Shown piece after piece: positions 1 to 63,248 of a stretch of 63,248 nucleotides of DNA (the first letter of the stretch is position 1; each line of letters opens with the position of its first letter). The position numbers and the translations under genes were made by a program. Source of the stretch: Polyangiaceae bacterium (GTDB taxonomy: Bacteria > Myxococcota_A > Polyangia > Polyangiales > Polyangiaceae); assembly GCA_029261965.1 (NCBI GenBank), contig JAJDAH010000077.1, forward strand, positions 1 through 63,248, in the 5' to 3' direction. A model generated the notes under the pieces. The model was not told where the DNA came from and ran no database searches. It saw only the letters and a program-made list of their open reading frames with translations.

Positions 1-39
1 GAAGTTTTCGTCAGTCGAGGGGAAGGGTTGGTTTGCCAT
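1..39 (-). CDS. Possible 5' end of an unidentified gene (partial)
   Basis: An ATG on the minus strand at 39-37 opens a frame that runs off the left edge of the window. Only 13 codons are visible, reading M-A-N-Q-P-F-P-S-T-D-E-N-F. There is no strong Shine-Dalgarno sequence in front of it. The gene would lie downstream of bfr and glyA in the same direction, after a gap of about 285 bases. The fragment is too short to recognise and may not be coding at all. Confidence 0.3.
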   Translation of the reverse strand, partial: MANQPFPSTDENF

Positions 40-324
40 GATGTTTTGCTCGTGTGTCAGGGCGAGCCGAGCCTCTGCGCGTGGGCGCACGATCGGCGTC
101 GCGGTTTCGGGTCGCTCGGGCTCGGACGTCAGTCGACGTCATTCGCTCCCTGGCTGCCCTCAGGGTTCAGAGGCTTCGGCTGAAGCTCTCTGTTCGCCCC
201 GCCCGCATTGGGCAGCGCGTCGGATTCAGGGGGTTAGACACGGCCCCCCTGGCGAGGTTCCCACCTCGTGTCATTCCGGTGAGTTATGGCCGCGGCGGAT
301 TCCGCCTGAAACGAAAAAGGCGAG
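40..324. other. Intergenic region, no gene seen
   Basis: Frames are open on both strands because of the high GC content, but none has a recognisable protein, a good ribosome binding site or a convincing start. I see no tRNA-like fold and no clear terminator behind the glyA stop. Confidence 0.5.
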
Positions 325-1587
325 CTACGCGGGGATCCCGGGGGGCGGGAACGAGCGGCAAAGCTCTTCGACCTCCCGAGCGACCTGCGTGAGCAGTGCA
401 TCGTCGTCCGGGGCAGCTACGACACGATCCATCCAGTCGGCGAGCTTCAACATCTCGTCTTTGCCCATCCCGCGCGATGTGATTGCGGGCGTGCCGATCC
501 GGAGACCTGACGGGTCGAAGGGTTTGCGCGGATCGAACGGCACAGAGTTGTAGTTCCCGACGATCCCGGCCTTGTCGAGCGCCTGAGCCGCGACCTTGCC
601 GGGCACGTTCTTGGGCGTGAGATCGAGCAGGATCAAATGGTTGTCGGTGCCGCCGGTGACGAGGTCGAACCCCTTACCCGCCAGCGCCTCGGCGAGCACC
701 TTGGCGTTGTCGACCACGTTCTGGGCGTAGGTCTTGAACTCGGGCATCGACGCTTCTTTGGCGGCAACGGCAATCCCGGCAGTCACGTGGTTGTGCGGCC
801 CCCCCTGAAGCCCCGGAAAGACGGCGCGGTTGATGGCCTTGGCGTGCTCCTTTTTGCAAAAGATCATGCCGCCGCGTGGCCCCCGGAAGGTCTTGTGCGT
901 CGTGCTCGTGACGACGTCGGCGATGCCAATCGGCGAAGGGTGCACCCCGGCGGCCACGAGGCCCGAGATATGCGCGATGTCTGCTGCCAGCACGGCGCCG
1001 ACTTCGTCGGCGATTTCGCGGAACTTGTCGAACTCGAGGATGCGCGGATAGGCGGTCGTGCCGCACCACATGAGCTTGGGTTTGTGCTCCTTCGCGAGCG
1101 CACGGACTTCGGCAAAGTCGATCCGGTGATCTTCTTTTCTCACTCCGTAGGCGTGGCTCTGGAAGTATTTTCCCGTGATCGAAACGTTCCAGCCGTGGGT
1201 CAGGTGCCCACCGGCGGGAAGCCCGAGACCCATGATCGGATCATGCGGTTGGCAGAAGGCGAAGTAGACGGCGAGGTTCGCCGGACTGCCGCTGTAGGGC
1301 TGCACGTTGACGTGATCCGCCCCGAAGAGCTCGCAGAGGCGCGAGCAGGCGAGATTCTCGATCTCGTCGACGATCTGCTGCCCTTCGTAGTAGCGCTTGT
1401 TCGCATACCCCTCGGAGTACTTGTTGGTGAGAACCGAACCGCTGGCTTCGAGCACGGCTCGCGAAACGTAGTTCTCGCTCGGGATGAGCCGGAGCTTGAC
1501 CGTCTCGCGGCGTTCTTCGTCGGCAATGAGTTGGGCAATCGTCGGGTCGACGACGGATAGGGTGGGCTCGCGGTTGGATTCGTTCAT
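325..1587 (-). CDS. glyA: Serine hydroxymethyltransferase
   Basis: This cytoplasmic PLP enzyme interconverts serine and glycine and loads one-carbon units on tetrahydrofolate. The 420-residue protein has the usual family length. The signature S-T-T-H-K-T-F-R-G-P-R-G-G is present, with the PLP-binding lysine at K232. The N-terminal part carries the expected L-I-P-S-E-N and Y-S-E-G-Y segments. The start at 1587 was chosen because GGAGG lies a few bases in front of it; the frame stays open upstream through bfr, but those codons do not resemble the family. The gene follows bfr by 14 bases in the same direction, so the two are probably cotranscribed, an unusual pairing. Confidence 0.97.
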   Translation of the reverse strand: MNESNREPTLSVVDPTIAQLIADEERRETVKLRLIPSENYVSRAVLEASGSVLTNKYSEGYANKRYYEGQQIVDEIENLACSRLCELFGADHVNVQPYSGSPANLAVYFAFCQPHDPIMGLGLPAGGHLTHGWNVSITGKYFQSHAYGVRKEDHRIDFAEVRALAKEHKPKLMWCGTTAYPRILEFDKFREIADEVGAVLAADIAHISGLVAAGVHPSPIGIADVVTSTTHKTFRGPRGGMIFCKKEHAKAINRAVFPGLQGGPHNHVTAGIAVAAKEASMPEFKTYAQNVVDNAKVLAEALAGKGFDLVTGGTDNHLILLDLTPKNVPGKVAAQALDKAGIVGNYNSVPFDPRKPFDPSGLRIGTPAITSRGMGKDEMLKLADWMDRVVAAPDDDALLTQVAREVEELCRSFPPPGIPA

Positions 1588-1601
1588 CGGTGCCTCCGAA
1601 G

Positions 1602-2072
1602 CTAGCCGTAAATTTGTTCTGCGAGGTAGCGCTCTTTTCCGATCTCGTTGACCTGGTGAAGCTGCGCTTCGAGCCAGTCGACGGATTCTTCTTCGTTTTT
1701 GAGAATCGATTCGAGCAGGTCGCGGGTACCGTTGTCCGCCTTGTCGCGGGCCAGCGCGATGGCATCGTTGAGACGTTTCACCGCGTCGACCTCGAGGGCC
1801 AAATCCACCTCGTGCTGCTCGACGGGATCTTCGCCGACTTTGACCGGGCTCAATCGCTGCATGTTCGGTATGCCGTCGAGAAACAGGATCCGCTCGATGA
1901 TGTCGTCGGCGTGTTTCATTTCCTCGAGCGACTCCTCCCGCTTCTGGCTGGCGAGCTTGGAGTAGCCCCAGTTGGCGCACATCTTGTGATGAACGAAGTA
2001 CTGGTTGATCGCCGTCAACTCGGCGGTGAGCACCTCGTTCAGTGCCTCGATGACCTTCGCATCACCCTTCAT
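1602..2072 (-). CDS. bfr: Bacterioferritin
   Basis: Heme-containing ferritin that oxidises Fe(II) and stores it as a mineral in a 24-subunit cytoplasmic cage. The 156-residue length is normal. The ferroxidase ligands E18, E51 and H54 and the heme ligand M52 are all at the positions known for the family, so the enzyme should be active. The gene is transcribed away from bfd, whose product releases iron from bacterioferritin. The 254-base divergent region holds a Fur-box-like site close to bfd. bfr leads directly into glyA. Confidence 0.96.
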   Translation of the reverse strand: MKGDAKVIEALNEVLTAELTAINQYFVHHKMCANWGYSKLASQKREESLEEMKHADDIIERILFLDGIPNMQRLSPVKVGEDPVEQHEVDLALEVDAVKRLNDAIALARDKADNGTRDLLESILKNEEESVDWLEAQLHQVNEIGKERYLAEQIYG

Positions 2073-2276
2073 TTTTCATCACCTCCACCCGGCCGGGATG
2101 AGCCGGGATGAGCCGAGCCTTAACGAGCGAACGGGTCGACGTCGACGACAATGTTTGCAAGCGAAAGTCAGTTGCAGCGGCGACCGGCGTGACCAAAGTT
2201 GCTCAGGGCTTGTCCACAACGTGCCCCCATGTTCCAGCCTCAAAAAGGTCGGGAGCGCTCGTTCTCGTCTCTAAAT

Positions 2277-2295
2277 GATATTGACTTTCATTTTC
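2277..2295. promoter_or_regulatory. Fur-box-like operator
   Basis: The 19 bases GATATTGACTTTCATTTTC match the classical Fur palindrome GATAATGATAATCATTATC at 14 positions. The site is a small AT-rich island in GC-rich DNA and sits about 30 bases before the bfd start and about 200 before bfr. It is well placed for iron-dependent repression of bfd. The match is seen directly; Fur control is inference. Confidence 0.6.
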
Positions 2296-2326
2296 AACAA
2301 CCTATGTTCCTCGAACTGGTGCCGAG

Positions 2327-2569
2327 ATGATCGTCTGCCACTGCAACATCGTAACTGACCGAAAAATCAGGGATTGTGTCCGTAACGGCGCCGTCGATCT
2401 GGCCGACGTGACGCGGGCTTCGGGCGCGGGCGCCCACTGTGGCGGCTGCACCGCAGCGGTGGAGCAGGTGATCGAGGCCGAGATGCTCGTCGAGCACTCG
2501 ATGCGGGCGAGTCGCGTGGGCCTGTCTCGACGTGAGCTCGGAGATCCGGCTTTCACCGAGCGTGCCTAA
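2327..2569 (+). CDS. bfd: Bacterioferritin-associated ferredoxin-like [2Fe-2S] protein
   Basis: An 80-residue BFD-type protein. Four cysteines fit the [2Fe-2S] pattern of the family: C4-x-C6 near the N-terminus and C38-G-G-C41. Bfd binds bacterioferritin and passes electrons to the heme so that stored iron is reduced and released. It lies divergent from bfr, which supports the role. The C-terminal 25 residues beyond the cluster domain are not conserved in a way I recognise. No strong Shine-Dalgarno sequence precedes the ATG. Confidence 0.92.
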   Translation: MIVCHCNIVTDRKIRDCVRNGAVDLADVTRASGAGAHCGGCTAAVEQVIEAEMLVEHSMRASRVGLSRRELGDPAFTERA

Positions 2570-2682
2570 ACGCACCGTTTCACTTACCTTTCGGCCGAAA
2601 GCAGGTCTGCCCGCCGACGGCACCCAGAGCTCGAGGGCGGTACCTCGACGCGCGGGTCCGGCTGGTTAAACTCGCCTCGCTA

Positions 2683-5600
2683 ATGCCGAACCGAGGAAGG
2701 GACAAAGCCGGGGGCGATTCCCCGTCCGCGACGGGGGAGCGTCCCGCGCCGACGTCGGCCGCCCGGCATTTGAGCGAGCCCCTCGACAGCGCCGAAGATT
2801 TGTCCGCCGACGCCATCGACGTCGTCTCCGGCGCATTTCACGAAGAAGACAGTGCTCCGCCGAGCATCCCGTCGGCGGCGGTTCTGGACTCCGAGCTGAC
2901 CCATCCGACCATCCCCGGGGTCACCAAGCAGATCCACCCGGGGAGCGTGCTCGCTCATCGCTACGAGGTCACGAGCGTGCTCGGCGAAGGCGGGATGGGC
3001 ATCGTGTACCGGTGCCGGGACCAAGCATCCGGCGAGAACGTCGCTGTGAAGATCGTCGTGCCACCCGAGGGCAAGCACCGCGACGAGTACATCATGTGGT
3101 TCTACAAAGAGGCGCGGGCGCTCGCCGCCCTCAATCACGCCGCTATCGTTCGTGCTCTCGACTTCGGGCAGTTGGTCGACGGCTCGCCGTATTTGGCGAT
3201 GGACCTCGTTCCAGGGATCTCGCTCCACGATTTGGCGCAAGCGCGATTGTCGTGGCCACTGATTTGGTCACTCGGCCGTCAGGTTTTCAGCGCCCTGGCG
3301 CATGCCCACGCGCGCGGAATCGTGCACGGCGACCTCAAACCGTCGAACGTGCTCGTCGAGGAGGTCGACGGTGACGCCCCCCGAGTCCACATGCTCGACT
3401 TCGGTCTCGCGTGGCTAAAACAAGATCCGCACGACGAGCGGCTCGACGGGGAGAAGGCACTCGAGTTCACGCCCCACGCCGGCGCCGGGACGCCGGGCTA
3501 CATGGCTCCAGAGCAGATCCAGCACGAAATGCATCACGTGTATGGCCCGACGGACCTCTACGCCATCGGATGCATCCTCTACAAGCTCATCAGCGGCCGC
3601 TCGGTCTTCCACGGGGATCCGAAGGAACTGCTCAAGCTCCATGCCTACGAAAAGGTCCCGAAGCTCGACCCACGAATCGAGGTTCCGACGGAGCTGCCGA
3701 AGTTCGTTCATCGACTGCTTCGCAAGCGTCCTTGGGACCGGTTCGAATATGCCGCGGATGCGCTCCGCGAGTGGGACCGCTGGCGGCCGCCGCCGAAGGT
3801 CGATCCCAAAGTCTGGGTATTCCCCAAGGTCACTCGCGTCGACTCACCGCGCGCGGCAGAAAGCACGAAAGCGACTGGCGAGACACCGCCGAGCCGTGGA
3901 TTGGAAGCCGCCGCCGAGCACGCACCGGGACTGTTGAGCATTCGCCCGAGCCCGATGGTGGGGCGCGAGGATGCTCGCGAACAGCTGCTCTCGATCGCCA
4001 AGGACATCATCGAAGGCGAGGGCTCACCACATCGCCTCGCGATTCTCGTCGGACCGGCCGGCGTCGGCAAGAGCCGGCTCGCCGAATGGCTTTGCGAAAC
4101 GATGCACGAACGCGGCGCGATGGTGCCGCTGAAATCGCGCTATCGCCCGGTGCGTGGACCCCTCGACGGCATGCTCGGCGCCGTCGTACAGAACCTGAAC
4201 TTCGAGCGCTCGACTCGAGAAACCATCGAACGATCGCTGCTGAGCCGGTGGAACGTCGCCGCGGACGACAAGAACGGACGCGCCTGGGTCGCCGGCGCAG
4301 CAGAATGGCTTCGCCCCGCTCGCGGCGGGGACGCAGCGATCGGACCTAGCGGGATGAGGTTCACCCTCGATACTCTCGAGGTCCGCCGTCACGTCATCCG
4401 CTACACGCTGCGCCGAATCGCGGGCAAGCGGCCGCTCTTGTTCTGGTTCGACGATCTGCACCACGCTGCCGAAACGACCTTCGAAGGGCTCTTGCGCATC
4501 CACCGCAACGAGCCCGACATCCGCATCATGATGGTCGCCACGGTCCGTGCCGAGGACGTGCAACTCGGCACGCCGGCCGCCGAAAGGATCCGCCAGCTCA
4601 GGGAAACCATGCGTGGTGACGTCATCGACCTGCAGGCACTCGACGAAGAGACGACGTGCAATCTGCTCCGCGCGTCCTTGCCGCTCGACGATCCGTCCAC
4701 CCTGGAGGCCGCACGGCGCAGCCGAGGCAATCCGCTCTTCGCGCTCCAGCAGCTTCACGCCTGGGCGCTCGCCGGGCAGATGGAATTTCTCAACGGGGTC
4801 TACCGGGTTCCGCCGGAAGTTCTGGCTGTCCGGCCGAAGACGACGGCCGAGCTCTGGGACAGCCGAGTCGCAGCGCTACCGGAAACTCAGCGGGTCGCCG
4901 CCTACGCCGTCGCGTCGCTCGGAATCGACGTACGGCGAGACGTGTTGCACGCTTTGCTCACATCGCTCTCGCTACCGGCGGACGAAGCCATCAACAACCT
5001 CCAGGTGGCAGAAATCATCTTGCCTCGAGGGCCTGGCCGCTACTCCTGGCCACACGCCCTGTTGCTCGAACACTTGATAGCTCAGCTCAACGAGCGCGAG
5101 GACCGGGGCCGCGTCTACCGTGCGGCCGCCGAAGCCCTCGGTCGCCACCCTGCGGCAAACACCCGTCGCGTGGTTCGCCAACGCGTCATCAATCTCTTGA
5201 ACGCCAACGCGCCGGATACGGCCGCGAGCATGCTCTTCGACTTCATTTCGGACTCCTGGAACGGGGCCCGCGAGCCCAGCGCGACGATCGCCGACCTCGA
5301 GCTGCTCAAGGGGCACGTCAAGGGCAGGTCACTGGCGCTGAAGCATCGCTGGCAGGCCGAGGCCCTCCGCCACGTCGGCCGCCCAGAGGAGGCGCGCACA
5401 CACGCCGACATCGCGCGGGCAAGCTTCGAAGAGCTCGAGGACGAGCACAACATGGCGCACGCCCTGCGCTTACTCGGCCACGTGCTGAGCGAGATTGGAG
5501 AATCCGCCGAAGGGCTGCTGTTGTCGCAACTTGCCTACCAGATTTTCCAGAACCACAAGAACGTCCTAGGCCAAGCCCAATGCGAAGCCGTCGTAGCCGA

Positions 5601-6399
5601 GCTCGAGTATCTGCTCGGCAACTACGAGCGAGCCCGCGCCATGGCCGAAGCGGGCGACGAGCACTTCGCCCTGCTCGAGCAACCTCTGGGGCGTGGTCAG
5701 TGCCTGCTTCTTCTCAGCTGGATCGACCACAGTGAAGGCGCCACCGAGCGGTCTCGGCGACTCACCCTCGAAGCGCGACACGAGTTCGAGTCCGCGGGTT
5801 ATCGGCTGGGCATCGCGCAAACCGACGCCTCGCTCGCGCACATCGAGCACCGATTGCTCAACTACTTCAGCGCGGCACGTGGCGCTGAAGACGCCCTGAG
5901 TGCCTTCGAGACGCTGAACAACCCGCGCGGGCAAGCAGGCAGCGAGCGGCTGCTCGCCATGATCGGCATCGACACCGACGACCTGGACAAGGCCGAAATC
6001 CACGCCAGTCGGGCCGCTCAAATCTTCGAGAGCCTGGCGGATCCGTGGGGTGTCGTGGAATCGAGGCTATTGAGCTGTCAGGTCGCGCTCGCCCGACGTG
6101 ACCTCGACAACGCCCGGGATCTGTTCAATCAAGCCACGGCAATCAGCGTCGAAGAGGCTGAGCCAAAGCAGCACCGACTGCTCACTCAGACGTGGTTGGC
6201 CGCGGAAAGCGGCGACATGGACGGCGCTTTCGACGCGCTCGAAGCGGCTTCCGACGTGTTCGGAAATCGCTCCCGAGCCGGCGATCACACTCCGCACTTG
6301 CTTGCGCGCTTCGCTCGGAATGAATGGCCACCACACGTCTACGATCGAATTCAGTCGTGGCGGGCACTCCTGCACGATCGCTCGCGGCACGACGAGTAG
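2683..6399 (+). CDS. Ser/Thr protein kinase with fused AAA-type ATPase and TPR region
   Basis: A 1238-residue cytoplasmic signalling protein. The kinase domain spans about residues 93-360, with a Gly-rich loop (G-E-G-G-M-G), ATP-binding K123, a catalytic loop reading H215-G-D217-L-K-P-S-N, a D-F-G motif and an intact A-P-E motif. The loop has HGD in place of HRD. An ATPase domain follows: Walker A G-P-A-G-V-G-K-S near residue 457 and a Walker B-like L-F-W-F-D-D near residue 586. From about residue 850 to the end the protein is helical and TPR-like. The order kinase, STAND-like ATPase, TPR is known from PknK-type regulators and is common in myxobacteria. There is no membrane segment and no DNA-binding domain that I can see, so it probably relays a signal by oligomerising. 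Substrate unknown. Confidence 0.93.
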   Translation: MPNRGRDKAGGDSPSATGERPAPTSAARHLSEPLDSAEDLSADAIDVVSGAFHEEDSAPPSIPSAAVLDSELTHPTIPGVTKQIHPGSVLAHRYEVTSVLGEGGMGIVYRCRDQASGENVAVKIVVPPEGKHRDEYIMWFYKEARALAALNHAAIVRALDFGQLVDGSPYLAMDLVPGISLHDLAQARLSWPLIWSLGRQVFSALAHAHARGIVHGDLKPSNVLVEEVDGDAPRVHMLDFGLAWLKQDPHDERLDGEKALEFTPHAGAGTPGYMAPEQIQHEMHHVYGPTDLYAIGCILYKLISGRSVFHGDPKELLKLHAYEKVPKLDPRIEVPTELPKFVHRLLRKRPWDRFEYAADALREWDRWRPPPKVDPKVWVFPKVTRVDSPRAAESTKATGETPPSRGLEAAAEHAPGLLSIRPSPMVGREDAREQLLSIAKDIIEGEGSPHRLAILVGPAGVGKSRLAEWLCETMHERGAMVPLKSRYRPVRGPLDGMLGAVVQNLNFERSTRETIERSLLSRWNVAADDKNGRAWVAGAAEWLRPARGGDAAIGPSGMRFTLDTLEVRRHVIRYTLRRIAGKRPLLFWFDDLHHAAETTFEGLLRIHRNEPDIRIMMVATVRAEDVQLGTPAAERIRQLRETMRGDVIDLQALDEETTCNLLRASLPLDDPSTLEAARRSRGNPLFALQQLHAWALAGQMEFLNGVYRVPPEVLAVRPKTTAELWDSRVAALPETQRVAAYAVASLGIDVRRDVLHALLTSLSLPADEAINNLQVAEIILPRGPGRYSWPHALLLEHLIAQLNEREDRGRVYRAAAEALGRHPAANTRRVVRQRVINLLNANAPDTAASMLFDFISDSWNGAREPSATIADLELLKGHVKGRSLALKHRWQAEALRHVGRPEEARTHADIARASFEELEDEHNMAHALRLLGHVLSEIGESAEGLLLSQLAYQIFQNHKNVLGQAQCEAVVAELEYLLGNYERARAMAEAGDEHFALLEQPLGRGQCLLLLSWIDHSEGATERSRRLTLEARHEFESAGYRLGIAQTDASLAHIEHRLLNYFSAARGAEDALSAFETLNNPRGQAGSERLLAMIGIDTDDLDKAEIHASRAAQIFESLADPWGVVESRLLSCQVALARRDLDNARDLFNQATAISVEEAEPKQHRLLTQTWLAAESGDMDGAFDALEAASDVFGNRSRAGDHTPHLLARFARNEWPPHVYDRIQSWRALLHDRSRHDE

Positions 6400-6540
6400 G
6401 CTCGACTACTTCTTGATCTTCATCGCCTTGCCGCTCTGACCCCCACCGGAGGTCTTGCAGCTCTCCTAGGGGTCGCTGGGCGGAGCGATGCCGCCACCGC
6501 CAAGCCAAGCCAAGCCAATCATGAGACGACGCGACTGAGG

Positions 6541-6575
6541 AAAAGATTCTGCGGCGGAAGTGAATTTTCTGCCGC
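6541..6575 (-). terminator. Probable intrinsic terminator of the membrane-protein gene
   Basis: Read on the minus strand just after the stop at 6578, GCGGCAGAA and TTCCGCCGC can pair with one A-C mismatch around a seven-base loop (arms at 6567-6575 and 6551-6559). TCTTTT follows within a few bases. This fits a factor-independent terminator. The rest of the gap 6400-6577 between the two convergent genes holds only a short CCAAG simple repeat near 6509-6520. Confidence 0.6.
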
Positions 6576-6577
6576 CT

Positions 6578-7096
6578 TCAGCCCAGTGCGCCGGCCACGA
6601 CGACGACCGCCACGACCACGAACACCACGCCCGCGAGCGCCGGAAGGAGCGCGCTCGCCCTCGCACCACCGGCGGCGACGTGAGCGTCCCAAAGCGGCCG
6701 CTGCTCGCGACGCCAGCCCATGGCGAGCGCCACCGTCGCTCCAATCGAACCACCGCGGGCGACGGCATCGGGTACCCAGTCGGCCAACACCACGGCGATC
6801 ACGACCAACGCGACAAATGCTCCCATTCCGAGAAACGACGCTGCCCGCGCCTTGTCCGGCTCGCCCGCGCGCCGCCAGTTCGCCGCAACCAAAAAACCTC
6901 CGAACAAGGGCGTGAACAAGACCGTGATCACGACGATCGCCAGCGGACTGAACAGCTCGTAGCCCGGCGGTTCCTTGGCGCGTTTCTTCCGCGTCTTCGT
7001 CGGGGACTCTGCAACACCGGGAGGGGCGTACACGGCGTCGAGAGTGTCGTCCTCATCCAGCGTCGCAGGCAGTTTCTGTTTGGTCTCGTTGCTCAT
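6578..7096 (-). CDS. Small integral membrane protein, unknown function
   Basis: A 172-residue protein. The first 45 residues are hydrophilic and charged, with a K-K-R-A-K basic patch. After this come about four hydrophobic segments, the first starting at the F-S-P-L-A-I-V-V stretch and the last a very V-rich C-terminal helix. The topology suggests a cytoplasmic N-terminus and a four-helix membrane domain. I do not recognise the family. The start at 7096 was chosen because the upstream part of the open frame is Arg-rich and non-protein-like. The gene is divergent from the kinase at 7199, with about 100 bases between them. Confidence 0.7.
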   Translation of the reverse strand: MSNETKQKLPATLDEDDTLDAVYAPPGVAESPTKTRKKRAKEPPGYELFSPLAIVVITVLFTPLFGGFLVAANWRRAGEPDKARAASFLGMGAFVALVVIAVVLADWVPDAVARGGSIGATVALAMGWRREQRPLWDAHVAAGGARASALLPALAGVVFVVVAVVVVAGALG

Positions 7097-7198
7097 CGTC
7101 GTGCGTGCAACGCAAGCATCGCGCAAGGTGCGCGCGGCGTCGACTGCGAGGCAAACCCTCCTTGACGCGAGGCGCCTGCGCAGCCACCGTGAAGAATC

Positions 7199-8362
7199 GT
7201 GGCGCGCCGCCCCAACCCATTTCACGTTCAGGCGGAAAAGCGCGTCGGGCAGACGCTCGCAAAAAAGTGGCACCTCGATCGCCTGATCGACATCGGTGGC
7301 ATGGCCGCGGTCTACGAAGCCACCCACCGGAACGGCCGTTCGGTAGCCGTCAAAGTGCTGCACAAGATCTACTCCGAGGAGGGCAGCGCCCGCGAGCGCT
7401 TCCTACGCGAAGGGTACGTCGCCAACCAGATCGGCCATCCGGGGGCCGTCGCAGTGCTCGACGACGACGAACTAGACGACGGCACGGTGTTCCTCGTGAT
7501 GGAGCTTCTCGACGGACAATCACTCGAGCAACGACTCGCCGCGCGCAAAACGATGCCGGTACCGGGAGTGCTCTACATTGCGGACCAAGTTCTCGATGTG
7601 CTCGCCGCCGCCCACGACAAAGGCATCGTCCACCGAGACATCAAACCGCCGAACATCTATCTGACGTTGAACGGCGAAGCCAAGCTGCTCGACTTCGGAC
7701 TGGCACGGGTGCGCCAGCGCACGATGGAGGTGTCGAAGACGCGCACGGGCATGGTGATTGGGACTGCGTCCTTCATGCCACCCGAACAAGCACGCGGGCG
7801 GCACGAGATGATCGATCACCGTACGGACATCTGGTCCGTGGCGGCCACCATGTTTCGGGCGCTCACGGGCCGGTATGTGCACGAGGGCACGACGCCAAAC
7901 GAACGCCTCATCAAAGCCATGGCGGAAAAGGCGCCGTCGCTTGGCGAGGTCGCGCCGGACATGCCGGCCGAGGTCGTTGCACTGGTGGACCGGGGGCTGG
8001 CGTTTCAAAAGTCCGACCGCTGGTCTGACGCGCGGACCATGCAGAAAGAGCTTCGCGCCGTGTACGAAGCCGTCGAGCGAGAGCCGATTCCGAGCTTGCG
8101 CCGACTACCGAAGATGGTGCCGTCGAGCGTCGTGCCGACCATCGAAATGTCCGACGAAAATCTCAGCGACATCCATGTGAGCGTCGTCATCGATTCGGGC
8201 GACCCTGGGAGCGTCATCGTCGAATTCGAGAACGACCACGGCGGCGCGGCCAAAGTCGAGCTGAGACGAAAAACTGAAGCCGCGCCGAACGATAGCGACG
8301 AAATCACCGAGGTGAGCGTCGTCGAGCCGATCGACGACGCTCCCCGCACCAAGGGCCGATGA
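7199..8362 (+). CDS. Ser/Thr protein kinase, cytoplasmic
   Basis: A 387-residue Hanks-type kinase starting at GTG. Kinase domain at about residues 26-285: I-G-G-M-A loop, V-A-V-K lysine, H145-R-D147-I-K-P-P-N catalytic loop, D-F-G-L-A, and the sequence P-P-E at the A-P-E position. All catalytic residues are present, so it should be active. There is no membrane helix; the C-terminal 100 residues are acidic and include a short beta-rich stretch. The stop codon overlaps the hemL start (ATGA at 8359-8362), so the two proteins are translationally coupled. This pairing with a heme-biosynthesis enzyme is unusual; the substrate is not known. Confidence 0.92.
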   Translation: MARRPNPFHVQAEKRVGQTLAKKWHLDRLIDIGGMAAVYEATHRNGRSVAVKVLHKIYSEEGSARERFLREGYVANQIGHPGAVAVLDDDELDDGTVFLVMELLDGQSLEQRLAARKTMPVPGVLYIADQVLDVLAAAHDKGIVHRDIKPPNIYLTLNGEAKLLDFGLARVRQRTMEVSKTRTGMVIGTASFMPPEQARGRHEMIDHRTDIWSVAATMFRALTGRYVHEGTTPNERLIKAMAEKAPSLGEVAPDMPAEVVALVDRGLAFQKSDRWSDARTMQKELRAVYEAVEREPIPSLRRLPKMVPSSVVPTIEMSDENLSDIHVSVVIDSGDPGSVIVEFENDHGGAAKVELRRKTEAAPNDSDEITEVSVVEPIDDAPRTKGR

Positions 8363-9633
8363 GCGATAAAACTTCCGCGGACCTTTTCGAAAAAGCCCAG
8401 AGGTTCATGCCTGGCGGCGTCAACAGCCCGGTGCGCGCCTTTCGGGCCGTCGGGGGAACGCCAGTGTTCATCGATAGCGCTTCGGGCTCCAAGGTCGTCG
8501 GCGCCGACGGCAGAGAGTACATCGACTTCGTGGGATCCTGGGGACCGGCGATTCTCGGTCACGGGCATCCGAAGGTGATCGAGGCGGTCGCCGCCGCTGC
8601 GAGCAAAGGTTTGAGCTTCGGGGCGCCCACCGGTCGCGAGGTCGAGTTCGCCGAAGCTATCGTCTCTCGGTATCCGTCGGTGGAAATGCTTCGATGCGTA
8701 TCGAGTGGAACCGAGGCGACCATGAGCGCGCTCAGGGTCGCCCGAGGTGCCACCGGCCGCGACCTCATCGTGAAGTTCGACGGCGCGTACCACGGACACG
8801 CCGATTCGCTACTTGTTCGAGCCGGGAGCGGCGCGGCGACTTTTGGTGAGCCCGATTCGGCCGGTGTCACGACGGCCACCGTGTCCACCACGTTCAGCCT
8901 CCCGTACAACGATGTCGGGAGCCTCGAGGAATTCTTTTCTGCCAACGGCTCTCGGTGTGCGGCTGTCATCGTCGAGCCGGTCGCCGGAAACATGGGGTGC
9001 ATCGCGCCGGAGCCCGGGTTTCTCGAAGCCATCATCTCGCTCTGCGAGCAGCACGGCGCGATCGCCATCTTCGACGAGGTCATGACGGGGTGTCGCCTGT
9101 CACGAGGAGGTGCTCAAGAGCTCTACGGATTGGCGCCGCACCTCACCTGTCTGGGGAAGGTCGTTGGCGGCGGCATGCCCTTGGCGGTCTATGGCGGCCG
9201 GCGCGACCTCATGGAACGGATCGCCCCTCTCGGCCCGATTTACCAAGCGGGGACCCTGAGTGGAAACCCCGTCGCCGTCGCCGCCGGTTTGGCGACGCTC
9301 GCGCTGCTGAGCTCGGAAGTCTACGAGCGGCTCGAAACGAGTGGCAAACGGCTCGAAGAAGGACTGAATCGCGCGCTCCGCGACACGAAGACGACCGGAT
9401 GCGTGCAGCGAGTGGGCTCGATGATCACGTTGTACTTCCACGAGGGTCCCGTTCGCCGCTGGGAGGACTCGAGCGCGTCGAACAAGGAGAAATTCGCCGA
9501 CTGGCACGGAAAGCTGCTCGGGCGAGGGATATACTGGCCTCCATCCGCGTTCGAAGCGGCGTTCATCTCGGCGGCGCATTCAGACGGCGACATCGACCGT
9601 ACCGTCGCGGCTGCGACCGAGGCTCTTCAGTAG
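8359..9633 (+). CDS. hemL: Glutamate-1-semialdehyde 2,1-aminomutase
   Basis: PLP enzyme of the C5 pathway that converts glutamate-1-semialdehyde to 5-aminolevulinate, the first dedicated tetrapyrrole precursor. The 424-residue length is typical. Family motifs are clear: P-G-G-V-N-S-P-V-R near the N-terminus, S-G-T-E-A in the cofactor site, and the Schiff-base lysine K267 in L-G-K-V-V-G-G-G. The start ATG overlaps the stop of the upstream kinase gene. Its 3' end overlaps the end of the convergent hydrolase gene by 7 bases. Confidence 0.97.
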   Translation: MSDKTSADLFEKAQRFMPGGVNSPVRAFRAVGGTPVFIDSASGSKVVGADGREYIDFVGSWGPAILGHGHPKVIEAVAAAASKGLSFGAPTGREVEFAEAIVSRYPSVEMLRCVSSGTEATMSALRVARGATGRDLIVKFDGAYHGHADSLLVRAGSGAATFGEPDSAGVTTATVSTTFSLPYNDVGSLEEFFSANGSRCAAVIVEPVAGNMGCIAPEPGFLEAIISLCEQHGAIAIFDEVMTGCRLSRGGAQELYGLAPHLTCLGKVVGGGMPLAVYGGRRDLMERIAPLGPIYQAGTLSGNPVAVAAGLATLALLSSEVYERLETSGKRLEEGLNRALRDTKTTGCVQRVGSMITLYFHEGPVRRWEDSSASNKEKFADWHGKLLGRGIYWPPSAFEAAFISAAHSDGDIDRTVAAATEALQ

Positions 9634-11849
9634 AGGAGGTACTTCTCGCGCCTCGCCCGGAACGCGAGGAGCTCCGTTTGCCAGGCCGAACGGATCTCGT
9701 CGGCCGACGAGCCCTTCTTCAGCGAATCGAGCACCGCGCGACTAGCCAAGAGAACGTCGACGCGGTCGAGCTGCCACACCGATGGATGAAGGTCCCGAAG
9801 TGCGGAAGCGAGCACCATCGCCAGACGAGCGGGCTCGAACACGGGTCGCTCGGTCACCCTCAACCGGATACCCTCGCAACGCTTGTTGCTGTGGGTGCTC
9901 TCTTTTGGCGTGAACACGGTCTGCTGAACCTCGACGCCCGGGAGCGACGCTTGTTTTACCAGGTCAGTGAGACGGCTGGCGTCGATCCACGGCGCACCCA
10001 CCACTTCGAACGGCATCGCCGTGCCCCGGCCGACCGAAACGTTCGTCGTTTCCAGCGGGCCTATGGCCGGATAGAGCAAGGCCTGGGCAACGCTTCGAAT
10101 GTTCGGGGATGGGTCGACCCATGGCAGGCCCGTCTCGTCGAAATACTGCGCTCGCCGCCAGCCTTCTACTCGCACGACCTCCAAGTTCACCGGGAGTTTG
10201 CGCTCGGCGACGATCATGCGGGCGATCTCTCCGGCGGTCATGCCGTGCCGAAGTGGCAACCGGAAATGATGCACGAAGCTGTCTCGGCCCACATCCACGA
10301 CCGGCCCTTCCGCTCGAAGCGCCGAGATGGGGTTCGGCCGGTCCAAGACGACGAAGCGCGCTCCCGCAGCCGACGCGGCTTCCAACGCTCGATGCATGGT
10401 CGACAGGTACGTATAAAACCGCGTCCCGATGTCCTGAACGTCGAACACCAACGTGTCGATGCCGTTCAGGTGAGCTTTCGATGGCCGATCAACCTTCCCG
10501 TAGAGGCTGACGATCGGCACACCGGTGACGGCGTCGCGCGAATCCGACTGACGACCCGCGCCGCGACCGCCGAGACCGTGTTCAGGCGCGAAGATTCGCA
10601 CGAGCTTCACGTTCGCACTGCGGACGAGGGAGTCGATGGTGCGGCGGCCGTCCCGAGCGCGCCCGGTCGTGTTCGTGATGAGCCCCACACGAGCTCCCGC
10701 CAGCCGCGAATAGCCGTCGCGCGCGAGCACGTCGAGGCCCGACAGCACTGGCACCTTCGGTTGGACCGGTGCCGGCGGGAGCGTCGCCAGTGCTTGAACA
10801 GCCGCGCGGCGAATTCGCGTCGCGAATGGGTGAACGTTTCCCCGGTCGTTCGGATGATGGCGATTGCTCAGAAAAACGACGAAGAGATCGCGCTCGGGGT
10901 CGATCCAGAGCGAAGTGCCCGTAAACCCGCTGTGGCCGTAGGAGGTCGCGGAAAACCCCGAAGCACTCTTGTGAACCAGCTTCCAACCAAGTCCGCGACG
11001 CTCTCCCCGACCCGGCTGCGGCTCGGCGAGTTTTTGCACGGTCTCTCGTCGAAGAACTCGGACTCCGTCGAGCTCTCCCTCGCGGAGCATCATTCGAGAG
11101 AATCGTGCGATGTCGTCCGCCGTGGAGAATAGCCCGGCGTGGCCTGCCTCGCCGTCGAGAGCGAGGGCCCGGGGGTCGTGCACCGTTCCTGGCTGCCAAG
11201 ATCCGTCGAGCTTCCGGGTCGGCGCGGCACGAGCCGCGAGGGCGGCTGGGGGCCGGAAGGTCGTGTCGCTCATCCCGAGCGGCGAAAAGACGTGGTCATG
11301 GGCAAACATCCCGAGCGACGTGCCCGACACCTTCCCCACGAGCTCGCCAAGTACGATGAACCCGAGGTCGCTGTAGACCACCCGGGCCCCCGGCTTGCTC
11401 ACCGGCCTGGAGCGATAGATTCTCGATAGTGCGTTCGAGCGCCCGTCGGCGTAATCGGAAAGCGGGTTCGCCGCGGCCAGGCCGCCGCTGTGCGCGAGCA
11501 GTTGTCGGACCATGATCTCCTGCTTGCCCGCGGCGGCGAACCCGGCAACGTGTTTCGAAACGCGATCGTCGAACGACAGGAGTCTCCGGTCGACCAGTAC
11601 GGCCAAGCTCGTCGTCGTCGCCAGCGGCTTGGTGAGCGACGCGACGTCGAACACCGTGTCTGGCTCCATCGGTTCTACCTTTGGCTCCACCGAGCGGGCA
11701 CCGTAGGCGCGACGGAACAGGGTGCCCGAGGCGCGACCGATGACGACGACGCAGCCGGGCATCGCACCGGACCGAATCCCCTCGGCGGCGGCGAGGTCGA
11801 TGACGTCCTGGTGCTCGACGCGCAGTCTGGCGACCGGACTGGCGCGCAC
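9627..11849 (-). CDS. Fusion of a serine beta-lactamase-fold hydrolase (AmiE-like) and a DUF1343/NamZ-like exo-muramidase
   Basis: A 740-residue two-domain protein counted from the GTG at 11849. The N-terminal domain (about 1-360) has the penicillin-binding/class C beta-lactamase motifs: S71-L-T-K74, Y-S-D, and H-S-G. The C-terminal domain (about 370-740) begins with G-L-I-T-N-T-T-G and carries F-A-P-E-H-G-L and D-V-Q-D-I-G-T-R-F-Y-T-Y, hallmarks of DUF1343, the family of NamZ. In Bacillus subtilis the separate YbbE (AmiE) and YbbC (NamZ) are neighbours in muropeptide recycling; here they are one chain. The frame continues upstream of the GTG to about 12059 and encodes an A-F-F-A-I-G-A-G-C lipoprotein-like signal and a Pro/Ala linker, yet lacks ATG, GTG or TTG. 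The true start may be the CTG at 12059. Probable role: periplasmic cell-wall turnover. Confidence 0.9.
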   Translation of the reverse strand: MRASPVARLRVEHQDVIDLAAAEGIRSGAMPGCVVVIGRASGTLFRRAYGARSVEPKVEPMEPDTVFDVASLTKPLATTTSLAVLVDRRLLSFDDRVSKHVAGFAAAGKQEIMVRQLLAHSGGLAAANPLSDYADGRSNALSRIYRSRPVSKPGARVVYSDLGFIVLGELVGKVSGTSLGMFAHDHVFSPLGMSDTTFRPPAALAARAAPTRKLDGSWQPGTVHDPRALALDGEAGHAGLFSTADDIARFSRMMLREGELDGVRVLRRETVQKLAEPQPGRGERRGLGWKLVHKSASGFSATSYGHSGFTGTSLWIDPERDLFVVFLSNRHHPNDRGNVHPFATRIRRAAVQALATLPPAPVQPKVPVLSGLDVLARDGYSRLAGARVGLITNTTGRARDGRRTIDSLVRSANVKLVRIFAPEHGLGGRGAGRQSDSRDAVTGVPIVSLYGKVDRPSKAHLNGIDTLVFDVQDIGTRFYTYLSTMHRALEAASAAGARFVVLDRPNPISALRAEGPVVDVGRDSFVHHFRLPLRHGMTAGEIARMIVAERKLPVNLEVVRVEGWRRAQYFDETGLPWVDPSPNIRSVAQALLYPAIGPLETTNVSVGRGTAMPFEVVGAPWIDASRLTDLVKQASLPGVEVQQTVFTPKESTHSNKRCEGIRLRVTERPVFEPARLAMVLASALRDLHPSVWQLDRVDVLLASRAVLDSLKKGSSADEIRSAWQTELLAFRARREKYLLY

Positions 11850-12052
11850 CGTCGGCTCGACCGGAGCTGGCGCAGCGCGCGCGTCCTTCGCGGCCGTGGG
11901 TTCAGGGACCGCAGTTGCGACGGGCCGCGTGGGAGTCGACGCTTCGACTGGCCGTGGCGCGTCGGATGCGCAACCCGCCCCGATCGCAAAAAATGCTCCA
12001 GTGACCGCGCGAGCTGCGCGGTCGAATCCTCTGGAGATGGGACCCGGAAGGG

Positions 12053-12325
12053 CTACCAGGAACCGTGGCTGCCGTGGGAGCCGTGACTGCCATGAGAGCC
12101 GTGACTGCCATGAGAGCCATGACTGCCATGAGAGCCATGACTGCCGTGACTGCCATGCGAGCAGTGCTGTGCGGGGAAGGTTCCGTCCGCGTCGCCGGGG
12201 GCGGGTACTTCGTCACAGTTGTCCCGCGCCTTCTCGATGACGGCGTCCTCGGACTTGCTCAGCATGCCTCGCGCACTGCGAGAAAAGGAAGGTAGCTTTC
12301 CAGAACCGTTCTGCTTCGGCGGCAC
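12053..12325 (-). CDS. Small protein with a C-terminal His-Gly-Ser repeat
   Basis: A 90-residue protein (GTG start at 12325; a likelier ATG at 12265 would give 70 residues, as GCGAGG precedes it). A short charged, non-repetitive N-terminal part contains two cysteines (near residues 37 and 55). The last 35 residues are eleven Ser-His-Gly units followed by Ser-Trp. Third-base changes between repeats (CAC/CAT, TCC/AGT/TCT/AGC) indicate selection on the amino acids. The repeat recalls His-Xaa-Ser (HxsA-type) peptides, known next to radical SAM enzymes, but no such enzyme is adjacent. The stop overlaps the apparent upstream start of the AmiE-NamZ fusion, suggesting coupled translation. Metal binding or post-translational modification is inference. 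Confidence 0.65.
   Translation of the reverse strand: MPPKQNGSGKLPSFSRSARGMLSKSEDAVIEKARDNCDEVPAPGDADGTFPAQHCSHGSHGSHGSHGSHGSHGSHGSHGSHGSHGSHGSW
12062..12160 (-). repeat. Eleven tandem 9-bp units encoding Gly-His-Ser
   Basis: The 99 bases consist of exactly eleven 9-bp units, each encoding one Ser-His-Gly step on the minus strand. Units differ mostly at synonymous positions, for example CAC against CAT and AGT against TCT. Confidence 0.85.
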
Positions 12326-12413
12326 GAGGTGAGTCTAACCCATCGGGGGGCCGACTGCGAGCGGATAGGAGTTTTCGCCGGCGGGGCTCAAATGCCGGTG
12401 TACCCCAAAGGCC

Positions 12414-12430
12414 GGGCCAGCCACTGGCCC
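12414..12430 (-). terminator. Hairpin behind glyS
   Basis: GGGCCAG and CTGGCCC form a perfect 7-bp stem with a three-base loop, 11 bases after the glyS stop. Only a weak TTT follows on the minus strand, so termination strength is uncertain. The rest of the gap 12326-12440 shows nothing else. Confidence 0.4.
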
Positions 12431-12440
12431 GTGGTCCGGT

Positions 12441-14531
12441 TCATTTCTCCCGGCTTTTCGCGAGCAGATTGAAGTTGGCCAGCCGCGAGCAGGTCTCGTG
12501 GACTCGCCGCATCAGCCGGAGTCGGTTCTCGCGCAGAGCCACGTCGTCCGCCATCACGAAGACGTCGTCGAAGTACTGTCCGAGAACCGGCGCGAACCGA
12601 CCGATCGCCGCCAGGGCGTCGGGGTAGTCGACAGCCGAGCCGGCCTGGGCGAGTTGCGACTCGAGCGCCTGCAGGCAGTCGAAGAGCGCTTGCTCGGATG
12701 CATGCACCTCATCTACGAAATCCGCCGGCGCACCTGGCTCTCCCTTCGGCGCCTCCTTCGCAATGTTGGCGGCGCGTTTGAATACTTCGCCGGCGAGTGC
12801 TCGGACTTCGGGTTGGATGGCCGCGAGCGCGACCGCGCGTAGCTTCGCGTCGGTAGGTCTATCGGCGGCCGCCGATAGACACGCATCGACCACGTCTTGG
12901 GGAAGCTCGTCCGCGAGAAGACCGCGGAGGCGTTGATGGCAAAAGCCTCCGACTTTTCGCGACGTCTCGTCCCCGTCGAGCTCGAGCTCGACGCCTTCGA
13001 ACTGCGCGTGAGCATCCAGCACGGCGGCTCGAACCGACAGGTCCCACCCTTTCGCCATGACCGTGCGCAAGACACCGATCGCGGCCCGGCGCAGGGCAAG
13101 CGGATCCGCGGTACCGGTTGGCGTAATGCCTATCGCGAAACAGCCAGCGAGAGTGTCGAGTCGGTCCGCAACCGCGACCAATGCGCCCGCATCGCCGGGT
13201 GCCGTCGCATCGTCAGCGCCGCGGGGCAGATAGTGCTCCGCGGAGATGGCCGCCACTTCGGGGGCGATCCCCTGAGCTCTGGCGTAGGAAGCTCCCATCT
13301 CCCCCTGGAGCTCGGGAAATTCCCCAACCATGAGCGACACGAGATCACATTTGGCTAGCGCTGCACCCCTAACCGCCGTGTCCACGACGGCCTCTCCTAG
13401 TCCGAACCGCGCCCCGAGCTGGCGAACGAGACGCTCGATCCGACGCACCTTGTCACCGATGCTGCCAAGCCGTTTCTGAAAAACGACTTGATCGAGGTCG
13501 GCGCGCCGATCCCCGATGGGCTTGGCGAGATCTTCGTCGTAGAAAAACTTCGCATCCGCCAGCCGTGCCCTCATGACGCGATCGTTGCCGATGCGAATCT
13601 TGTCCGGGTTTCTGGCCGTGTTGACCACCGCCAAATACTTGGGCAGTAACTTCCCGTCTTTCGAACGAACTCCGAAATACCGCTGGTGCCCCTTCGCCAC
13701 CTCGAGAATGACTCGTTCAGGCAGTGCCAAAAACGACTCCTCGAACGTTCCGACGACGACATTGGGCTCCTCGACAAGCGAGCAATTTTCGCCCACGAGG
13801 AAGTCATCCTCGATGAGCTCCCCGCCGGCCTCCGCCGCCGCCGCGCGCAGGCGCTCGTTCATCAGTGCCGCCCGTTCAGCCACGTCCGCGACGACGTGCA
13901 ATGCCCGGAGCTTCTCGACGTAGCCGGCGGGCTCGCTGACCGGGACCGCCGCCGGCGCCAAGAACCGATGGCCTTGGGTCTCCGCTCCAGATGCCACGCC
14001 GGCAAAAGTGAGCTCGACGACGCTTTGACCAAGCAGCGCGAGAATCCACCTCACCGGCCTGCCGAACGCCGTGTCTCCATCGCCCCAACGCATCGACTTC
14101 TTGAACGAAATCGATTCACAGACCCCCCGAAGCAACGTGGGCGCGAGCTCCTCGGCCGGGGAGCCCTTTTCGATGCGTCGCGCGGCGACGTACTCGCCCT
14201 TCTCCGTCTTTTTCGTCGTCAGCTCGTCGACAGCGCAACCAATTTTGCCGGCGAAGCTGAGCGCAGCCTTCGTGGGTTTCCCCTCGGAATCGAAGGCGAC
14301 GCGAACCGGGGGCCCGACCACTTCTTCGTCGAGATCCGGCTGGTGCTCGGCGAGCGCGACCGCGAGCACCGCGATTCGTCGAGGGGTCCCGTACGCAGAG
14401 ATTTGTCCGTGTTCGAGCCGCGCCTCGGCTAGGCGCCGGCGGAGAAGATCCGGTAGCTGCCGAACCGCGGCCTCGACGAAGGACGAGGGGAGCTCCTCCA
14501 CGCCGATTTCCAATAAGAGATCCTGAGCCAT
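12441..14531 (-). CDS. glyS: Glycine--tRNA ligase beta subunit
   Basis: The 696-residue protein is the beta chain of the bacterial (alpha-beta)2 glycyl-tRNA synthetase, which binds tRNA and is needed for charging. The N-terminal L-L-L-E-I-G-V-E-E-L-P and the later Y-F-G-V-R and K-F-F-Y-D-E-D segments are typical. The length matches the family. The start at 14531 was chosen because it begins directly at the conserved N-terminus; the frame continues 16 codons upstream. The alpha-subunit gene glyQ, often directly upstream of glyS, is not present here; the neighbour is a Cys-rich secreted protein. Confidence 0.96.
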   Translation of the reverse strand: MAQDLLLEIGVEELPSSFVEAAVRQLPDLLRRRLAEARLEHGQISAYGTPRRIAVLAVALAEHQPDLDEEVVGPPVRVAFDSEGKPTKAALSFAGKIGCAVDELTTKKTEKGEYVAARRIEKGSPAEELAPTLLRGVCESISFKKSMRWGDGDTAFGRPVRWILALLGQSVVELTFAGVASGAETQGHRFLAPAAVPVSEPAGYVEKLRALHVVADVAERAALMNERLRAAAAEAGGELIEDDFLVGENCSLVEEPNVVVGTFEESFLALPERVILEVAKGHQRYFGVRSKDGKLLPKYLAVVNTARNPDKIRIGNDRVMRARLADAKFFYDEDLAKPIGDRRADLDQVVFQKRLGSIGDKVRRIERLVRQLGARFGLGEAVVDTAVRGAALAKCDLVSLMVGEFPELQGEMGASYARAQGIAPEVAAISAEHYLPRGADDATAPGDAGALVAVADRLDTLAGCFAIGITPTGTADPLALRRAAIGVLRTVMAKGWDLSVRAAVLDAHAQFEGVELELDGDETSRKVGGFCHQRLRGLLADELPQDVVDACLSAAADRPTDAKLRAVALAAIQPEVRALAGEVFKRAANIAKEAPKGEPGAPADFVDEVHASEQALFDCLQALESQLAQAGSAVDYPDALAAIGRFAPVLGQYFDDVFVMADDVALRENRLRLMRRVHETCSRLANFNLLAKSREK

Positions 14532-14631
14532 TTGCGAGAAGAGGGAATTAGCCGGATCACGCCCCGCTGGAAAGCCCACGTCCTCCGGCTGGCCATCAGC
14601 AGGCGCGGAACCCCGACTCGAGCGGCCCGTC

Positions 14632-17600
14632 TCAGTTCGAAACGCGAAGCGTGTAGTCCAGGCAGGTCGTCGAGGAACCGGTGGGCTTCACCTCGATGAA
14701 CACGATTAGCGGGTTCGAGAACTCCGTCGGATCGATGAAAGGCCCCGCCACCGGCGTGGGGTCGATCGATAGCAGGTCGCCGCAAGCGCTCGGGCCTCCG
14801 ACGTAGTTGAAGTCCCAGGTGGTTCGATCGGCAGAGGAGCTGGATCCGGGCTCGGCGCAATTTGCCCCAGCGCCCCCGCAGGTCCCGAAGTGAACCCGCA
14901 TGGCGACCGGCGCTCCACCCAGGATCTGAATCGAGGGGTTGAACGAGCAGACGTTCTGCACCTGAAACTCGACCCGGAACCAGTCTCGATCCGTCGGGGT
15001 CGGCAGCGCATTGCCGAGAACGTCGACCGTACCGTCGACGACGATCGGGCTGCCTCCGTTCACGAAGAATGGGCTCGAGCAGACGTTGGAGTAGGTGTCG
15101 CCGGTGCACTCGCAACCGTTGGCGAAGCCCATATCTTGATCGTACCTGTTCGAATTGCAATTCTGGACGGCGCAGTTGCCGCTGCTGCAGGTCGCCGAGG
15201 ACGCGTTGGGGGGCAGCGGGCTGTTGCAGTCGATGTTGCACATGCCGCAGTGATCCACGTCGGTATTGGTGTTGGTCTCGCAACCGTTCGGGTTGTTGCC
15301 GTCGCAGTTGCCGAACCCACCAGCGATATTGCAGATCGGGTTGCACGCACCGGACTGGCAGTTGTTGCTCGTGGTCCCCGCGGTCTGGCAGACGGTGCCG
15401 CAGACGCCGCAGTTCTGCTCGTCGCTCGTGATGTCGGTCTCGCACCCGGTGTAGGTGTTCGAATCGCAATCACCGAAGCCACCGAGGCACACGGGCGTGC
15501 AAGCGCTGCCGATGCAGAGGTTGCTCACGGTCCCTGCCGTCGAGCAGGCCATGTTGCAGCCGTTGCAGTGGGCTTCGTCGTTCGTCGTGTTCGTCTCGCA
15601 GCCGTTCGGCAGGTTGCCGTCACAGTTGGCGTTGCCGGGGCTGCACGACGGGCTACAAGTACCACTGCTGCACGTGTTCGTGCCGCCGACGTCCTGGCAC
15701 TCATTCATGCACGTGCCGCAGTGCAGGTCGCTCGTGAGCAGGTTGGTCTCGCAACCGTTCGGCCCGATGGCGTCGCAATTGCCGAAGTTCGTATTGCACG
15801 CCGGGACGCACTGACCGTTCACGCACGTATTCGTGCCGTTGACCTGTTGGCACACGATGTTGCAGCCGCCGCAGTTCAACTCGTCGTTGAAAATGTCGGT
15901 CTCGCAGCCGGGGATCCCCGCGTTGCAATCGCCGAAGCCCGGGTCGCAGCCGATTTGGCAGTTGCCGCCAACGCAGCTTTCCGAACCGTTCGGGTTGTTG
16001 CACACGTCGCCGCAATCGCCGCAGTTCGACAGGTCGGTGAAGATGTCCGTCTCGCAGCCGTCGATGGGGTTCGTGCAGTCCTTGAAACCAGGGTTGCACC
16101 CCGGGGTGCAGATGCCGCCGGCGCATGCCCGGGTGCCGTTGGGGTTCGTGCAGGAGGTGCTGCACGAGCCGCAGGTGTCCGGGTCGGTGAAGATGTCCGT
16201 CTCGCAGCCGTCGGTCGGGTCGCTGCAGTCGTCGAACCCGGCGTTGCAGCTGGGAACACAGATACGATTCACGCAGCTGTTGGTGCCGTTGACGTCGAGA
16301 CATTCGGTGCCGCAAGCGCCGCAGTGCAGATCGTCGGACCGGATGTCGGTCTCGCAACCGTTCTCGGGGAACGGATCGCAATCGCCGAACCCGTTCGCGC
16401 AGCTCGGGATGCAGATACCGAGCACGCAAGTATTCGAGCCGTTCACGGCTTGGCACTGGATGCCGCATCCACCGCAATTCATTTCGTCCGAGCCGGTGTC
16501 GGTTTCGCAGCCGTTCGCGCCGTTCCCGTCGCAGCTCGCGAACATGCCACTGCATGCGGGCACGCAGGAGCCGCTGGTGCAGGTGTTGAGTGAGTTGACG
16601 TTGAGGCACTCGGTCGCGCAGTCGCCGCAGTGAAGCTCGTCCGTATTCAGGTTGGTTTCGCAGCCGTTGGCGACGTTGCCGTCGCAGCTATCGAAGCCCA
16701 TGGTGCAACTCGGGTTGCATGTCCCACCGAGGCAGTTCGTCGTGCCGTTCGGGTTGATGCAGCCCAGGTTGCAGGCGCCGCAGTGATTGACGTTGATGAG
16801 CGTATTGGTCTCGCAGCCGTTGACCGGATCCATGTCGCAATTGTCTCGGTCGGGATCGCAGACCGGCTGGCAAGTGCCCCCGGAGCACGACGTCGGCCCG
16901 TTCGGGTTCGTGCACGCGACCCCGCAGGCACCACAATGCGCCAGCGTGGTGTTCGTATTGGTCTCGCACCCGTTGCTCGCATCCATGTCGCAGTTGCCGT
17001 TGCCCGGATTGCAGACGATGCCGCACATCGAGTTCGCGCAGACCGCAGTGCCGTTCGTCGAGTCGCAAACGGTCGCGCATACGCCGCAATTGACCGGGTC
17101 GATGCGCAGATCCACCTCACAACCGTCGCCGGGCGCCCCGTTGCAGTCCGCGAACTGGCCCGAGCACGACGCCACCTGGCAGAAGCCCGTCGTGCAAGCC
17201 CAGGAAACCACGTTTTGCGCGAGCGGGTTGTTCGCACCGCATTCGAGATTGATGTTCGGTACGTTGTCGATCGTACCGTCACAGTCATCATCGAGCGTGT
17301 TGCAAGTCTCGATTTGAGCGCCGGGTTGAACCTGCGGGATGCACGTCTCGACGCCCGCGCCGCAGTTCGTCAGGCCGCCCATGCAGACGCCGCTGAAACC
17401 CGTATCGCAGGGTCGATCGTTGACCACCGCCGCATTGTCGATGGTCTGATCGCAGTCGTTGTCGATCCCGTCGCAAATCTCCGAGCGGGCGAAAACCACC
17501 TGAGCGCAGCTGTTTTGACCCGTCAGGCACGTCGTGAGCCCGTCGGCGCACGGGGTTCCCGGCGGGACGCCCGTCACCGTGCATGGATCACCGCCGCCGA

Positions 17601-18357
17601 ACCCGTTGTCGGGGACGCCGTCACAGTCGTCGTCCAAACCGTTGCAGGCTTCGGGCTGCGACGTGATGTTCTGCTCACATTCGAGAGTTCCGGCGTTGCA
17701 GGCGGTGGTGCCCGCCGCGCAGATTCCGAGGAGCCCGGTGGGGCACGCGTCTCCCGCCTCGGGGTCGCCCTCGTCGACGCTTCCGTTGCAGTTGTTGTCG
17801 AGCCCGTCGCAAATCTCCGGGGACGGCTGAGTAATCTGCTCGCAGGTCAAAAACCCGCTCGAGCACATGGTCAATCCGTCCGAGCAAACGCCCTGGACGG
17901 AAGGAACTGTGCACGTTTCACCGCCTCCCGGATCGCCTTCGTCAATCGCTCCGTTGCAGTTGTTGTCGAGCCCGTCGCACACCTCGGGCTGCGCACAGGG
18001 ATCGCCAGAATCCGCGGCATCCCCGTCGGCGGCATCGCCCGCGTCGCCTGCGTCCACGGGCACACCTGCTCCGCCTCCGCCACCACCGGTTCCGGCGCCA
18101 CCGCCCGTCCCGACGATCCCGCCGGTTCCTGCGGCACCGCCACCCACTCCACCGGTGCCGCCGCCCGTTCCGCCGATTCCACCCGATCCGTTGCTCGAAT
18201 CGGGCGACGCGTCTGCCACCGCACCGCCAGTTCCACCGGCGCTCGCGTTGTCAGCGGAAGTTCCGCCCGCACAACCGGTGGAGGAGGCACTTCCCAGAGC
18301 GATGACGGCCAACGCGCCGACTGAAACACTTGCAACCGCGCGAAAAATTTTCTTCAT
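14632..18357 (-). CDS. Large secreted Cys-rich lipoprotein with MopE-like metal-binding motifs
   Basis: A 1241-residue protein with a signal peptide ending in S-S-T-G-C (probable lipobox), then a Gly/Thr/Ala-rich linker of about 80 residues. Next are five copies of the D-G-L-D-N-N-C-N-G type motif known from the putative metal-binding region of MopE. Then come about thirteen repeats of around 60 residues, each with the core N-G-C-E-T-D, H-C-G-x-C and C-x-x-G-x-C-x-P-x-C. The last 180 residues are a non-repetitive beta-rich domain. ATG at 18357 is preferred to an upstream TTG at 18378 because it starts at a normal signal peptide (M-K-K-I-F-R-A). The protein is probably an extended outer-membrane surface structure held by disulfides; its function is unknown. 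The start of glyS lies 100 bases beyond its stop. Confidence 0.85.
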   Translation of the reverse strand: MKKIFRAVASVSVGALAVIALGSASSTGCAGGTSADNASAGGTGGAVADASPDSSNGSGGIGGTGGGTGGVGGGAAGTGGIVGTGGGAGTGGGGGGAGVPVDAGDAGDAADGDAADSGDPCAQPEVCDGLDNNCNGAIDEGDPGGGETCTVPSVQGVCSDGLTMCSSGFLTCEQITQPSPEICDGLDNNCNGSVDEGDPEAGDACPTGLLGICAAGTTACNAGTLECEQNITSQPEACNGLDDDCDGVPDNGFGGGDPCTVTGVPPGTPCADGLTTCLTGQNSCAQVVFARSEICDGIDNDCDQTIDNAAVVNDRPCDTGFSGVCMGGLTNCGAGVETCIPQVQPGAQIETCNTLDDDCDGTIDNVPNINLECGANNPLAQNVVSWACTTGFCQVASCSGQFADCNGAPGDGCEVDLRIDPVNCGVCATVCDSTNGTAVCANSMCGIVCNPGNGNCDMDASNGCETNTNTTLAHCGACGVACTNPNGPTSCSGGTCQPVCDPDRDNCDMDPVNGCETNTLINVNHCGACNLGCINPNGTTNCLGGTCNPSCTMGFDSCDGNVANGCETNLNTDELHCGDCATECLNVNSLNTCTSGSCVPACSGMFASCDGNGANGCETDTGSDEMNCGGCGIQCQAVNGSNTCVLGICIPSCANGFGDCDPFPENGCETDIRSDDLHCGACGTECLDVNGTNSCVNRICVPSCNAGFDDCSDPTDGCETDIFTDPDTCGSCSTSCTNPNGTRACAGGICTPGCNPGFKDCTNPIDGCETDIFTDLSNCGDCGDVCNNPNGSESCVGGNCQIGCDPGFGDCNAGIPGCETDIFNDELNCGGCNIVCQQVNGTNTCVNGQCVPACNTNFGNCDAIGPNGCETNLLTSDLHCGTCMNECQDVGGTNTCSSGTCSPSCSPGNANCDGNLPNGCETNTTNDEAHCNGCNMACSTAGTVSNLCIGSACTPVCLGGFGDCDSNTYTGCETDITSDEQNCGVCGTVCQTAGTTSNNCQSGACNPICNIAGGFGNCDGNNPNGCETNTNTDVDHCGMCNIDCNSPLPPNASSATCSSGNCAVQNCNSNRYDQDMGFANGCECTGDTYSNVCSSPFFVNGGSPIVVDGTVDVLGNALPTPTDRDWFRVEFQVQNVCSFNPSIQILGGAPVAMRVHFGTCGGAGANCAEPGSSSSADRTTWDFNYVGGPSACGDLLSIDPTPVAGPFIDPTEFSNPLIVFIEVKPTGSSTTCLDYTLRVSN

Positions 18358-18503
18358 GGTGACCGTGAGCTTCCGCAAGCATTCAAAGAGGGGCTGGTCG
18401 CCAGTTTACCCCATCGCGGTCGCGGGAGACATGATTGGCGACGACCAGTTGCAGTCACACCGCAACTTGCAGACTGGGCAGCCGGGCCCCAAGCTTCGAA
18501 TGA

Positions 18504-19349
18504 ATGGCGACGATGTCGGATAACGTCCTACGCGCCATCACGGACGATGGCGCGTTCCGGGTCGTCACCGCGCAGACCACGTCGACCGTTGGTGGCGCGA
18601 TTCGCGCGCAAGGTGCTCACGGCAGAGTTGCTGGTCATTTTGGCGATTTGCTCACTGGATCGATTCTTTTTCGGGAAACGATGGCGCCTCAACTCCGGGT
18701 TCAAGGGATCCTCAAGACCCCACAAGGTAGCCTGGTGGCGGATTCCCACCCGTCGGGCGACACCCGCGGGTTAGTTCAAGCCGACCCGCCGGCCGATCTG
18801 GACCTCCGGGGCGCGTCTCTCAGAGTCATGCGCAGTTTGCCCGACGGACGGCTGAGCCAAGGGGTCGTTGGCATTCCCGAGTCTGGCGGGATCTCCGCGG
18901 CGCTGATGGCCTACATGCAGACGTCCGAGCAAGTGTTCTCCATGCTGGCCATGAGCACGCTCGTCGACATCGACCACGTGGTCGCCGCCGGCGGCTACAT
19001 GGTGCAACTGCTCCCGGAGGCGGACCACGCGCCCCTCGCCGTCATGGCCAAGCGGCTCAAGGCGTTCGAAGTGATCGACGAGCAGCTCCGTCGACCCGGG
19101 TTCAGCGCGGCTGCGCTGCTCGAGGAGCTTCTCGACGGAATGCCATTCACTCGTCTCGAGGAAAGCGAAGTGGGCTTCGGATGTTGGTGCAGTCACGTCC
19201 GAGTGATTGCCGCCCTGGCAACTCTCAGTCGGCGCGACATCGAGGATCTGGTCAGCGACGGCGAGGTGCTCGAAATCTCCTGCGACTACTGTGGCGCTGA
19301 ATACCGAGTTGCTCCCGAGCGACTTCGCGGGCTGCTCGAGGAAAGCTGA
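18504..19349 (+). CDS. hslO: Redox-regulated chaperone Hsp33
   Basis: Hsp33 is a cytoplasmic holdase switched on by oxidation of a zinc centre. The 281-residue length is normal. The C-terminal zinc motif is seen as C-W-C (around residue 228) and C-D-Y-C (around residue 262). The substrate-binding N-terminal domain has the family pattern (M-A-Y-M-Q-T-S-E-Q-V). Two starts are possible, 18504 and 18513. The gene is divergent from the Cys-rich protein gene; the 146-base gap contains short imperfect inverted repeats but no clear promoter. Confidence 0.93.
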   Translation: MATMSDNVLRAITDDGAFRVVTAQTTSTVGGAIRAQGAHGRVAGHFGDLLTGSILFRETMAPQLRVQGILKTPQGSLVADSHPSGDTRGLVQADPPADLDLRGASLRVMRSLPDGRLSQGVVGIPESGGISAALMAYMQTSEQVFSMLAMSTLVDIDHVVAAGGYMVQLLPEADHAPLAVMAKRLKAFEVIDEQLRRPGFSAAALLEELLDGMPFTRLEESEVGFGCWCSHVRVIAALATLSRRDIEDLVSDGEVLEISCDYCGAEYRVAPERLRGLLEES

Positions 19350-19387
19350 GCGGAACGGCTGGGCTCGGTTAGACTCTCGGCGACCGA

Positions 19388-20557
19388 GTGGATCTCAGAC
19401 GTCACCTGCTCTCGCTGGTTGCCCCTTGCTCGGTCGGCGAAGACCTCGCGCATGGCGCCACCTTGCGCGAGGCGTCCACCGAGCTCGGTCTGCGATTGAC
19501 CTTCGATGTGAACGGGGAGCCGATCCACGTCGAAATCGCCCCAGCGGAAGAGGGTGTCCGGTGCGCGACCCGAACCGAGCGGCTGCTCTTCTCCTATCGA
19601 GTCGGCTCCCGCGGCGCGCGTGTCGACGCGGCGGTCGCCTTTGCTTTGTGCGAAGCCGTCGCCGAGCGGGCGAAAGTCAACGAAGAGCAGGTTCTAGCGG
19701 CCATACGCAACGATGCCGCTCGGGCTCGCGAGCGTGGCGATGCTCAGACCCGCATCCGCGAAGTCGAAACCGGGCGACTACTCGAGCCAGCAGGCACACG
19801 GGAGCAGCCCTACTTCACCTTGAGCCCGTACGTCGGTTGCCTCATCGGTTGCCGCTTTTGTTACGCGCAACAACGCGTCGCAATGGTGCGTCGTCTCGGT
19901 GGGCTCCCCGTCGTGCAATGGGGCTCGTACGTCGACGTCCGAACCGACGCTCCGGAGGTGCTGGCCCGCGAGCTCGAGGAAAAACCCTCCTTACCGCTCA
20001 AGTTTTGTCCGATCGTCAGCGATCCGTACCAAGCGGTGGAAAAGAAGTACTTGCTCACGCGCCGGTGCCTCGAAATCATCCGAGACGTCGATGGGACCCG
20101 CCCGACGATGCTTCTGACCCGGTCCGCCCTCGTCACCCGCGACGCGGACGTGTTGTCGCAGATCCCCGGCGTCTACGCCGGCGCCTCGATTCCGACGATC
20201 GATGATTCGGTCAGACGCCACTTCGAGCCGCGCGGCGCGTCGGTGGACGAACGACTGCGGGCGCTCAGCACGCTGCGTAGAGCAGGTGTTCGCACCTTCG
20301 CCATCGTGCAGCCTTTGTTGCCGGGGTCGGTGGACGCGCTCGCCGACGCGCTCGCGGAAACGGTTTCGTCGGTCAGCATCGACGTTCTGCACGGCGTGCA
20401 GGGGGCGGACGAAGAGTTCTCCGATCCGAGATTCGACGTGGCTCGCGACGACGAATGGCAACGACACAGGAGCGAGGAGCTCTCCCGCGCCCTCGTGGAC
20501 CGCGGCGTCCTGGTCTGGTCCGGCGAGCTGCCCCCCGGCGTCGAAGTCAGGGGGTGA
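19388..20557 (+). CDS. SPL-like radical SAM protein
   Basis: A 389-residue protein with GTG start. The cluster motif C151-L-I-G-C155-R-F-C158 (CxxxCxxC) binds a [4Fe-4S] cluster and S-adenosylmethionine. The following order of motifs (Y-A-Q, S-D-P-Y-Q, L-L-T-R-S) matches the spore-photoproduct-lyase-like family. In non-sporulating bacteria the substrate of these relatives is mostly unknown. About 110 residues before the radical SAM core have no recognised domain. The stop overlaps a possible GTG start of the next gene (GTGA at 20554-20557), suggesting a shared function. Confidence 0.85.
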   Translation: MDLRRHLLSLVAPCSVGEDLAHGATLREASTELGLRLTFDVNGEPIHVEIAPAEEGVRCATRTERLLFSYRVGSRGARVDAAVAFALCEAVAERAKVNEEQVLAAIRNDAARARERGDAQTRIREVETGRLLEPAGTREQPYFTLSPYVGCLIGCRFCYAQQRVAMVRRLGGLPVVQWGSYVDVRTDAPEVLARELEEKPSLPLKFCPIVSDPYQAVEKKYLLTRRCLEIIRDVDGTRPTMLLTRSALVTRDADVLSQIPGVYAGASIPTIDDSVRRHFEPRGASVDERLRALSTLRRAGVRTFAIVQPLLPGSVDALADALAETVSSVSIDVLHGVQGADEEFSDPRFDVARDDEWQRHRSEELSRALVDRGVLVWSGELPPGVEVRG

Positions 20558-20619
20558 GTGAGCGCAACTCGAGTTCGCCCCGCGGAACGGCCGAGCTCTT
20601 GATATACCCTCCGCCCGGC

Positions 20620-22434
20620 ATGGCGACCCCGAACATCAGCGACTCCCCCAAGCTCGTCGAGCCGGTACCGATCGAGCCGCCCCCGGAGTCGGAACGCGCG
20701 CTACGCAACGCAAGTTTCGCCGGAAGCGGCGAAAAGCGCAGTCGATACTCGCTGCCCGAATCGCTCAGCTCGGCGTCGCCCGTGGGGTATCGCACTCGAG
20801 TCGCGCTCACGTTGGAACAAGCCGGTGAGGCCTTCCCTCTCCTTTCGCTGACGCGTCCTTCCTCTTTCGAGCCCGCAGACGCCGTGGTCGAGCAGGAGCT
20901 TTTCGAAGAGTGCGCGCTTGGTCTGCTGACGTCGCGACAGTCGACCAACTTTCGTGGCCACCGGGAAGTCGTGTTCGGGTCGGAAGACTCGACGAAGATC
21001 GCCGCTCTTCTACGCCGCTTGGACCACCTCGAGGCGCCGGTTCTAGACGGGGCGAGCCACACGCACGTAGTCCTCACGCGGCCCTACCGCACGGCTTTCA
21101 CTCTTTTGTTGACCTTCGTCGGCCACCGGCCGCTCGCGAGTCTGCTTACGGTGCCCATTCGCGGGCTCAAGAAACGGTTCCTCCACGTCGACGACATCCC
21201 CACCATTGGTTACCTCCAGCAGCTGCATCTCGGAGTTTTGGCCGACGCGATGGAACGCGCGGCTGTGATCGCTTCCGAGGGACGCAGACGCGCGCAGGTG
21301 CTCGCCGCGCCGTTTTCCGGAATCGACGTTCGTCGACACAACGCCGCCGTCACGCGTGAGCTCGAAAAAATGTGCGGTCTCTCGATGCGAGAGCGACTCG
21401 TCGGATGGCGAGTCGGTCTCGTCGCTCAAGTCGGAAACGCCAAGGCGGAAGAAAGAGTTCCGGTCAGTCGGGAGCTCTGTCGCAAGCTCGGCGCCAACTT
21501 CATGGCCTTTCGGTCCGAACGGATCCAACCCGGCGTCAACCAAGACGAAAAGGCCCCACCGCCGTACCAGACGCGGCAAAACATGGACGTTCCTGAAGAA
21601 CTCGTAGTGATGGCTGGACGCGCGGCATACAACGCATTCGCTCATTGGACGGGCTGCGACCGCGAACGCAGCAAAGACCTTCTCCTGCTCGAGCGCGTCG
21701 ACGTGCTGACTCCCGGCGGCAAGGAGCGTCTGCGGGAAATCAGAAAGATGCTCGACTCGGTCACAGACGCGCTCGTCGAGCGCATCCCCCTTTGGGCAGA
21801 CTTGCCGACGGGAAGAGCGTTCAGCAAGAACGCGGCTCGCGGTCGTAAGGCGTTCGCTCTCGCCGGCCAGCGCATCTACATCACCGGGCTGTCGCGAAGA
21901 GAAATGAAAGCCGAAGGCATCGAGTGGGACCGCGCGGTGCGGGCGGTCGGGGCAGCGGCGGCACGCGCGGGCCTGGTCGCGGAAATCATGGGGTGCACCA
22001 ACTTGCCCAGCGACTGCGACCTACTCGCCGGGGTTTGCCTCATGGCGGGGCCAGTGAATCAGAACGACGTCGGAAAAACTTTTTTCGAGCAGGCAGACTT
22101 ACTCGAAAAACCATTTCCCAATCACGATCCGACGTCGCTGCTCATCTGGACCCTGAAGGCAAAAACCGTCGCCGACCCCATCGGCAACGAAGAGCAACTT
22201 CTGAACCAGGCGCAAAAGGGTGCACTAGTCGACTTGCGACCGGCGCCCCACGAGGTCGTTGCCATCGCGCGGGGAGGGAAACTCGTTCCGCTGCGCAAAG
22301 ACGGGGACCGCGTCAACGACGAGCGGGCCTTCCACGACGAACAGAACTTCGTCACCGATCCCTCGGGCAAGGACATTCCCGGCAACGCCGGAAGCCCCTG
22401 GCCGCGAGCGCTCTCCGGAAAACCGGTTTGGTAG
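20620..22434 (+). CDS. Conserved-looking protein of unknown function
   Basis: A protein of about 604 residues from ATG 20620. A GTG at 20554 that overlaps the stop of the radical SAM gene would add 22 residues; a TATACC element lies 12 bases before the ATG, so a short-leader transcript is also possible. It appears cytoplasmic: no signal peptide or membrane helix. The N-terminal 60 residues are Pro/Ser-rich; the rest is a mixed alpha/beta composition with good codon usage throughout. I recognise no catalytic motif. Its position behind an SPL-like radical SAM gene is the only functional hint. It ends 10 bases from the end of convergent thiC. Confidence 0.75.
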   Translation: MATPNISDSPKLVEPVPIEPPPESERALRNASFAGSGEKRSRYSLPESLSSASPVGYRTRVALTLEQAGEAFPLLSLTRPSSFEPADAVVEQELFEECALGLLTSRQSTNFRGHREVVFGSEDSTKIAALLRRLDHLEAPVLDGASHTHVVLTRPYRTAFTLLLTFVGHRPLASLLTVPIRGLKKRFLHVDDIPTIGYLQQLHLGVLADAMERAAVIASEGRRRAQVLAAPFSGIDVRRHNAAVTRELEKMCGLSMRERLVGWRVGLVAQVGNAKAEERVPVSRELCRKLGANFMAFRSERIQPGVNQDEKAPPPYQTRQNMDVPEELVVMAGRAAYNAFAHWTGCDRERSKDLLLLERVDVLTPGGKERLREIRKMLDSVTDALVERIPLWADLPTGRAFSKNAARGRKAFALAGQRIYITGLSRREMKAEGIEWDRAVRAVGAAAARAGLVAEIMGCTNLPSDCDLLAGVCLMAGPVNQNDVGKTFFEQADLLEKPFPNHDPTSLLIWTLKAKTVADPIGNEEQLLNQAQKGALVDLRPAPHEVVAIARGGKLVPLRKDGDRVNDERAFHDEQNFVTDPSGKDIPGNAGSPWPRALSGKPVW

Positions 22435-22444
22435 CGGCTGGCAG

Positions 22445-24208
22445 CTAGAGCGCGCTCGACTTGCTACGTAGCTGTACGAGCTGGGTGGTCTGGATGCGTT
22501 GCGCGCTTTCGACGTCCACGTAGTCGCTGTGGCACGACGCCTTGTCCTCGTCCGCGCCGACCGCCGACCGCGTCTTGCTCGCAAGCTGGTGGATCTCTTC
22601 GGGGGCGAGTACGCCGCGCTTCTCGAGGATTGCCCGCTGGTCGTCGGTGAGCGCCGGCGACTTCAACACGGCATCGCGTGCAAAACCCTCTGCCTTGCCC
22701 GAGGTGAATTCCACGATTTCCTTGCTGATTCGCACCGAGCACCAGTCGTGACCGCACATCGCGCAGAAGTCGGTGTCGACGTCGAGATCCTCGTCGTGCA
22801 GAGCACGAGCCGTGTCGGTGTCGAACGCGAGATCGAAATGTTTTTCCCAGTTCAGTGCCGCGCGCGCCTTCGTGAGATCGTCGTCCCATTCGCGTGAGCC
22901 GGGAATGCCGAGAGCTACGTCCGCCGCGTGGGCGGCGATCTTGTACGCGATGCACCCCTGTTTGACGTCGTCCTTTTTCGGGAGGCCGAGATGCTCCTTC
23001 GGAGTCACATAGCAGAGCATGCTCGCGCCGTGATAGCCGGCAGCCGTCGCGCCGATGGCCGAAGTCATGTGGTCGTAACCGGGGAACACGTCGGTCACGA
23101 GGGGTCCGAGCACGTAGAACGGCGCCCCATGACAAACACGACGCTGATACTTCATGTTGTATTCGATTTGATCGAAAGGAACGTGCCCCGGTCCTTCGAC
23201 CATCACCTGACATCCCTTCTTCCAGGCGCGCTCGGTGAGCTCGCCCAGGGTCTCGAGCTCCGCGAGCTGCGCTTCGTCCGTCGCGTCAGCGAGCCCACCG
23301 GGCCTCAAGCCGTCGCCGAGAGAAAACGAAACATCGTACTCGCGCATGATGTCGCAAATGTCGTCGAACAGCGTGTACATCGGATTCTGTTTGCCGTGCA
23401 CGAGCATCCACTTCGCGAGCAGAGAGCCACCGCGGCTAACGATGCCGATGAGGCGCTTCTCCACGAGTGGGAGATGCTCACGCAAAACACCGGCGTGAAT
23501 CGTGAAGTAGTCCACTCCTTGCTTCGCCTGATGCTCGATCATGTCGAGGATCACCTTGTCGGTCAGGTCCTCGATCTTTCGGCCGATGATCATCGAATAG
23601 ATCGGCACGGTTCCTATGGGCACCCGAGCGTTCTGGATGATGGCATCGCGACAAGCGTCGAGGTCGCCGCCAGTGGACAGGTCCATGACCGTGTCGCCGC
23701 CCCAGCGCTCCGCCCAGCGAAGTTTTTCCACCTCCTGTTCGGTGCCCGAGGAAACGGGCGACGCGCCCATGTTCGCGTTGATCTTGGTGAGACCGGCGCG
23801 ACCGATGCACATCGGATCGAGTTGATGCCTCAAGTGCACGACGTTCGCCGGAATGATCATGCGGCCGGCGGCAACTTCGTCCCGAATTTGCTCCGCCGTC
23901 AGATGCTTCTCACGCTCCGCGACTCGCCGCATTTCGGAGGTGACCGTGCCGAGTCGGGCATGCTCCAATTGCGTGACGGCCAAAAACCCCGCCGGCGGAG
24001 TCGGGCCGGCGCCGTTTTTTTTCCAGTCGCCCGGAAGAAAATCCCAAGCGGTCTTGGCACTCGGCGAAGGCATGCCGGGCGTGTCCGGCGACGAGAAAGC
24101 GAGCGGCCCGCCGACGTCCGCGGCGTTGGCGAATGAACCGGGTGTCGTTCCATCGGGGAGGGTGGACGGATTCGACGCTCCCCTTCGTGGCAGCTGGCGT
24201 GCGGTCAT
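22445..24208 (-). CDS. thiC: Phosphomethylpyrimidine synthase
   Basis: ThiC converts aminoimidazole ribotide to the HMP phosphate pyrimidine of thiamine by radical SAM chemistry. The 587-residue protein shows [23 protein letters not shown] and the C-terminal cluster motif C-A-M-C-G-H-D-W-C. The start at 24208 has AGGA in front and fits family length; a longer open frame reaching 24664 is antisense to the M28 gene and is not used. The 100-base leader has no CTGAGA/ACCTGA thi-box, so no TPP riboswitch is seen here. Confidence 0.97.
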
Positions 24209-24308
24209 GTGGTCCTCGTTCTCCTTGGATTGGCGAAGGAGCCGCGCCCCGAGCGAGGCGAGATATATAACGCATCGGACCTCGCCGAAGTAGGCGTTTG
24301 TCTTCTCG

Positions 24309-26018
24309 ATGACGAAACCACCGAGCGGAGAGCCTTCCGACCTACGGGACACCCCCGCGGAGCGGACCATGGTGGTTGTCACGCTGCTGGTCTTGCTGGC
24401 GATCCTCGGCGGCGTCGCCTTCTTGTATCGACCACCGCCTCCGGCGCCGGACGCGGCGCCGCCCGAAGTTTTCTCGGCGATGCGAGCCGTGGAGGTACTG
24501 CGTCGTGTGCTCGGCGACGAATCGCCGCACCCAGTGGGCACCCCCGCCAACCAAGCGGTCAAGGAACGAATCGTGCGCGAGCTCGAGACGCTCGGCCTGA
24601 CACCAGAAGTTCGCGCTGACCTTGCGTGCGACTCACACGAGCGTTGTCGACAGGTCGAGAACATCGTCGCCCGCGTACGAGGCGCGGACGCGCAACTCAG
24701 AGACGGCCCGTCGGTGATGCTCGCGGCGCACTACGACTCGGTCCCCGAAGGGCCCGGCGCAGCGGACGACGGAGCCGGGGTCGCCGCGCTACTCGAGATT
24801 GCCCGCATCTTCCAAGGCTCGCCGCCTCCACGATCGGTCGTTTTTCTTTTCGACGACGGCGAAGAGGCTGGCCTTTTCGGTGCGCGCGCGTACGTCGAGA
24901 AGCAAGCGGTCGACGGCGTGCGATGGGTCGTCAACCTGGAAGCCCGCGGCACGACTGGACCGAGCCTGATGTTCGAGACGAGCGCGAACAACCTCGGCCT
25001 CGTTCGAAAGTTCGCCCGCGGAGTCGAACGTCCGATGACGAGCTCCGCCTACTACGCGGTCTACGAGCGCATGCCCAACGACACGGACTTGACGGTTTTC
25101 AAACGCGCCGGATTGTCGGGGGTGAACTTCGCGTTCATCGGCGGAGCGTCGCGCTACCACACTGCGGATGACGACCTCGCGAACCTCGATCTCGCGAGCT
25201 TGCAGCACCAGGGCGACAACGCTCTCGGGTTGGCGCGGGCCCTCGCGAGCGATGCGCCTGCCGAGGCGAAAGAACCGGCCGTGTTCTTCGATCTCCTCAC
25301 TCTGAGCACGATTTGGTGGCCGGCATCGTGGACGCCAGCGCTCGCCGGTGCGGCGGTGACGGTCTGGGCACTCGCCGTCGGCCTTTTTGCGCGGGCTCGC
25401 CGCTTGTCTTGGCGCCAGGCGGGCTGGGCGCTCGCCGACGTGCCGCTCTTGGTATCGATCGCGATCGCGTTCGGCTTGATGCTGCAGCTCGTTTGGCAGG
25501 CCACCGGAGCCGTGGGATTTCCTCCCTGGGTACGTTCGCCGGCCGCGGCGATCGTTGCGTGCTGGCTCGGCGGCGCGCTGTCGAGCGCGCTGGCACCGGC
25601 CGTGTTGGGACCGACGGGACGGCTCGGTACGTGGTGTGGCGTTTGGTCTTGGTGGGCGCTTGCCACCGCGGTCTCGGCGTTCTTGTTGCCCGAAGTCAGC
25701 TTCCTGTTTCTCGTCCCCTTGTTGGTCGCCGGCGCCGCGGGGATTTCGGTCGGCTGGCTGAGCTCGCCGGTGGGCACGGGCGTGCTCACGACGCTACCCG
25801 CCGCGTTCACGGCTATCGTGTGGTTTCCCCACATCCACTTGCTGTACGACGCTGTCGGCCTGTTTGCTCCGCTAGCAATCGTTTTGCCGGTATCGCTCGC
25901 GCTCTCACCTATTTTACCGCTGATCGCGGGGCCCCGCTCGCGTTGGGCCCGAGCCCGAATCGTGCTCGCCGGCGTATTTGGCGCGACGTCGTTGACCGCA
26001 GCGTTCACACAGCCGTGA
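24309..26018 (+). CDS. M28 family zinc aminopeptidase with C-terminal membrane domain
   Basis: A 569-residue membrane enzyme. One transmembrane helix lies at about residues 22-40. The peptidase domain follows, with the metal ligands in A-H141-Y-D, A-D-D-G-A-G, D-G-E-E-A-G and R-Y-H-T-A-D-D, all intact. From about residue 335 there are about six to eight hydrophobic helices. This order (signal anchor, M28, polytopic C-terminus) is that of the ER-aminopeptidase-like (Fxna-type) branch. The catalytic domain should face the periplasm. It is divergent from thiC; the shared 100-base region contains ATATATAA near 24261. Confidence 0.9.
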
Positions 26019-26041
26019 GAGCGTGCTAACTCCCGCCCGAC

Positions 26042-27220
<1,179 letters not shown>

Positions 27221-27235
<15 letters not shown>

Positions 27236-27255
27236 CGACGCGCGCCAGCTGCCCT
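27221..27255 (-). terminator. Intrinsic terminator for the YceI gene, inside the lgt 3' end
   Basis: AGGGCAGCTG (27225-27234) and CAGCTGCCCT (27246-27255) form a perfect 10-bp stem with an 11-base loop. On the minus strand it is followed at once by TTTTT, the complement of the lgt lysine codons. It lies 20 bases after the YceI stop and overlaps the end of lgt. Confidence 0.8.
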
Positions 27256-27274
27256 CCGACTCCGCCCGCGCGTG

Positions 27275-27922
27275 CTAGCTCTTCTTGCGCGACACCTTGA
27301 TGTCGAGCTTGATCACGACGTCGTCGCGAATCAGATCGTCCTTCATCCCGGCGTAGTTAATCTCGAAATCCTTCCGGTTGATCGAGAACTCGCTCGTCGC
27401 GGTCGCTTCGCTGTCGGTGATGGCGACCGTCGCGGGGAACTTGATCGACTTCGTCTGCCCGTGAAGCTCCAGGTTTCCGGTGATCGTGTGGGTGGCGTCG
27501 TCGGCTCCGCCCTCGTCGATCTTGGTCGAGGTGAACTTGGCCTCGGGGAACTTCTCGACATCGAAGAAGTCAGCGCTCTTGAGGTGGCCCGTGAGCTTCT
27601 CGCTGTCCGACTGCATGGATGTCGCGTCGATGGTGACCTCGATCTTCCCGCCGGTGATCTTGCCGTCCACCAGCTCCACGTTCCCCGAGAACTTCTGAAA
27701 GCTCCCGTCATGGCTACCGGTCACCTTCGAGCCGACCCAGTTCACTTTCGACGTTTCCGAGGAAATCGCGAGCTTCTCGACTTGGCCCTCCGCAGCCTTG
27801 GGCGCGGCGCTTGCGGCAGGCGCGGAGACCTCGGCTTTGGTTTTTCCTTCCGCCGGGTCTTTGCACCCGGTCGCCAAAACACCGCCGACCACTAGAACGA
27901 CCGCGAGCTTGTTGATCCTCAT
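27275..27922 (-). CDS. YceI family lipoprotein
   Basis: A 215-residue secreted protein with a lipobox L-A-T-G-C at residue 20 and a short Ala/Lys linker. The remaining part is a YceI-type lipocalin-like beta barrel (motifs V-N-W-V-G-S-K, H-L-K-S-A-D-F-F-D-V, F-P-E-A-K-F). YceI proteins bind isoprenoid-like lipids in known cases. It is divergent from a LysR regulator with a 113-base gap, which suggests direct control. A strong terminator follows. Confidence 0.92.
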   Translation of the reverse strand: MRINKLAVVLVVGGVLATGCKDPAEGKTKAEVSAPAASAAPKAAEGQVEKLAISSETSKVNWVGSKVTGSHDGSFQKFSGNVELVDGKITGGKIEVTIDATSMQSDSEKLTGHLKSADFFDVEKFPEAKFTSTKIDEGGADDATHTITGNLELHGQTKSIKFPATVAITDSEATATSEFSINRKDFEINYAGMKDDLIRDDVVIKLDIKVSRKKS

Positions 27923-27998
27923 TCTGAATTCACCTCGTTGGTTGGGTGGAACGTAGAGCCTTGATCGACAGGTGCCAGGAGCAGCGAGTTGAATTCAC

Positions 27999-28016
27999 TG
28001 TTGCTTCAGTGCAACA
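27999..28016. promoter_or_regulatory. Palindrome in the yceI-lysR gap, possible LysR-type operator
   Basis: TGTTGC-TTCAGT-GCAACA is a perfect 6+6 dyad about 20 bases before the LysR start. Two copies of TGAATTCAC lie at 27925-27933 and 27990-27998 in the same gap. LysR-type proteins commonly bind such dyads between divergent genes; the assignment is inference. Confidence 0.45.
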
Positions 28017-28035
28017 ATCGGTTGGCGGCTCCAAA

Positions 28036-28938
28036 ATGGACCTCAATCAAATCGCAGCTTTCACCCGAGTGGTCGAAACAGGCAGCTTCCGGCGGGCGGC
28101 GCAACAGCTGCGAGTCCCCGCTTCGACCGTCAGTCGACGCATCGCACGACTCGAAAAAACGTTGGGGGCGCGCCTCCTGCAACGCACGACCCGCCAAGTG
28201 AGCCTGACCGACGCGGGCAAGATCTACTTCGACAAGGTTTCGCCGGCGCTCACCGCCGTGCAAGACGCGGCAGGTTACGTCTCCGACGAGCATTCGGTTG
28301 CCCGTGGCCGCATCCGAGTGACCGCCCCCGTCGATGTTGGAAACAGTTTTTTCGTCGAGATCGTCGGCCGTTTCGTGCGCGAGCACCCCGAAATCCAACT
28401 CGACATCGAGCTCACGGCGCGCGCTGTCAACCTGGTGGAAGAAGGGTTCGATCTCGCCATCCGAGCCGGCACACTGCGGGACTCGACGCTCATCGCCCGG
28501 AAGCTCTTTACAATCGAGCGCGGACTGTTCGCGTCATCGGCATACCTCTCGCGGCGCGATCGACCGCGGCGCCCCGTGGACTTAATCGAGCACGATTGCA
28601 TCCTGTTTCGCCCGAGGACGGATACCGAACGATGGGTGCTCACCAACGGTAAGCGCGACGAGGTCGTCGACGTTTCGGGCCCGGTGGTTTGCGAGGAGTA
28701 TCTGTTCGCGAAGAACGCCGTGGTCGAAGGCTGCGGCGTGGCGCTTCTCCCCTCCTTCCTGCTCGTCCGAGAGCTCGCCGAAGGGCGTGCCCGACGGGTG
28801 CTGCCCTCATGGAGCGGGCCGGGAGCCACGCTGCACGTCGTGTACCCGTCGGCGCGATACCTGCCGAGAAGAGTCGCCCTGTTTAGAGACTTCGTCGTGA
28901 AGTCGTTGTCACCACCTCCGTGGGACGAGGCGGGCTGA
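28036..28938 (+). CDS. LysR family transcriptional regulator
   Basis: A 300-residue regulator. The N-terminal winged helix-turn-helix (residues 1-60) has the standard pattern with G-S-F-R-R-A-A and S-T-V-S-R-R-I-A-R-L-E. The effector domain follows (residues 90-295) and resembles the branch that includes many YceI, quinone or organic-acid regulators. The ATG at 28036 is the normal family start; the open frame continues 30 codons upstream without family similarity. Probable target: the divergent YceI gene and itself. Confidence 0.92.
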   Translation: MDLNQIAAFTRVVETGSFRRAAQQLRVPASTVSRRIARLEKTLGARLLQRTTRQVSLTDAGKIYFDKVSPALTAVQDAAGYVSDEHSVARGRIRVTAPVDVGNSFFVEIVGRFVREHPEIQLDIELTARAVNLVEEGFDLAIRAGTLRDSTLIARKLFTIERGLFASSAYLSRRDRPRRPVDLIEHDCILFRPRTDTERWVLTNGKRDEVVDVSGPVVCEEYLFAKNAVVEGCGVALLPSFLLVRELAEGRARRVLPSWSGPGATLHVVYPSARYLPRRVALFRDFVVKSLSPPPWDEAG

Positions 28939-28961
28939 GGAGGCGGCTCGCGACGGTTGGA

Positions 28962-29747
28962 TCACCCAAGCACGTCGGCGATCGAGTAGCGGCCAGGCGA
29001 CTTGCCTAGGAGGAAACGAGCGGCCCGAATCGCGCCGTGGGCAAACAGGTCACGGTTGATCGCGCGGTGGCTGAGCTCGATTCGCTCCGACTCGCCAATC
29101 AAGTAGACGGTGTGATCCCCAGGAATGTCCCCGCCCCGCAGCGCGAACACGGCCATCTCGTCATCGGTGCGCGCACCGACTTCGCCCGCCCTCCCGCTGA
29201 CCTCCCGCACCTCGGGTTTGACGCTCTTGACGACGTCGGCGAGACGGCGCGCGGTTCCGCTCGGTGCGTCGATCTTTCGGCGGTGATGCGTCTCGACAAT
29301 TTCGATGTCGTAGCCCCCGCCCAGCCTCTTGATCGCGTGCTCGAGCACTTCGCACAGTACTTGGATGCCCATGCTCATGTTCGGCGCCCAGAGGACCGGG
29401 ACGACCTTCGCCGTGTCCTCGAGCACTCCTTCTGTCGGCTCGTCCAGATTCGTCGTGCCGGTCACCAGCGGCACTTTGGCATCCGCCACCGCTTTCAAGA
29501 GTGGGCGCATCGCTCCCGCGACCGAGAAGTCGATGATAGCGTCCGCGCCGAGAAGCGCCGAAGATACGTCCGCCACGGCGACGACGCCGATCTGACCAAC
29601 ACCGGAGAGCTCCCCGAGGTCCTTGCCGCACGACGGGTCTTCGGCGCCGCACGCGCCACCGACCACCTGAATGTCTTCGGCGGCGTGCGCCAAACGCGTC
29701 ACGGTGCGTCCCATGCGCCCGGTGGCGCCGTGTATCGCGAGCTTCAC
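28962..29747 (-). CDS. dapB: 4-hydroxy-tetrahydrodipicolinate reductase
   Basis: NAD(P)H-dependent second enzyme of the diaminopimelate/lysine route. The 261-residue protein has the nucleotide loop G-A-T-G-R-M-G-R and the catalytic H-H-R-R-K-I-D-A-P-S-G-T-A motif. Its start overlaps the stop of dapA (ATGA type, 29744-29747), so the two enzymes are made together. Confidence 0.96.
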   Translation of the reverse strand: MKLAIHGATGRMGRTVTRLAHAAEDIQVVGGACGAEDPSCGKDLGELSGVGQIGVVAVADVSSALLGADAIIDFSVAGAMRPLLKAVADAKVPLVTGTTNLDEPTEGVLEDTAKVVPVLWAPNMSMGIQVLCEVLEHAIKRLGGGYDIEIVETHHRRKIDAPSGTARRLADVVKSVKPEVREVSGRAGEVGARTDDEMAVFALRGGDIPGDHTVYLIGESERIELSHRAINRDLFAHGAIRAARFLLGKSPGRYSIADVLG

Positions 29748-30637
29748 TTCGCCTCGTAAGCCGCGAGCGCGTCGGAAACCGTCTTTCGTGCCGCCGCGCT
29801 CGCGTGCAGGAGCGGCGGCCGAACCGCGGCGGTCATTTTGCCGCGTTCGGCGAGCGCTGCCTTTGCGGGCGCCGGATTCGGTTCGACGAACATTGCAGCG
29901 TGAACGGGCAAGAGCGAGAGGTGGCGCTTTCGCGCTTCTGCGAAGTCACCAGCTTCGACCGCTGCGACGACTTCGGCGACCGCCTTCGGAAGCACGTTCG
30001 AGGTCACGCTGATGACTCCGGCAGCTCCGACGCTCATCATGGGAACCGTGAGCCCGTCATCCCCCGACATGACGGTGACCCGATCGCCGAAGCGGCGTTT
30101 GACCTCTTGGCAGCGAAGCACATTCCCCGTCGCATCTTTGATTCCGACGACGTTGGGGCAGTCGCGCAGGATCTCGGACAGGCTGTCCGTGCACAGGTCC
30201 ACGGCCGAGCGACCGGGAATGTTGTAGAGCACTATCGGAGCGTCGACGGCTTGGCTCAGTAGCTGGATGTGCCGCACGAGACCGGCCTGCGACGGCTTGT
30301 TGTAGTACGGCATCATCACCATCACCGCATCCGCCCCCGCCTCGATCGCGGCCCGGGAGGCATCGATGGTCTTTTTCGTGCCGTTCGATCCGGTCCCAGC
30401 GAGAACTGGAGCTCGCCCGGCGGCGAGCTTGGCCGTCTTCTGAATGACCTCGAGCTGCTCGGTGTCGCTCAGTGTCGGTGTTTCACCCGTCGTGCCGCAT
30501 GGGACGAGGCCGACCACACCATTTTCGATTTGCGACTGCACGAGCGCTTCGAACGCGTCCCAGTCGATGCTCGATCCGTCTTCGGTGAACGGTGTCACCA
30601 GCGCAGTGAACGCTCCCCGCAACGCGAGCTCAGCCAT
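29744..30637 (-). CDS. dapA: 4-hydroxy-tetrahydrodipicolinate synthase
   Basis: Condenses pyruvate with aspartate semialdehyde. The 297-residue TIM-barrel protein has G-T-T-G-E-T-P-T-L near residue 45, the Y-N-I-P-G-R tyrosine and the Schiff-base lysine in V-G-I-K-D-A-T-G. First gene of the dapA-dapB operon. No lysine riboswitch was seen in the 120-base leader shared with the divergent beta-helix gene. Confidence 0.96.
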   Translation of the reverse strand: MAELALRGAFTALVTPFTEDGSSIDWDAFEALVQSQIENGVVGLVPCGTTGETPTLSDTEQLEVIQKTAKLAAGRAPVLAGTGSNGTKKTIDASRAAIEAGADAVMVMMPYYNKPSQAGLVRHIQLLSQAVDAPIVLYNIPGRSAVDLCTDSLSEILRDCPNVVGIKDATGNVLRCQEVKRRFGDRVTVMSGDDGLTVPMMSVGAAGVISVTSNVLPKAVAEVVAAVEAGDFAEARKRHLSLLPVHAAMFVEPNPAPAKAALAERGKMTAAVRPPLLHASAAARKTVSDALAAYEAK

Positions 30638-30758
30638 GTCACGACTCTATTTGCCCGATCGAGGCCGCGACGCAAGGCTTGCCGCGGCACCATTGGTCCG
30701 CCGCCTCTGTTACGCTGAGCCGAGTTTCCCCCGAGCAGAGGACGCGACGAGATCAGCG

Positions 30759-32435
30759 ATGAAACGAGGGTGTTTTTTACTGGGCGTGGCAGCCGCCGGT
30801 GCCTGCTCGACGTTGTCCACAGGCGCGGATGCGGTCCCGGTACCGGTCAGCGACTCGGCCGCGCTGATGAACGCGATCTCGAACGCCTCTCCCGGGGACG
30901 AAATTACACTCACGGGACCTGGGCCCTACGTTCTCGGCAATAGAGTGAGCTGCAATGCCAACGGCACGACGGCGCAGCCCATCATCGTGCGCGCTCCGAG
31001 CCCAGGGGCCGCCGTCATCGAATTCCGTGGACCGCTCACCGAGGGTTTTGTCGTCAATGGCTCGGACTGGACGTTCGAGAACCTCGACATTTTTGGGACC
31101 TGCAGCAACGACAGCGACTGCGAGCACGCCTGGCACATCGGCGGCGGCGGGGACCGAACGGTGGTTCGAAACAACCGCGCGCAAAACTTCAACGCGCACA
31201 TCAAAGCCAACGGGACGGGCACACCGCGAGTATTCCCCGATGACGTGCTCGTTGCGGGGAACGAGTTCTTCAGCACCGCCCCGCGGATGACGGGCAATCC
31301 CGTGACCCCAATCGACGTGGTAGGTGGCCGCAACTGGGTCATCTCCGGCAACTTCATCCACGACTACGCCAAGGGACAGTCGAACTTCATTTCGTATGCG
31401 GCATTTCTCAAGGGCAACTCGAGAAATGGCCTCATGGAGCGAAACTTGATCGTCTGCTCGTTGCTGCACAGCGGTCAGACCAGACTGGGGCTGTCGCTCG
31501 GGGGTGGTGGCTCGAGCCCACCGGGCATCTGTGAAGGCGGTGTCTGCTCGCCAGAGCACCAAGACGGCATCATCCGCAACAACATCATCGCCAACTGCAA
31601 CGACGTGGGGATCTTCATTCGACAGAGCGTTCGGTCGAAGATCTACAACAACACGATCTACAAAACGAACGGCATCGACTTTTTGGAGGCGCCGTCCGGC
31701 GGCGAGGCTCGGAACAACATTCTGATGGGTTCCATCCGGGATCGCCCCGGCGCGATGTCGGTGAAGTCGGCAAACCTGATGGGCAGCGAGGCGGAATTCA
31801 AGACCTGGTTCACCGACCCGGATGCGCTCGACTTCACGCTGCTCGACGGAACGAGCTTCGTCGACTTGGGCGAAAACCTCGCCGAGGTGACGGACGACTA
31901 TTGCGGCAACGATCGTGACGACGGTTCCAACGATCGCGGTGCTGTCGAGTACGACGGCGACGGCCTTTGCGAGACGACCGCACCAAGCTCTGGCGGCGCG
32001 GCCGGCGCCGGCGGCATGGGCGCGACCGGTGGCGGCGCGGGCTCCGCCGGAGCGTCGGGAACGGGAGGGCGCCCCGGCTCCGGCGGCGCAAGCGGCTCGG
32101 CGGGATCGGGGGCAGGAGCGAACACCGGCGGCGCCGCGAACACCGGAGGAGCAACGAGCACCGGCGGCGCAGCCGGCACCGGCGGAAGCCCCGCGGCAGG
32201 TGGAGGCCCCGGGACGGGCGGTGCTTCGTCCGGCGGCTCGGGCGCTCGGGCAAGCGGCGGCGGAGCGGGCGTGGCTGGGAGCAACAACGCAGATGGCGAC
32301 GGCAACACGGCGTCCGGCGGCGACGACGGCGGTTGCAGCTGCCGTGCGGCAGGAAGCAGGAGCCGGGCCGCCGCGTTACTGGCACTGATGGCCGCAGCAG
32401 CGATCGGCGTCCGTCGCCGCGAAAGGAACGCCTGA
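30759..32435 (+). CDS. Secreted right-handed beta-helix protein with MYXO-CTERM-like tail
   Basis: A 558-residue protein with signal peptide (K-R-G-C-F-L-L-G-V-A-A-A). Residues about 25-380 form N-x-I/F-rich parallel beta-helix turns of the polysaccharide-lyase type (chondroitinase-B/PL6-like; also seen in pectate-lyase-like surface proteins). A Gly/Ala/Thr-rich linker follows, then G-C-S-C-R, a hydrophobic helix and R-R-R, the MYXO-CTERM plan for cell-surface sorting in myxobacteria. Substrate probably an acidic polysaccharide, by inference. The ATG at 30759 begins the signal peptide. Its stop overlaps the SDR start by one base. Confidence 0.85.
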   Translation: MKRGCFLLGVAAAGACSTLSTGADAVPVPVSDSAALMNAISNASPGDEITLTGPGPYVLGNRVSCNANGTTAQPIIVRAPSPGAAVIEFRGPLTEGFVVNGSDWTFENLDIFGTCSNDSDCEHAWHIGGGGDRTVVRNNRAQNFNAHIKANGTGTPRVFPDDVLVAGNEFFSTAPRMTGNPVTPIDVVGGRNWVISGNFIHDYAKGQSNFISYAAFLKGNSRNGLMERNLIVCSLLHSGQTRLGLSLGGGGSSPPGICEGGVCSPEHQDGIIRNNIIANCNDVGIFIRQSVRSKIYNNTIYKTNGIDFLEAPSGGEARNNILMGSIRDRPGAMSVKSANLMGSEAEFKTWFTDPDALDFTLLDGTSFVDLGENLAEVTDDYCGNDRDDGSNDRGAVEYDGDGLCETTAPSSGGAAGAGGMGATGGGAGSAGASGTGGRPGSGGASGSAGSGAGANTGGAANTGGATSTGGAAGTGGSPAAGGGPGTGGASSGGSGARASGGGAGVAGSNNADGDGNTASGGDDGGCSCRAAGSRSRAAALLALMAAAAIGVRRRERNA

Positions 32436-33139
32436 TGGGAACAATCTTGGTCACCGGCGCCGCCGGCGCCCTCGGTGGCGCGGTCTGCCGACTCTTGCTC
32501 GCCCGCGGACACCAACTTGCCGCTGTCGACAAATCGCGTCGCTCGAGCCGTCTCGACGAGCTAGTCGCCGAGTCGAAGGGCGCGGCGGTCGCCGTCGCCA
32601 TGGATTGCGCGTCGTCGACGGACGCTCGCGCCGGGGTCGAGCAGGTCGAACGAAAGCTCGGCCCGCTCACCGGCGCAGTCCTGATCGCGGGTGGATGGCA
32701 GGGCGGCAAGCCGTTTCACGAGGAGAGTGACGACACCTGGACCGCAATGTTCGGGATGAACCTCGACACGGCGCAGCACACGCTGCGCGCGGTGCTTCCG
32801 GGCATGGCCAAGCGAGGCACCGGCAGCGTCGTGCTCATCGGATCGCGCGCCGTCGAGAGGCCGTGGGAGGGCGCCGGCGCTGCGGCCTACACGGCGTCGA
32901 AAGCTGCGCTGGTCGCCTTGGTGCGAGCCACCGCCGCGGAGCTGCTCGACGCCCGAGTGAGGGTCAACGCGGTCCTGCCCAGCACCATCGACACTCCGGC
33001 CAACCGAAGCGCGATGCCCGATGCAGACCACAGCAAGTGGGTAGCACTCGACTCGTTGGCGAAGGTGATCGCCTTCTTGTTGTCGGACGAGTCCGAGGCG
33101 GTTTCCGGAGCGGCGCTTCCTGTCTACGGCCGGTCTTGA
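32435..33139 (+). CDS. Short-chain dehydrogenase/reductase
   Basis: A 234-residue classical-type SDR. The N-terminal cofactor motif is T-G-A-A-G-A-L-G-G, and the catalytic pattern Y-T-A-S-K with an upstream I-G-S serine is intact. Substrate unknown. The start shares one base with the stop of the upstream beta-helix gene (TGATG), which suggests they are cotranscribed, although one product is secreted and the other cytoplasmic. Confidence 0.9.
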   Translation: MGTILVTGAAGALGGAVCRLLLARGHQLAAVDKSRRSSRLDELVAESKGAAVAVAMDCASSTDARAGVEQVERKLGPLTGAVLIAGGWQGGKPFHEESDDTWTAMFGMNLDTAQHTLRAVLPGMAKRGTGSVVLIGSRAVERPWEGAGAAAYTASKAALVALVRATAAELLDARVRVNAVLPSTIDTPANRSAMPDADHSKWVALDSLAKVIAFLLSDESEAVSGAALPVYGRS

Positions 33140-33156
33140 CGACGGCGGGTCGATTC

Positions 33157-34482
33157 TCAGCCGAGACGGACGAAGCTCGCCACGAAGTAGCCATCGGTCC
33201 CGCTCACGAGCGGGTGGAGACGAAAGCTCGTGCTCCCGGGCTCGATCCGCGGCAGCTCCACGTCGAAAGGCACGGGCTCGAGCACGTCGGCCACGCGCTC
33301 GACCACCGCTTCACACTCCGCCGTGAGGACACTGCAAACGGCAAAAACGACGCGGCCCCGCGCTTTCGCTCGAGTCGCGGCAGCGCGGAGGATCGACTCG
33401 GCGAGCGACGACAGTCTCGCCGGGTCTCCTTTCCGGAGGCGTTGCGCAATTTCGGGTCGACGCCGGAGCGAACCGACACCGGTACACGGCGCGTCGACGA
33501 GCACACGATCGAATTCGTCGGGGACCTCTCCGACGCCCTTCGACCAATCCACCGCGGCGGTCCGAGGTGCCGGCAGCCGCAAGCGCTCGAAGTCGTCGGT
33601 GAGCGCGCGCAGCTTGGACGGATGAACGTCGGTCGCCCAAACTTCGCCGTCGGTCCCCACCTGCTCGGCCAGCAAGCTGCTCTTGAGTCCGCGACCGGCG
33701 CATGCGTCGAGAACTCGCTCGCCCGGCTTGGCGCCGAGCGACAGCGCGACAACCTGCGCGCCTTCCTCCTGGATGACAAAACTGCCCTCGGCCCAGCCCG
33801 ACAGCTTGCGAAGATCGCCGTGACCGCGCAGTCGCACCGCGAGCGGTGATGCCGAGCCGTCGCGTCCGTCGCCCATCCACGACTCGCGGCAATCGCGCAC
33901 CAGTCGAACCGATGCCGCGTTCTCCCACGGCCCCGAGTCAGAGCCTGCGCTGACGAGGGCCCGAGCCCCCTCCTCGCCGACCGCATCGGCTAAACTCTGG
34001 CGAAGCCACGTCGGCACGGTTTCGAGGGCGGCCGCTCGGCCATCGAGTTTTTGGCCTTCGCCGGCCAGCTTGCGCAGTACCGCGTTGGCAAAACCGGCGA
34101 CCTTGGGCCCACGTGCACCGCGAATGGCGCCAACGGCAGCGTCCACGGCGGCAAACGCGGGCACCGAGTCGAGCAAGAGAATCTGATAGGCGGCCACCAG
34201 CAAGTGCGCGAGCACCGCGCGGTCTTTTTGCACGCCGCGAGTAGCATGGCGTTCGAGCCGTTTCGTCAGCGCACCTCGGGTGCGGAGCGCGCCGTAACAA
34301 AGCTCGGTAGCCAATGACCGTTCGCGCTGGTCGAGCTGCGGGTACTTGCGAAGCTCCGCGTCGAGGGCCGCGGAGGCGTACGCACCGTCCGAGTCGACCC
34401 GCTCGATGACCCTGGCGGCGATCTTGCGCGCATCCGGCCCACTCGCTGCCGCGCGCTTCTCCTTCCGAGGTGGCTCAGCCAA
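33157..34482 (-). CDS. rsmB: 16S rRNA (cytosine-967-C5)-methyltransferase
   Basis: A 441-residue RsmB. The N-terminal NusB-like RNA-binding domain covers about residues 20-150. The SAM domain follows with A-C-A-G-R-G (motif I), D-A-P-C333-T-G (motif IV) and C383 in the A-V-C-S motif, matching the two cysteines required by the family. Motif I lacks the usual P-G but is otherwise normal. The start overlaps the end of rseP by 8 bases. Confidence 0.93.
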   Translation of the reverse strand: MAEPPRKEKRAAASGPDARKIAARVIERVDSDGAYASAALDAELRKYPQLDQRERSLATELCYGALRTRGALTKRLERHATRGVQKDRAVLAHLLVAAYQILLLDSVPAFAAVDAAVGAIRGARGPKVAGFANAVLRKLAGEGQKLDGRAAALETVPTWLRQSLADAVGEEGARALVSAGSDSGPWENAASVRLVRDCRESWMGDGRDGSASPLAVRLRGHGDLRKLSGWAEGSFVIQEEGAQVVALSLGAKPGERVLDACAGRGLKSSLLAEQVGTDGEVWATDVHPSKLRALTDDFERLRLPAPRTAAVDWSKGVGEVPDEFDRVLVDAPCTGVGSLRRRPEIAQRLRKGDPARLSSLAESILRAAATRAKARGRVVFAVCSVLTAECEAVVERVADVLEPVPFDVELPRIEPGSTSFRLHPLVSGTDGYFVASFVRLG

Positions 34483-36172
34483 TGAGCTCGCGCACCTGTC
34501 CCACGATCACGTCCCACTGACCTTCCACGTCGTTTTTGGTGACAAAAGCGAGCAGACCGACCAATACCGCCATGCCCAGAATGTGGGCCACCTCCCGCAC
34601 GCGAAGTGGAATGGGCCGCCGCATGACGGCCTCGACGCCCAGGAACATCAAGTGACCGCCATCCAGCACCGGAATCGGCAGCAAATTGAGCAATCCGAGA
34701 TTGATGCTCAAGAGCGCCATCACCCAGATGAAGAAGTCCGCGCCCTTGCGTGCCTCCTGGCCCGCGATCTCGTAGATGCGAATGGGACCGGAAAGGTTTT
34801 CGAGACTCAGGCGGCCCTGCACGAGGCGTACGAGAGCCACCAGCGTGAATCGGGTGACGTCGATGGTCTCCTCGATCGCCTTGCTGAACGCGTACCTGAG
34901 CGGCGTCGGATGCTCGACGCGGTCCTCCGGCGCGACCGGGAGCCAGTTCTGCACCCGCAATACGTAACGAGCGAAGGTCTGCCCGTGCTCGTCGGTGAAA
35001 TCCTCGCGCCGCATTTGGAACGTGCCGCGATTGATGCGGCCATCGCGAGCAGACAAGTACGCGACCCGATGCGGCCGATCCGGCGCGGCGAGCACCCTCT
35101 CGCGGAACGTCGACCACGCTGGCACTGGGTCGTCGTCCAGCTCGAGGATTTTGTCGCCCGGTCGAAGCTCCGCCTTGTAGAGGACCGAATCTTCCGGGAC
35201 GACTGCGGCGTAGAGATCGGCGATCTCTATACCCGTTCGCGTCAGTAAATCGGTCCCCGCGGGGTCCGGCGTCAGCGCCACGACACCCGCCTCGTAGACG
35301 GCCATGTCCGCGAGGCCCCCGAGGGCCCCGCGCATCGGCACCGGGCGCATGTAGGTGACGGGCATCGTTTCTCCTCGATTGCCGTCGAGCTCGCGAGCGA
35401 GATCCATGTATCGGCGCACACGCTTTCCCGCGACGTGGGTCACCACGTCGAAGGTGCGGAGCCCTGCTCGAAAGGCCGGTGAGTTCGGGTCGGGGATCCC
35501 GATGACCGCCGCAGGCGAGTTCGACGTGATGCCAATCGTGCCGACGCGCTCGTCGATGTCGAGTTCGCGCTGCACACGCTCCGGCAACCTTCGATCGATG
35601 GTCTCCTCCGCGACGACTTCGACCTCGACGTGGCCGTTGTCACGGAAGAGCTTGAGCCGAATTGTTTCGTTGGGGTGCTTGCTGATGAAACGCTTGAGCT
35701 CGTTCCACGTCCCGATGTCCTCGCCGTTGACTGACATGACACGATCGCCCGGTTTCAACTTTCCGTCGGCAGCGTGTCCCGGGAGCACCACACCGATGGT
35801 GGGCGGCCGAAACGGACCTTCGGTGGCGAACACGGCGAAGTAGAGCGACACCGGAAAGATCAGATTCATCAGCGGTCCGGCGAGCACGATGATGATGCGC
35901 TTGTAGGCAGCGAGAGACTCGAAGGTGCGCTGTTTGTCCTCCGGCAGGACGATGTCGCTCCGCGACTCTTCGAGCATTTTCACGTAGCCGCCGAGCGGGA
36001 GCAGCCCGATGCAGTACTCCGTCTCGCGGCCACGCAGCTTCAGGATCTTCGGTCCGAAACCCAAGCTGAAGGTGAGCACCTTCACGCCGAAGGCTTTCGC
36101 GAACATGAAATGCCCGAGCTCGTGGACGAAGATCAACGAGCCGACGAGAATGACGAAATAGAGCAGGTCCAC
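34475..36172 (-). CDS. rseP: Site-2 intramembrane metalloprotease with PDZ domains
   Basis: A 565-residue inner-membrane zinc protease that cleaves anti-sigma factors and signal-peptide remnants. The H17-E18-L-G-H21 motif lies in the first helix, and the third ligand is in V-L-D-G-G-H near the C-terminus. Between the first two and last two helices are three PDZ-like segments (about residues 115-190, 205-290 and 300-390), one more than the two in E. coli RseP. All catalytic residues are present. It is followed directly by rsmB. Confidence 0.92.
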   Translation of the reverse strand: MDLLYFVILVGSLIFVHELGHFMFAKAFGVKVLTFSLGFGPKILKLRGRETEYCIGLLPLGGYVKMLEESRSDIVLPEDKQRTFESLAAYKRIIIVLAGPLMNLIFPVSLYFAVFATEGPFRPPTIGVVLPGHAADGKLKPGDRVMSVNGEDIGTWNELKRFISKHPNETIRLKLFRDNGHVEVEVVAEETIDRRLPERVQRELDIDERVGTIGITSNSPAAVIGIPDPNSPAFRAGLRTFDVVTHVAGKRVRRYMDLARELDGNRGETMPVTYMRPVPMRGALGGLADMAVYEAGVVALTPDPAGTDLLTRTGIEIADLYAAVVPEDSVLYKAELRPGDKILELDDDPVPAWSTFRERVLAAPDRPHRVAYLSARDGRINRGTFQMRREDFTDEHGQTFARYVLRVQNWLPVAPEDRVEHPTPLRYAFSKAIEETIDVTRFTLVALVRLVQGRLSLENLSGPIRIYEIAGQEARKGADFFIWVMALLSINLGLLNLLPIPVLDGGHLMFLGVEAVMRRPIPLRVREVAHILGMAVLVGLLAFVTKNDVEGQWDVIVGQVRELIG

Positions 36173-36215
36173 GGGTGGCTCAGCTCGTTGCTACCATGTG
36201 CCTCCGAGGCGCGGT

Positions 36216-36809
36216 ATGCCCGGCCGCGTGACACTCCATCTCGTACGACACGGCAAGGCGGCCGCCGGGGTGGAGGTGCTCGACCCCGGGCTCGACGAGG
36301 TCGGCCGAAAGCAGGCAGCGTGTGCGGCGGAGGCGCTCGCCAGCTGTGGCGCCAGACGCCTCGTCGTGTCTCCCCTCGCTCGGACGCGGCAAACCGCAGA
36401 ACCCATCGCCGCTCGCCTCGGCCTCGACATCGAGATCAAAACCGAAGTGGCTGAAGTCTTCGATCCCAACCTGCCTCCCGAAGAACGTCGACGGATGCTG
36501 GCGCCGTTCCTCGGCGGAGTATGGAGCGCACAGAACCAAACATTGCGTGCGTGGCGCGCCCGCGTGCTCGAAGCGCTCGTCGAGCTCGACAGTGATGCGA
36601 TCGTCGTCTCGCACTTCGTGGCGATCTCCGCCGCCGTGGGCGCGGCCACCGGTGTGGACCGTGTGTCCCCCGTGGCCATGCCGAACGCTTCCATCACGCG
36701 ACTCGAAGTGACTGAAGGTCGGCTCGTGCTCCTCGAAGCCGCCGACGTCTCGCACCTCGGCGAGCTGGTTACGTCGGCCCACACGGCGCTCGCCGGAAGC
36801 AAAACCTGA
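36216..36809 (+). CDS. Histidine phosphatase family protein (SixA/phosphoglycerate-mutase-like)
   Basis: About 197 residues from ATG 36216, which has GAGG in front; GTG at 36198 would add six residues. The L-V-R-H-G-K motif carries the phosphoryl-accepting histidine and a second V-V-S-H-F carries the acid histidine. The small size and the sequence around them resemble SixA-type phosphohistidine phosphatases. Substrate unknown. The TGATCA palindrome at the 3' end supplies the stop codons of both this gene and the convergent M19 gene. Confidence 0.88.
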   Translation: MPGRVTLHLVRHGKAAAGVEVLDPGLDEVGRKQAACAAEALASCGARRLVVSPLARTRQTAEPIAARLGLDIEIKTEVAEVFDPNLPPEERRRMLAPFLGGVWSAQNQTLRAWRARVLEALVELDSDAIVVSHFVAISAAVGAATGVDRVSPVAMPNASITRLEVTEGRLVLLEAADVSHLGELVTSAHTALAGSKT

Positions 36810-37829
36810 TCAGGAGCTGCACAAAACGCGCAGGGCGTTCTTGCTGAAGATCTTTTGCACGTCGCCTCTCGAGAAACCGCTCGCGAGAAGCGCCGTCGCG
36901 AGTCGCGGAAAGCCGCTGACGTCGCTCAGCTCCTTCGGAGGTCGTAGCCCGCTTTCGAGATCGCTCCCGATGCCGACGTGCTCGATGCCCATCACCTTGA
37001 CCATGTGCCGGGCGTGCTGCACCGCGTGATCGATCCTCGCGTAGCGACCCGCGGCGAGAAAAGTGCGGTGGAACGTCAGCCCGACGACACCGCCGCTGTC
37101 GGCGATGGCCCGCAGCTGCTCGTCGGTCAGATTCCGCTTGTGCGGAGACAGCGCGCGCACGTCCGAATGGCTGGCGACGAGCGGCATTTTTGCGGTCTTT
37201 GCCATGTCGACGAGCTCGGCGGTGGCGGCGTCGGAGCAGTGGGAAACGTCGACGAGAGCGCGTTCGGCCCATATCCGGCTGACGACGTCACGCCCCCGGG
37301 ACCGAAACCCCCAACTCGACTGCGGGCGCTTGCCCGATGAGGAGGCGATGGCACTGTCGTAGCGATTGACGAGCCCGAACAAGCGCACCCCCCGCTCGAC
37401 CCAAACTCCGATGGAGTCGACGTCTTTCACGAACGGCACCGCGGTCTGCAGAGACAACCAGGTGCGGATCTTGTCGCCGGATTCGCCGCACCCCGGAGCG
37501 GCGTACGACGGCGACTGCTGAAGCGCTCGATGAAATGCGCGATACGCTTTTTCCGTCGCACTCATGGTCTGCCCGGTGGGGAAACGACCCGGCGGGAACT
37601 GGAGCTGCATCACTACGCCGCTCACGCCGGCGGCTCGCAACTGTTCGGCTCGGTACGCCCCGGAGCCGTGACTCAACTTCTTGAACCGATACGCCACCTG
37701 GTAGGGCAGACCGACGTTGAGATCGACTACGGAAAACGGGGCCTCGGCGGCGTGCACCGTCGGGGCGACCGTGGAGACCCCGAGCGCCCCCAAGGAAACG
37801 AGCGCACGGCGCCGGTCGATCCGCAACAT
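36810..37829 (-). CDS. M19 renal-dipeptidase-like protein, metal site incomplete
   Basis: A 339-residue secreted protein with a Tat-like signal (D-R-R-R-A-L, residues 4-9). The C-terminal two thirds are clearly M19: V-D-V-S-H, A-S-H-S-D-V-R-A-L, G-G-V-V-G-L-T-F and G-I-G-S-D-L. The normal N-terminal zinc motif, D-G-H-N-D-L-P, here reads D-L-N-V-G-L-P, so the H-x-D pair is lost, and I cannot find the bridging glutamate motif either. It may be catalytically altered or inactive. It lies directly downstream of the NAGPA-like gene. Confidence 0.85.
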   Translation of the reverse strand: MLRIDRRRALVSLGALGVSTVAPTVHAAEAPFSVVDLNVGLPYQVAYRFKKLSHGSGAYRAEQLRAAGVSGVVMQLQFPPGRFPTGQTMSATEKAYRAFHRALQQSPSYAAPGCGESGDKIRTWLSLQTAVPFVKDVDSIGVWVERGVRLFGLVNRYDSAIASSSGKRPQSSWGFRSRGRDVVSRIWAERALVDVSHCSDAATAELVDMAKTAKMPLVASHSDVRALSPHKRNLTDEQLRAIADSGGVVGLTFHRTFLAAGRYARIDHAVQHARHMVKVMGIEHVGIGSDLESGLRPPKELSDVSGFPRLATALLASGFSRGDVQKIFSKNALRVLCSS

Positions 37830-37846
37830 CCGTCGGTGCCTCTTTC

Positions 37847-38986
37847 TCAGTCCTTGACGAGAGGATCGCGGCGCACGACGTAGAAGAAGTCGCGGCTTCG
37901 CGGGCGCACCAAGTAGCTGCGCTTGCTGTGCTGGATTTTCGGCACGAGCGTCGCCGTGACTTGCAGCTGGTCTTCCGGCGTCGGCTTGCCGTAGAAGAGG
38001 AACTTCGTCCAAATCCAATTGACGTCGAGCTGCGAAGCGCTGACGGCGCCCGCCAGCATCATCGCCGAGCCGAGCTGCTTGGCGGTGACCCACTCTCCTA
38101 GGCCGAAAAACAGGACGCGACCGGTGGCATCCACGCCCACTGCGGAGCGCCTGATGTCTTTCCTTCCCTCGGCGGAGGTTGCCCAGGCCTTGCTCGTGAA
38201 ACCCTTGATGAGGTCGGGATGCAGCGCGCTCTCTTCCACGAGGCACGGCGGCGACTGCCGGTAGGACCGCATGCCGTCGACGTGAATTTGCATTGCCGAC
38301 CAGGCGCCGATTTTCACCGACTCGTCCTTGAAGAGGGCGAAGGTGCAGCCGATTTCCCGAGGTTTCACGTAGGGGGTCTGGTCGATCATCGAGCCCCAGA
38401 GCCCGTGGTCGGTTTGAAATCCGCCGTTGAACACCGCCACTAGATTCTCTCGCTCCGCTTCCGGTACGACCCCACCGCGCTTGGTCCCGGGGATCCGTTT
38501 GTTCTTCGGTTCCTGCGAGCCCGCCACCAAACGCACACCCAATCGCTCGAGGTCCATGGCGACGATGGCGACGCGCCGGTCCCACTTGTACTTGTCGGGG
38601 TGCACCATGCTGCGAAGCATGAGCGGCGCGCCGTGCATTTCACCGGCCTCGGGCACGGCGACCCACTTGCCGTCACCTTCTTTGGTAGTTCGCTCGAAGG
38701 GCGGATCGAAGTCGGCCACCGTGAAGGTTTTTGCCCGCTCGCGAGCCTTCTCCTCCGGCGAGGGTTCCGGCGCAGTTTTGGCTTTGGCCGCGGGCGCCGC
38801 GGGGACGCGGGCAGGCTCGACGTTCTTCGCTTCTGCGACGGGTGTCTCTGCGGGCTCGGCAGGAGCGAGGGGCGCGGTGGGCTCGGGATTCGACCCGCCA
38901 CACGCCGGAACCGCGAAGCCGATTGCGAGCACGCACTTCAATACGTGACCAACGGTTTTCGATTTTCGGGTGTCGAGAATCATCAT
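37847..38986 (-). CDS. Phosphodiester glycosidase family (NAGPA-like) lipoprotein
   Basis: A 379-residue protein with a lipobox (V-P-A-C) at about residue 28, followed by a Pro/Ala/Glu linker. The domain starting at about residue 130 has F-N-G-G-F, and A-V-G-V-D-A-T-G-R-V-L-F-F-G-L-G-E-W near the C-terminus, as in phosphodiester glycosidase (DUF2233) proteins. The substrate is probably a sugar phosphodiester on the cell envelope. Start is one of two adjacent ATGs (38986 or 38983); ATG 39016 is possible. Divergent from the sulfatase-like gene, 45 bases apart. Confidence 0.82.
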   Translation of the reverse strand: MMILDTRKSKTVGHVLKCVLAIGFAVPACGGSNPEPTAPLAPAEPAETPVAEAKNVEPARVPAAPAAKAKTAPEPSPEEKARERAKTFTVADFDPPFERTTKEGDGKWVAVPEAGEMHGAPLMLRSMVHPDKYKWDRRVAIVAMDLERLGVRLVAGSQEPKNKRIPGTKRGGVVPEAERENLVAVFNGGFQTDHGLWGSMIDQTPYVKPREIGCTFALFKDESVKIGAWSAMQIHVDGMRSYRQSPPCLVEESALHPDLIKGFTSKAWATSAEGRKDIRRSAVGVDATGRVLFFGLGEWVTAKQLGSAMMLAGAVSASQLDVNWIWTKFLFYGKPTPEDQLQVTATLVPKIQHSKRSYLVRPRSRDFFYVVRRDPLVKD

Positions 38987-39031
38987 GCACAGAATGGCAG
39001 AATCTTCTCGCCTCATGCTAGTTCGTGAGCC

Positions 39032-40405
39032 ATGCACGCCTTCACTCGACGCAAGCCAATAGGTAGTTATTTCAGCGCGCTCCTCGTCCTGTCGACGGTC
39101 GGATGCGGCACGGCGGCTCCCGAGCCGGTGGCCCCGAGCACTCCCGAAGCGCCGAGGCCGAACGCGAGCGAAACGACGCCGGTTCCGATGGCGAAAGCCA
39201 GCTCCGACGAGGCAGAGAAGAACGAAGCGCCCCCCGCGCCGAAGCTCACCCGGCCGGCGGAGCCGCTCAACGTCCTGCTCATCCTGGTCGACAGCATGCG
39301 CTCCGACATGCCCTGGGCCGGCTACCCCCGCGACATCGCACCGAACCTCACCGAGCTCGAGAAGAACAGCGTGAGCTACACGCGGGGCTACTCGATGTCG
39401 AGCGTGACCGCGAAGAGCATCGGCGGTCTTCTCGCTGGCAAGTACCCGTCGACGATCGCACGGAACAAGTACTTCGACACGACCTACTCTCGCAGCAATC
39501 TCTTCTTCCCCGAGGTCCTCGAGAAGCACGGGGTGAAGTCGATGGCGACGCACGCGCACACCTACATGGGTGGCCCCGGCAACAAGGGGCTGGACCAGGG
39601 GTTCGCGCAGTGGACGCTACTCAAGGGGCTGACTTACCCCGACATGAAGGGCAATCCCGACATCACGGCTCACCGACTCACGAAGAAGACCATCGAGATG
39701 CTCGAGGCGACGCCGAACGACAAGCCGTTCTTCTTCTACACGCACTACATGGATCCTCATCATCAATACCTGCGTCACGACGAGGCTCCGGACTGGGGCA
39801 AGAAGGCGCGAGACCGGTACGACCAGGAGATCTTCTTCGCCGACATGCACATCGGAAAGCTGCTCGCCTACATGAAGTCGCAGCCCTGGTGGTCGAAGAC
39901 TGCGGTGATCGTGAGTGCCGACCACGGGGAGAGCTTCGGCGAGCACAAGCACTACAAACACGCGTTCGAGCTCTGGGAGCAGCTCGTGCAGGTGCCGATT
40001 TTCCTTCACGTGCCCGGCGCAACACCGCGCCGGATCGACACGCCGCGCGGTCACATCGACCTCGCGCCGACGATTCTCGACCTCATGGGCGCGGAACGGA
40101 GCGACGAGTGGGACTTTCTCGGCCAATCCCTCGTGCCCGAGCTCTTCGGCGCGAAAGCCGAGCCTCGACCGGTGCTCGTCGATCTCCCCCGGGACACGGG
40201 AAACATGCGACGCCACGGTGTCATCCACGGCGACTACAAGCTCCTGGCGTTCGGCGACGGCGGCTACACACGCCGCCTGTTCAACCTAAAGGCCGATCCG
40301 GGCGAGCTGAAGGACCTCGCGAAGACCGCACCGGAGGAGATGGCCAAGATGGAAAAGGTCTACGCCGAGACCTGGGGCAAGCTGAAGCTCGTTCGTCCGC
40401 ACTAG
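39032..40405 (+). CDS. Alkaline-phosphatase-superfamily (sulfatase-like) lipoprotein
   Basis: A 457-residue protein with signal peptide and lipobox (S-T-V-G-C), then an Ala/Pro linker of about 60 residues. The catalytic domain shows L-V-D-S-M-R-S-D and A-D-H-G-E-S-F-G-E-H, two metal-binding motifs of the superfamily. The position where sulfatases have C/S-x-P-S-R reads T126-A-K-S-I, followed by G-G-L-L-A-G-K-Y-P. There is thus no formylglycine cysteine or serine motif, and Thr126 is the likely nucleophile, as in LtaS and phosphoethanolamine transferases. So it is more likely a phosphatase or phosphotransferase than a sulfatase. Annotation as sulfatase is structural, not functional. Confidence 0.88.
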   Translation: MHAFTRRKPIGSYFSALLVLSTVGCGTAAPEPVAPSTPEAPRPNASETTPVPMAKASSDEAEKNEAPPAPKLTRPAEPLNVLLILVDSMRSDMPWAGYPRDIAPNLTELEKNSVSYTRGYSMSSVTAKSIGGLLAGKYPSTIARNKYFDTTYSRSNLFFPEVLEKHGVKSMATHAHTYMGGPGNKGLDQGFAQWTLLKGLTYPDMKGNPDITAHRLTKKTIEMLEATPNDKPFFFYTHYMDPHHQYLRHDEAPDWGKKARDRYDQEIFFADMHIGKLLAYMKSQPWWSKTAVIVSADHGESFGEHKHYKHAFELWEQLVQVPIFLHVPGATPRRIDTPRGHIDLAPTILDLMGAERSDEWDFLGQSLVPELFGAKAEPRPVLVDLPRDTGNMRRHGVIHGDYKLLAFGDGGYTRRLFNLKADPGELKDLAKTAPEEMAKMEKVYAETWGKLKLVRPH

Positions 40406-40486
40406 AGACCGCGGGGGGGCTCGATCGAGGGGGGATTGGCGTCTCGAGAAAGGTGCCGGCGGCAGTGCGCCGATCTTAGGCCATTT

Positions 40487-40531
40487 CTTAGTGTTGACTA
40501 GACACTAAGATAGTGTACAATAGATACTATT
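40487..40531 (+). promoter_or_regulatory. Strong orphan promoter overlaid by two tandem operators
   Basis: A 45-base AT-rich island. A near-consensus promoter TTGACT (40494-40499), 16 bases, TACAAT (40516-40521) points right. Two dyads of equal design overlie it: TAGTGT-N7-ACACTA at 40489-40507 and TAGTGT-N7-ATACTA at 40511-40529. Their centres are 22 bp apart, two helical turns, so both would bind on the same face. No gene begins to the right on this strand; the transcript would be antisense to the polysaccharide deacetylase gene. The rest of the gap 40406-40526 shows nothing. Confidence 0.65.
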
Positions 40532-41639
40532 GAGGTACCGCAGGGCCGCCAGTAGTGGCCGGAGGGTAACGACAAGCTCGCGAGCGCCGTTTGTGCTTTT
40601 TCGTGAGAGAGGCGTTTCCGAGCGTTTGCACCGGCACGCTCGTCGCGACGCTCGGCGGCGGCGGTCGCTCGTGCTTGGGCTGCTCGTGGGGCGGAATGTT
40701 CGGTCCAAAACCGAAGTGCGCGGCGAGCCGTCGGAGCGAGGTACCGAAGTCGATGGACTGGCGCGGGATGCTGTAGCGCTTGGTTTTTGCGTGCACGAAG
40801 TTACGCGGTCTCGTGCTGACGCCAAAACCCGCCTCGTAACCCGTTTCTTCGACGAGGTAGCGGACTCGTCCGTCGTGACTTCCGAGCGGATACACGAACG
40901 CGCGAGGTCGAATGCCGATGCGTTGCTCGATGATCTTCCTCGAATGGTGCATCTCACGCTTCGCATGATGGTCGCTCAGCTTTCGGAAATCTGCGTGAGT
41001 CACGCTGTGGCTCGCGATTTCGCAGAGCCCGCTGTCGATCATCTCCCGAATCTCGTCCCACTCGAGCGTCTGCTTGCTCCGCCATTCCTCCATGACTCCC
41101 GTCGGCAGCGCGAGAGCGAACGGGAGCTTGTGCTCGCGTAGAATCGGAAAAGCGCGCGTGTACGCCGTTCGCAGGCCATCGTCGATGGTAATGACCGCGG
41201 CGCGCTCCGGCAGATCGATCTCGCCGTCGAGAAAATCGATGAGGTCGCTCATCGAAATGACGTCGACGTTTTCCGCAAGCCACTCCGCTTGCTTCGCGAA
41301 CACGTTCGGCCATGTGTCGAACTGCGAACGACCGAGAGTGAAGTTGTGGTACATCAACACGAGCACGCGGGTGTCCTCCCGCGGGACGACGGGCCACTTG
41401 AACTGTCGCTGTGGCTCGGCGTCTGCCAAGGTCGACGCGGGTGTGGCTTCGGCCCCCGGGGGGGCGATGACGGCCGGCTCGGGGCTCGGGGTGACGGGCG
41501 CGACGGGTTCGGGATCAGCGGGACGCGCGGACGAAGCGAGCACCGCGCCCGGCGGGACCGGCTCGACCATCGGTGTGCCCGCACACGCGCCCACGACTGC
41601 TGCCCCCAGCCAGACGGCCCAAAAACGCTTCTTGGCCAT
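40527..41639 (-). CDS. Polysaccharide deacetylase lipoprotein
   Basis: A 370-residue protein with lipobox V-G-A-C near residue 18 and a Pro/Ala/Glu linker. The NodB homology domain has M-Y-H near residue 97, the metal motif T-I-D-D-G and A-S-H-S-V-T-H, with the base Asp and both His ligands present. It should remove N-acetyl groups from envelope or surface polysaccharide. After the domain a Pro/Lys/Arg-rich tail of about 60 residues looks disordered. Its stop lies inside the tandem-operator island. Confidence 0.9.
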   Translation of the reverse strand: MAKKRFWAVWLGAAVVGACAGTPMVEPVPPGAVLASSARPADPEPVAPVTPSPEPAVIAPPGAEATPASTLADAEPQRQFKWPVVPREDTRVLVLMYHNFTLGRSQFDTWPNVFAKQAEWLAENVDVISMSDLIDFLDGEIDLPERAAVITIDDGLRTAYTRAFPILREHKLPFALALPTGVMEEWRSKQTLEWDEIREMIDSGLCEIASHSVTHADFRKLSDHHAKREMHHSRKIIEQRIGIRPRAFVYPLGSHDGRVRYLVEETGYEAGFGVSTRPRNFVHAKTKRYSIPRQSIDFGTSLRRLAAHFGFGPNIPPHEQPKHERPPPPSVATSVPVQTLGNASLTKKHKRRSRACRYPPATTGGPAVPQ

Positions 41640-41696
41640 GTCTCGCCAAACCTACCGAGCCCGACGAAACCGCGCCAAGTTCCGTGCCGAGACGTT

Positions 41697-42383
41697 TCAG
41701 TCCGCCATCCCTGGCAGCGGATAGGCGCCGAACAGCCACGGATGAATCGAAACGACAGCGCCAAAAGCCACGAGAGCGAGAAGGATCTTCCACCAGCCGA
41801 GCTCTCGAGCCACGAAGCGCGTGCGCCCAGCGAGGATCGCGATGAACGGAAGGCGCGAGGTCGCCGACGCGAACCGCTGCCACGCTTCGCCGTGACTTCC
41901 TCGGCGGCGACGGTCGATCGAGCTCATGGCCGAAATGAACGTGAGTAGGAACGTCCCGAACAGCACGATCGAGGCCAGATCCCCGTTCGCCACGAGGTGA
42001 AAGACCGCCCACAGGATCGCGCCGCAGAGAATCGGGTGACGCGTGATCCGTTGGATGCCCGTGGGCTCGAGCGGTTGGTCCTGCATCGTGCCGACGGGCA
42101 ACGGCGTCAGCAAACCCACCACTACGAAAAAAGAGGCGACCAACATGACGGGGCCGGCGGCATGTCGAACCCCGGGACCCAGATCCCAGAGGAGCAGGTT
42201 TCCCGAAGCGAACGCGACCTGGTATGCGCGAACGAACCAGACGAAACCACCGAGCGATGCCACGGAGAACAGCACCATGTAGACCCGCTCTCCGAGCGCA
42301 CCCACGATAGCCCGACGGATCGGCGTCGCCGCAACCAGATGGATCCCGGCGAAGAAAGACGCTGCGAGAAGCAAGCCCGTCAC
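41697..42383 (-). CDS. NnrU family membrane protein
   Basis: A 228-residue protein with about six hydrophobic helices. The central I-T-R-H-P-I-L-C-G and H-L-V-A-N-G-D-L-A-S signature is typical of NnrU, a family linked to nitrite/nitric oxide reduction in some bacteria and related in fold to isoprenylcysteine methyltransferases. No nitrogen-oxide gene is nearby, so the specific role is unclear. It lies between the deacetylase and the lipoprotein at 42415 in the same direction. Confidence 0.87.
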   Translation of the reverse strand: MTGLLLAASFFAGIHLVAATPIRRAIVGALGERVYMVLFSVASLGGFVWFVRAYQVAFASGNLLLWDLGPGVRHAAGPVMLVASFFVVVGLLTPLPVGTMQDQPLEPTGIQRITRHPILCGAILWAVFHLVANGDLASIVLFGTFLLTFISAMSSIDRRRRGSHGEAWQRFASATSRLPFIAILAGRTRFVARELGWWKILLALVAFGAVVSIHPWLFGAYPLPGMAD

Positions 42384-42414
42384 GCGACGACAAAAGCTCG
42401 CTCGGTGCCGGCGG

Positions 42415-44172
42415 CTACTCGCCCCAACGCGACGGGTCGAGCACGATGTCGCAATTGACGACGTCGACGCCGGTGGCGTTCTTCCACGGCGAGGCGCAGT
42501 ACTCGATGAGGTAGGTCAACTCCTCGGGCCGAATGTACTGACGGGTGCCATCGTTGCGCGACGGCTTGTATTCGTAGTCCCCATCCGGGATCGAGCTGTC
42601 CCACAGATCCCAGTTCGGCCACGGGGCGTAGAAGTCGACGGCGTCCGAGTATTCGCGCTGAACGAGGGTGGCCTCGGCGCCCGTCAGCGGCAGTCCGCTG
42701 GCTCCGGCAGCCAGCAACGTCGCGGCAGCGTCGGCGTCCCATTCGCTGTTGTCCATTCGCTCGGCATCGTCCGCCATCATGGCGTCTGCGCGAACGGCGA
42801 GCCCGGCGAGCATCGCCTCGGCGAAGGCGTTCTCTCTCTGAATCAGGGCGTTGGTAATCGCTGCGATGTGGAAGTACCGAATGATCGCGTAGTTGAAAAA
42901 GTTGAGCGAGCTCGAGATCGACTCGTAGACGTCTTCCACGCCATCGCCACAATCGTTGTCGAAGAGGTTGCCTTTGCTCATGAGGGCCGCGCTCACTTTG
43001 GCGTTGCACTCTCCGTCGGGCGCGATGGCGTCGTAACGAGTGAAATCGGCGAGATCTTGAGACGGCACGAACGCTTCACCGTCCTCTTTGGTCCGGATCA
43101 TGTAGTCGTGATCGACGATGTCCGCGCCGAACCCACTGAGGAAATCCGCCGCTGTTTGGGCCGCCTCACGAACGTCGGCATCCGGGGCGTCCTGTACGAC
43201 GCGAAGCAGGACCGGATAAATGCGGAACAGGTGAGGCACGTCGTCCTTCGACCGCATGTTCCTCAGCCAGATCGATCCGAAATTCGGGTTCGAGTCGTTC
43301 GGAATCGTGTGCGCGTTCCAGTCGAACCTCGAGCATGCGCCGTACTGGCAGCACCACTGACCGCTGTTGGTGGCGGAGAAGCCAATCTGTTTGTCCACGG
43401 GGCAGAGCGTGTGCTCCGTTCCCGGGCACTCGTCGTGTGTGGAGCACGCCATCCCGTACATGGGGCTGTAGTCGACGGCGACGTTGCGCCCATCCGTCGT
43501 CGTGTACGAGTGGTTGTGGGTGAAGATGGCACGCGCCGTGATGAACTCGTCGGGTTGCTCGTTCCCCCAGTGCATGCCTTGAAAGAGCGAAACGATCCCC
43601 TTCGAGTAGCCGATGACGATCTCCTTCATGAGCGGGTCGCCGCTCGCGAGGTAGCCGTAGACCGCCTGGGTCAGCACCTTCGGCGTGCGGATCATGATGT
43701 TGTCCGCGCCACCCTGGTGCACGAAGGTGATCGTGTCGCCTGACTTGGTGGCACGCGTGTCCTGCCACCACATCGAGTAGTCCGGCATGCTCGGGTCGAA
43801 CGAGGCGTGCAGGCCGTGGGAGTGCCAGGTGACCCACCGGAAGTAATCAATCTGCTTCCAGAACCCTGTGATCTTCTGCGTAAAGGCATCGATCTCGGCC
43901 GCCGTCGGCGCCGTGCCTGCTGCGGGTCGAGAAAAGTCGAAGGGCAAACCCGACGGCAGTCCCGTGCTGCCTGCCGTGCCTGCGGAGCCCCCGGCGCCAC
44001 CGGCCCCACTCGTCGCCCCAGCTCCGGAAGAGCCCGCCGTACCGGCCGTTCCCCCACCAGTTCCGCCCCCATCCGAGGAGGGGTCTCCGTCTCCACCGCA
44101 AGCGATGGTGAGTAGCGAGACGACAGGGAACGCGGCGGTGGCGAAAGAACTCTTCAGTGTTCGGCGAAGCAT
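42415..44172 (-). CDS. Lipoprotein with Gly/Thr linker and helical domain, unknown function
   Basis: A 585-residue protein with a lipobox T-I-A-C near residue 25 and a 45-residue Gly/Ala/Thr/Ser linker. The mature domain is rich in aromatic residues (W-W-Q-D, H-W-G-N-E, Y-F-R-W-V-T-W-H) and alternates helices in the manner of an alpha/alpha toroid, as in glycan-acting enzymes; that is only a guess. Several Cys pairs are present in C-S-T-H-D-E-C-P and W-C-C-Q-Y-G-A-C. I do not recognise the family. Its start is 55 bases beyond the stop of the next lipoprotein gene, so the two are probably one transcript. Confidence 0.75.
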   Translation of the reverse strand: MLRRTLKSSFATAAFPVVSLLTIACGGDGDPSSDGGGTGGGTAGTAGSSGAGATSGAGGAGGSAGTAGSTGLPSGLPFDFSRPAAGTAPTAAEIDAFTQKITGFWKQIDYFRWVTWHSHGLHASFDPSMPDYSMWWQDTRATKSGDTITFVHQGGADNIMIRTPKVLTQAVYGYLASGDPLMKEIVIGYSKGIVSLFQGMHWGNEQPDEFITARAIFTHNHSYTTTDGRNVAVDYSPMYGMACSTHDECPGTEHTLCPVDKQIGFSATNSGQWCCQYGACSRFDWNAHTIPNDSNPNFGSIWLRNMRSKDDVPHLFRIYPVLLRVVQDAPDADVREAAQTAADFLSGFGADIVDHDYMIRTKEDGEAFVPSQDLADFTRYDAIAPDGECNAKVSAALMSKGNLFDNDCGDGVEDVYESISSSLNFFNYAIIRYFHIAAITNALIQRENAFAEAMLAGLAVRADAMMADDAERMDNSEWDADAAATLLAAGASGLPLTGAEATLVQREYSDAVDFYAPWPNWDLWDSSIPDGDYEYKPSRNDGTRQYIRPEELTYLIEYCASPWKNATGVDVVNCDIVLDPSRWGE

Positions 44173-44227
44173 GGCCCGAGGATAGCCCAGTCGCGGAACC
44201 GGTGCCGCAATTCCTCGCACGCGCGGG

Positions 44228-45397
44228 TCATTCGCCCACCCAGTCGCACAGCGATTCCACGTCGACGAACGAGCTCTGGGTGCACCAGTGGGGGCCCTGG
44301 CACCACGCCGCGTCACGCTCGACGCCGGACTGGCAACGCATCTCGCAGTGCGGCCCGTTGTTGTTGCCTGGCGCTGGGGCGATGCACTTGAGGGGCGCGT
44401 CGCAGTCCGCGTCACACGTGCACTCGCCGCGAGTCGACATGTTCAGCACGAAATCGGGCTGACACTCGCCGGACTGACAGGCGAACCCCTCGGGACACTC
44501 GTTTCCACTTGCGTCGCACTCGTCGACTGACGCGTCGCAGGAGTGCTCGGGTTCGCCCGCGCGGCTGGAACAGCGACCGTTACCCCCGCAATCGCGGTTG
44601 GCCTCGCAGGGGCGAGCGCACCTCGTCCCGGGGCTGGGCGGCGCACCGAGCATCCCGCTCAGGCATTTTTCGCCGGTGGCGCAGTCGCAGTCCATGACGC
44701 ACCCATCTCGCACCGAAGGCATGTTGCACGGCCTCGGCGGTGGACCTGTCACGTCGACGGCAAGCATGGCGGATCCGAACGAAGCGCCGTCGCGAACCGT
44801 CCAAGTGCCGGGCGCTGGAAACCGCAACGTCACCGGTCGCGCAAACGGTTGCGTGAAGGGCGGGCAAGGAGGCCCACCGGGTTCCCAAGCGCGCGCGGTG
44901 ACCCGCGCCTGCAACGTGACGGTGTCCATTTCCACGTCCACCATCGCGGGATCGGCGCAGCCACTCATTTCACCGGAGAGAAGAATGCGCACGCTGCGCT
45001 CGGTGTTTGCCGGCTGAGTCTCGAGCGATTCGATCGAGTCCGAGGCGACCTCGTGGAGGGTCCACGCGCCGCAGCTCGGCTCTCCGCCACCACCGCCAGT
45101 CCCGATCCCACTTCCTCCACCGGTTGCCGATCCACCGGTCGCGCCAACTCCGCCCGTCGCGCCAACTCCGCCGGTCGCGCCGACCCCACCAGTCGCGCCG
45201 ACCGCACCGCTCCCCCCGGTGGCCGGGCCGCCACCGCCACTCGCGGATCCGGCTGCTCCGGTCGCGCCGCTCGTTCCCGCGTCACTACCCGCTTGACCGG
45301 GGTTGCCCGTGTCCGGCCCTTCGGCTTTTCCGCACTGGGTGAGGGCCAACGCGCTGGCGATAGCCAGGATCCCGCCGACCGATCGCCGCGCCCTCAC
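44228..45397 (-). CDS. Cys-rich lipoprotein with repetitive G-A-T-G-G-V linker
   Basis: A 389-residue secreted protein starting at GTG. The lipobox is L-T-Q-C. A linker of about 85 residues contains four 6-residue G-A-T-G-G-V units coded by 18-bp repeats around 45137-45208. Residues 110-220 form a beta-rich domain. The C-terminal 170 residues have about twenty cysteines in C-x-x-D-C-D-C and G-x-C-x-x-x-x-x-C patterns like those in other myxobacterial surface proteins. Function not known. Likely cotranscribed with the lipoprotein gene downstream. Confidence 0.75.
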   Translation of the reverse strand: MRARRSVGGILAIASALALTQCGKAEGPDTGNPGQAGSDAGTSGATGAAGSASGGGGPATGGSGAVGATGGVGATGGVGATGGVGATGGSATGGGSGIGTGGGGGEPSCGAWTLHEVASDSIESLETQPANTERSVRILLSGEMSGCADPAMVDVEMDTVTLQARVTARAWEPGGPPCPPFTQPFARPVTLRFPAPGTWTVRDGASFGSAMLAVDVTGPPPRPCNMPSVRDGCVMDCDCATGEKCLSGMLGAPPSPGTRCARPCEANRDCGGNGRCSSRAGEPEHSCDASVDECDASGNECPEGFACQSGECQPDFVLNMSTRGECTCDADCDAPLKCIAPAPGNNNGPHCEMRCQSGVERDAAWCQGPHWCTQSSFVDVESLCDWVGE

Positions 45398-45493
45398 CCG
45401 GCCATTCTAGCAGGGTGCGAGCGCCGCCCGTACGAGCTCGAGTCACGGCCAGTTGGCAGGTGCCAAAAGGCGAGCTATTGCTTGGTGACAGCC

Positions 45494-45772
45494 ATGAGCG
45501 AAAAGCACGTTGCCCGCGCGGAGTCCCCCGACGCCGCAACTCCCGTCGCCAAAGAAGCGAGCGAGCTCGACGCCGACGAGCCGCATACACCGCTTTGGTT
45601 TTCTCTCGTTGGCATGTCCGTCTTCTTGCTGGGCGCCGGCTACGTCGCCGCCACCGCCGAGCCGCCACCTCCGAGAGAAATTCCTCCGGAGCCTGCGCCG
45701 GTCGTCGCACCAACGCCGCCCCCGCAGCCAGCTGCAGCGCAGCCGGCGCCTCCGCCCGGAAGCGGCGGATGA
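45494..45772 (+). CDS. Small single-pass membrane protein with Pro-rich tail
   Basis: A 92-residue protein. An acidic 32-residue cytoplasmic-type N-terminus is followed by a clear transmembrane helix (P-L-W-F-S-L-V-G-M-S-V-F-L-L-G) and a P/A-rich C-terminal tail of about 38 residues. The helix and the skewed composition suggest a real gene, but the ribosome binding site is weak and I know no homologue. It is isolated: both neighbours are on the other strand. Confidence 0.55.
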   Translation: MSEKHVARAESPDAATPVAKEASELDADEPHTPLWFSLVGMSVFLLGAGYVAATAEPPPPREIPPEPAPVVAPTPPPQPAAAQPAPPPGSGG

Positions 45773-45781
45773 TGACCCGCT

Positions 45782-45800
45782 GACCGCCAGTTGGGCGGTC
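45782..45800 (+). terminator. Hairpin behind the small membrane-protein gene
   Basis: GACCGCC and GGCGGTC form a perfect 7-bp stem around AGTTG, 9 bases after the stop. No T-run follows, so it may stabilise the mRNA end rather than terminate. The remaining gap to 45894 shows nothing. Confidence 0.4.
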
Positions 45801-45894
45801 GAGGGAGAACGAAAACCGAGCCGCGGACTCTTTGCCGGGCGAAGGTCGAGCCTGCACTTGCGAGACTTCGCGCCGCGCGCGAACGGCGGACGGT

Positions 45895-46383
45895 TCAGGC
45901 TGCCGCGAGCGAGCCCTCGAGCCGGAGCAAATGTCGCTTCAGGTCGAGACCGCCTCCGTATCCGACCAACTTCCCCGAGCTGCCGATGACACGATGGCAG
46001 GGCAGAACGATGGGCAAGGGGTTCGCGCCGTTCGCCGCACCGACGGCACGTGACGCCGTGGGCCGTCGGATCCGTCGCGCGAGCTCGCCGTACGTGGTCG
46101 TCACGCCATAGGGGATCGTTTCCAACGCGCGCCATACGCTCTTCTGAAAGCGTGTTCCCTCCGGCGCCAAATCGAGATCGAACCGGTCGAGACGACCGGC
46201 GAAGTACGCGCGCAGCTGTCGAATCGTCTCGCGATGCGGTTTCGCATCGCGCACCCAATCCGGCTCGGGAGCGCGAGACCGGTCACCACATTGAAAGCTC
46301 AACAGGGTCAGACGTTCACCCTGAGCCGCCAGGAGGATCTCGCCAAGCGGCGTGTCGATGAAGGTGTAGGCAATGTCGGTCAT
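45895..46383 (-). CDS. ogt: Methylated-DNA--protein-cysteine methyltransferase
   Basis: A 162-residue suicide enzyme that takes the methyl group from O6-methylguanine. The acceptor cysteine is C129 in L-P-C-H-R-V; the helix-turn-helix arginine finger lies in the preceding S-R-A-V-G-A-A-N-G-A-N motif. The open frame continues far upstream through the next gene and repeats, but the start at 46383 overlaps the stop of the Ada/AlkA gene (ATGA), the expected coupling. Confidence 0.95.
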   Translation of the reverse strand: MTDIAYTFIDTPLGEILLAAQGERLTLLSFQCGDRSRAPEPDWVRDAKPHRETIRQLRAYFAGRLDRFDLDLAPEGTRFQKSVWRALETIPYGVTTTYGELARRIRRPTASRAVGAANGANPLPIVLPCHRVIGSSGKLVGYGGGLDLKRHLLRLEGSLAAA

Positions 46384-47813
46384 GAGAAGCTCCTCCAGAG
46401 ATGCATCGCGGCGTAGGCACGCCAGGGTCGCCAAGCTTCCGCCCGGGCCGCGAGCTGTCTCGGAGTCAGCCGGGTGCCGTTCGACGCCGCATCGAGCAGC
46501 GCGATGTCGCTCGCGGGAAAAGCATCCGGCTCGCGCAGCACGCGCATGCCGATGTATTGAGCCGTCCAGGGGCCGATGCCGGGAATCGCGAGCAAGGCTT
46601 CGATCGATTTCTCCGCGGCCCCGTCGAAATCGATGACCCCATCCGCCCACGCTCGAGCGAGCCGGCGCACCGTGAGCGCACGATTTTTCGTCAAACCCAC
46701 GCCGCGGAGGTCGGCTTCCGCCAGCGTGTCGGCAGTCGGGAAAAGAAGCCGCGGCCCCGACTCGTCGAGGTTCGCCACTCCTCGACCATGTTTGGCCGCG
46801 AGGCGACCGGCAAACGTGGTGGCGGCTTTCACGCTCACCTGTTGCCCGAGGACCGCTCGCACCGACAGCTCGAACCCATCCCACGCCCCCGGCACTCGCA
46901 GCCCCGGCCGACGCTGCACCAACTCGCGAAGGCCGACCTGCTGGCCAAGGAATCCGTCTATCGATGCCGAGTCGGCGCCGAGATCGAACATCGCCCGAAC
47001 CCGCGCGACCACTACCGCGAGCGACGTCGGCTCGAGCGATTCGGTTTCGACTTCCACGGAGTTTTCGTTCTCGATGGGCGTTACGCGAAGAATGGAGGCT
47101 GTTGCTCCTATTTCGATGCTGCGCTCGTAGCGATTGCCGACGACCCGTTCGACGCCGGGCGTCGCGCGAAGCGAACAAAACTCGAGAAGAGATCGCCAGT
47201 CGAACGGCGGACGAAACGCGAGCCGCAGCTTCACCGTACCGCCGGAGGGGACGCGTCCTACTTTTCTGAGTTCCGACGGCGAGCGCGCGTAAACATCGAG
47301 GAAGGTCGCGTTGAAACGCCGGACGCTCGAAAATCCAGCGGCGCTCGCCACCTGCGTCAGCGGCAGCAACGTTTCGTCGATCAGCTTCTTCGCGAAGTGC
47401 AATCGCCGCGTCTGAGCCACGGCTACCGGCGACGCACCCAGATGTTTGACGAAAATGCGGCGGAGCTGCCGCTCGCCGACGCCGAGTCTGGCCGCCAGCT
47501 CCTCGACACCGCCGCCGTCGAGCGCGCCCTCCGAGATGAGCCTCAGTGCCCGGGCCAGCGTCGCCGAGCTCCCCGCCCAGGCCGGAGTGCCGGGCGCCGA
47601 CTCCGGGCGACAGCGAAGACACGGACGAAAGCCCGCGTGCCCGGCGGCGGCCGCCGACGGAAAAAACTCGACGTTCTCCGCCCGCGGCGGTTTGACCGGA
47701 CAGATCGGACGGCAATAGATCCCAGTCGTCCGCACGCCGATGAAGAATCGGCCGTCGAATCGGGGATCGCGAGCCTGTCGGGCTCGCTCGCAGATGATGG
47801 GGTCGAGAGTCAC
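46380..47813 (-). CDS. Ada-type regulator fused to AlkA DNA glycosylase
   Basis: A 477-residue three-part DNA repair and regulatory protein. Residues 1-75: Ada methyl-phosphotriester domain with C34, C38, C65 and C68 binding zinc. Residues 85-185: AraC helix-turn-helix domain. Residues 195-477: AlkA N-terminal and helix-hairpin-helix glycosylase domains, with I-P-G-I-G-P-W-T-A and the catalytic aspartate in F-P-A-S-D. This combination (AdaA-AlkA) senses methyl damage, activates its own operon and removes alkylated bases. The following ogt overlaps by 4 bases, giving an adaptive-response operon. Confidence 0.95.
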   Translation of the reverse strand: MTLDPIICERARQARDPRFDGRFFIGVRTTGIYCRPICPVKPPRAENVEFFPSAAAAGHAGFRPCLRCRPESAPGTPAWAGSSATLARALRLISEGALDGGGVEELAARLGVGERQLRRIFVKHLGASPVAVAQTRRLHFAKKLIDETLLPLTQVASAAGFSSVRRFNATFLDVYARSPSELRKVGRVPSGGTVKLRLAFRPPFDWRSLLEFCSLRATPGVERVVGNRYERSIEIGATASILRVTPIENENSVEVETESLEPTSLAVVVARVRAMFDLGADSASIDGFLGQQVGLRELVQRRPGLRVPGAWDGFELSVRAVLGQQVSVKAATTFAGRLAAKHGRGVANLDESGPRLLFPTADTLAEADLRGVGLTKNRALTVRRLARAWADGVIDFDGAAEKSIEALLAIPGIGPWTAQYIGMRVLREPDAFPASDIALLDAASNGTRLTPRQLAARAEAWRPWRAYAAMHLWRSFS

Positions 47814-47899
47814 GGTCGAACCGGTGGCATGGTGCCGCGATTGCGCCCGGCGGGCTGGCCATTTTCGGACCTGGTCGTGAACGCGGCGGGGCGGGGTTG

Positions 47900-48061
47900 G
47901 GCGGCGAGGCGGGGTTCGGCGGCGGGGCGGAGTTCGGCGGCGGGGCGGAAGTCGGCGGCGGGGCGGAAGTCGGCGGCGGGACGGAAGTCGGCGGCGGGGC
48001 GGAAGTCGGCGGCGGGGCGGAAGTCGGCGGCGGGGCGGAAGTCGGCGGCGGGGCGGGAAGC
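47900..48061. repeat. Nine tandem 18-bp units
   Basis: Units follow GGCGGCGGGGCGGAAGTC with few changes; the first (GGGGTTC end), second (GAGTTC) and last (GGGAAGC) are the most diverged. Pure G-rich strand composition could form G-quadruplex-like structure. Number may vary between strains. Confidence 0.85.
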
Positions 48062-48228
48062 ATGCCCCTCGAAATGTTGTGGATCGTCACACTTGGGGGC
48101 CGATGCTTGGCCATGCCGCTCGAATTGTTGAGCTGAGCAACATTTTTGGGGGGATGCTTCGGCCCGCCTTTGACGGAAGCGAACCGGCTGCGTGTTTTTC
48201 TCTTGGGTATGCTTCGGCTCGCCTTTGA
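48061..48228. repeat. Two pairs of imperfect direct repeats
   Basis: CATGCCCCTCGAAATGTTG (48061-48079) recurs at 48112-48130 with 17 of 19 bases identical. ATGCTTCGGCCCGCCTTTGA (48154-48173) recurs at 48209-48228 with one change. They could be eroded copies of a small repeat element or binding sites before the reductase gene. Confidence 0.6.
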
Positions 48229-48362
48229 TCGAACGCTAGCGGCCTGCGACGTCACGTCAGCTTCGCGAGCTGGCTCCACTCACCCGCTACGGCAGCCACG
48301 CGCTCGCGAGATCACGCCGCGACCCTGGCGGTCTCACCGCCGACGCCCTAGGAACCCAGACC

Positions 48363-49343
48363 ATGAGCAATCGCGAAAGCATCCGCCTCGGGCGCACGGG
48401 ACTTCGAGTGAGCCGAATTTGCCTCGGCACCATGAATTTCGGGCCTTTCACGACCGAGCCTGATTCGTTTCGCATCATGGATCGCGCCGTCGACGAGGGG
48501 ATTCACTTCTTCGACACGGCCAATGTCTACGGACGCACGTCGGGCAAAGGGGCGACCGAGAAGATCGTGGGCAATTGGCTCGCGCAGGGGGACGGGCGGC
48601 GCGAGAAGGTGGTGCTGGCCACGAAGGTTTATGGCCGCATGGGGGACGGCGCGAACGACGCTCGCCTGAGCGCGCGGCACATTCGGCAGGCGTGCGAAGA
48701 GAGTTTGAAACGTCTCAAGACCGACCACATCGATCTCTACCAAATGCACCACGTCGACCGCGACACCCCGTGGGAAGAGATCTGGCAGGCGTTCGAGCAA
48801 CTCTCGCGAGAAGGAAAAGTCCTGTACTTCGGCAGCAGCAACTTCGCCGCGTGGCAGATCGTCAAGGCCAACGCCGCGGCGAAAGACCGGCACTTGCTCG
48901 GCATCGTGAGCGAGCAGAGCATCTATCACCTCAACAACCGAACCGTGGAGCTCGAGGTTTTGCCGATGTGCCACGCGGAGGGGGTGGCCGTACTACCGTG
49001 GAGCCCTCTCGGCGGAGGCGTTCTCGCCGGCGCTTTGAAAAAGGCGGAAGAGAACCGGCGCGGCTCCGATTTCATCAAGGAGCGCGTCGCGAAGCTCCGA
49101 CCTCAGCTCGAACGCTACGAGGGCCTTTGCGACGAGCTGGGTCACCACCCCGCCGAAGTCGCGCTCGCGTGGACGCTTTGTCACCCCGCGGTCACGTCTC
49201 CCATCATCGGACCACGCACCCTGGAGCATTTCGAAGCCGGATTGCGCGGCCTCGACGTCGAACTGGGAGAGGAGACGCAGAAGAAGTTGGAAGAGATTTT
49301 CCCGGGTCCCGGCGGCGCCGCGCCCGAAGCGTACGCTTGGTAG
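48363..49343 (+). CDS. Aldo/keto reductase
   Basis: A 326-residue NADPH-dependent TIM-barrel oxidoreductase. The catalytic tetrad is D51, Y56, K88 and the histidine in Y-Q-M-H-H near residue 126. Sequence is closest in style to the YghZ/Kv-beta-like branch (T-G-L-R-V-S, S-P-L-G-G-G, N-N-R). Substrate unknown. The TAGCTA palindrome at its end supplies its stop and that of the convergent channel gene. Confidence 0.93.
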   Translation: MSNRESIRLGRTGLRVSRICLGTMNFGPFTTEPDSFRIMDRAVDEGIHFFDTANVYGRTSGKGATEKIVGNWLAQGDGRREKVVLATKVYGRMGDGANDARLSARHIRQACEESLKRLKTDHIDLYQMHHVDRDTPWEEIWQAFEQLSREGKVLYFGSSNFAAWQIVKANAAAKDRHLLGIVSEQSIYHLNNRTVELEVLPMCHAEGVAVLPWSPLGGGVLAGALKKAEENRRGSDFIKERVAKLRPQLERYEGLCDELGHHPAEVALAWTLCHPAVTSPIIGPRTLEHFEAGLRGLDVELGEETQKKLEEIFPGPGGAAPEAYAW

Positions 49344-50261
49344 CTACTCCGCAGGGACTGCTGGGGGTGAAGAATCGGCGCGTGCGGCGCGCCTCGCCAC
49401 CCGTGCCAGAACCTTCTGTAGGTCCGCGAGCTGGTTCTGGAGTTCGACGAGCTCGTGCTCGACCGAAGGCGCGCTACCCCTCTCGATCGCCTCGGCGTAC
49501 TCCGAATCGGCGGACTCGCGCTGCGCTTCGTCCATGCCGGTCATGATGACGCCGATGAACAAGTTGAGGATAATCATCGTACCGAAGAGCACGAAGGTGA
49601 CGAAGAACAGAGGCGAGACCACGGGCAGCGCGTCCGGCGACGTACAGAGCGCTTCGTTGCTCGCGTAGCCGTATTGGTCGCAACCGAACATGTTGATGTA
49701 CATGATATCGGTCCAGTCCTCGAGGGTCACGATGCGGAACAAGGAGAGCATCGATATCTGGAGCGTGCCGAAGTGAACCGGATCGTTTTTTCCGAAGATG
49801 AAAACCGCAGCGACGCCATAGACGTAGAACAAGAGAACCAAGAGCACCGAAACGTAAGCCATGGAGGGGATGCTCTTGAGTAGCGCGCTGACGAGGATCT
49901 GTAGCTTGGGCAGTGCACGCACCAGCTTGAGCACACGGAGGAGACGGGCGAGGCGGAGCACGGTGACGTACTGGCTGGAGATGGGCATGAAGCACGCCGC
50001 CACGATGAGGAAATCGAACACGTTCCAACCGTCGCGAAAGTAGTTCCAAGGCTTGCTGCCCTCGGCGCCCATCTTGACGACGATTTCGGCGACGAAGATC
50101 CAGAGCACGCTCTGGTCGAGCAGATGCAAGAGCCCGTGATGACGGGCGACGATGTCGGGGTAGGTCTCGACCCCGACGAGCACGCCCGCGCACAAGATCA
50201 CCAGCGTGATGAAGTTTTGAAAGTTCGAAGAATTCGCGATCAGTTTGAACCACTGCGTCAT
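49344..50261 (-). CDS. Single-domain voltage-gated cation channel (NaChBac/BacNav type)
   Basis: A 305-residue inner-membrane channel subunit that should form homotetramers. Six transmembrane helices are seen. S4 carries the regular gating charges R-L-A-R-L-L-R-V-L-K-L-V-R. The pore loop filter reads T179-L-E181-D182-W-T-D185. BacNav sodium channels have T-L-E-S-W-S; the engineered calcium-selective CaVAb has T-L-D-D-W-S-D. This filter has acidic residues at the same added positions, so calcium permeation is likely (inference). The turret after the filter is long, with two cysteines. The C-terminus forms a coiled coil. Start 50261 has a GAGGAG site in front. Confidence 0.93.
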   Translation of the reverse strand: MTQWFKLIANSSNFQNFITLVILCAGVLVGVETYPDIVARHHGLLHLLDQSVLWIFVAEIVVKMGAEGSKPWNYFRDGWNVFDFLIVAACFMPISSQYVTVLRLARLLRVLKLVRALPKLQILVSALLKSIPSMAYVSVLLVLLFYVYGVAAVFIFGKNDPVHFGTLQISMLSLFRIVTLEDWTDIMYINMFGCDQYGYASNEALCTSPDALPVVSPLFFVTFVLFGTMIILNLFIGVIMTGMDEAQRESADSEYAEAIERGSAPSVEHELVELQNQLADLQKVLARVARRAARADSSPPAVPAE

Positions 50262-50352
50262 CTCGGTCTCCTCGCCGCCTCCTCCCGAGGCGCGCGCAAT
50301 CGCGCGGGAAGCTACCCGGAAATGGCCGCAGTTCAACCCGAGTTTGTGGACG

Positions 50353-51072
50353 CTATCCCTGGCCGCGAAAAACGATGAGGTAGAAGCCGGACGCGGAGAC
50401 GATGCCGTGCACGATGATTCCTATCCATGCGTTCTGACGACGCTGCACCACCCAAGGGAGGATGAAGAGGATCGGAAGCAGGTTGACCATCGAAAGGCCG
50501 TAGGGCACGTGCAACATGGTCCACAAGAGCCCGTTGCCCGCCCACGCGAGGCGGCCCATGCCCGCTTGCATGCGAGGCAGCAAGTAACCGCGCCACATGA
50601 GCTCCTCCCCCCCGATGCCGCAGAAAAGAAACGCCGCGTGCACCCCGAGGATCCAGGTTTCGCCGTCGGCTAGCTTTCGGTAGCCGAGAGCCGGGGGATT
50701 CGCATCGAAGTGGAAGCCGGCGGTCTTGCTGAGCCAGAGCATGAAAAAGAGCACGCCTCCGGAGAGCATCGAGACGACCACCAGCGTGCCTAGGGCCCAA
50801 AGCAGATCGCCGCCCGAAGGTGTATTAAGCCACATGCGTTCTCGGAGCGCGGACCACTCGTAGCCCTCGCGACGGAAACCGACGAACGCACCGACGAGCA
50901 ACAAAAAGAAAATCGCTCCCACCGCGATCATGTGCGCCGCGATTTGCGGAATGCCCGCGCTGACCATCGGCGGGATGAGCACGTAGACCGCCACCGTAAT
51001 CGCCGCCGTCGCGGCACCGAATACGGCAAACGCGCCGCCGAATGAGAGGCCCGCGGGGGCCTTACCAGTCAC
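50353..51072 (-). CDS. CPBP family intramembrane metalloprotease
   Basis: A 239-residue membrane protein with about seven helices. The family motifs are G-E-E-L-M-W-R-G-Y (catalytic glutamates and arginine), L-H-V-P-Y and I-V-H-G-I-V-S, so it should be active. CPBP (Abi, Rce1-like) enzymes act as prenyl-protein or bacteriocin-related proteases; target here unknown. Its start overlaps the Rieske gene stop by 11 bases. Confidence 0.92.
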   Translation of the reverse strand: MTGKAPAGLSFGGAFAVFGAATAAITVAVYVLIPPMVSAGIPQIAAHMIAVGAIFFLLLVGAFVGFRREGYEWSALRERMWLNTPSGGDLLWALGTLVVVSMLSGGVLFFMLWLSKTAGFHFDANPPALGYRKLADGETWILGVHAAFLFCGIGGEELMWRGYLLPRMQAGMGRLAWAGNGLLWTMLHVPYGLSMVNLLPILFILPWVVQRRQNAWIGIIVHGIVSASGFYLIVFRGQG

Positions 51073-52288
51073 ATTTGAAGCCGGGACGGCAGAACTGCTC
51101 GTAGAAGTGGCGGTTCTTCATCACCTTGTCGTTCTTGCAGAGGTGCGGCTTGTGCCTCATCACGCGAGTCCGCCAGATCCAACGATCGTCTTGGAAAGCG
51201 TGGTCCATGTTGTCCGTGAGGTACCAGAGCAGGAACCGCGGTGTCTTCGGGTGCGCGTAGCAAGCGTATTCGATGTGCAGCACTCGCGGCTTCACCGGCG
51301 TGAGGCTCTGAACGACCATGATGTCGGTGTCGGGATCGTTCTTTTCCGGCCAACCGAAACGCATGTAGGTGAGACTGCCGGGCCCGCAGAACGTCGCGTG
51401 GGTCGTGATGACCGTGCCTTTGACGCGCTTCTTGAAGAGCCTGAGGATCGCGTGCTGCTCGAGGTACGACAGGTGCTTGCCGCCGTTCGACTCGGTCCCG
51501 AGCGTGTAGTCCTGAAAGAACATGTCTATTTCGAGACGACCGCCCATGAGCGCGCCGCGCCGGGCGCCGGAGAGCTTGCCTAGAAGCGGCCCAAGAACCG
51601 GGATGTGGATGTCGCGATGAAAAACTCGGAAGTGCGTCAGGTCTCCCGCGTTGTCCATGTAGTCGAGCAAGTGGGCGGGTAGCGGCGTCGACGGCTTCTT
51701 CATGTAGCGCAAGCTGAAGCGCCCTTCGTCGACTTCGGGGATCGAGAGCGGCTGGTAGGGCGGCTGCTTGACGTCGGTCGGGTCGGCGTTGTTCACGTCG
51801 GGATCGAAGTACAGCATCACCATGCCGTACTGCTCTAGAGTCGGCCAACGCCGGACGCGCGCCGCCGTCTTCTGCTTGGGTTTGAACGGGGCGGAACCTG
51901 CACCATCCGGAGAATGGATGAGCTGACACACTCCCGTCTTGCCGGCGTACTGCCACCGATGAAACGGGCACTCGACGTTGTCACCGACGACGCGGCCGCC
52001 GATACCGAGATGCGCGCCGAGATGCGGGCAATGGGCATCGAGAACGTGGACCTCGTGGTCGTTGGCGCCACGGAACATGACGAAGTCGTGGCCCAGAGCT
52101 CGAACGGGGACGGGGTCCGCGCCGGCCTCGAGCTCGTCGGACATCGCGAGCTTGTACCAACCCTTCGGGAACGGGTCCGGCCACCCGTCACCGTAGGCCT
52201 CTTCGGCTTTGCCCACGTCGTATTCGACGGGGGTGCGCACACCACGAACGATGCCAGGGGTGCGACGGGATAGAAGGTTCGAGATCAT
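51062..52288 (-). CDS. Rieske non-heme iron oxygenase, KshA / DAF-36-like
   Basis: A 408-residue enzyme. The Rieske motif C-P-H-L-G-A-H ... C-P-F-H-R-W lies at about residues 85-112. The non-heme iron site is in D-N-A-G-D-L-T-H-F-R-V-F-H (Asn/Asp-x2-His-x4-His). Overall sequence resembles 3-ketosteroid 9-alpha-hydroxylase oxygenase and the cholesterol 7-desaturase Neverland/DAF-36, so a sterol substrate is plausible; some myxobacteria make sterols. A ferredoxin reductase partner is not in the window. The start is ATG 52288. Confidence 0.88.
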   Translation of the reverse strand: MISNLLSRRTPGIVRGVRTPVEYDVGKAEEAYGDGWPDPFPKGWYKLAMSDELEAGADPVPVRALGHDFVMFRGANDHEVHVLDAHCPHLGAHLGIGGRVVGDNVECPFHRWQYAGKTGVCQLIHSPDGAGSAPFKPKQKTAARVRRWPTLEQYGMVMLYFDPDVNNADPTDVKQPPYQPLSIPEVDEGRFSLRYMKKPSTPLPAHLLDYMDNAGDLTHFRVFHRDIHIPVLGPLLGKLSGARRGALMGGRLEIDMFFQDYTLGTESNGGKHLSYLEQHAILRLFKKRVKGTVITTHATFCGPGSLTYMRFGWPEKNDPDTDIMVVQSLTPVKPRVLHIEYACYAHPKTPRFLLWYLTDNMDHAFQDDRWIWRTRVMRHKPHLCKNDKVMKNRHFYEQFCRPGFKCDW

Positions 52289-52355
52289 GAAGGGGGAAGC
52301 AGCATAGCGCGGGCCATCGAGATCTCAACTGACGAAGTCTCACCGCGCCAAACGT

Positions 52356-53174
52356 CTACTTGCGCGACCAGCCGACGATCTTCCGCGTAGCGGCATCGAG
52401 CTCGGGTTTGGCCGCCATGAGCTTCTGGAACGTCTTGTTCCTCACGGTGCCCGCGCCGGGGAGGTCGCAAGTGTGACCGCTGCCGTACATCGAATACATG
52501 CCGTAGGACCACGAGGCGCTGGACGTGCACGCTCCACGGGCTCGAGCGAGCATGCGCATGCCGGTCTCGAAACACCGGCCAAGCGCAACCGGGGACGTCC
52601 CGAGCAAGGACTTGGCGAGTTTTTCGCGACGCTTGGAGCTGTCGGCGATCGCGCGGCGATCCGCCTTCGGCACCCAACTCGCGTAGAGCGGGGCTTGGCG
52701 CGGCGACACCTGCACGAGGCAAGCTTCACGCGCTGGCCCGCGACCGTGCGGCAACTCACCGAGCTGCACGTCTCGCCGAAGGCCCGACTCGTGCAGCGCC
52801 ACCGCAAGCGTGGCCAGACCCAAGGACCGAGACGAGCCCGGCCAGTCGAGAGGCACGCACGCTTTTTTCTCGGCGGACTGGGCTCTGCAAGCGGCGAGTC
52901 GCTCCGCGGTGTCGGCGATGGCCACTGCAATGCCCGCGAACCGGCGAATCGCCGACTCGCGCGATTCGATCCTCACCCACGCGCGCCGCGACGGAGACCA
53001 TCGCGGTGCTCGACAGTACATCTTGGGCTCGGCACAAACGCGCCGCGGCTCGCACGTCGGATTTTTTTTGCTCCGACCGCACTCCGGCATGACTTCGAGC
53101 GAGTACGGTGACGCACCGGGAGCGGCTTCGGCGATCGCGAGAGCCAAAATCGCTTCGGCAAGGACGCTGGCCAT
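52356..53174 (-). CDS. Secreted protein with possible lysozyme-like domain
   Basis: A 272-residue protein with a short signal-like N-terminus (A-E-A-I-L-A-L-A-I-A-E-A). It has about eleven cysteines. The middle A-L-H-E-S-G-L segment, followed by a short charged loop and W-S-Y-G-M-Y near the C-terminus, recalls the catalytic Glu region of lytic transglycosylase-like folds; this is a weak inference. Divergent from the lipoprotein gene at 53312. Confidence 0.7.
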   Translation of the reverse strand: MASVLAEAILALAIAEAAPGASPYSLEVMPECGRSKKNPTCEPRRVCAEPKMYCRAPRWSPSRRAWVRIESRESAIRRFAGIAVAIADTAERLAACRAQSAEKKACVPLDWPGSSRSLGLATLAVALHESGLRRDVQLGELPHGRGPAREACLVQVSPRQAPLYASWVPKADRRAIADSSKRREKLAKSLLGTSPVALGRCFETGMRMLARARGACTSSASWSYGMYSMYGSGHTCDLPGAGTVRNKTFQKLMAAKPELDAATRKIVGWSRK

Positions 53175-53311
53175 TCGAGTGCAGCATAGCGCATGAAACG
53201 CTCACGCCGGAATCCAGCATGAGTAGACGTGCCCGCGCTCGTCGCGACGTCGATTCGCAACGCCGCCGCGCTCGCTTTCTGTGGAGTCGCCGAGCTACGC
53301 TCCGCGATAAC

Positions 53312-53668
53312 GTGACCCGAAAACTCGACCAAAATCTCCGAGCGGCGTGGGGGCGCCGAGTGGTGCTGACGCTGTTCAGCACACTCGCACTCGGTGCCTG
53401 TGGCTCGCCGGATGAACCAACGGGAGCCGAGGCAAAAAGGCCAAAGGCCACCGCGAGGAAAGTTCTGCCCGTAGCACGAGCGCCGGTCACCGAGCGCGAC
53501 GAGCCGAGCGTGAAAAAGAAAGCCGACGGAACCGTCGTCATCCGTGTGCCCAAGCGAATGCAGCACACGACAATCGCGCGCATCGGTCCCGACGGGGAGC
53601 TCGTCACCGAGTGCGGCACCGGTGAAAAGGCCGACCTCTTGCACCCGAGCCACCGGAGCCGACGTTGA
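53312..53668 (+). CDS. Small lipoprotein upstream of the metalloprotease
   Basis: About 118 residues from GTG 53312. The signal ends in L-A-L-G-A-C, a good lipobox, with an R-R-V-V-L-T-L-F hydrophobic stretch before it. The mature part is basic and of low complexity with a short I-R-V-P-K-R segment. ATG 53219 is an alternative start but would place 55 charged residues before the signal peptide. The stop overlaps the TTG start of the metalloprotease gene (TTGA at 53665-53668), so the lipoprotein may be its partner or inhibitor. Confidence 0.7.
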   Translation: MTRKLDQNLRAAWGRRVVLTLFSTLALGACGSPDEPTGAEAKRPKATARKVLPVARAPVTERDEPSVKKKADGTVVIRVPKRMQHTTIARIGPDGELVTECGTGEKADLLHPSHRSRR

Positions 53669-55515
53669 AGCGCCGCGCCGCATCGATCGCAGCTGCGATG
53701 GCCTTCGCCGCGGGAACCGCGGGCGCGCAGACGACGGTGCGTGTCTACAACATCAACGACCCGGGCATCGGCTTCAACGACGCACGACCCACTCAGCCCG
53801 TCGGCGGCAACGTCGGCACGACCGTCGGTGAGCAGCGCGCCATCGCGTTCCAATACGCGGCCGACATCTGGGCCAGCATGCTCGTCAGCCTCGAGGAGAT
53901 CGCCGTCTTCGCGCGGTTCGAGGACCTCGAATGCGAAATCGATCGCGGAGTCCTCGGAGCAGCCGGGCCGACGACGATCTTCGCGAACTTTCCCGGCGCT
54001 CTCCTTCCAAACGTCGCGTATCCGCCAGCGCTCGCGAACGCGCTGGCGGGCTTCGACCACGACGACAACGCACCCGAAATCTTCGCGCAGTTCAACAATC
54101 TCATCGACCTCGACACCTGCATCGACACGCGGAGTTGGTACTACGGCCTCGACGGCAACAGCGGCGACGACATCGATCTGGTGACGGTGGTGCTGCACGA
54201 GCTCGGCCATGGCCTCGGCATTGCCGACTTCAGCGACCATACGACCGGCGAGTTTCCACCACCGGGGTTCCCCTCGATCTACAGCCACTTCGTCAAGGAC
54301 ACGGACCTCGGCCGGACGTGGAATCTGATGACGCCGTTCGAGCGGTTTCAATCCGCAACCAACGTGCACGGCCTGGTATGGGACGGGGCGCAGGTCACCG
54401 CGGAAGCCACGAAGTTGATGGACTTCGGGGTACCGCGACTCGACGCGAGCCCGCCCATTGCGGGCGTCAGCGGACAGATTGGAGAAGCGCCGTTCGGGCC
54501 GCTCCCGACGGCACCGCTCACCGGCGAACTCGCGGTCGGTGACGATGGATCACCGCCGGGGTGGGACGGCTGCGACGCGCTCGCGCCACTCACCGGAAAG
54601 ATCGCGCTCCTGCAACGCGGCGGCACCTGCAAGAGCCCGGACAAGGTGAAAAACGCGGAGCTTGCCGGCGCGATCGCCGTGCTCATCGCCGACGACGAGG
54701 ACGAGAGGCCACCGTTTCATCCCCGCGCGTTCGACCCGGGCGAATTCGTCAGCATTCCGGTTTTCGGCGTCACCCGCGAGGACGGCGATCTGCTCGCGTT
54801 CAGCACGTTCGCGGGGCCGCTAACCCTCACCCTCTCGCTCGACGACACTCGGCAATCGGGCATGACGGACGGCCAGCTCCGGCTGTTCGCCAGCGATCCA
54901 TTGCGACTGGGTTCGTCGGTCGCGCACTTCGACATCAGTGCCCGGCCGGATCTATTGATGGAGCCTCGCGCCACGCCCGGCCTCGGCCAAGGCGTCGACG
55001 TCACACTGGCGGCGCTTCGTGACATGGGTTGGCCAATCGCCGAGTTCTGCGGCAACGGTGTGCTCGACGCGAACGAAGTGTGCGACGACGGCGGCGCCAA
55101 CAGCGACGAGCGCGCCGACGCTTGTCGCCTCGATTGCAACCCGGCTCGGTGCGGCGACGGAGCCGTCGACACCGGCGAGCAATGCGACTTGGGAGACAAC
55201 CAACCGAACGACGGGTGCGATGCCAGCTGTCAGCTCGAGTCGATGCCTCCCGTCGGAGCCGGCGGCGCGAACCCCAACCCGACTGGAGGGTCGGCGGGCG
55301 CTGGCGCGATCGGAACGTCCGGCGGCGCCGCTGGCCAACGAAACAACGAAGCCGCGTCCAGCGAGAACGCGGGCGGGTGCGCCTGCCGTGCGAACGGAGG
55401 CACGTCGGGAACACCGATTCTCTTGGCGCCGCTCGCCGTGCTGTTTCTATGGGGGCGTCGTCGACAGAAAGATCGGCTCAGGGCGCCGGAGGCGTGCTCC
55501 CGCCGCCGGAGCTAG
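53665..55515 (+). CDS. Secreted metzincin-like metalloprotease with PA insert and MYXO-CTERM-like tail
   Basis: A 616-residue protein with TTG start and signal peptide ending in A-G-A. The zinc motif H178-E179-L-G-H182-G-L-G-I-A-D matches HExxHxxGxxD. A protease-associated (PA) domain lies at about residues 265-390 (A-L-L-Q-R-G-G-T-C). Then come two myxobacterial Cys-rich repeats (C-G-N-G-V-L-D, C-G-D-G-A-V-D), a Gly linker and G-C-A-C-R, helix, R-R-R. A 16-residue tail after the arginines is longer than usual. Likely a surface or released protease. Confidence 0.87.
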   Translation: MKRRAASIAAAMAFAAGTAGAQTTVRVYNINDPGIGFNDARPTQPVGGNVGTTVGEQRAIAFQYAADIWASMLVSLEEIAVFARFEDLECEIDRGVLGAAGPTTIFANFPGALLPNVAYPPALANALAGFDHDDNAPEIFAQFNNLIDLDTCIDTRSWYYGLDGNSGDDIDLVTVVLHELGHGLGIADFSDHTTGEFPPPGFPSIYSHFVKDTDLGRTWNLMTPFERFQSATNVHGLVWDGAQVTAEATKLMDFGVPRLDASPPIAGVSGQIGEAPFGPLPTAPLTGELAVGDDGSPPGWDGCDALAPLTGKIALLQRGGTCKSPDKVKNAELAGAIAVLIADDEDERPPFHPRAFDPGEFVSIPVFGVTREDGDLLAFSTFAGPLTLTLSLDDTRQSGMTDGQLRLFASDPLRLGSSVAHFDISARPDLLMEPRATPGLGQGVDVTLAALRDMGWPIAEFCGNGVLDANEVCDDGGANSDERADACRLDCNPARCGDGAVDTGEQCDLGDNQPNDGCDASCQLESMPPVGAGGANPNPTGGSAGAGAIGTSGGAAGQRNNEAASSENAGGCACRANGGTSGTPILLAPLAVLFLWGRRRQKDRLRAPEACSRRRS

Positions 55516-55584
55516 TGTGGTGGAGCGGAGCTCCGCCGCGCGCTGGACAGACCAGAACATGGATCGGAGCTGTGCTTTTCGCCG

Positions 55585-55628
55585 GCAAAACTCGGCGGCC
55601 TCGCCCCGTAGGGGCCGCCGAGTTTTGC
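55585..55628. terminator. Bidirectional terminator, perfect 16-bp stem
   Basis: GCAAAACTCGGCGGCC (55585-55600) and its exact complement GGCCGCCGAGTTTTGC (55613-55628) enclose a 12-base loop. AAAA/TTTT at the base of the stem serve both directions. It sits between two convergent genes, 70 bases after one stop and 7 bases after the other. Confidence 0.85.
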
Positions 55629-55634
55629 AAGGGA

Positions 55635-56501
55635 TCACGGATCCAGGGGACTAGCAAACGCGGGCAAATCGACCACGACGACGCCGTTTGGCGCGGGTAG
55701 GTCGAAGTCGACGTCGACGATCGTCGCCACCGACGGTCCGCCGGACAGCGCGTCGGACTCGCTCAGGTACACGGGAACACTCACGCGATACTTGCCAGCA
55801 GGTGCAGTGAACCCTCGGTGGCACGAGCACCCCTGCGGATCGGTCCCGAACGTGTACGTGTTGCCCGGCCAAATGTCTTCGGTGGGCGTACTCGAAGTCA
55901 CGGCTCGCGCTTCTTCGAAACATGCGCCGCAGGCAATGCAACCACCACTCGTATCGCTGCAGGGCGTCGTGCAGTCGGCGAACATCGCGAGCGACTGGTT
56001 GTAGCCGTCGGCGCACGAAAGAACGTCGTATCGAAGTCGACAGCCCGCGTAGATGTAGACGGGATCGGTGCTGTCGGTTCGAAAAACGAACTTGGTTTCG
56101 TGCGGACCAGGCCCCGGGGTGCCGCTGACCTGACATTGCGCCGGCACGCCTCCAGTTCCGCCGCTTCCTCCGACCGCTCCGGTGCCACCAGCACCCGCCG
56201 TCGCTCCGGTGCCGCCTGCACCCGCCGTCGCTCCAGTGCCGCCTGCACCCGCCGTCGCTCCGGTGCCGCCTGCACCCGCCGTCGCTCCGGTGCCGCCTGC
56301 ACCCGCCGTCGCCCCGGTGCCGCCTGCACCCGCCGTCGCCCCGGTGCCGCCCGCGCCCGAACCGCCAGTACCGGTGCTGGCTCCGGAACCGGCCGCGCCG
56401 GCGCTCCCGTCATCGCCTTCGTACGTCGCGCCGCCACAAGCGATGGCCACCGCGGCGGACGAAATCATCAACAGGCTGGAATGAAATCGGGGTCGAGTCA
56501 T
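55635..56501 (-). CDS. Lipoprotein with 9-residue G-G-T-G-A-T-A-G-A repeats
   Basis: A 288-residue secreted protein. Lipobox A-I-A-C near residue 22, then a linker with six perfect 9-residue repeats and a partial one. The remaining 170 residues are beta-rich with seven or more cysteines, including C-I-A-C-G-A-C and C-S-C-H. I know no homologue. Same linker style as six other secreted proteins of this window. Divergent from the pseudokinase gene with a 145-base gap. Confidence 0.75.
   Translation of the reverse strand: MTRPRFHSSLLMISSAAVAIACGGATYEGDDGSAGAAGSGASTGTGGSGAGGTGATAGAGGTGATAGAGGTGATAGAGGTGATAGAGGTGATAGAGGTGATAGAGGTGAVGGSGGTGGVPAQCQVSGTPGPGPHETKFVFRTDSTDPVYIYAGCRLRYDVLSCADGYNQSLAMFADCTTPCSDTSGGCIACGACFEEARAVTSSTPTEDIWPGNTYTFGTDPQGCSCHRGFTAPAGKYRVSVPVYLSESDALSGGPSVATIVDVDFDLPAPNGVVVVDLPAFASPLDP
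56179..56340 (-). repeat. Six tandem 27-bp units in a lipoprotein gene
   Basis: Each unit encodes one G-G-T-G-A-T-A-G-A block; only a handful of base changes separate them, so expansion is recent. A seventh, diverged unit follows to about 56367. Confidence 0.9.
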
Positions 56502-56646
56502 GCCCCCGTTTTAGCAAGCGTCGTACCAGGAGCGAATCCAGCTGGTTTCGGCCGGGCATTCTTCGATTCCAGTCGCCGAGGCACACAATGGCACATCCTT
56601 CACCGACTCGATGGGCGGATGCGGGCGAGTCGCTTAGGATTGAACG

Positions 56647-58806
56647 GTGGTGAGAGACACGCTCAGGCCACGCGCCGGCGGTGGGCGTGAAACGCTCGGC
56701 CGATACGAGCTGATCACCGAAATCGCCGCCTCACCGCTCGGCGCTCACTGGGCGGCGCGAATCGCCAGCGGCGCCGAGTTGGGGCGGGCCGTGTCGGTTC
56801 GGCGCATCCCGCGGGGCGGGCCCATCGACGACGCCGCGGTCGCACGCATCAGCGAAGCGGCGTTCTCTGCCGCCGACATCCGACATCCGAAGCTGGTCGC
56901 CGTGCTCGAAGTGGTCGTTGCGCCCCAGGAGATCGCGATTGTCAGCGAGTACGTCGAGGGGACGCCGCTCCGTGCCCTCCAACGGCAGGCCGCTCTCAAG
57001 CGCGCTCCCATCTCGATACCCGTCGCTCTGCGAATCGTCGTCGATCTACTCGAAGCAGCCAACGCGGCACGCATCGACTGGTGCGCCATGCACGGCTCGC
57101 CGATGGACAGCGCGGCGGAAGACGAGCGACGCCTCTCGGCGGCCGTGCACGGCGGCATCACGCCCCACACCGTGCTCGTCGCGAGCTTCGGCGAGACGAT
57201 GCTCTCGGATCTGGCCACGGCCGGCACGGCGATCGGGATCCGCGATTTTGGTCGACACGCGGGGCTCGTGCCGTACTTCGCACCGGAGCAAACCGAGGCG
57301 CTGCCGACCCCGGCAACGGACGTTTTTTCGGTCGGGGTGTTGCTCTGGGAAATGCTGATGAACGAGCCGCTCTTCGGTTCGGTCACGGGGTTTCGCGGCC
57401 CCGGGCCCGCGCGGATCGCCGGTCTGCGTTCGAAGTCGCCTGAAATCGACGCCGTGCTCCAAAAGACGCGCGAACATCCGATCGCTCGCGTGGACCTCGC
57501 GTCGCGTCCGGGACCGCCCGTCCCGAAAGAGGTCGCCGACGTCGTCGCGCGCGCGCTCGATCGCGATCTCGACGCTCGGTACCAAACGCCCACGCAAATG
57601 ATCGCTGCGATGGGGGAATTTCCGGAGGTCGCCACGCCCGAACAGGTGGGTTCGACGGTCGAGCGTCTGCTTCGCTCCGAGCTGGAAGCTCGACGCGTCG
57701 CCATAGAGCTCGCCACCGGGACTCGAGTCGTCGACAGTCAACCGCCCGAGTCCGGACGCCCCACCTACCGTCCTCCGGCACCCGTGGCCACCAAAAGCAT
57801 CGAGACGAGCGACATTCCTTCGTCCATCCCGCGGGCGAGCCGGCCGACTCCTATCGTCGCCGAGCCGGACGGTCTGATCTTCGGCGCGCAAGAAGCGCCC
57901 ACGACTCCATCCATCGACGTGCCCGCAGGCGCGCCGTCGCAAAAGGAGGCATCGAAAGACGAGAAGCCTCCGCTCGCGGCCGCCGCACCACGAGACAAGC
58001 CGCCGTTGCAGAAGGAGCCTGAAGCGAAAAAGAAACCCCAAGCCCCGAAAAAAACCGCCCCGCCCAGGAAGCGCGGTGCGCTGTCGCCGCTCCTGCTCGG
58101 CTCGGAACCGGACGCGCCTCCTCTCATCCCCGCCGAGCCTGTCAACGAAGCTCCGGCACCTCCGCCGCCGGAGCTCGCGCAGAAACCCGAAGAGAAACCC
58201 CAACAGAAGCCCGAGCAGGAATCCCAAGCGGCACCCCGCCCGCCGAAACCGGAAGCGACGCCCCGCCCGCCGGCACCCGAGCAGAAACCGGAAGCCACAC
58301 CCCCACCGAAACCCGAGAAGACCCTTCCCCTCGCGCCACCCTTGGCAAGCCCGTCGAAGGATGTGCCGAAGGCTCCGCCGCAAGCACGCACCAGCCTCGA
58401 CGCATTCGAGGCTTCGGAAAGCGGCGCGCTAGAGCAACGCCGCGGCGCCTCACGCAAGGTCGTGGCGATCGTTCTGGGATTGGCGGGGGTGATCCTCTTG
58501 GTTGCCGGAGTGCGCGCGTCGCTTTCGAAATCCGAGGATCCCGCCGCCGAAGTTTCCACGAAAATCGAAGAGGCGCCCGTGCTCGCGCCAGCTGCGCAAA
58601 CGTCGACGAACCGTTCGGAGACGGAGCCGCAACCCGAAGCGCCTGCGCCCGATGTCGCACCGGCGGAAACCACCGCCACCAACGACGACGAGGGCGAAGG
58701 CGACGACGACGACGATGTCGCTTCCGAAGCTCGCCCCCCGAAGCGCGAGCCCGAACGAGAAAAGGTGAAAAGGGGGAAGAAGCGTTATCGCCCGTCGGGG
58801 ATCTGA
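56647..58806 (+). CDS. Membrane-bound pseudokinase of the Ser/Thr kinase family
   Basis: A 719-residue protein starting at GTG. Kinase-fold residues are about 20-340. Catalytic residues are missing: the ATP-lysine position reads V-S-V-R52-R, the HRDxKxxN loop is H168-G-G-I-T-P-H-T, and the DFG position is S-D188-L-A. A-P-E is kept. A Pro/Lys/Glu-rich disordered region follows, then one transmembrane helix (about residues 600-620, V-V-A-I-V-L-G-L-A-G-V-I-L) and an acidic-basic tail ending in R-Y-R-P-S-G-I. It is likely a scaffold or sensor rather than an enzyme. Genes for a TPR protein, a Cys-rich lipoprotein and an active kinase follow. Confidence 0.88.
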   Translation: MVRDTLRPRAGGGRETLGRYELITEIAASPLGAHWAARIASGAELGRAVSVRRIPRGGPIDDAAVARISEAAFSAADIRHPKLVAVLEVVVAPQEIAIVSEYVEGTPLRALQRQAALKRAPISIPVALRIVVDLLEAANAARIDWCAMHGSPMDSAAEDERRLSAAVHGGITPHTVLVASFGETMLSDLATAGTAIGIRDFGRHAGLVPYFAPEQTEALPTPATDVFSVGVLLWEMLMNEPLFGSVTGFRGPGPARIAGLRSKSPEIDAVLQKTREHPIARVDLASRPGPPVPKEVADVVARALDRDLDARYQTPTQMIAAMGEFPEVATPEQVGSTVERLLRSELEARRVAIELATGTRVVDSQPPESGRPTYRPPAPVATKSIETSDIPSSIPRASRPTPIVAEPDGLIFGAQEAPTTPSIDVPAGAPSQKEASKDEKPPLAAAAPRDKPPLQKEPEAKKKPQAPKKTAPPRKRGALSPLLLGSEPDAPPLIPAEPVNEAPAPPPPELAQKPEEKPQQKPEQESQAAPRPPKPEATPRPPAPEQKPEATPPPKPEKTLPLAPPLASPSKDVPKAPPQARTSLDAFEASESGALEQRRGASRKVVAIVLGLAGVILLVAGVRASLSKSEDPAAEVSTKIEEAPVLAPAAQTSTNRSETEPQPEAPAPDVAPAETTATNDDEGEGDDDDDVASEARPPKREPEREKVKRGKKRYRPSGI

Positions 58807-58883
58807 CGCCCAGCCGCGGGCAGGGAATCGCGATTGCGCTCGCGGAATGGGAAGAGCGCCGCGGCGTGGTATCGTCGCTTGCG

Positions 58884-59891
58884 ATGCGCTTGTTCTCTTC
58901 TTCCAGTGTAGCGGTGGCCCTGTTGCTTTGCGCTGGGGCGGCCCTCGCGGCGGGAACACCGGTAGACCTCGCGTCCAAGGAACAGCTCGAAGCCGCGCAG
59001 AAGACCTACGCCGTGGCCGACGATCTGTTCGATGCAAAGCGCTACAAGGAAGCCATCACCGCGTTTCGGGCCTCGCACGACATCGTCGCCAGCCCCAACT
59101 CCCGCTTGATGATCGCCCGCTCCTACGTCGAGCTCGGCCGAATCACCGAAGCGTGGCGCGAGTACCAAGCTGGCCTCGCCGAGGCGGCCGAATCGGCCAC
59201 GCGGAAGAAAAAGTACGCCAAGACCCGCGACGCGATTCAGGCGGAGATCGACGATCTCGAACAGAAGATCGCCCGAGTCACCGTGAGCCTCGAGAACGCG
59301 CCGCCGGGGACCAAGGTTTCCGTCGGCGGCGTCGACATCCGCGACTGGACGGCGCCTGTCGTCGTAGCCGCCGGTCAGGTGGAAATCGTCGCCACCGCCC
59401 CTGGGGGCGACGAGCGACGAAACTCCGTGACGACCACCGCCGGGCAGACGGAAAACCTCACACTCACCTTCGAGGCACCCGAAGCCGCAGAGCCGGTGCC
59501 GCCGCCGGTCGCAGAACCGGAGCCAGCACCGCCGAGTGCCGAGCTGACGACGTCGGGCATTCCGCTTCGCACGTGGGGTTACGTGGCAGGGGGCGTCGGG
59601 ATCGCGGGGTTCGCGACCTTCGGAGCGTTCGGCGCCCTCAACAATTCGAAGTTCGACGACGTCGAGAAACGATGCACCAACGACGTCTGCCCCGAAGACG
59701 TGCGAAGCGACGTCGACACGGGGAAACGCTATCAGCTGCTCGCCAACATCGGCCTCGGCATCGGAGTGGTCGGTATTGGCGTCGGCACGGCGCTGTTCGT
59801 CATCGGCGGGAAGGAAAAGAGCACCGCGAGGCAACGACGTCCGACGGTCTCGATCGGTCCAGGATCGGTTCGCGTGAGCGGGAGCTTCTGA
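58884..59891 (+). CDS. Periplasmic or membrane TPR/PEGA-type protein
   Basis: A 335-residue protein with signal peptide (V-A-V-A-L-L-L-C-A-G-A-A-L-A-A-G). Residues 30-120 are helical, TPR-like and charged; 130-190 form a PEGA-like beta domain (V-T-V-S-L-E-N-A-P-P-G-T-K-V). Two Gly-rich transmembrane segments (about residues 230-250 and 290-310) flank a short Cys-containing loop. This form is common in Polyangia next to kinase genes. ATG 58884 is used; GTG 58866 is possible. Confidence 0.78.
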   Translation: MRLFSSSSVAVALLLCAGAALAAGTPVDLASKEQLEAAQKTYAVADDLFDAKRYKEAITAFRASHDIVASPNSRLMIARSYVELGRITEAWREYQAGLAEAAESATRKKKYAKTRDAIQAEIDDLEQKIARVTVSLENAPPGTKVSVGGVDIRDWTAPVVVAAGQVEIVATAPGGDERRNSVTTTAGQTENLTLTFEAPEAAEPVPPPVAEPEPAPPSAELTTSGIPLRTWGYVAGGVGIAGFATFGAFGALNNSKFDDVEKRCTNDVCPEDVRSDVDTGKRYQLLANIGLGIGVVGIGVGTALFVIGGKEKSTARQRRPTVSIGPGSVRVSGSF

Positions 59892-59892
59892 G

Positions 59893-60900
59893 TTGCGACG
59901 CCGAATCACCAAGCGAGCGTGCTTGCTCGTGCTTGGCGCGGGGATCGCCAGCGGCTGTCTGAACGACTACGACAAGTTCGATTTCGTCGGCGGGGCCGCG
60001 GGCAGTATCGGCAGCGGCGGCTCTGCGGGCGGCGGAACTGGCGGCGCATCGGCTGCTGGCGGGTCAGCGGGAGCGGGAGGTTCGTCGACGGGCGGCGCAT
60101 CGGGTTCTGGTGGAGCTGCTACTGGCGGAGCCGGCGGTATGGCGACGGGCGGAGCCGCTGGAGCCGCGGCCACTGGTGGAGTTGCTGGAGCTGCTGGCAC
60201 CGGTGGAGCTGCTGGCACCGGTGGCGTCGTCGGCACGGGAGGCGCCGCCGGCGCGAGCGGCATGGCTGGATCTGCAGGCGCGGGTGGCTCGTGCGGGCCC
60301 GGTTTGGCTGACTGCAACATGATGACGGCAGACGGGTGCGAAACCACCCTCGCCGACGACGTTGGGCATTGCGGCGCATGCGCGCGTGCGTGCAGCACGG
60401 CGGGCGGGGCAACGCTGGCTTGCGCCGCTGGGGTGTGTACCTCGACGTGCACCGCACCGCGTGCCAACTGCAGCCAGCCACCCACCGGCCCCGACGACGG
60501 ATGCGAGTCCGACCTCAGGACCGACAACGACAACTGCGGCATCTGCGGTAACGACTGCTCCGCGCAAGGGTTCCTCGGTGGCTTCGCCTGCGCCGCGTCG
60601 GTGTGCGGCTGCACCGCGAACACCCAATGCAAGGATGGCGGAGGACCGGGGACCGGCATCTGCTCGGCAAGCAACACCTGCGTCTGCGACGGCTCGACGT
60701 GCCAGCCGGGAGAAGCGTGCGTGCGCACCGGGCCCAGTCAAGTCTGCGGTTGCAATGGGGGCAGCGCCTGCGCAGCAGGGCAAACTTGCTGTGCATCGCC
60801 TGGTGGATGCGTCGATCTCATGAACGACTCGCAGAACTGCGGGGCTTGCGGTGCCGCCTGCCTCGCGCCCAGCACCTGCGTCGGTGGCAGCTGCCAATAG
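59893..60900 (+). CDS. Cys-rich lipoprotein with Gly/Ala linker
   Basis: A 335-residue secreted protein with TTG start one base after the upstream stop. Lipobox A-S-G-C at about residue 22, a Gly/Ala/Ser/Thr linker of about 100 residues, then about 200 residues with over thirty cysteines in H-C-G-A-C, C-G-I-C-G-N-D-C and C-A-S-P-G-G-C patterns. Related in style to the repeats of the large Cys-rich protein at 14632. Role unknown. Confidence 0.75.
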   Translation: MRRRITKRACLLVLGAGIASGCLNDYDKFDFVGGAAGSIGSGGSAGGGTGGASAAGGSAGAGGSSTGGASGSGGAATGGAGGMATGGAAGAAATGGVAGAAGTGGAAGTGGVVGTGGAAGASGMAGSAGAGGSCGPGLADCNMMTADGCETTLADDVGHCGACARACSTAGGATLACAAGVCTSTCTAPRANCSQPPTGPDDGCESDLRTDNDNCGICGNDCSAQGFLGGFACAASVCGCTANTQCKDGGGPGTGICSASNTCVCDGSTCQPGEACVRTGPSQVCGCNGGSACAAGQTCCASPGGCVDLMNDSQNCGACGAACLAPSTCVGGSCQ

Positions 60901-61021
60901 TTGCTCCTCCCGGGCAACACAAAGACGGTTGCGTCTGCACTGGAATCCCCGAGGCCTCTTCGTTGTCACACATAGTCGGTTGATGTAGGTAAATGTCCTT
61001 CATGGTGGGAGGTAAGGACTT

Positions 61022-62581
61022 TTGAGCCAGGGCCCGGAGAGTCAGCGCTACCAGCGCGGCGAGGTCATCGCCAGCAAGTACGAGCTGATCCGCCGCCTCG
61101 ACGAAGGCGGAATGGGCACCGTTTGGGTCGCGCGAAATGTCGATCTCGACGCTCACGTCGCGCTCAAGCTCATCAAGAGTGACAACCCCTCACCGGAGAT
61201 GAACCAGCGCTTTCTCAACGAAGCGAGAATGGTGGCGCGGTTAGGGCATCCAGCGATCGTGCGTGTGTACGACTTCGGAAAGTCCCAGCAAGGCGACCCC
61301 TACATCGTCATGGAGCTGCTCGATGGCGAGTGCCTAGCGGATGCGCTGCACCACGGTGGCGGCCGGTTCGGTGGCGCTCAAGCGGTACAGACGATGCTGC
61401 CAATCATCGATGCGCTCGCCGTTGCCCACGAACGCGGGGTGGTGCACCGCGACCTCAAGCCGGAAAACATCTACCTCGCCAAGGTCGGAACGTCGCGCAC
61501 ACAACCCAAGGTGCTCGATTTCGGAATCGCTCGGACCGACGGCCAAGTGGATCAAAGGCTGACTCAGACCGGTACCCTGCTCGGGAGCCCCGGCTACATG
61601 TGCCCCGAACAAGCCCGTGGCGAGACAGAGCTCGACAGACGCGTCGACATCTGGGGCGTCGCGGTCATGCTCTACGAGCTGGTCACGGGGCGCGCTCCTT
61701 TCGATGGCGAGAACTACAACGCCATCCTGCGCTCGATCATCGAGGACACTCCGGAACCGATCACCTCCTTCGCGAGTGGGGATCCGGAGCTTTGGTCGAT
61801 CATCGAAAAGGGTCTCGCCAAGAACCCCGACGAGCGTTGGCGCGACATGCGCACGATGGGCACAGCGCTCGCCCGGTGGATCTACAACCAAGGCATCTTC
61901 GAAGATGTCACGCACGCGTCGCTCGAATCCACGTGGCTGCTCGCCAAGCACGTCGACCTCGAAGCGCACGCCGACCCCCAGGCGCCCTCTTCGTTTCCGC
62001 CCGTTGCCCTTCGGCGATCGTCGGCGCCGCCGTCCTCGCGGTCGAGCCTCGTCGAGACTCAGGACGCGCCGCTCGTTCCGCGCGTCTCGACCGGAGGCCA
62101 TGGCGCGCTGGCGGTGACCTCGAACCGCTCGGCCGCCCCACGAACGCTCAAGCTGGTGGCGGCGTTGGCCGTCGCCGCGACCGTCGCCGTCGCCGTCGGG
62201 ATGGCGGCGTACAGCTCGTCCGGTGGCGACTCGCCGAGCTCGGCACCGGCGTCGGGTGGAGGGCTCAATCCCTCCTCACTCGAGACCCTAACTCCCAACC
62301 CGCCAAAGAGCTCCCCTGCCCCACCGGAACCGGCCAAACGCGACACCGAATCGGACGCCGGGAAACGAACGGAGCTCGACGTCGTCGACCCGATGGCCGA
62401 GGACTCGAAAAAACTCGAGGGCCCCGTCGATGGCGACGCCGCCCGGACCGCGAAACCTTCGACGCCGCCGCGCGAGAAGACGTCGGTGCCCAAGAAGCCG
62501 GTCACGCGAAAGAAGCCGGCGCCGAAACGGCAGAAGCGAGCTCAGCCTGCGGGCCAGCGCTTCCGCCCGAGCGGACTCTAG
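61022..62581 (+). CDS. Transmembrane Ser/Thr protein kinase
   Basis: A 519-residue kinase starting at TTG 61022 with GGGAGG nine bases in front. Kinase domain (residues 19-285): G-E-G-G-M-G loop region reading D-E-G-G-M-G-T-V, A-L-K-L lysine, H142-R-D144-L-K-P-E-N, D-F-G-I-A, C-P-E in place of A-P-E. It should be active. A Ser/Pro-rich linker leads to one transmembrane helix (about 378-398) and a short extracellular Ser/Pro tail with Lys/Arg end, finishing R-F-R-P-S-G-L. Likely partner of the pseudokinase at 56647. Confidence 0.92.
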   Translation: MSQGPESQRYQRGEVIASKYELIRRLDEGGMGTVWVARNVDLDAHVALKLIKSDNPSPEMNQRFLNEARMVARLGHPAIVRVYDFGKSQQGDPYIVMELLDGECLADALHHGGGRFGGAQAVQTMLPIIDALAVAHERGVVHRDLKPENIYLAKVGTSRTQPKVLDFGIARTDGQVDQRLTQTGTLLGSPGYMCPEQARGETELDRRVDIWGVAVMLYELVTGRAPFDGENYNAILRSIIEDTPEPITSFASGDPELWSIIEKGLAKNPDERWRDMRTMGTALARWIYNQGIFEDVTHASLESTWLLAKHVDLEAHADPQAPSSFPPVALRRSSAPPSSRSSLVETQDAPLVPRVSTGGHGALAVTSNRSAAPRTLKLVAALAVAATVAVAVGMAAYSSSGGDSPSSAPASGGGLNPSSLETLTPNPPKSSPAPPEPAKRDTESDAGKRTELDVVDPMAEDSKKLEGPVDGDAARTAKPSTPPREKTSVPKKPVTRKKPAPKRQKRAQPAGQRFRPSGL

Positions 62582-62692
62582 TCCGCGTTCGCGGCGGCGC
62601 GAGGTGCGCGCGACGCATCCCCGAACCGCACACCCCACGGCGACTTTGCGGGTTTCTCGCCCTCGCCGTCACGTTTCGGCAACCTCCGCGAC

Positions 62693-63248
62693 GTGACCCG
62701 CGCGCCTCATCCGCCTCGCAAACGAAAAGAAACCGCACGGCGCGCCGAGCCCGGCGCCGTACCGGGAACCTTGAGCGTGAATCCCGACGAGCACGGGACG
62801 GTGATCCGTTGCCACTCCTACGGCCCCGACGAGATGGTCTCCGAAGTCGTCGAGGACCCCGATCAACTCGGTGCACTGGTCGAAAAGTGGCCGGTGACGT
62901 GGATCGATGTCGACGGCCTGGGCGACGTCGAGAAGTTGGAAAAGCTCGCCGACGTCGTCGGTTTGCATCGCCTGGCGCTCGCGGACGTCGTCAACGTCAA
63001 CCAGCGACCGAAAGTCGAGCCCTACGGTGAACAGCTCTTCATCGTCGTACGCATGGTTTCGTACGACGGCTGCATCGAAACCGAGCAACTCAGCATTTTC
63101 GCCGGCAAGAACTTCGTCATCACCTTCCAGGGCGAGCGCCCCGGTGACAGCTTGAACCCCGTCCGGGAGCGGCTGCGCCAGGGGCACGGCCGGATCCGGG
63201 GTTCCGGAGCGGACTACCTGACCTACGCGCTCGTCGACGCCGTCGTCG
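62693..63248 (+). CDS. corA: CorA-like Mg2+/Co2+ channel, N-terminal part
   Basis: The frame from GTG 62693 stays open to the window edge (185 codons). After a short basic leader it shows V-T-W-I-D-V-D-G-L-G-D, L-H-R-L-A-L-A-D-V-V-N-V-N-Q-R-P-K-V-E, Q-L-S-I-F-A-G-K-N-F-V-I-T-F-Q, the conserved cytoplasmic domain of CorA. The pore helices and G-M-N motif lie outside the window. TTG 62771 or GTG 62777 are later possible starts. Confidence 0.93.
   Translation, partial: MTRAPHPPRKRKETARRAEPGAVPGTLSVNPDEHGTVIRCHSYGPDEMVSEVVEDPDQLGALVEKWPVTWIDVDGLGDVEKLEKLADVVGLHRLALADVVNVNQRPKVEPYGEQLFIVVRMVSYDGCIETEQLSIFAGKNFVITFQGERPGDSLNPVRERLRQGHGRIRGSGADYLTYALVDAVV

Follow-up and report, generated by a model that had tools for sequence, protein, structure and literature searches.

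A His-Xaa-Ser repeat precursor gene at a glyS site in a Polyangiaceae bacterium, with a proposed dispersed maturation pathway

The hxsA4 gene, its repeat and its family

The window, that is, the whole stretch of 63,248 nucleotides analysed, carries the small gene hxsA4 at a site marked out by glyS and a hemL-like gene (Table 1). Translation shows that Cys55 is followed by exactly eleven Ser-His-Gly units and then by Ser-Trp-stop, just as a first-pass annotation, made from the sequence alone, had read this gene; we add that it lies on the minus strand. The border between leader and core is our own assignment. Histidine accounts for 12 of the 90 residues, and the leader looks polar by eye, having no signal-like hydrophobic stretch.

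Table 1. Features of the hxsA4 site and their coordinates in the window
Feature	Position	Strand	Basis and remarks
hxsA4, 90-aa His-Xaa-Ser repeat precursor peptide	12053..12325	-	ORF call; GTG start, TAG stop
Core, residues 56-90, (SHG)11-SW	12056..12160	-	Translation; W90 invariant in alignment A1
Leader, residues 1-55; motifs LPSF and GML, QHC junction	12161..12325	-	Alignment A1, 25 relatives
-10-like hexamer TAGACT, putative promoter element for a leaderless transcript of hxsA4	12332..12337	-	Ends 6 bases before GTG
glyS, glycine-tRNA ligase beta subunit; adjoins hxsA4 upstream, serves as synteny anchor, outside the pathway	12441..14579	-	TIGR00211, 712 bits
hemL-like aminotransferase (named by eye); convergent far-side synteny anchor, outside the pathway	8359..9633	+	Homologue in 8 of 11 glyS-type loci

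Could the repeat be a product of chance, or of reading the wrong frame? Both were rejected: the longest Ser-His-Gly run in 20,000 shuffles of the 90 residues was two units, the differences between units are silent, and the start and the -10-like element are conserved (see below). All differences between the 11 units are synonymous (six AGY and five TCN serine codons, CAT or CAC for histidine, GGC or GGT for glycine), and the minimum tree of the units requires eight base changes with zero net residue change. Only 5-7 of 27 single-base changes possible in a unit are silent; at 7/27 per change the chance that all eight would be silent is about 2e-5, a crude figure (AGY to TCN takes two steps). 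This unit-by-unit codon comparison bears out the synonymous drift that had been remarked on earlier. As DNA, the array (called at 12063-12149) fits an 18-base unit best, with 92% matches vs 74% for 9 bases, because serine is encoded more or less in turn by AGT and TCT. Near-equal use of AGY and TCN is also seen in many relatives, so that the DNA unit (18 bases) is twice as long as the protein-level unit (9 bases); the alternation may slow slippage or may merely reflect 18-base duplications. Repeat number among relatives ranges from 6, the floor of the filter used, to at least 25 units.

The peptide matches the NCBIfam model for HxsA4 (NF038313) over the full length of the profile (1-93) with 98.8 bits against a cut-off of 55, and consists of a leader and, C-terminal to it, an (SHG)n-S-W repeat. 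The suspected likeness to His-Xaa-Ser peptides was therefore correct, and the peptide can be classed as a His-Xaa-Ser RiPP-type precursor. The related models all score under their cut-offs (HxsA2, 31.1 vs 48; HxsA3, 19.9 vs 65; HxsA, 18.4 vs 121.65). A collagen-like protein (PF01391) was considered and rejected: the match, 24.5 bits against a Pfam gathering cut-off of 27.2, was taken to reflect a composition with glycine at every third position.

In an alignment of 25 relatives (A1), P12, Q53, H54 and W90 are invariant and F14, L22, A33 and C55 occur in 90% or more of the sequences. Do such leaders occur without the repeat? The first-pass annotation had named homologues of this kind as contrary evidence, and none was found: a leader-only profile run over the ORFs of the loci examined gave 96 matches, 93 of them with the repeat and three cut off by contig ends, in a count that takes overlapping loci repeatedly and draws mostly on loci found through searches including the repeat or Hxs enzymes. 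An apparent repeat-less leader homologue in G016 (contig C507) was discarded; its ORF stops at the end of its contig.

Some relatives depart from the common pattern. Loci L117, L122 and L123 have Phe, Trp or Ala in place of the Cys that precedes the repeat. Divergent HxsA4 proteins at L121 (7670-8056, plus strand) and L123 (7786-8088, plus strand) end in HGQW, not HGSW; their flanking genes encode an additional radical SAM protein and an HxsB from a distinct branch. At L177 (8001-8153), on a contig labelled Acidobacteria gp6, there is an HxsA4-like core with 81% identity in its best segment (query residues 36-89).

The glyS site and the start of hxsA4

Among 44 HxsA4-bearing loci read, 11 have glyS upstream of hxsA4 on the same strand (here called glyS-type loci); glyS is the direct neighbour in six and lies 3-7 kb off, with other genes intervening, in five. 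Two further loci, L157 and L158, fell to an ORF-length filter in the hxsA4 scan, and their HxsA4 was read separately; no glyS match was found in the stretches of them examined. Two large genes complete the picture of the site in the window. At 9627-11849 (minus strand) a 740-aa ORF combines a beta-lactamase-family domain (residues 22-341) with both NamZ exo-muramidase parts (388-740). Directly upstream of glyS, at 14632-18378 (minus strand), a 1248-aa Cys-rich protein carries MopE-type putative metal-binding motifs. A special link of hxsA4 with this MopE-type gene was rejected, given that a relative in an hxs locus elsewhere in the genome (contig C420) scores about the same (42.3 vs 40.9 bits) when the MopE of an intact locus serves as query.

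The start of hxsA4 is GTG in all 11 glyS-type loci, the window included, followed by P-P-K in ten and by S-Q-K in one, and this conservation supports the start call. A TANNNT hexamer ends 6-7 bases before the GTG in 10 of the 11 loci, as against 2 of 28 other HxsA4 starts (hexamers at 4-8 bases counted), whereas a Shine-Dalgarno-like sequence is found in none of the 11 vs 14 of the 28 (Fisher p = 1e-6 for the hexamer and 0.003 for the Shine-Dalgarno, the clade relatives not being independent). The -10-like pattern was first noticed in the alignment and counted afterwards. The 28 other starts were chosen by rule, so that some are wrong, and three have the hexamer 9 bases away; L121, L130, L170 and L173, in which the leader motif was unrecognised, were dropped from the count. 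Shuffles of the glyS-type loci that keep only base composition gave a mean of 0.32 hexamers and a maximum of 3 (2000 shuffles), and a hexamer at 4-8 bases precedes 7.3% of 770 called genes of the fetched loci. No -35 element is evident by eye upstream of hxsA4. A conserved -10-like hexamer combined with the lack of a Shine-Dalgarno-like sequence suggests a leaderless transcript: the hexamer would act as a promoter, and hxsA4 would have a message of its own, tied neither to glyS nor to the hydrolase gene.

Hxs genes in the genome and across the class

It had been noted earlier that no maturation enzyme adjoins hxsA4. This holds for the locus and is incomplete for the organism, since contigs C110, C69 and C420 of the same genome encode HxsB, HxsC4 and HxsD. 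The source genome (G000; 9.6 Mb, 480 contigs, 96.4% complete) has one HxsA4, one HxsB over cut-off (G000:C110:9222-10622; 557 bits vs 370), one HxsC4 over cut-off (NF038332; contig C69, 594 bits vs 500) and one HxsD (G000:C420:37689-37949; 55.7 bits vs 50), with an HxsD-like protein (71.1 bits vs 41) beside hxsD. The precursor and enzyme genes are thus spread over four contigs, and the precursor gene is not clustered with maturase genes. Canonical HxsC (TIGR03977) stays below cut-off in this genome, at best 94.9 bits vs 267.9. Does hxsB have another substrate close by? Neither a second precursor among called genes of at least 50 aa nor a His-x-Ser repeat ORF of at least 40 aa was found on C110:1-20000.

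We surveyed 317 genomes of the class, scoring only the best first-look candidates, so that family counts are lower bounds. The cut-off is exceeded by HxsA4 in 92 genomes, by HxsB in 102 and by HxsC4 in 70. HxsA4 and HxsB occur together in 87 genomes, HxsA4 only in 5, HxsB only in 15 and neither in 210 (Fisher p = 3e-55, for related and hence non-independent genomes); common descent inflates this association. In 65 genomes HxsA4 is accompanied by HxsC4, and five genomes have HxsC4 without an HxsA4 over cut-off. Since 27 of the 92 HxsA4 genomes, including the close relative G032, have no HxsC4 over cut-off, HxsC4 may be dispensable.

The exceptions are of several kinds. Five genomes have HxsA4 without HxsB over cut-off (G035, G044, G055, G171 and G275), and in G035 HxsB is present in two pieces at contig ends. 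Among the 15 genomes with HxsB only, G018, G019 and G041 have canonical HxsC, and six (G039, G054, G063, G178, G205 and G251) have an HxsA4 match below cut-off; the examination of this group left out G099, G160, G272, G290 and G306, and covered G098 within 6 kb of hxsB.

Where both genes are present, they lie within 10 kb of each other in 49 of the 87 genomes, on different contigs in 31, and in seven on a single contig at a distance above 10 kb, up to 396 kb. (The linkage script gave 48 linked and 32 on different contigs; we moved G056, in which the hxsB contig ends inside the hxsA4 leader directly after hxsB, to the linked group.) Others of the 31 may be contig breaks of the same kind. Contigs end inside or just before the SHG repeat at L150 (10467-10847), L204 (1964-2119) and L206 (1287-1376); the repeat breaks assemblies, and hxsA4 can therefore look unlinked or truncated. 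The seven single-contig cases show that assembly alone does not account for the split. In the window's clade it rests on contigs running well past the genes, as in G027, G249 and G250, the last of which has hxsA4 and hxsB on one contig 208 kb apart.

Clustered loci keep a common plan. The gene order hxsD-hxsB-hxsA4 is found in 15 loci read, some with intervening genes. The clusters of G013, G015 and G031 extend further: radical SAM genes follow, together with a clpB-like gene and one whose product has, by eye, a Tat-like N-terminus. The clpB-linked stretch persists in G000, G027, G032 and G020 with hxsD and radical SAM genes and without hxsB and hxsA4; in these four genomes hxsA4 sits downstream of glyS. 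The hxsB gene is near pgpA in G000, G027, G020, G245 and G255, and as a piece in G035; no pgpA match was found for other clade members in the stretches examined. At L093, L099, L100 and L102, HxsA4 genes away from hxsB adjoin a match to the Tat-like-N-terminus protein of the hxs clusters; the copies of this protein that were scanned had no Pfam or NCBIfam match.

A tree was built from 45 fetched HxsB rows, out of the 102 HxsB genomes, with support from the quick SH-aLRT method and no bootstrap. The G000 HxsB falls in a clade of 11 rows (SH-aLRT 95), of which 10 come from glyS-type hxsA4 genomes and the eleventh is a second HxsB of G016. Ten of the 11 glyS-type genomes accordingly have a full HxsB of this one clade, the other being G035 with its HxsB in two pieces. 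The label 'unlinked' changes 10 times on the tree, at least eight of them on starred branches, a count slightly too high because G056 was mislabelled unlinked; separation or rejoining therefore happened more than once.

An AlphaFold2 model of the G000 HxsB (mean pLDDT 86.1) aligns with 5wgg over 404 residues (residues 26-484; Z 35.7, rmsd 3.6, 23% identity). Among Foldseek's best 1000 chains, 5wgg and 5why are best by Z (35.7 and 35.2, tied), with 4k36, an anaerobic sulfatase-maturating enzyme, close behind (Z 34.4, residues 99-500 of HxsB); 5wgg also ranks first by Foldseek and in a profile search of the PDB. In the model, the N-terminal part of HxsB (residues 28-72) consists of three strands and two helices and falls within the 5wgg alignment. 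This is the arrangement expected of a peptide-binding RRE domain, and the predicted fold supports, without proving, binding of the leader there.

Proposed pathway, alternatives and known systems

We propose that the HxsA4 leader would dock on the N-terminal domain of HxsB, a radical SAM/SPASM enzyme encoded on another contig, and that HxsB, probably with HxsC4 and HxsD, would modify the Ser-His-Gly repeats one after another. The ancestral state would be a cluster of hxs genes; in the window's clade hxsA4 would have moved to the site downstream of glyS, there to be expressed as a leaderless mRNA under a promoter of its own, its peptide being matured in trans. We infer that HxsB acts on the HxsA4 peptide of this genome and that clustering came first, as we infer the chemistry and function of the product; we know of no modified HxsA4-type peptide. 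Taken as a whole (a RiPP-type precursor, maturation in trans by HxsB with HxsC4 and HxsD, a move to the glyS site and a leaderless promoter), this proposal is in our judgement likely.

On balance we lean, with less assurance, towards a broader reading: a dispersed RiPP-type pathway, its parts at separate sites yet kept together across genera, whose precursor gene left the operon more than once and, in the window's clade, exchanged a Shine-Dalgarno-led position for a promoter from which the mRNA begins at the start codon. Such an exchange would allow peptide dose to be controlled independently of the enzymes.

Might the peptide instead be an unmodified His-rich metal-binding or storage peptide, whose repeats bind Cu, Ni or Zn and to which the Hxs enzymes are irrelevant? 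Its histidine content would suit such a role, as would the proteins of MopE type (PF11617, putative metal-binding) found in the G013 hxs locus and upstream of glyS in the window, and the MopE-similar proteins in further hxs loci. The presence of MopE near hxs genes says little, however, because related sequences occur on four contigs of G000; moreover, conservation is also seen outside the repeat, in the leader, and HxsA4 is largely confined to HxsB genomes (87 of 92). Metal binding by the HxsA4 product is possible, but we regard this account of the present copy as improbable. Still less probable, indeed very unlikely, is that the gene is decaying, an orphan copy of the precursor left behind at the glyS site and no longer matured. 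The missing neighbour maturase and the widely varying repeat number would fit decay; set against them are the facts that this is the sole HxsA4 of the genome, that its unit differences are silent, that frame, GTG start and -10-like element are kept across the clade, and that the glyS-type genomes retain their HxsB. Functional coupling to the beta-lactamase/NamZ cell-wall hydrolase, which the first-pass annotation had favoured and to which the shared strand and a gap of 203 bases lend some appeal, we hold to be scarcely credible, because the hydrolase gene is at the site in only one of the ten glyS-type loci with that side available, the window itself (the eleventh, L161, ends inside the gene), and hxsA4 has an apparent promoter of its own.

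The proposed pathway with maturation in trans has a practical side. Precursor peptides are usually sought beside maturases, and by that rule hxsA4 here would be classed as an orphan; since up to 38 of the 87 genomes with both genes have them unlinked, searches confined to gene neighbourhoods can overlook a considerable part of the HxsA4 family. The genome also offers a test-ready system, in which precursor, HxsB, HxsC4 and HxsD are each present once over cut-off.

How does this compare with known systems? The HxsA4 family is already catalogued by NCBI, and the window's peptide conforms to NF038313 throughout; its gene is set apart by a glyS/hemL site with a promoter-like element, away from hxsB, hxsC4 and hxsD. 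A dispersed, co-retained hxs arrangement with a proposed leaderless promoter is apparently undescribed, in that we have not seen it described. With the canonical His-Xaa-Ser system (HxsA TIGR03979, HxsB TIGR03978, HxsC TIGR03977, HxsD TIGR03976) G000 shares HxsB and HxsD over cut-offs, but HxsA and HxsC are under cut-off and HxsC4 is present instead. Its HxsB is 36-38% identical to four HxsB proteins of canonical-HxsC genomes, which form a separate branch. The thioether-forming radical SAM maturase of 5wgg/5why, which we take to be CteB, aligns with the HxsB model over nearly its whole chain, N-terminal domain included. CteB links a Cys to a second residue; as the repeat of the HxsA4 core is free of Cys, the bond formed must differ.

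In open-licence PubMed Central papers, HxsA4, HxsC4 and their model numbers were not found, no title among the matches listed concerned HxsA4 chemistry, and a search for the SHG repeat itself gave only unrelated papers. Hxs terms do occur, as word matches, in PMC8446631 and PMC6537148. A further parallel is a Mucilaginibacter cluster: as far as the accessible part of PMC9062424 goes, HxsB is treated there as an annotated enzyme, and the precursor, like HxsA4, has a His-Xaa-Ser motif; it lies beside radical SAM enzymes.
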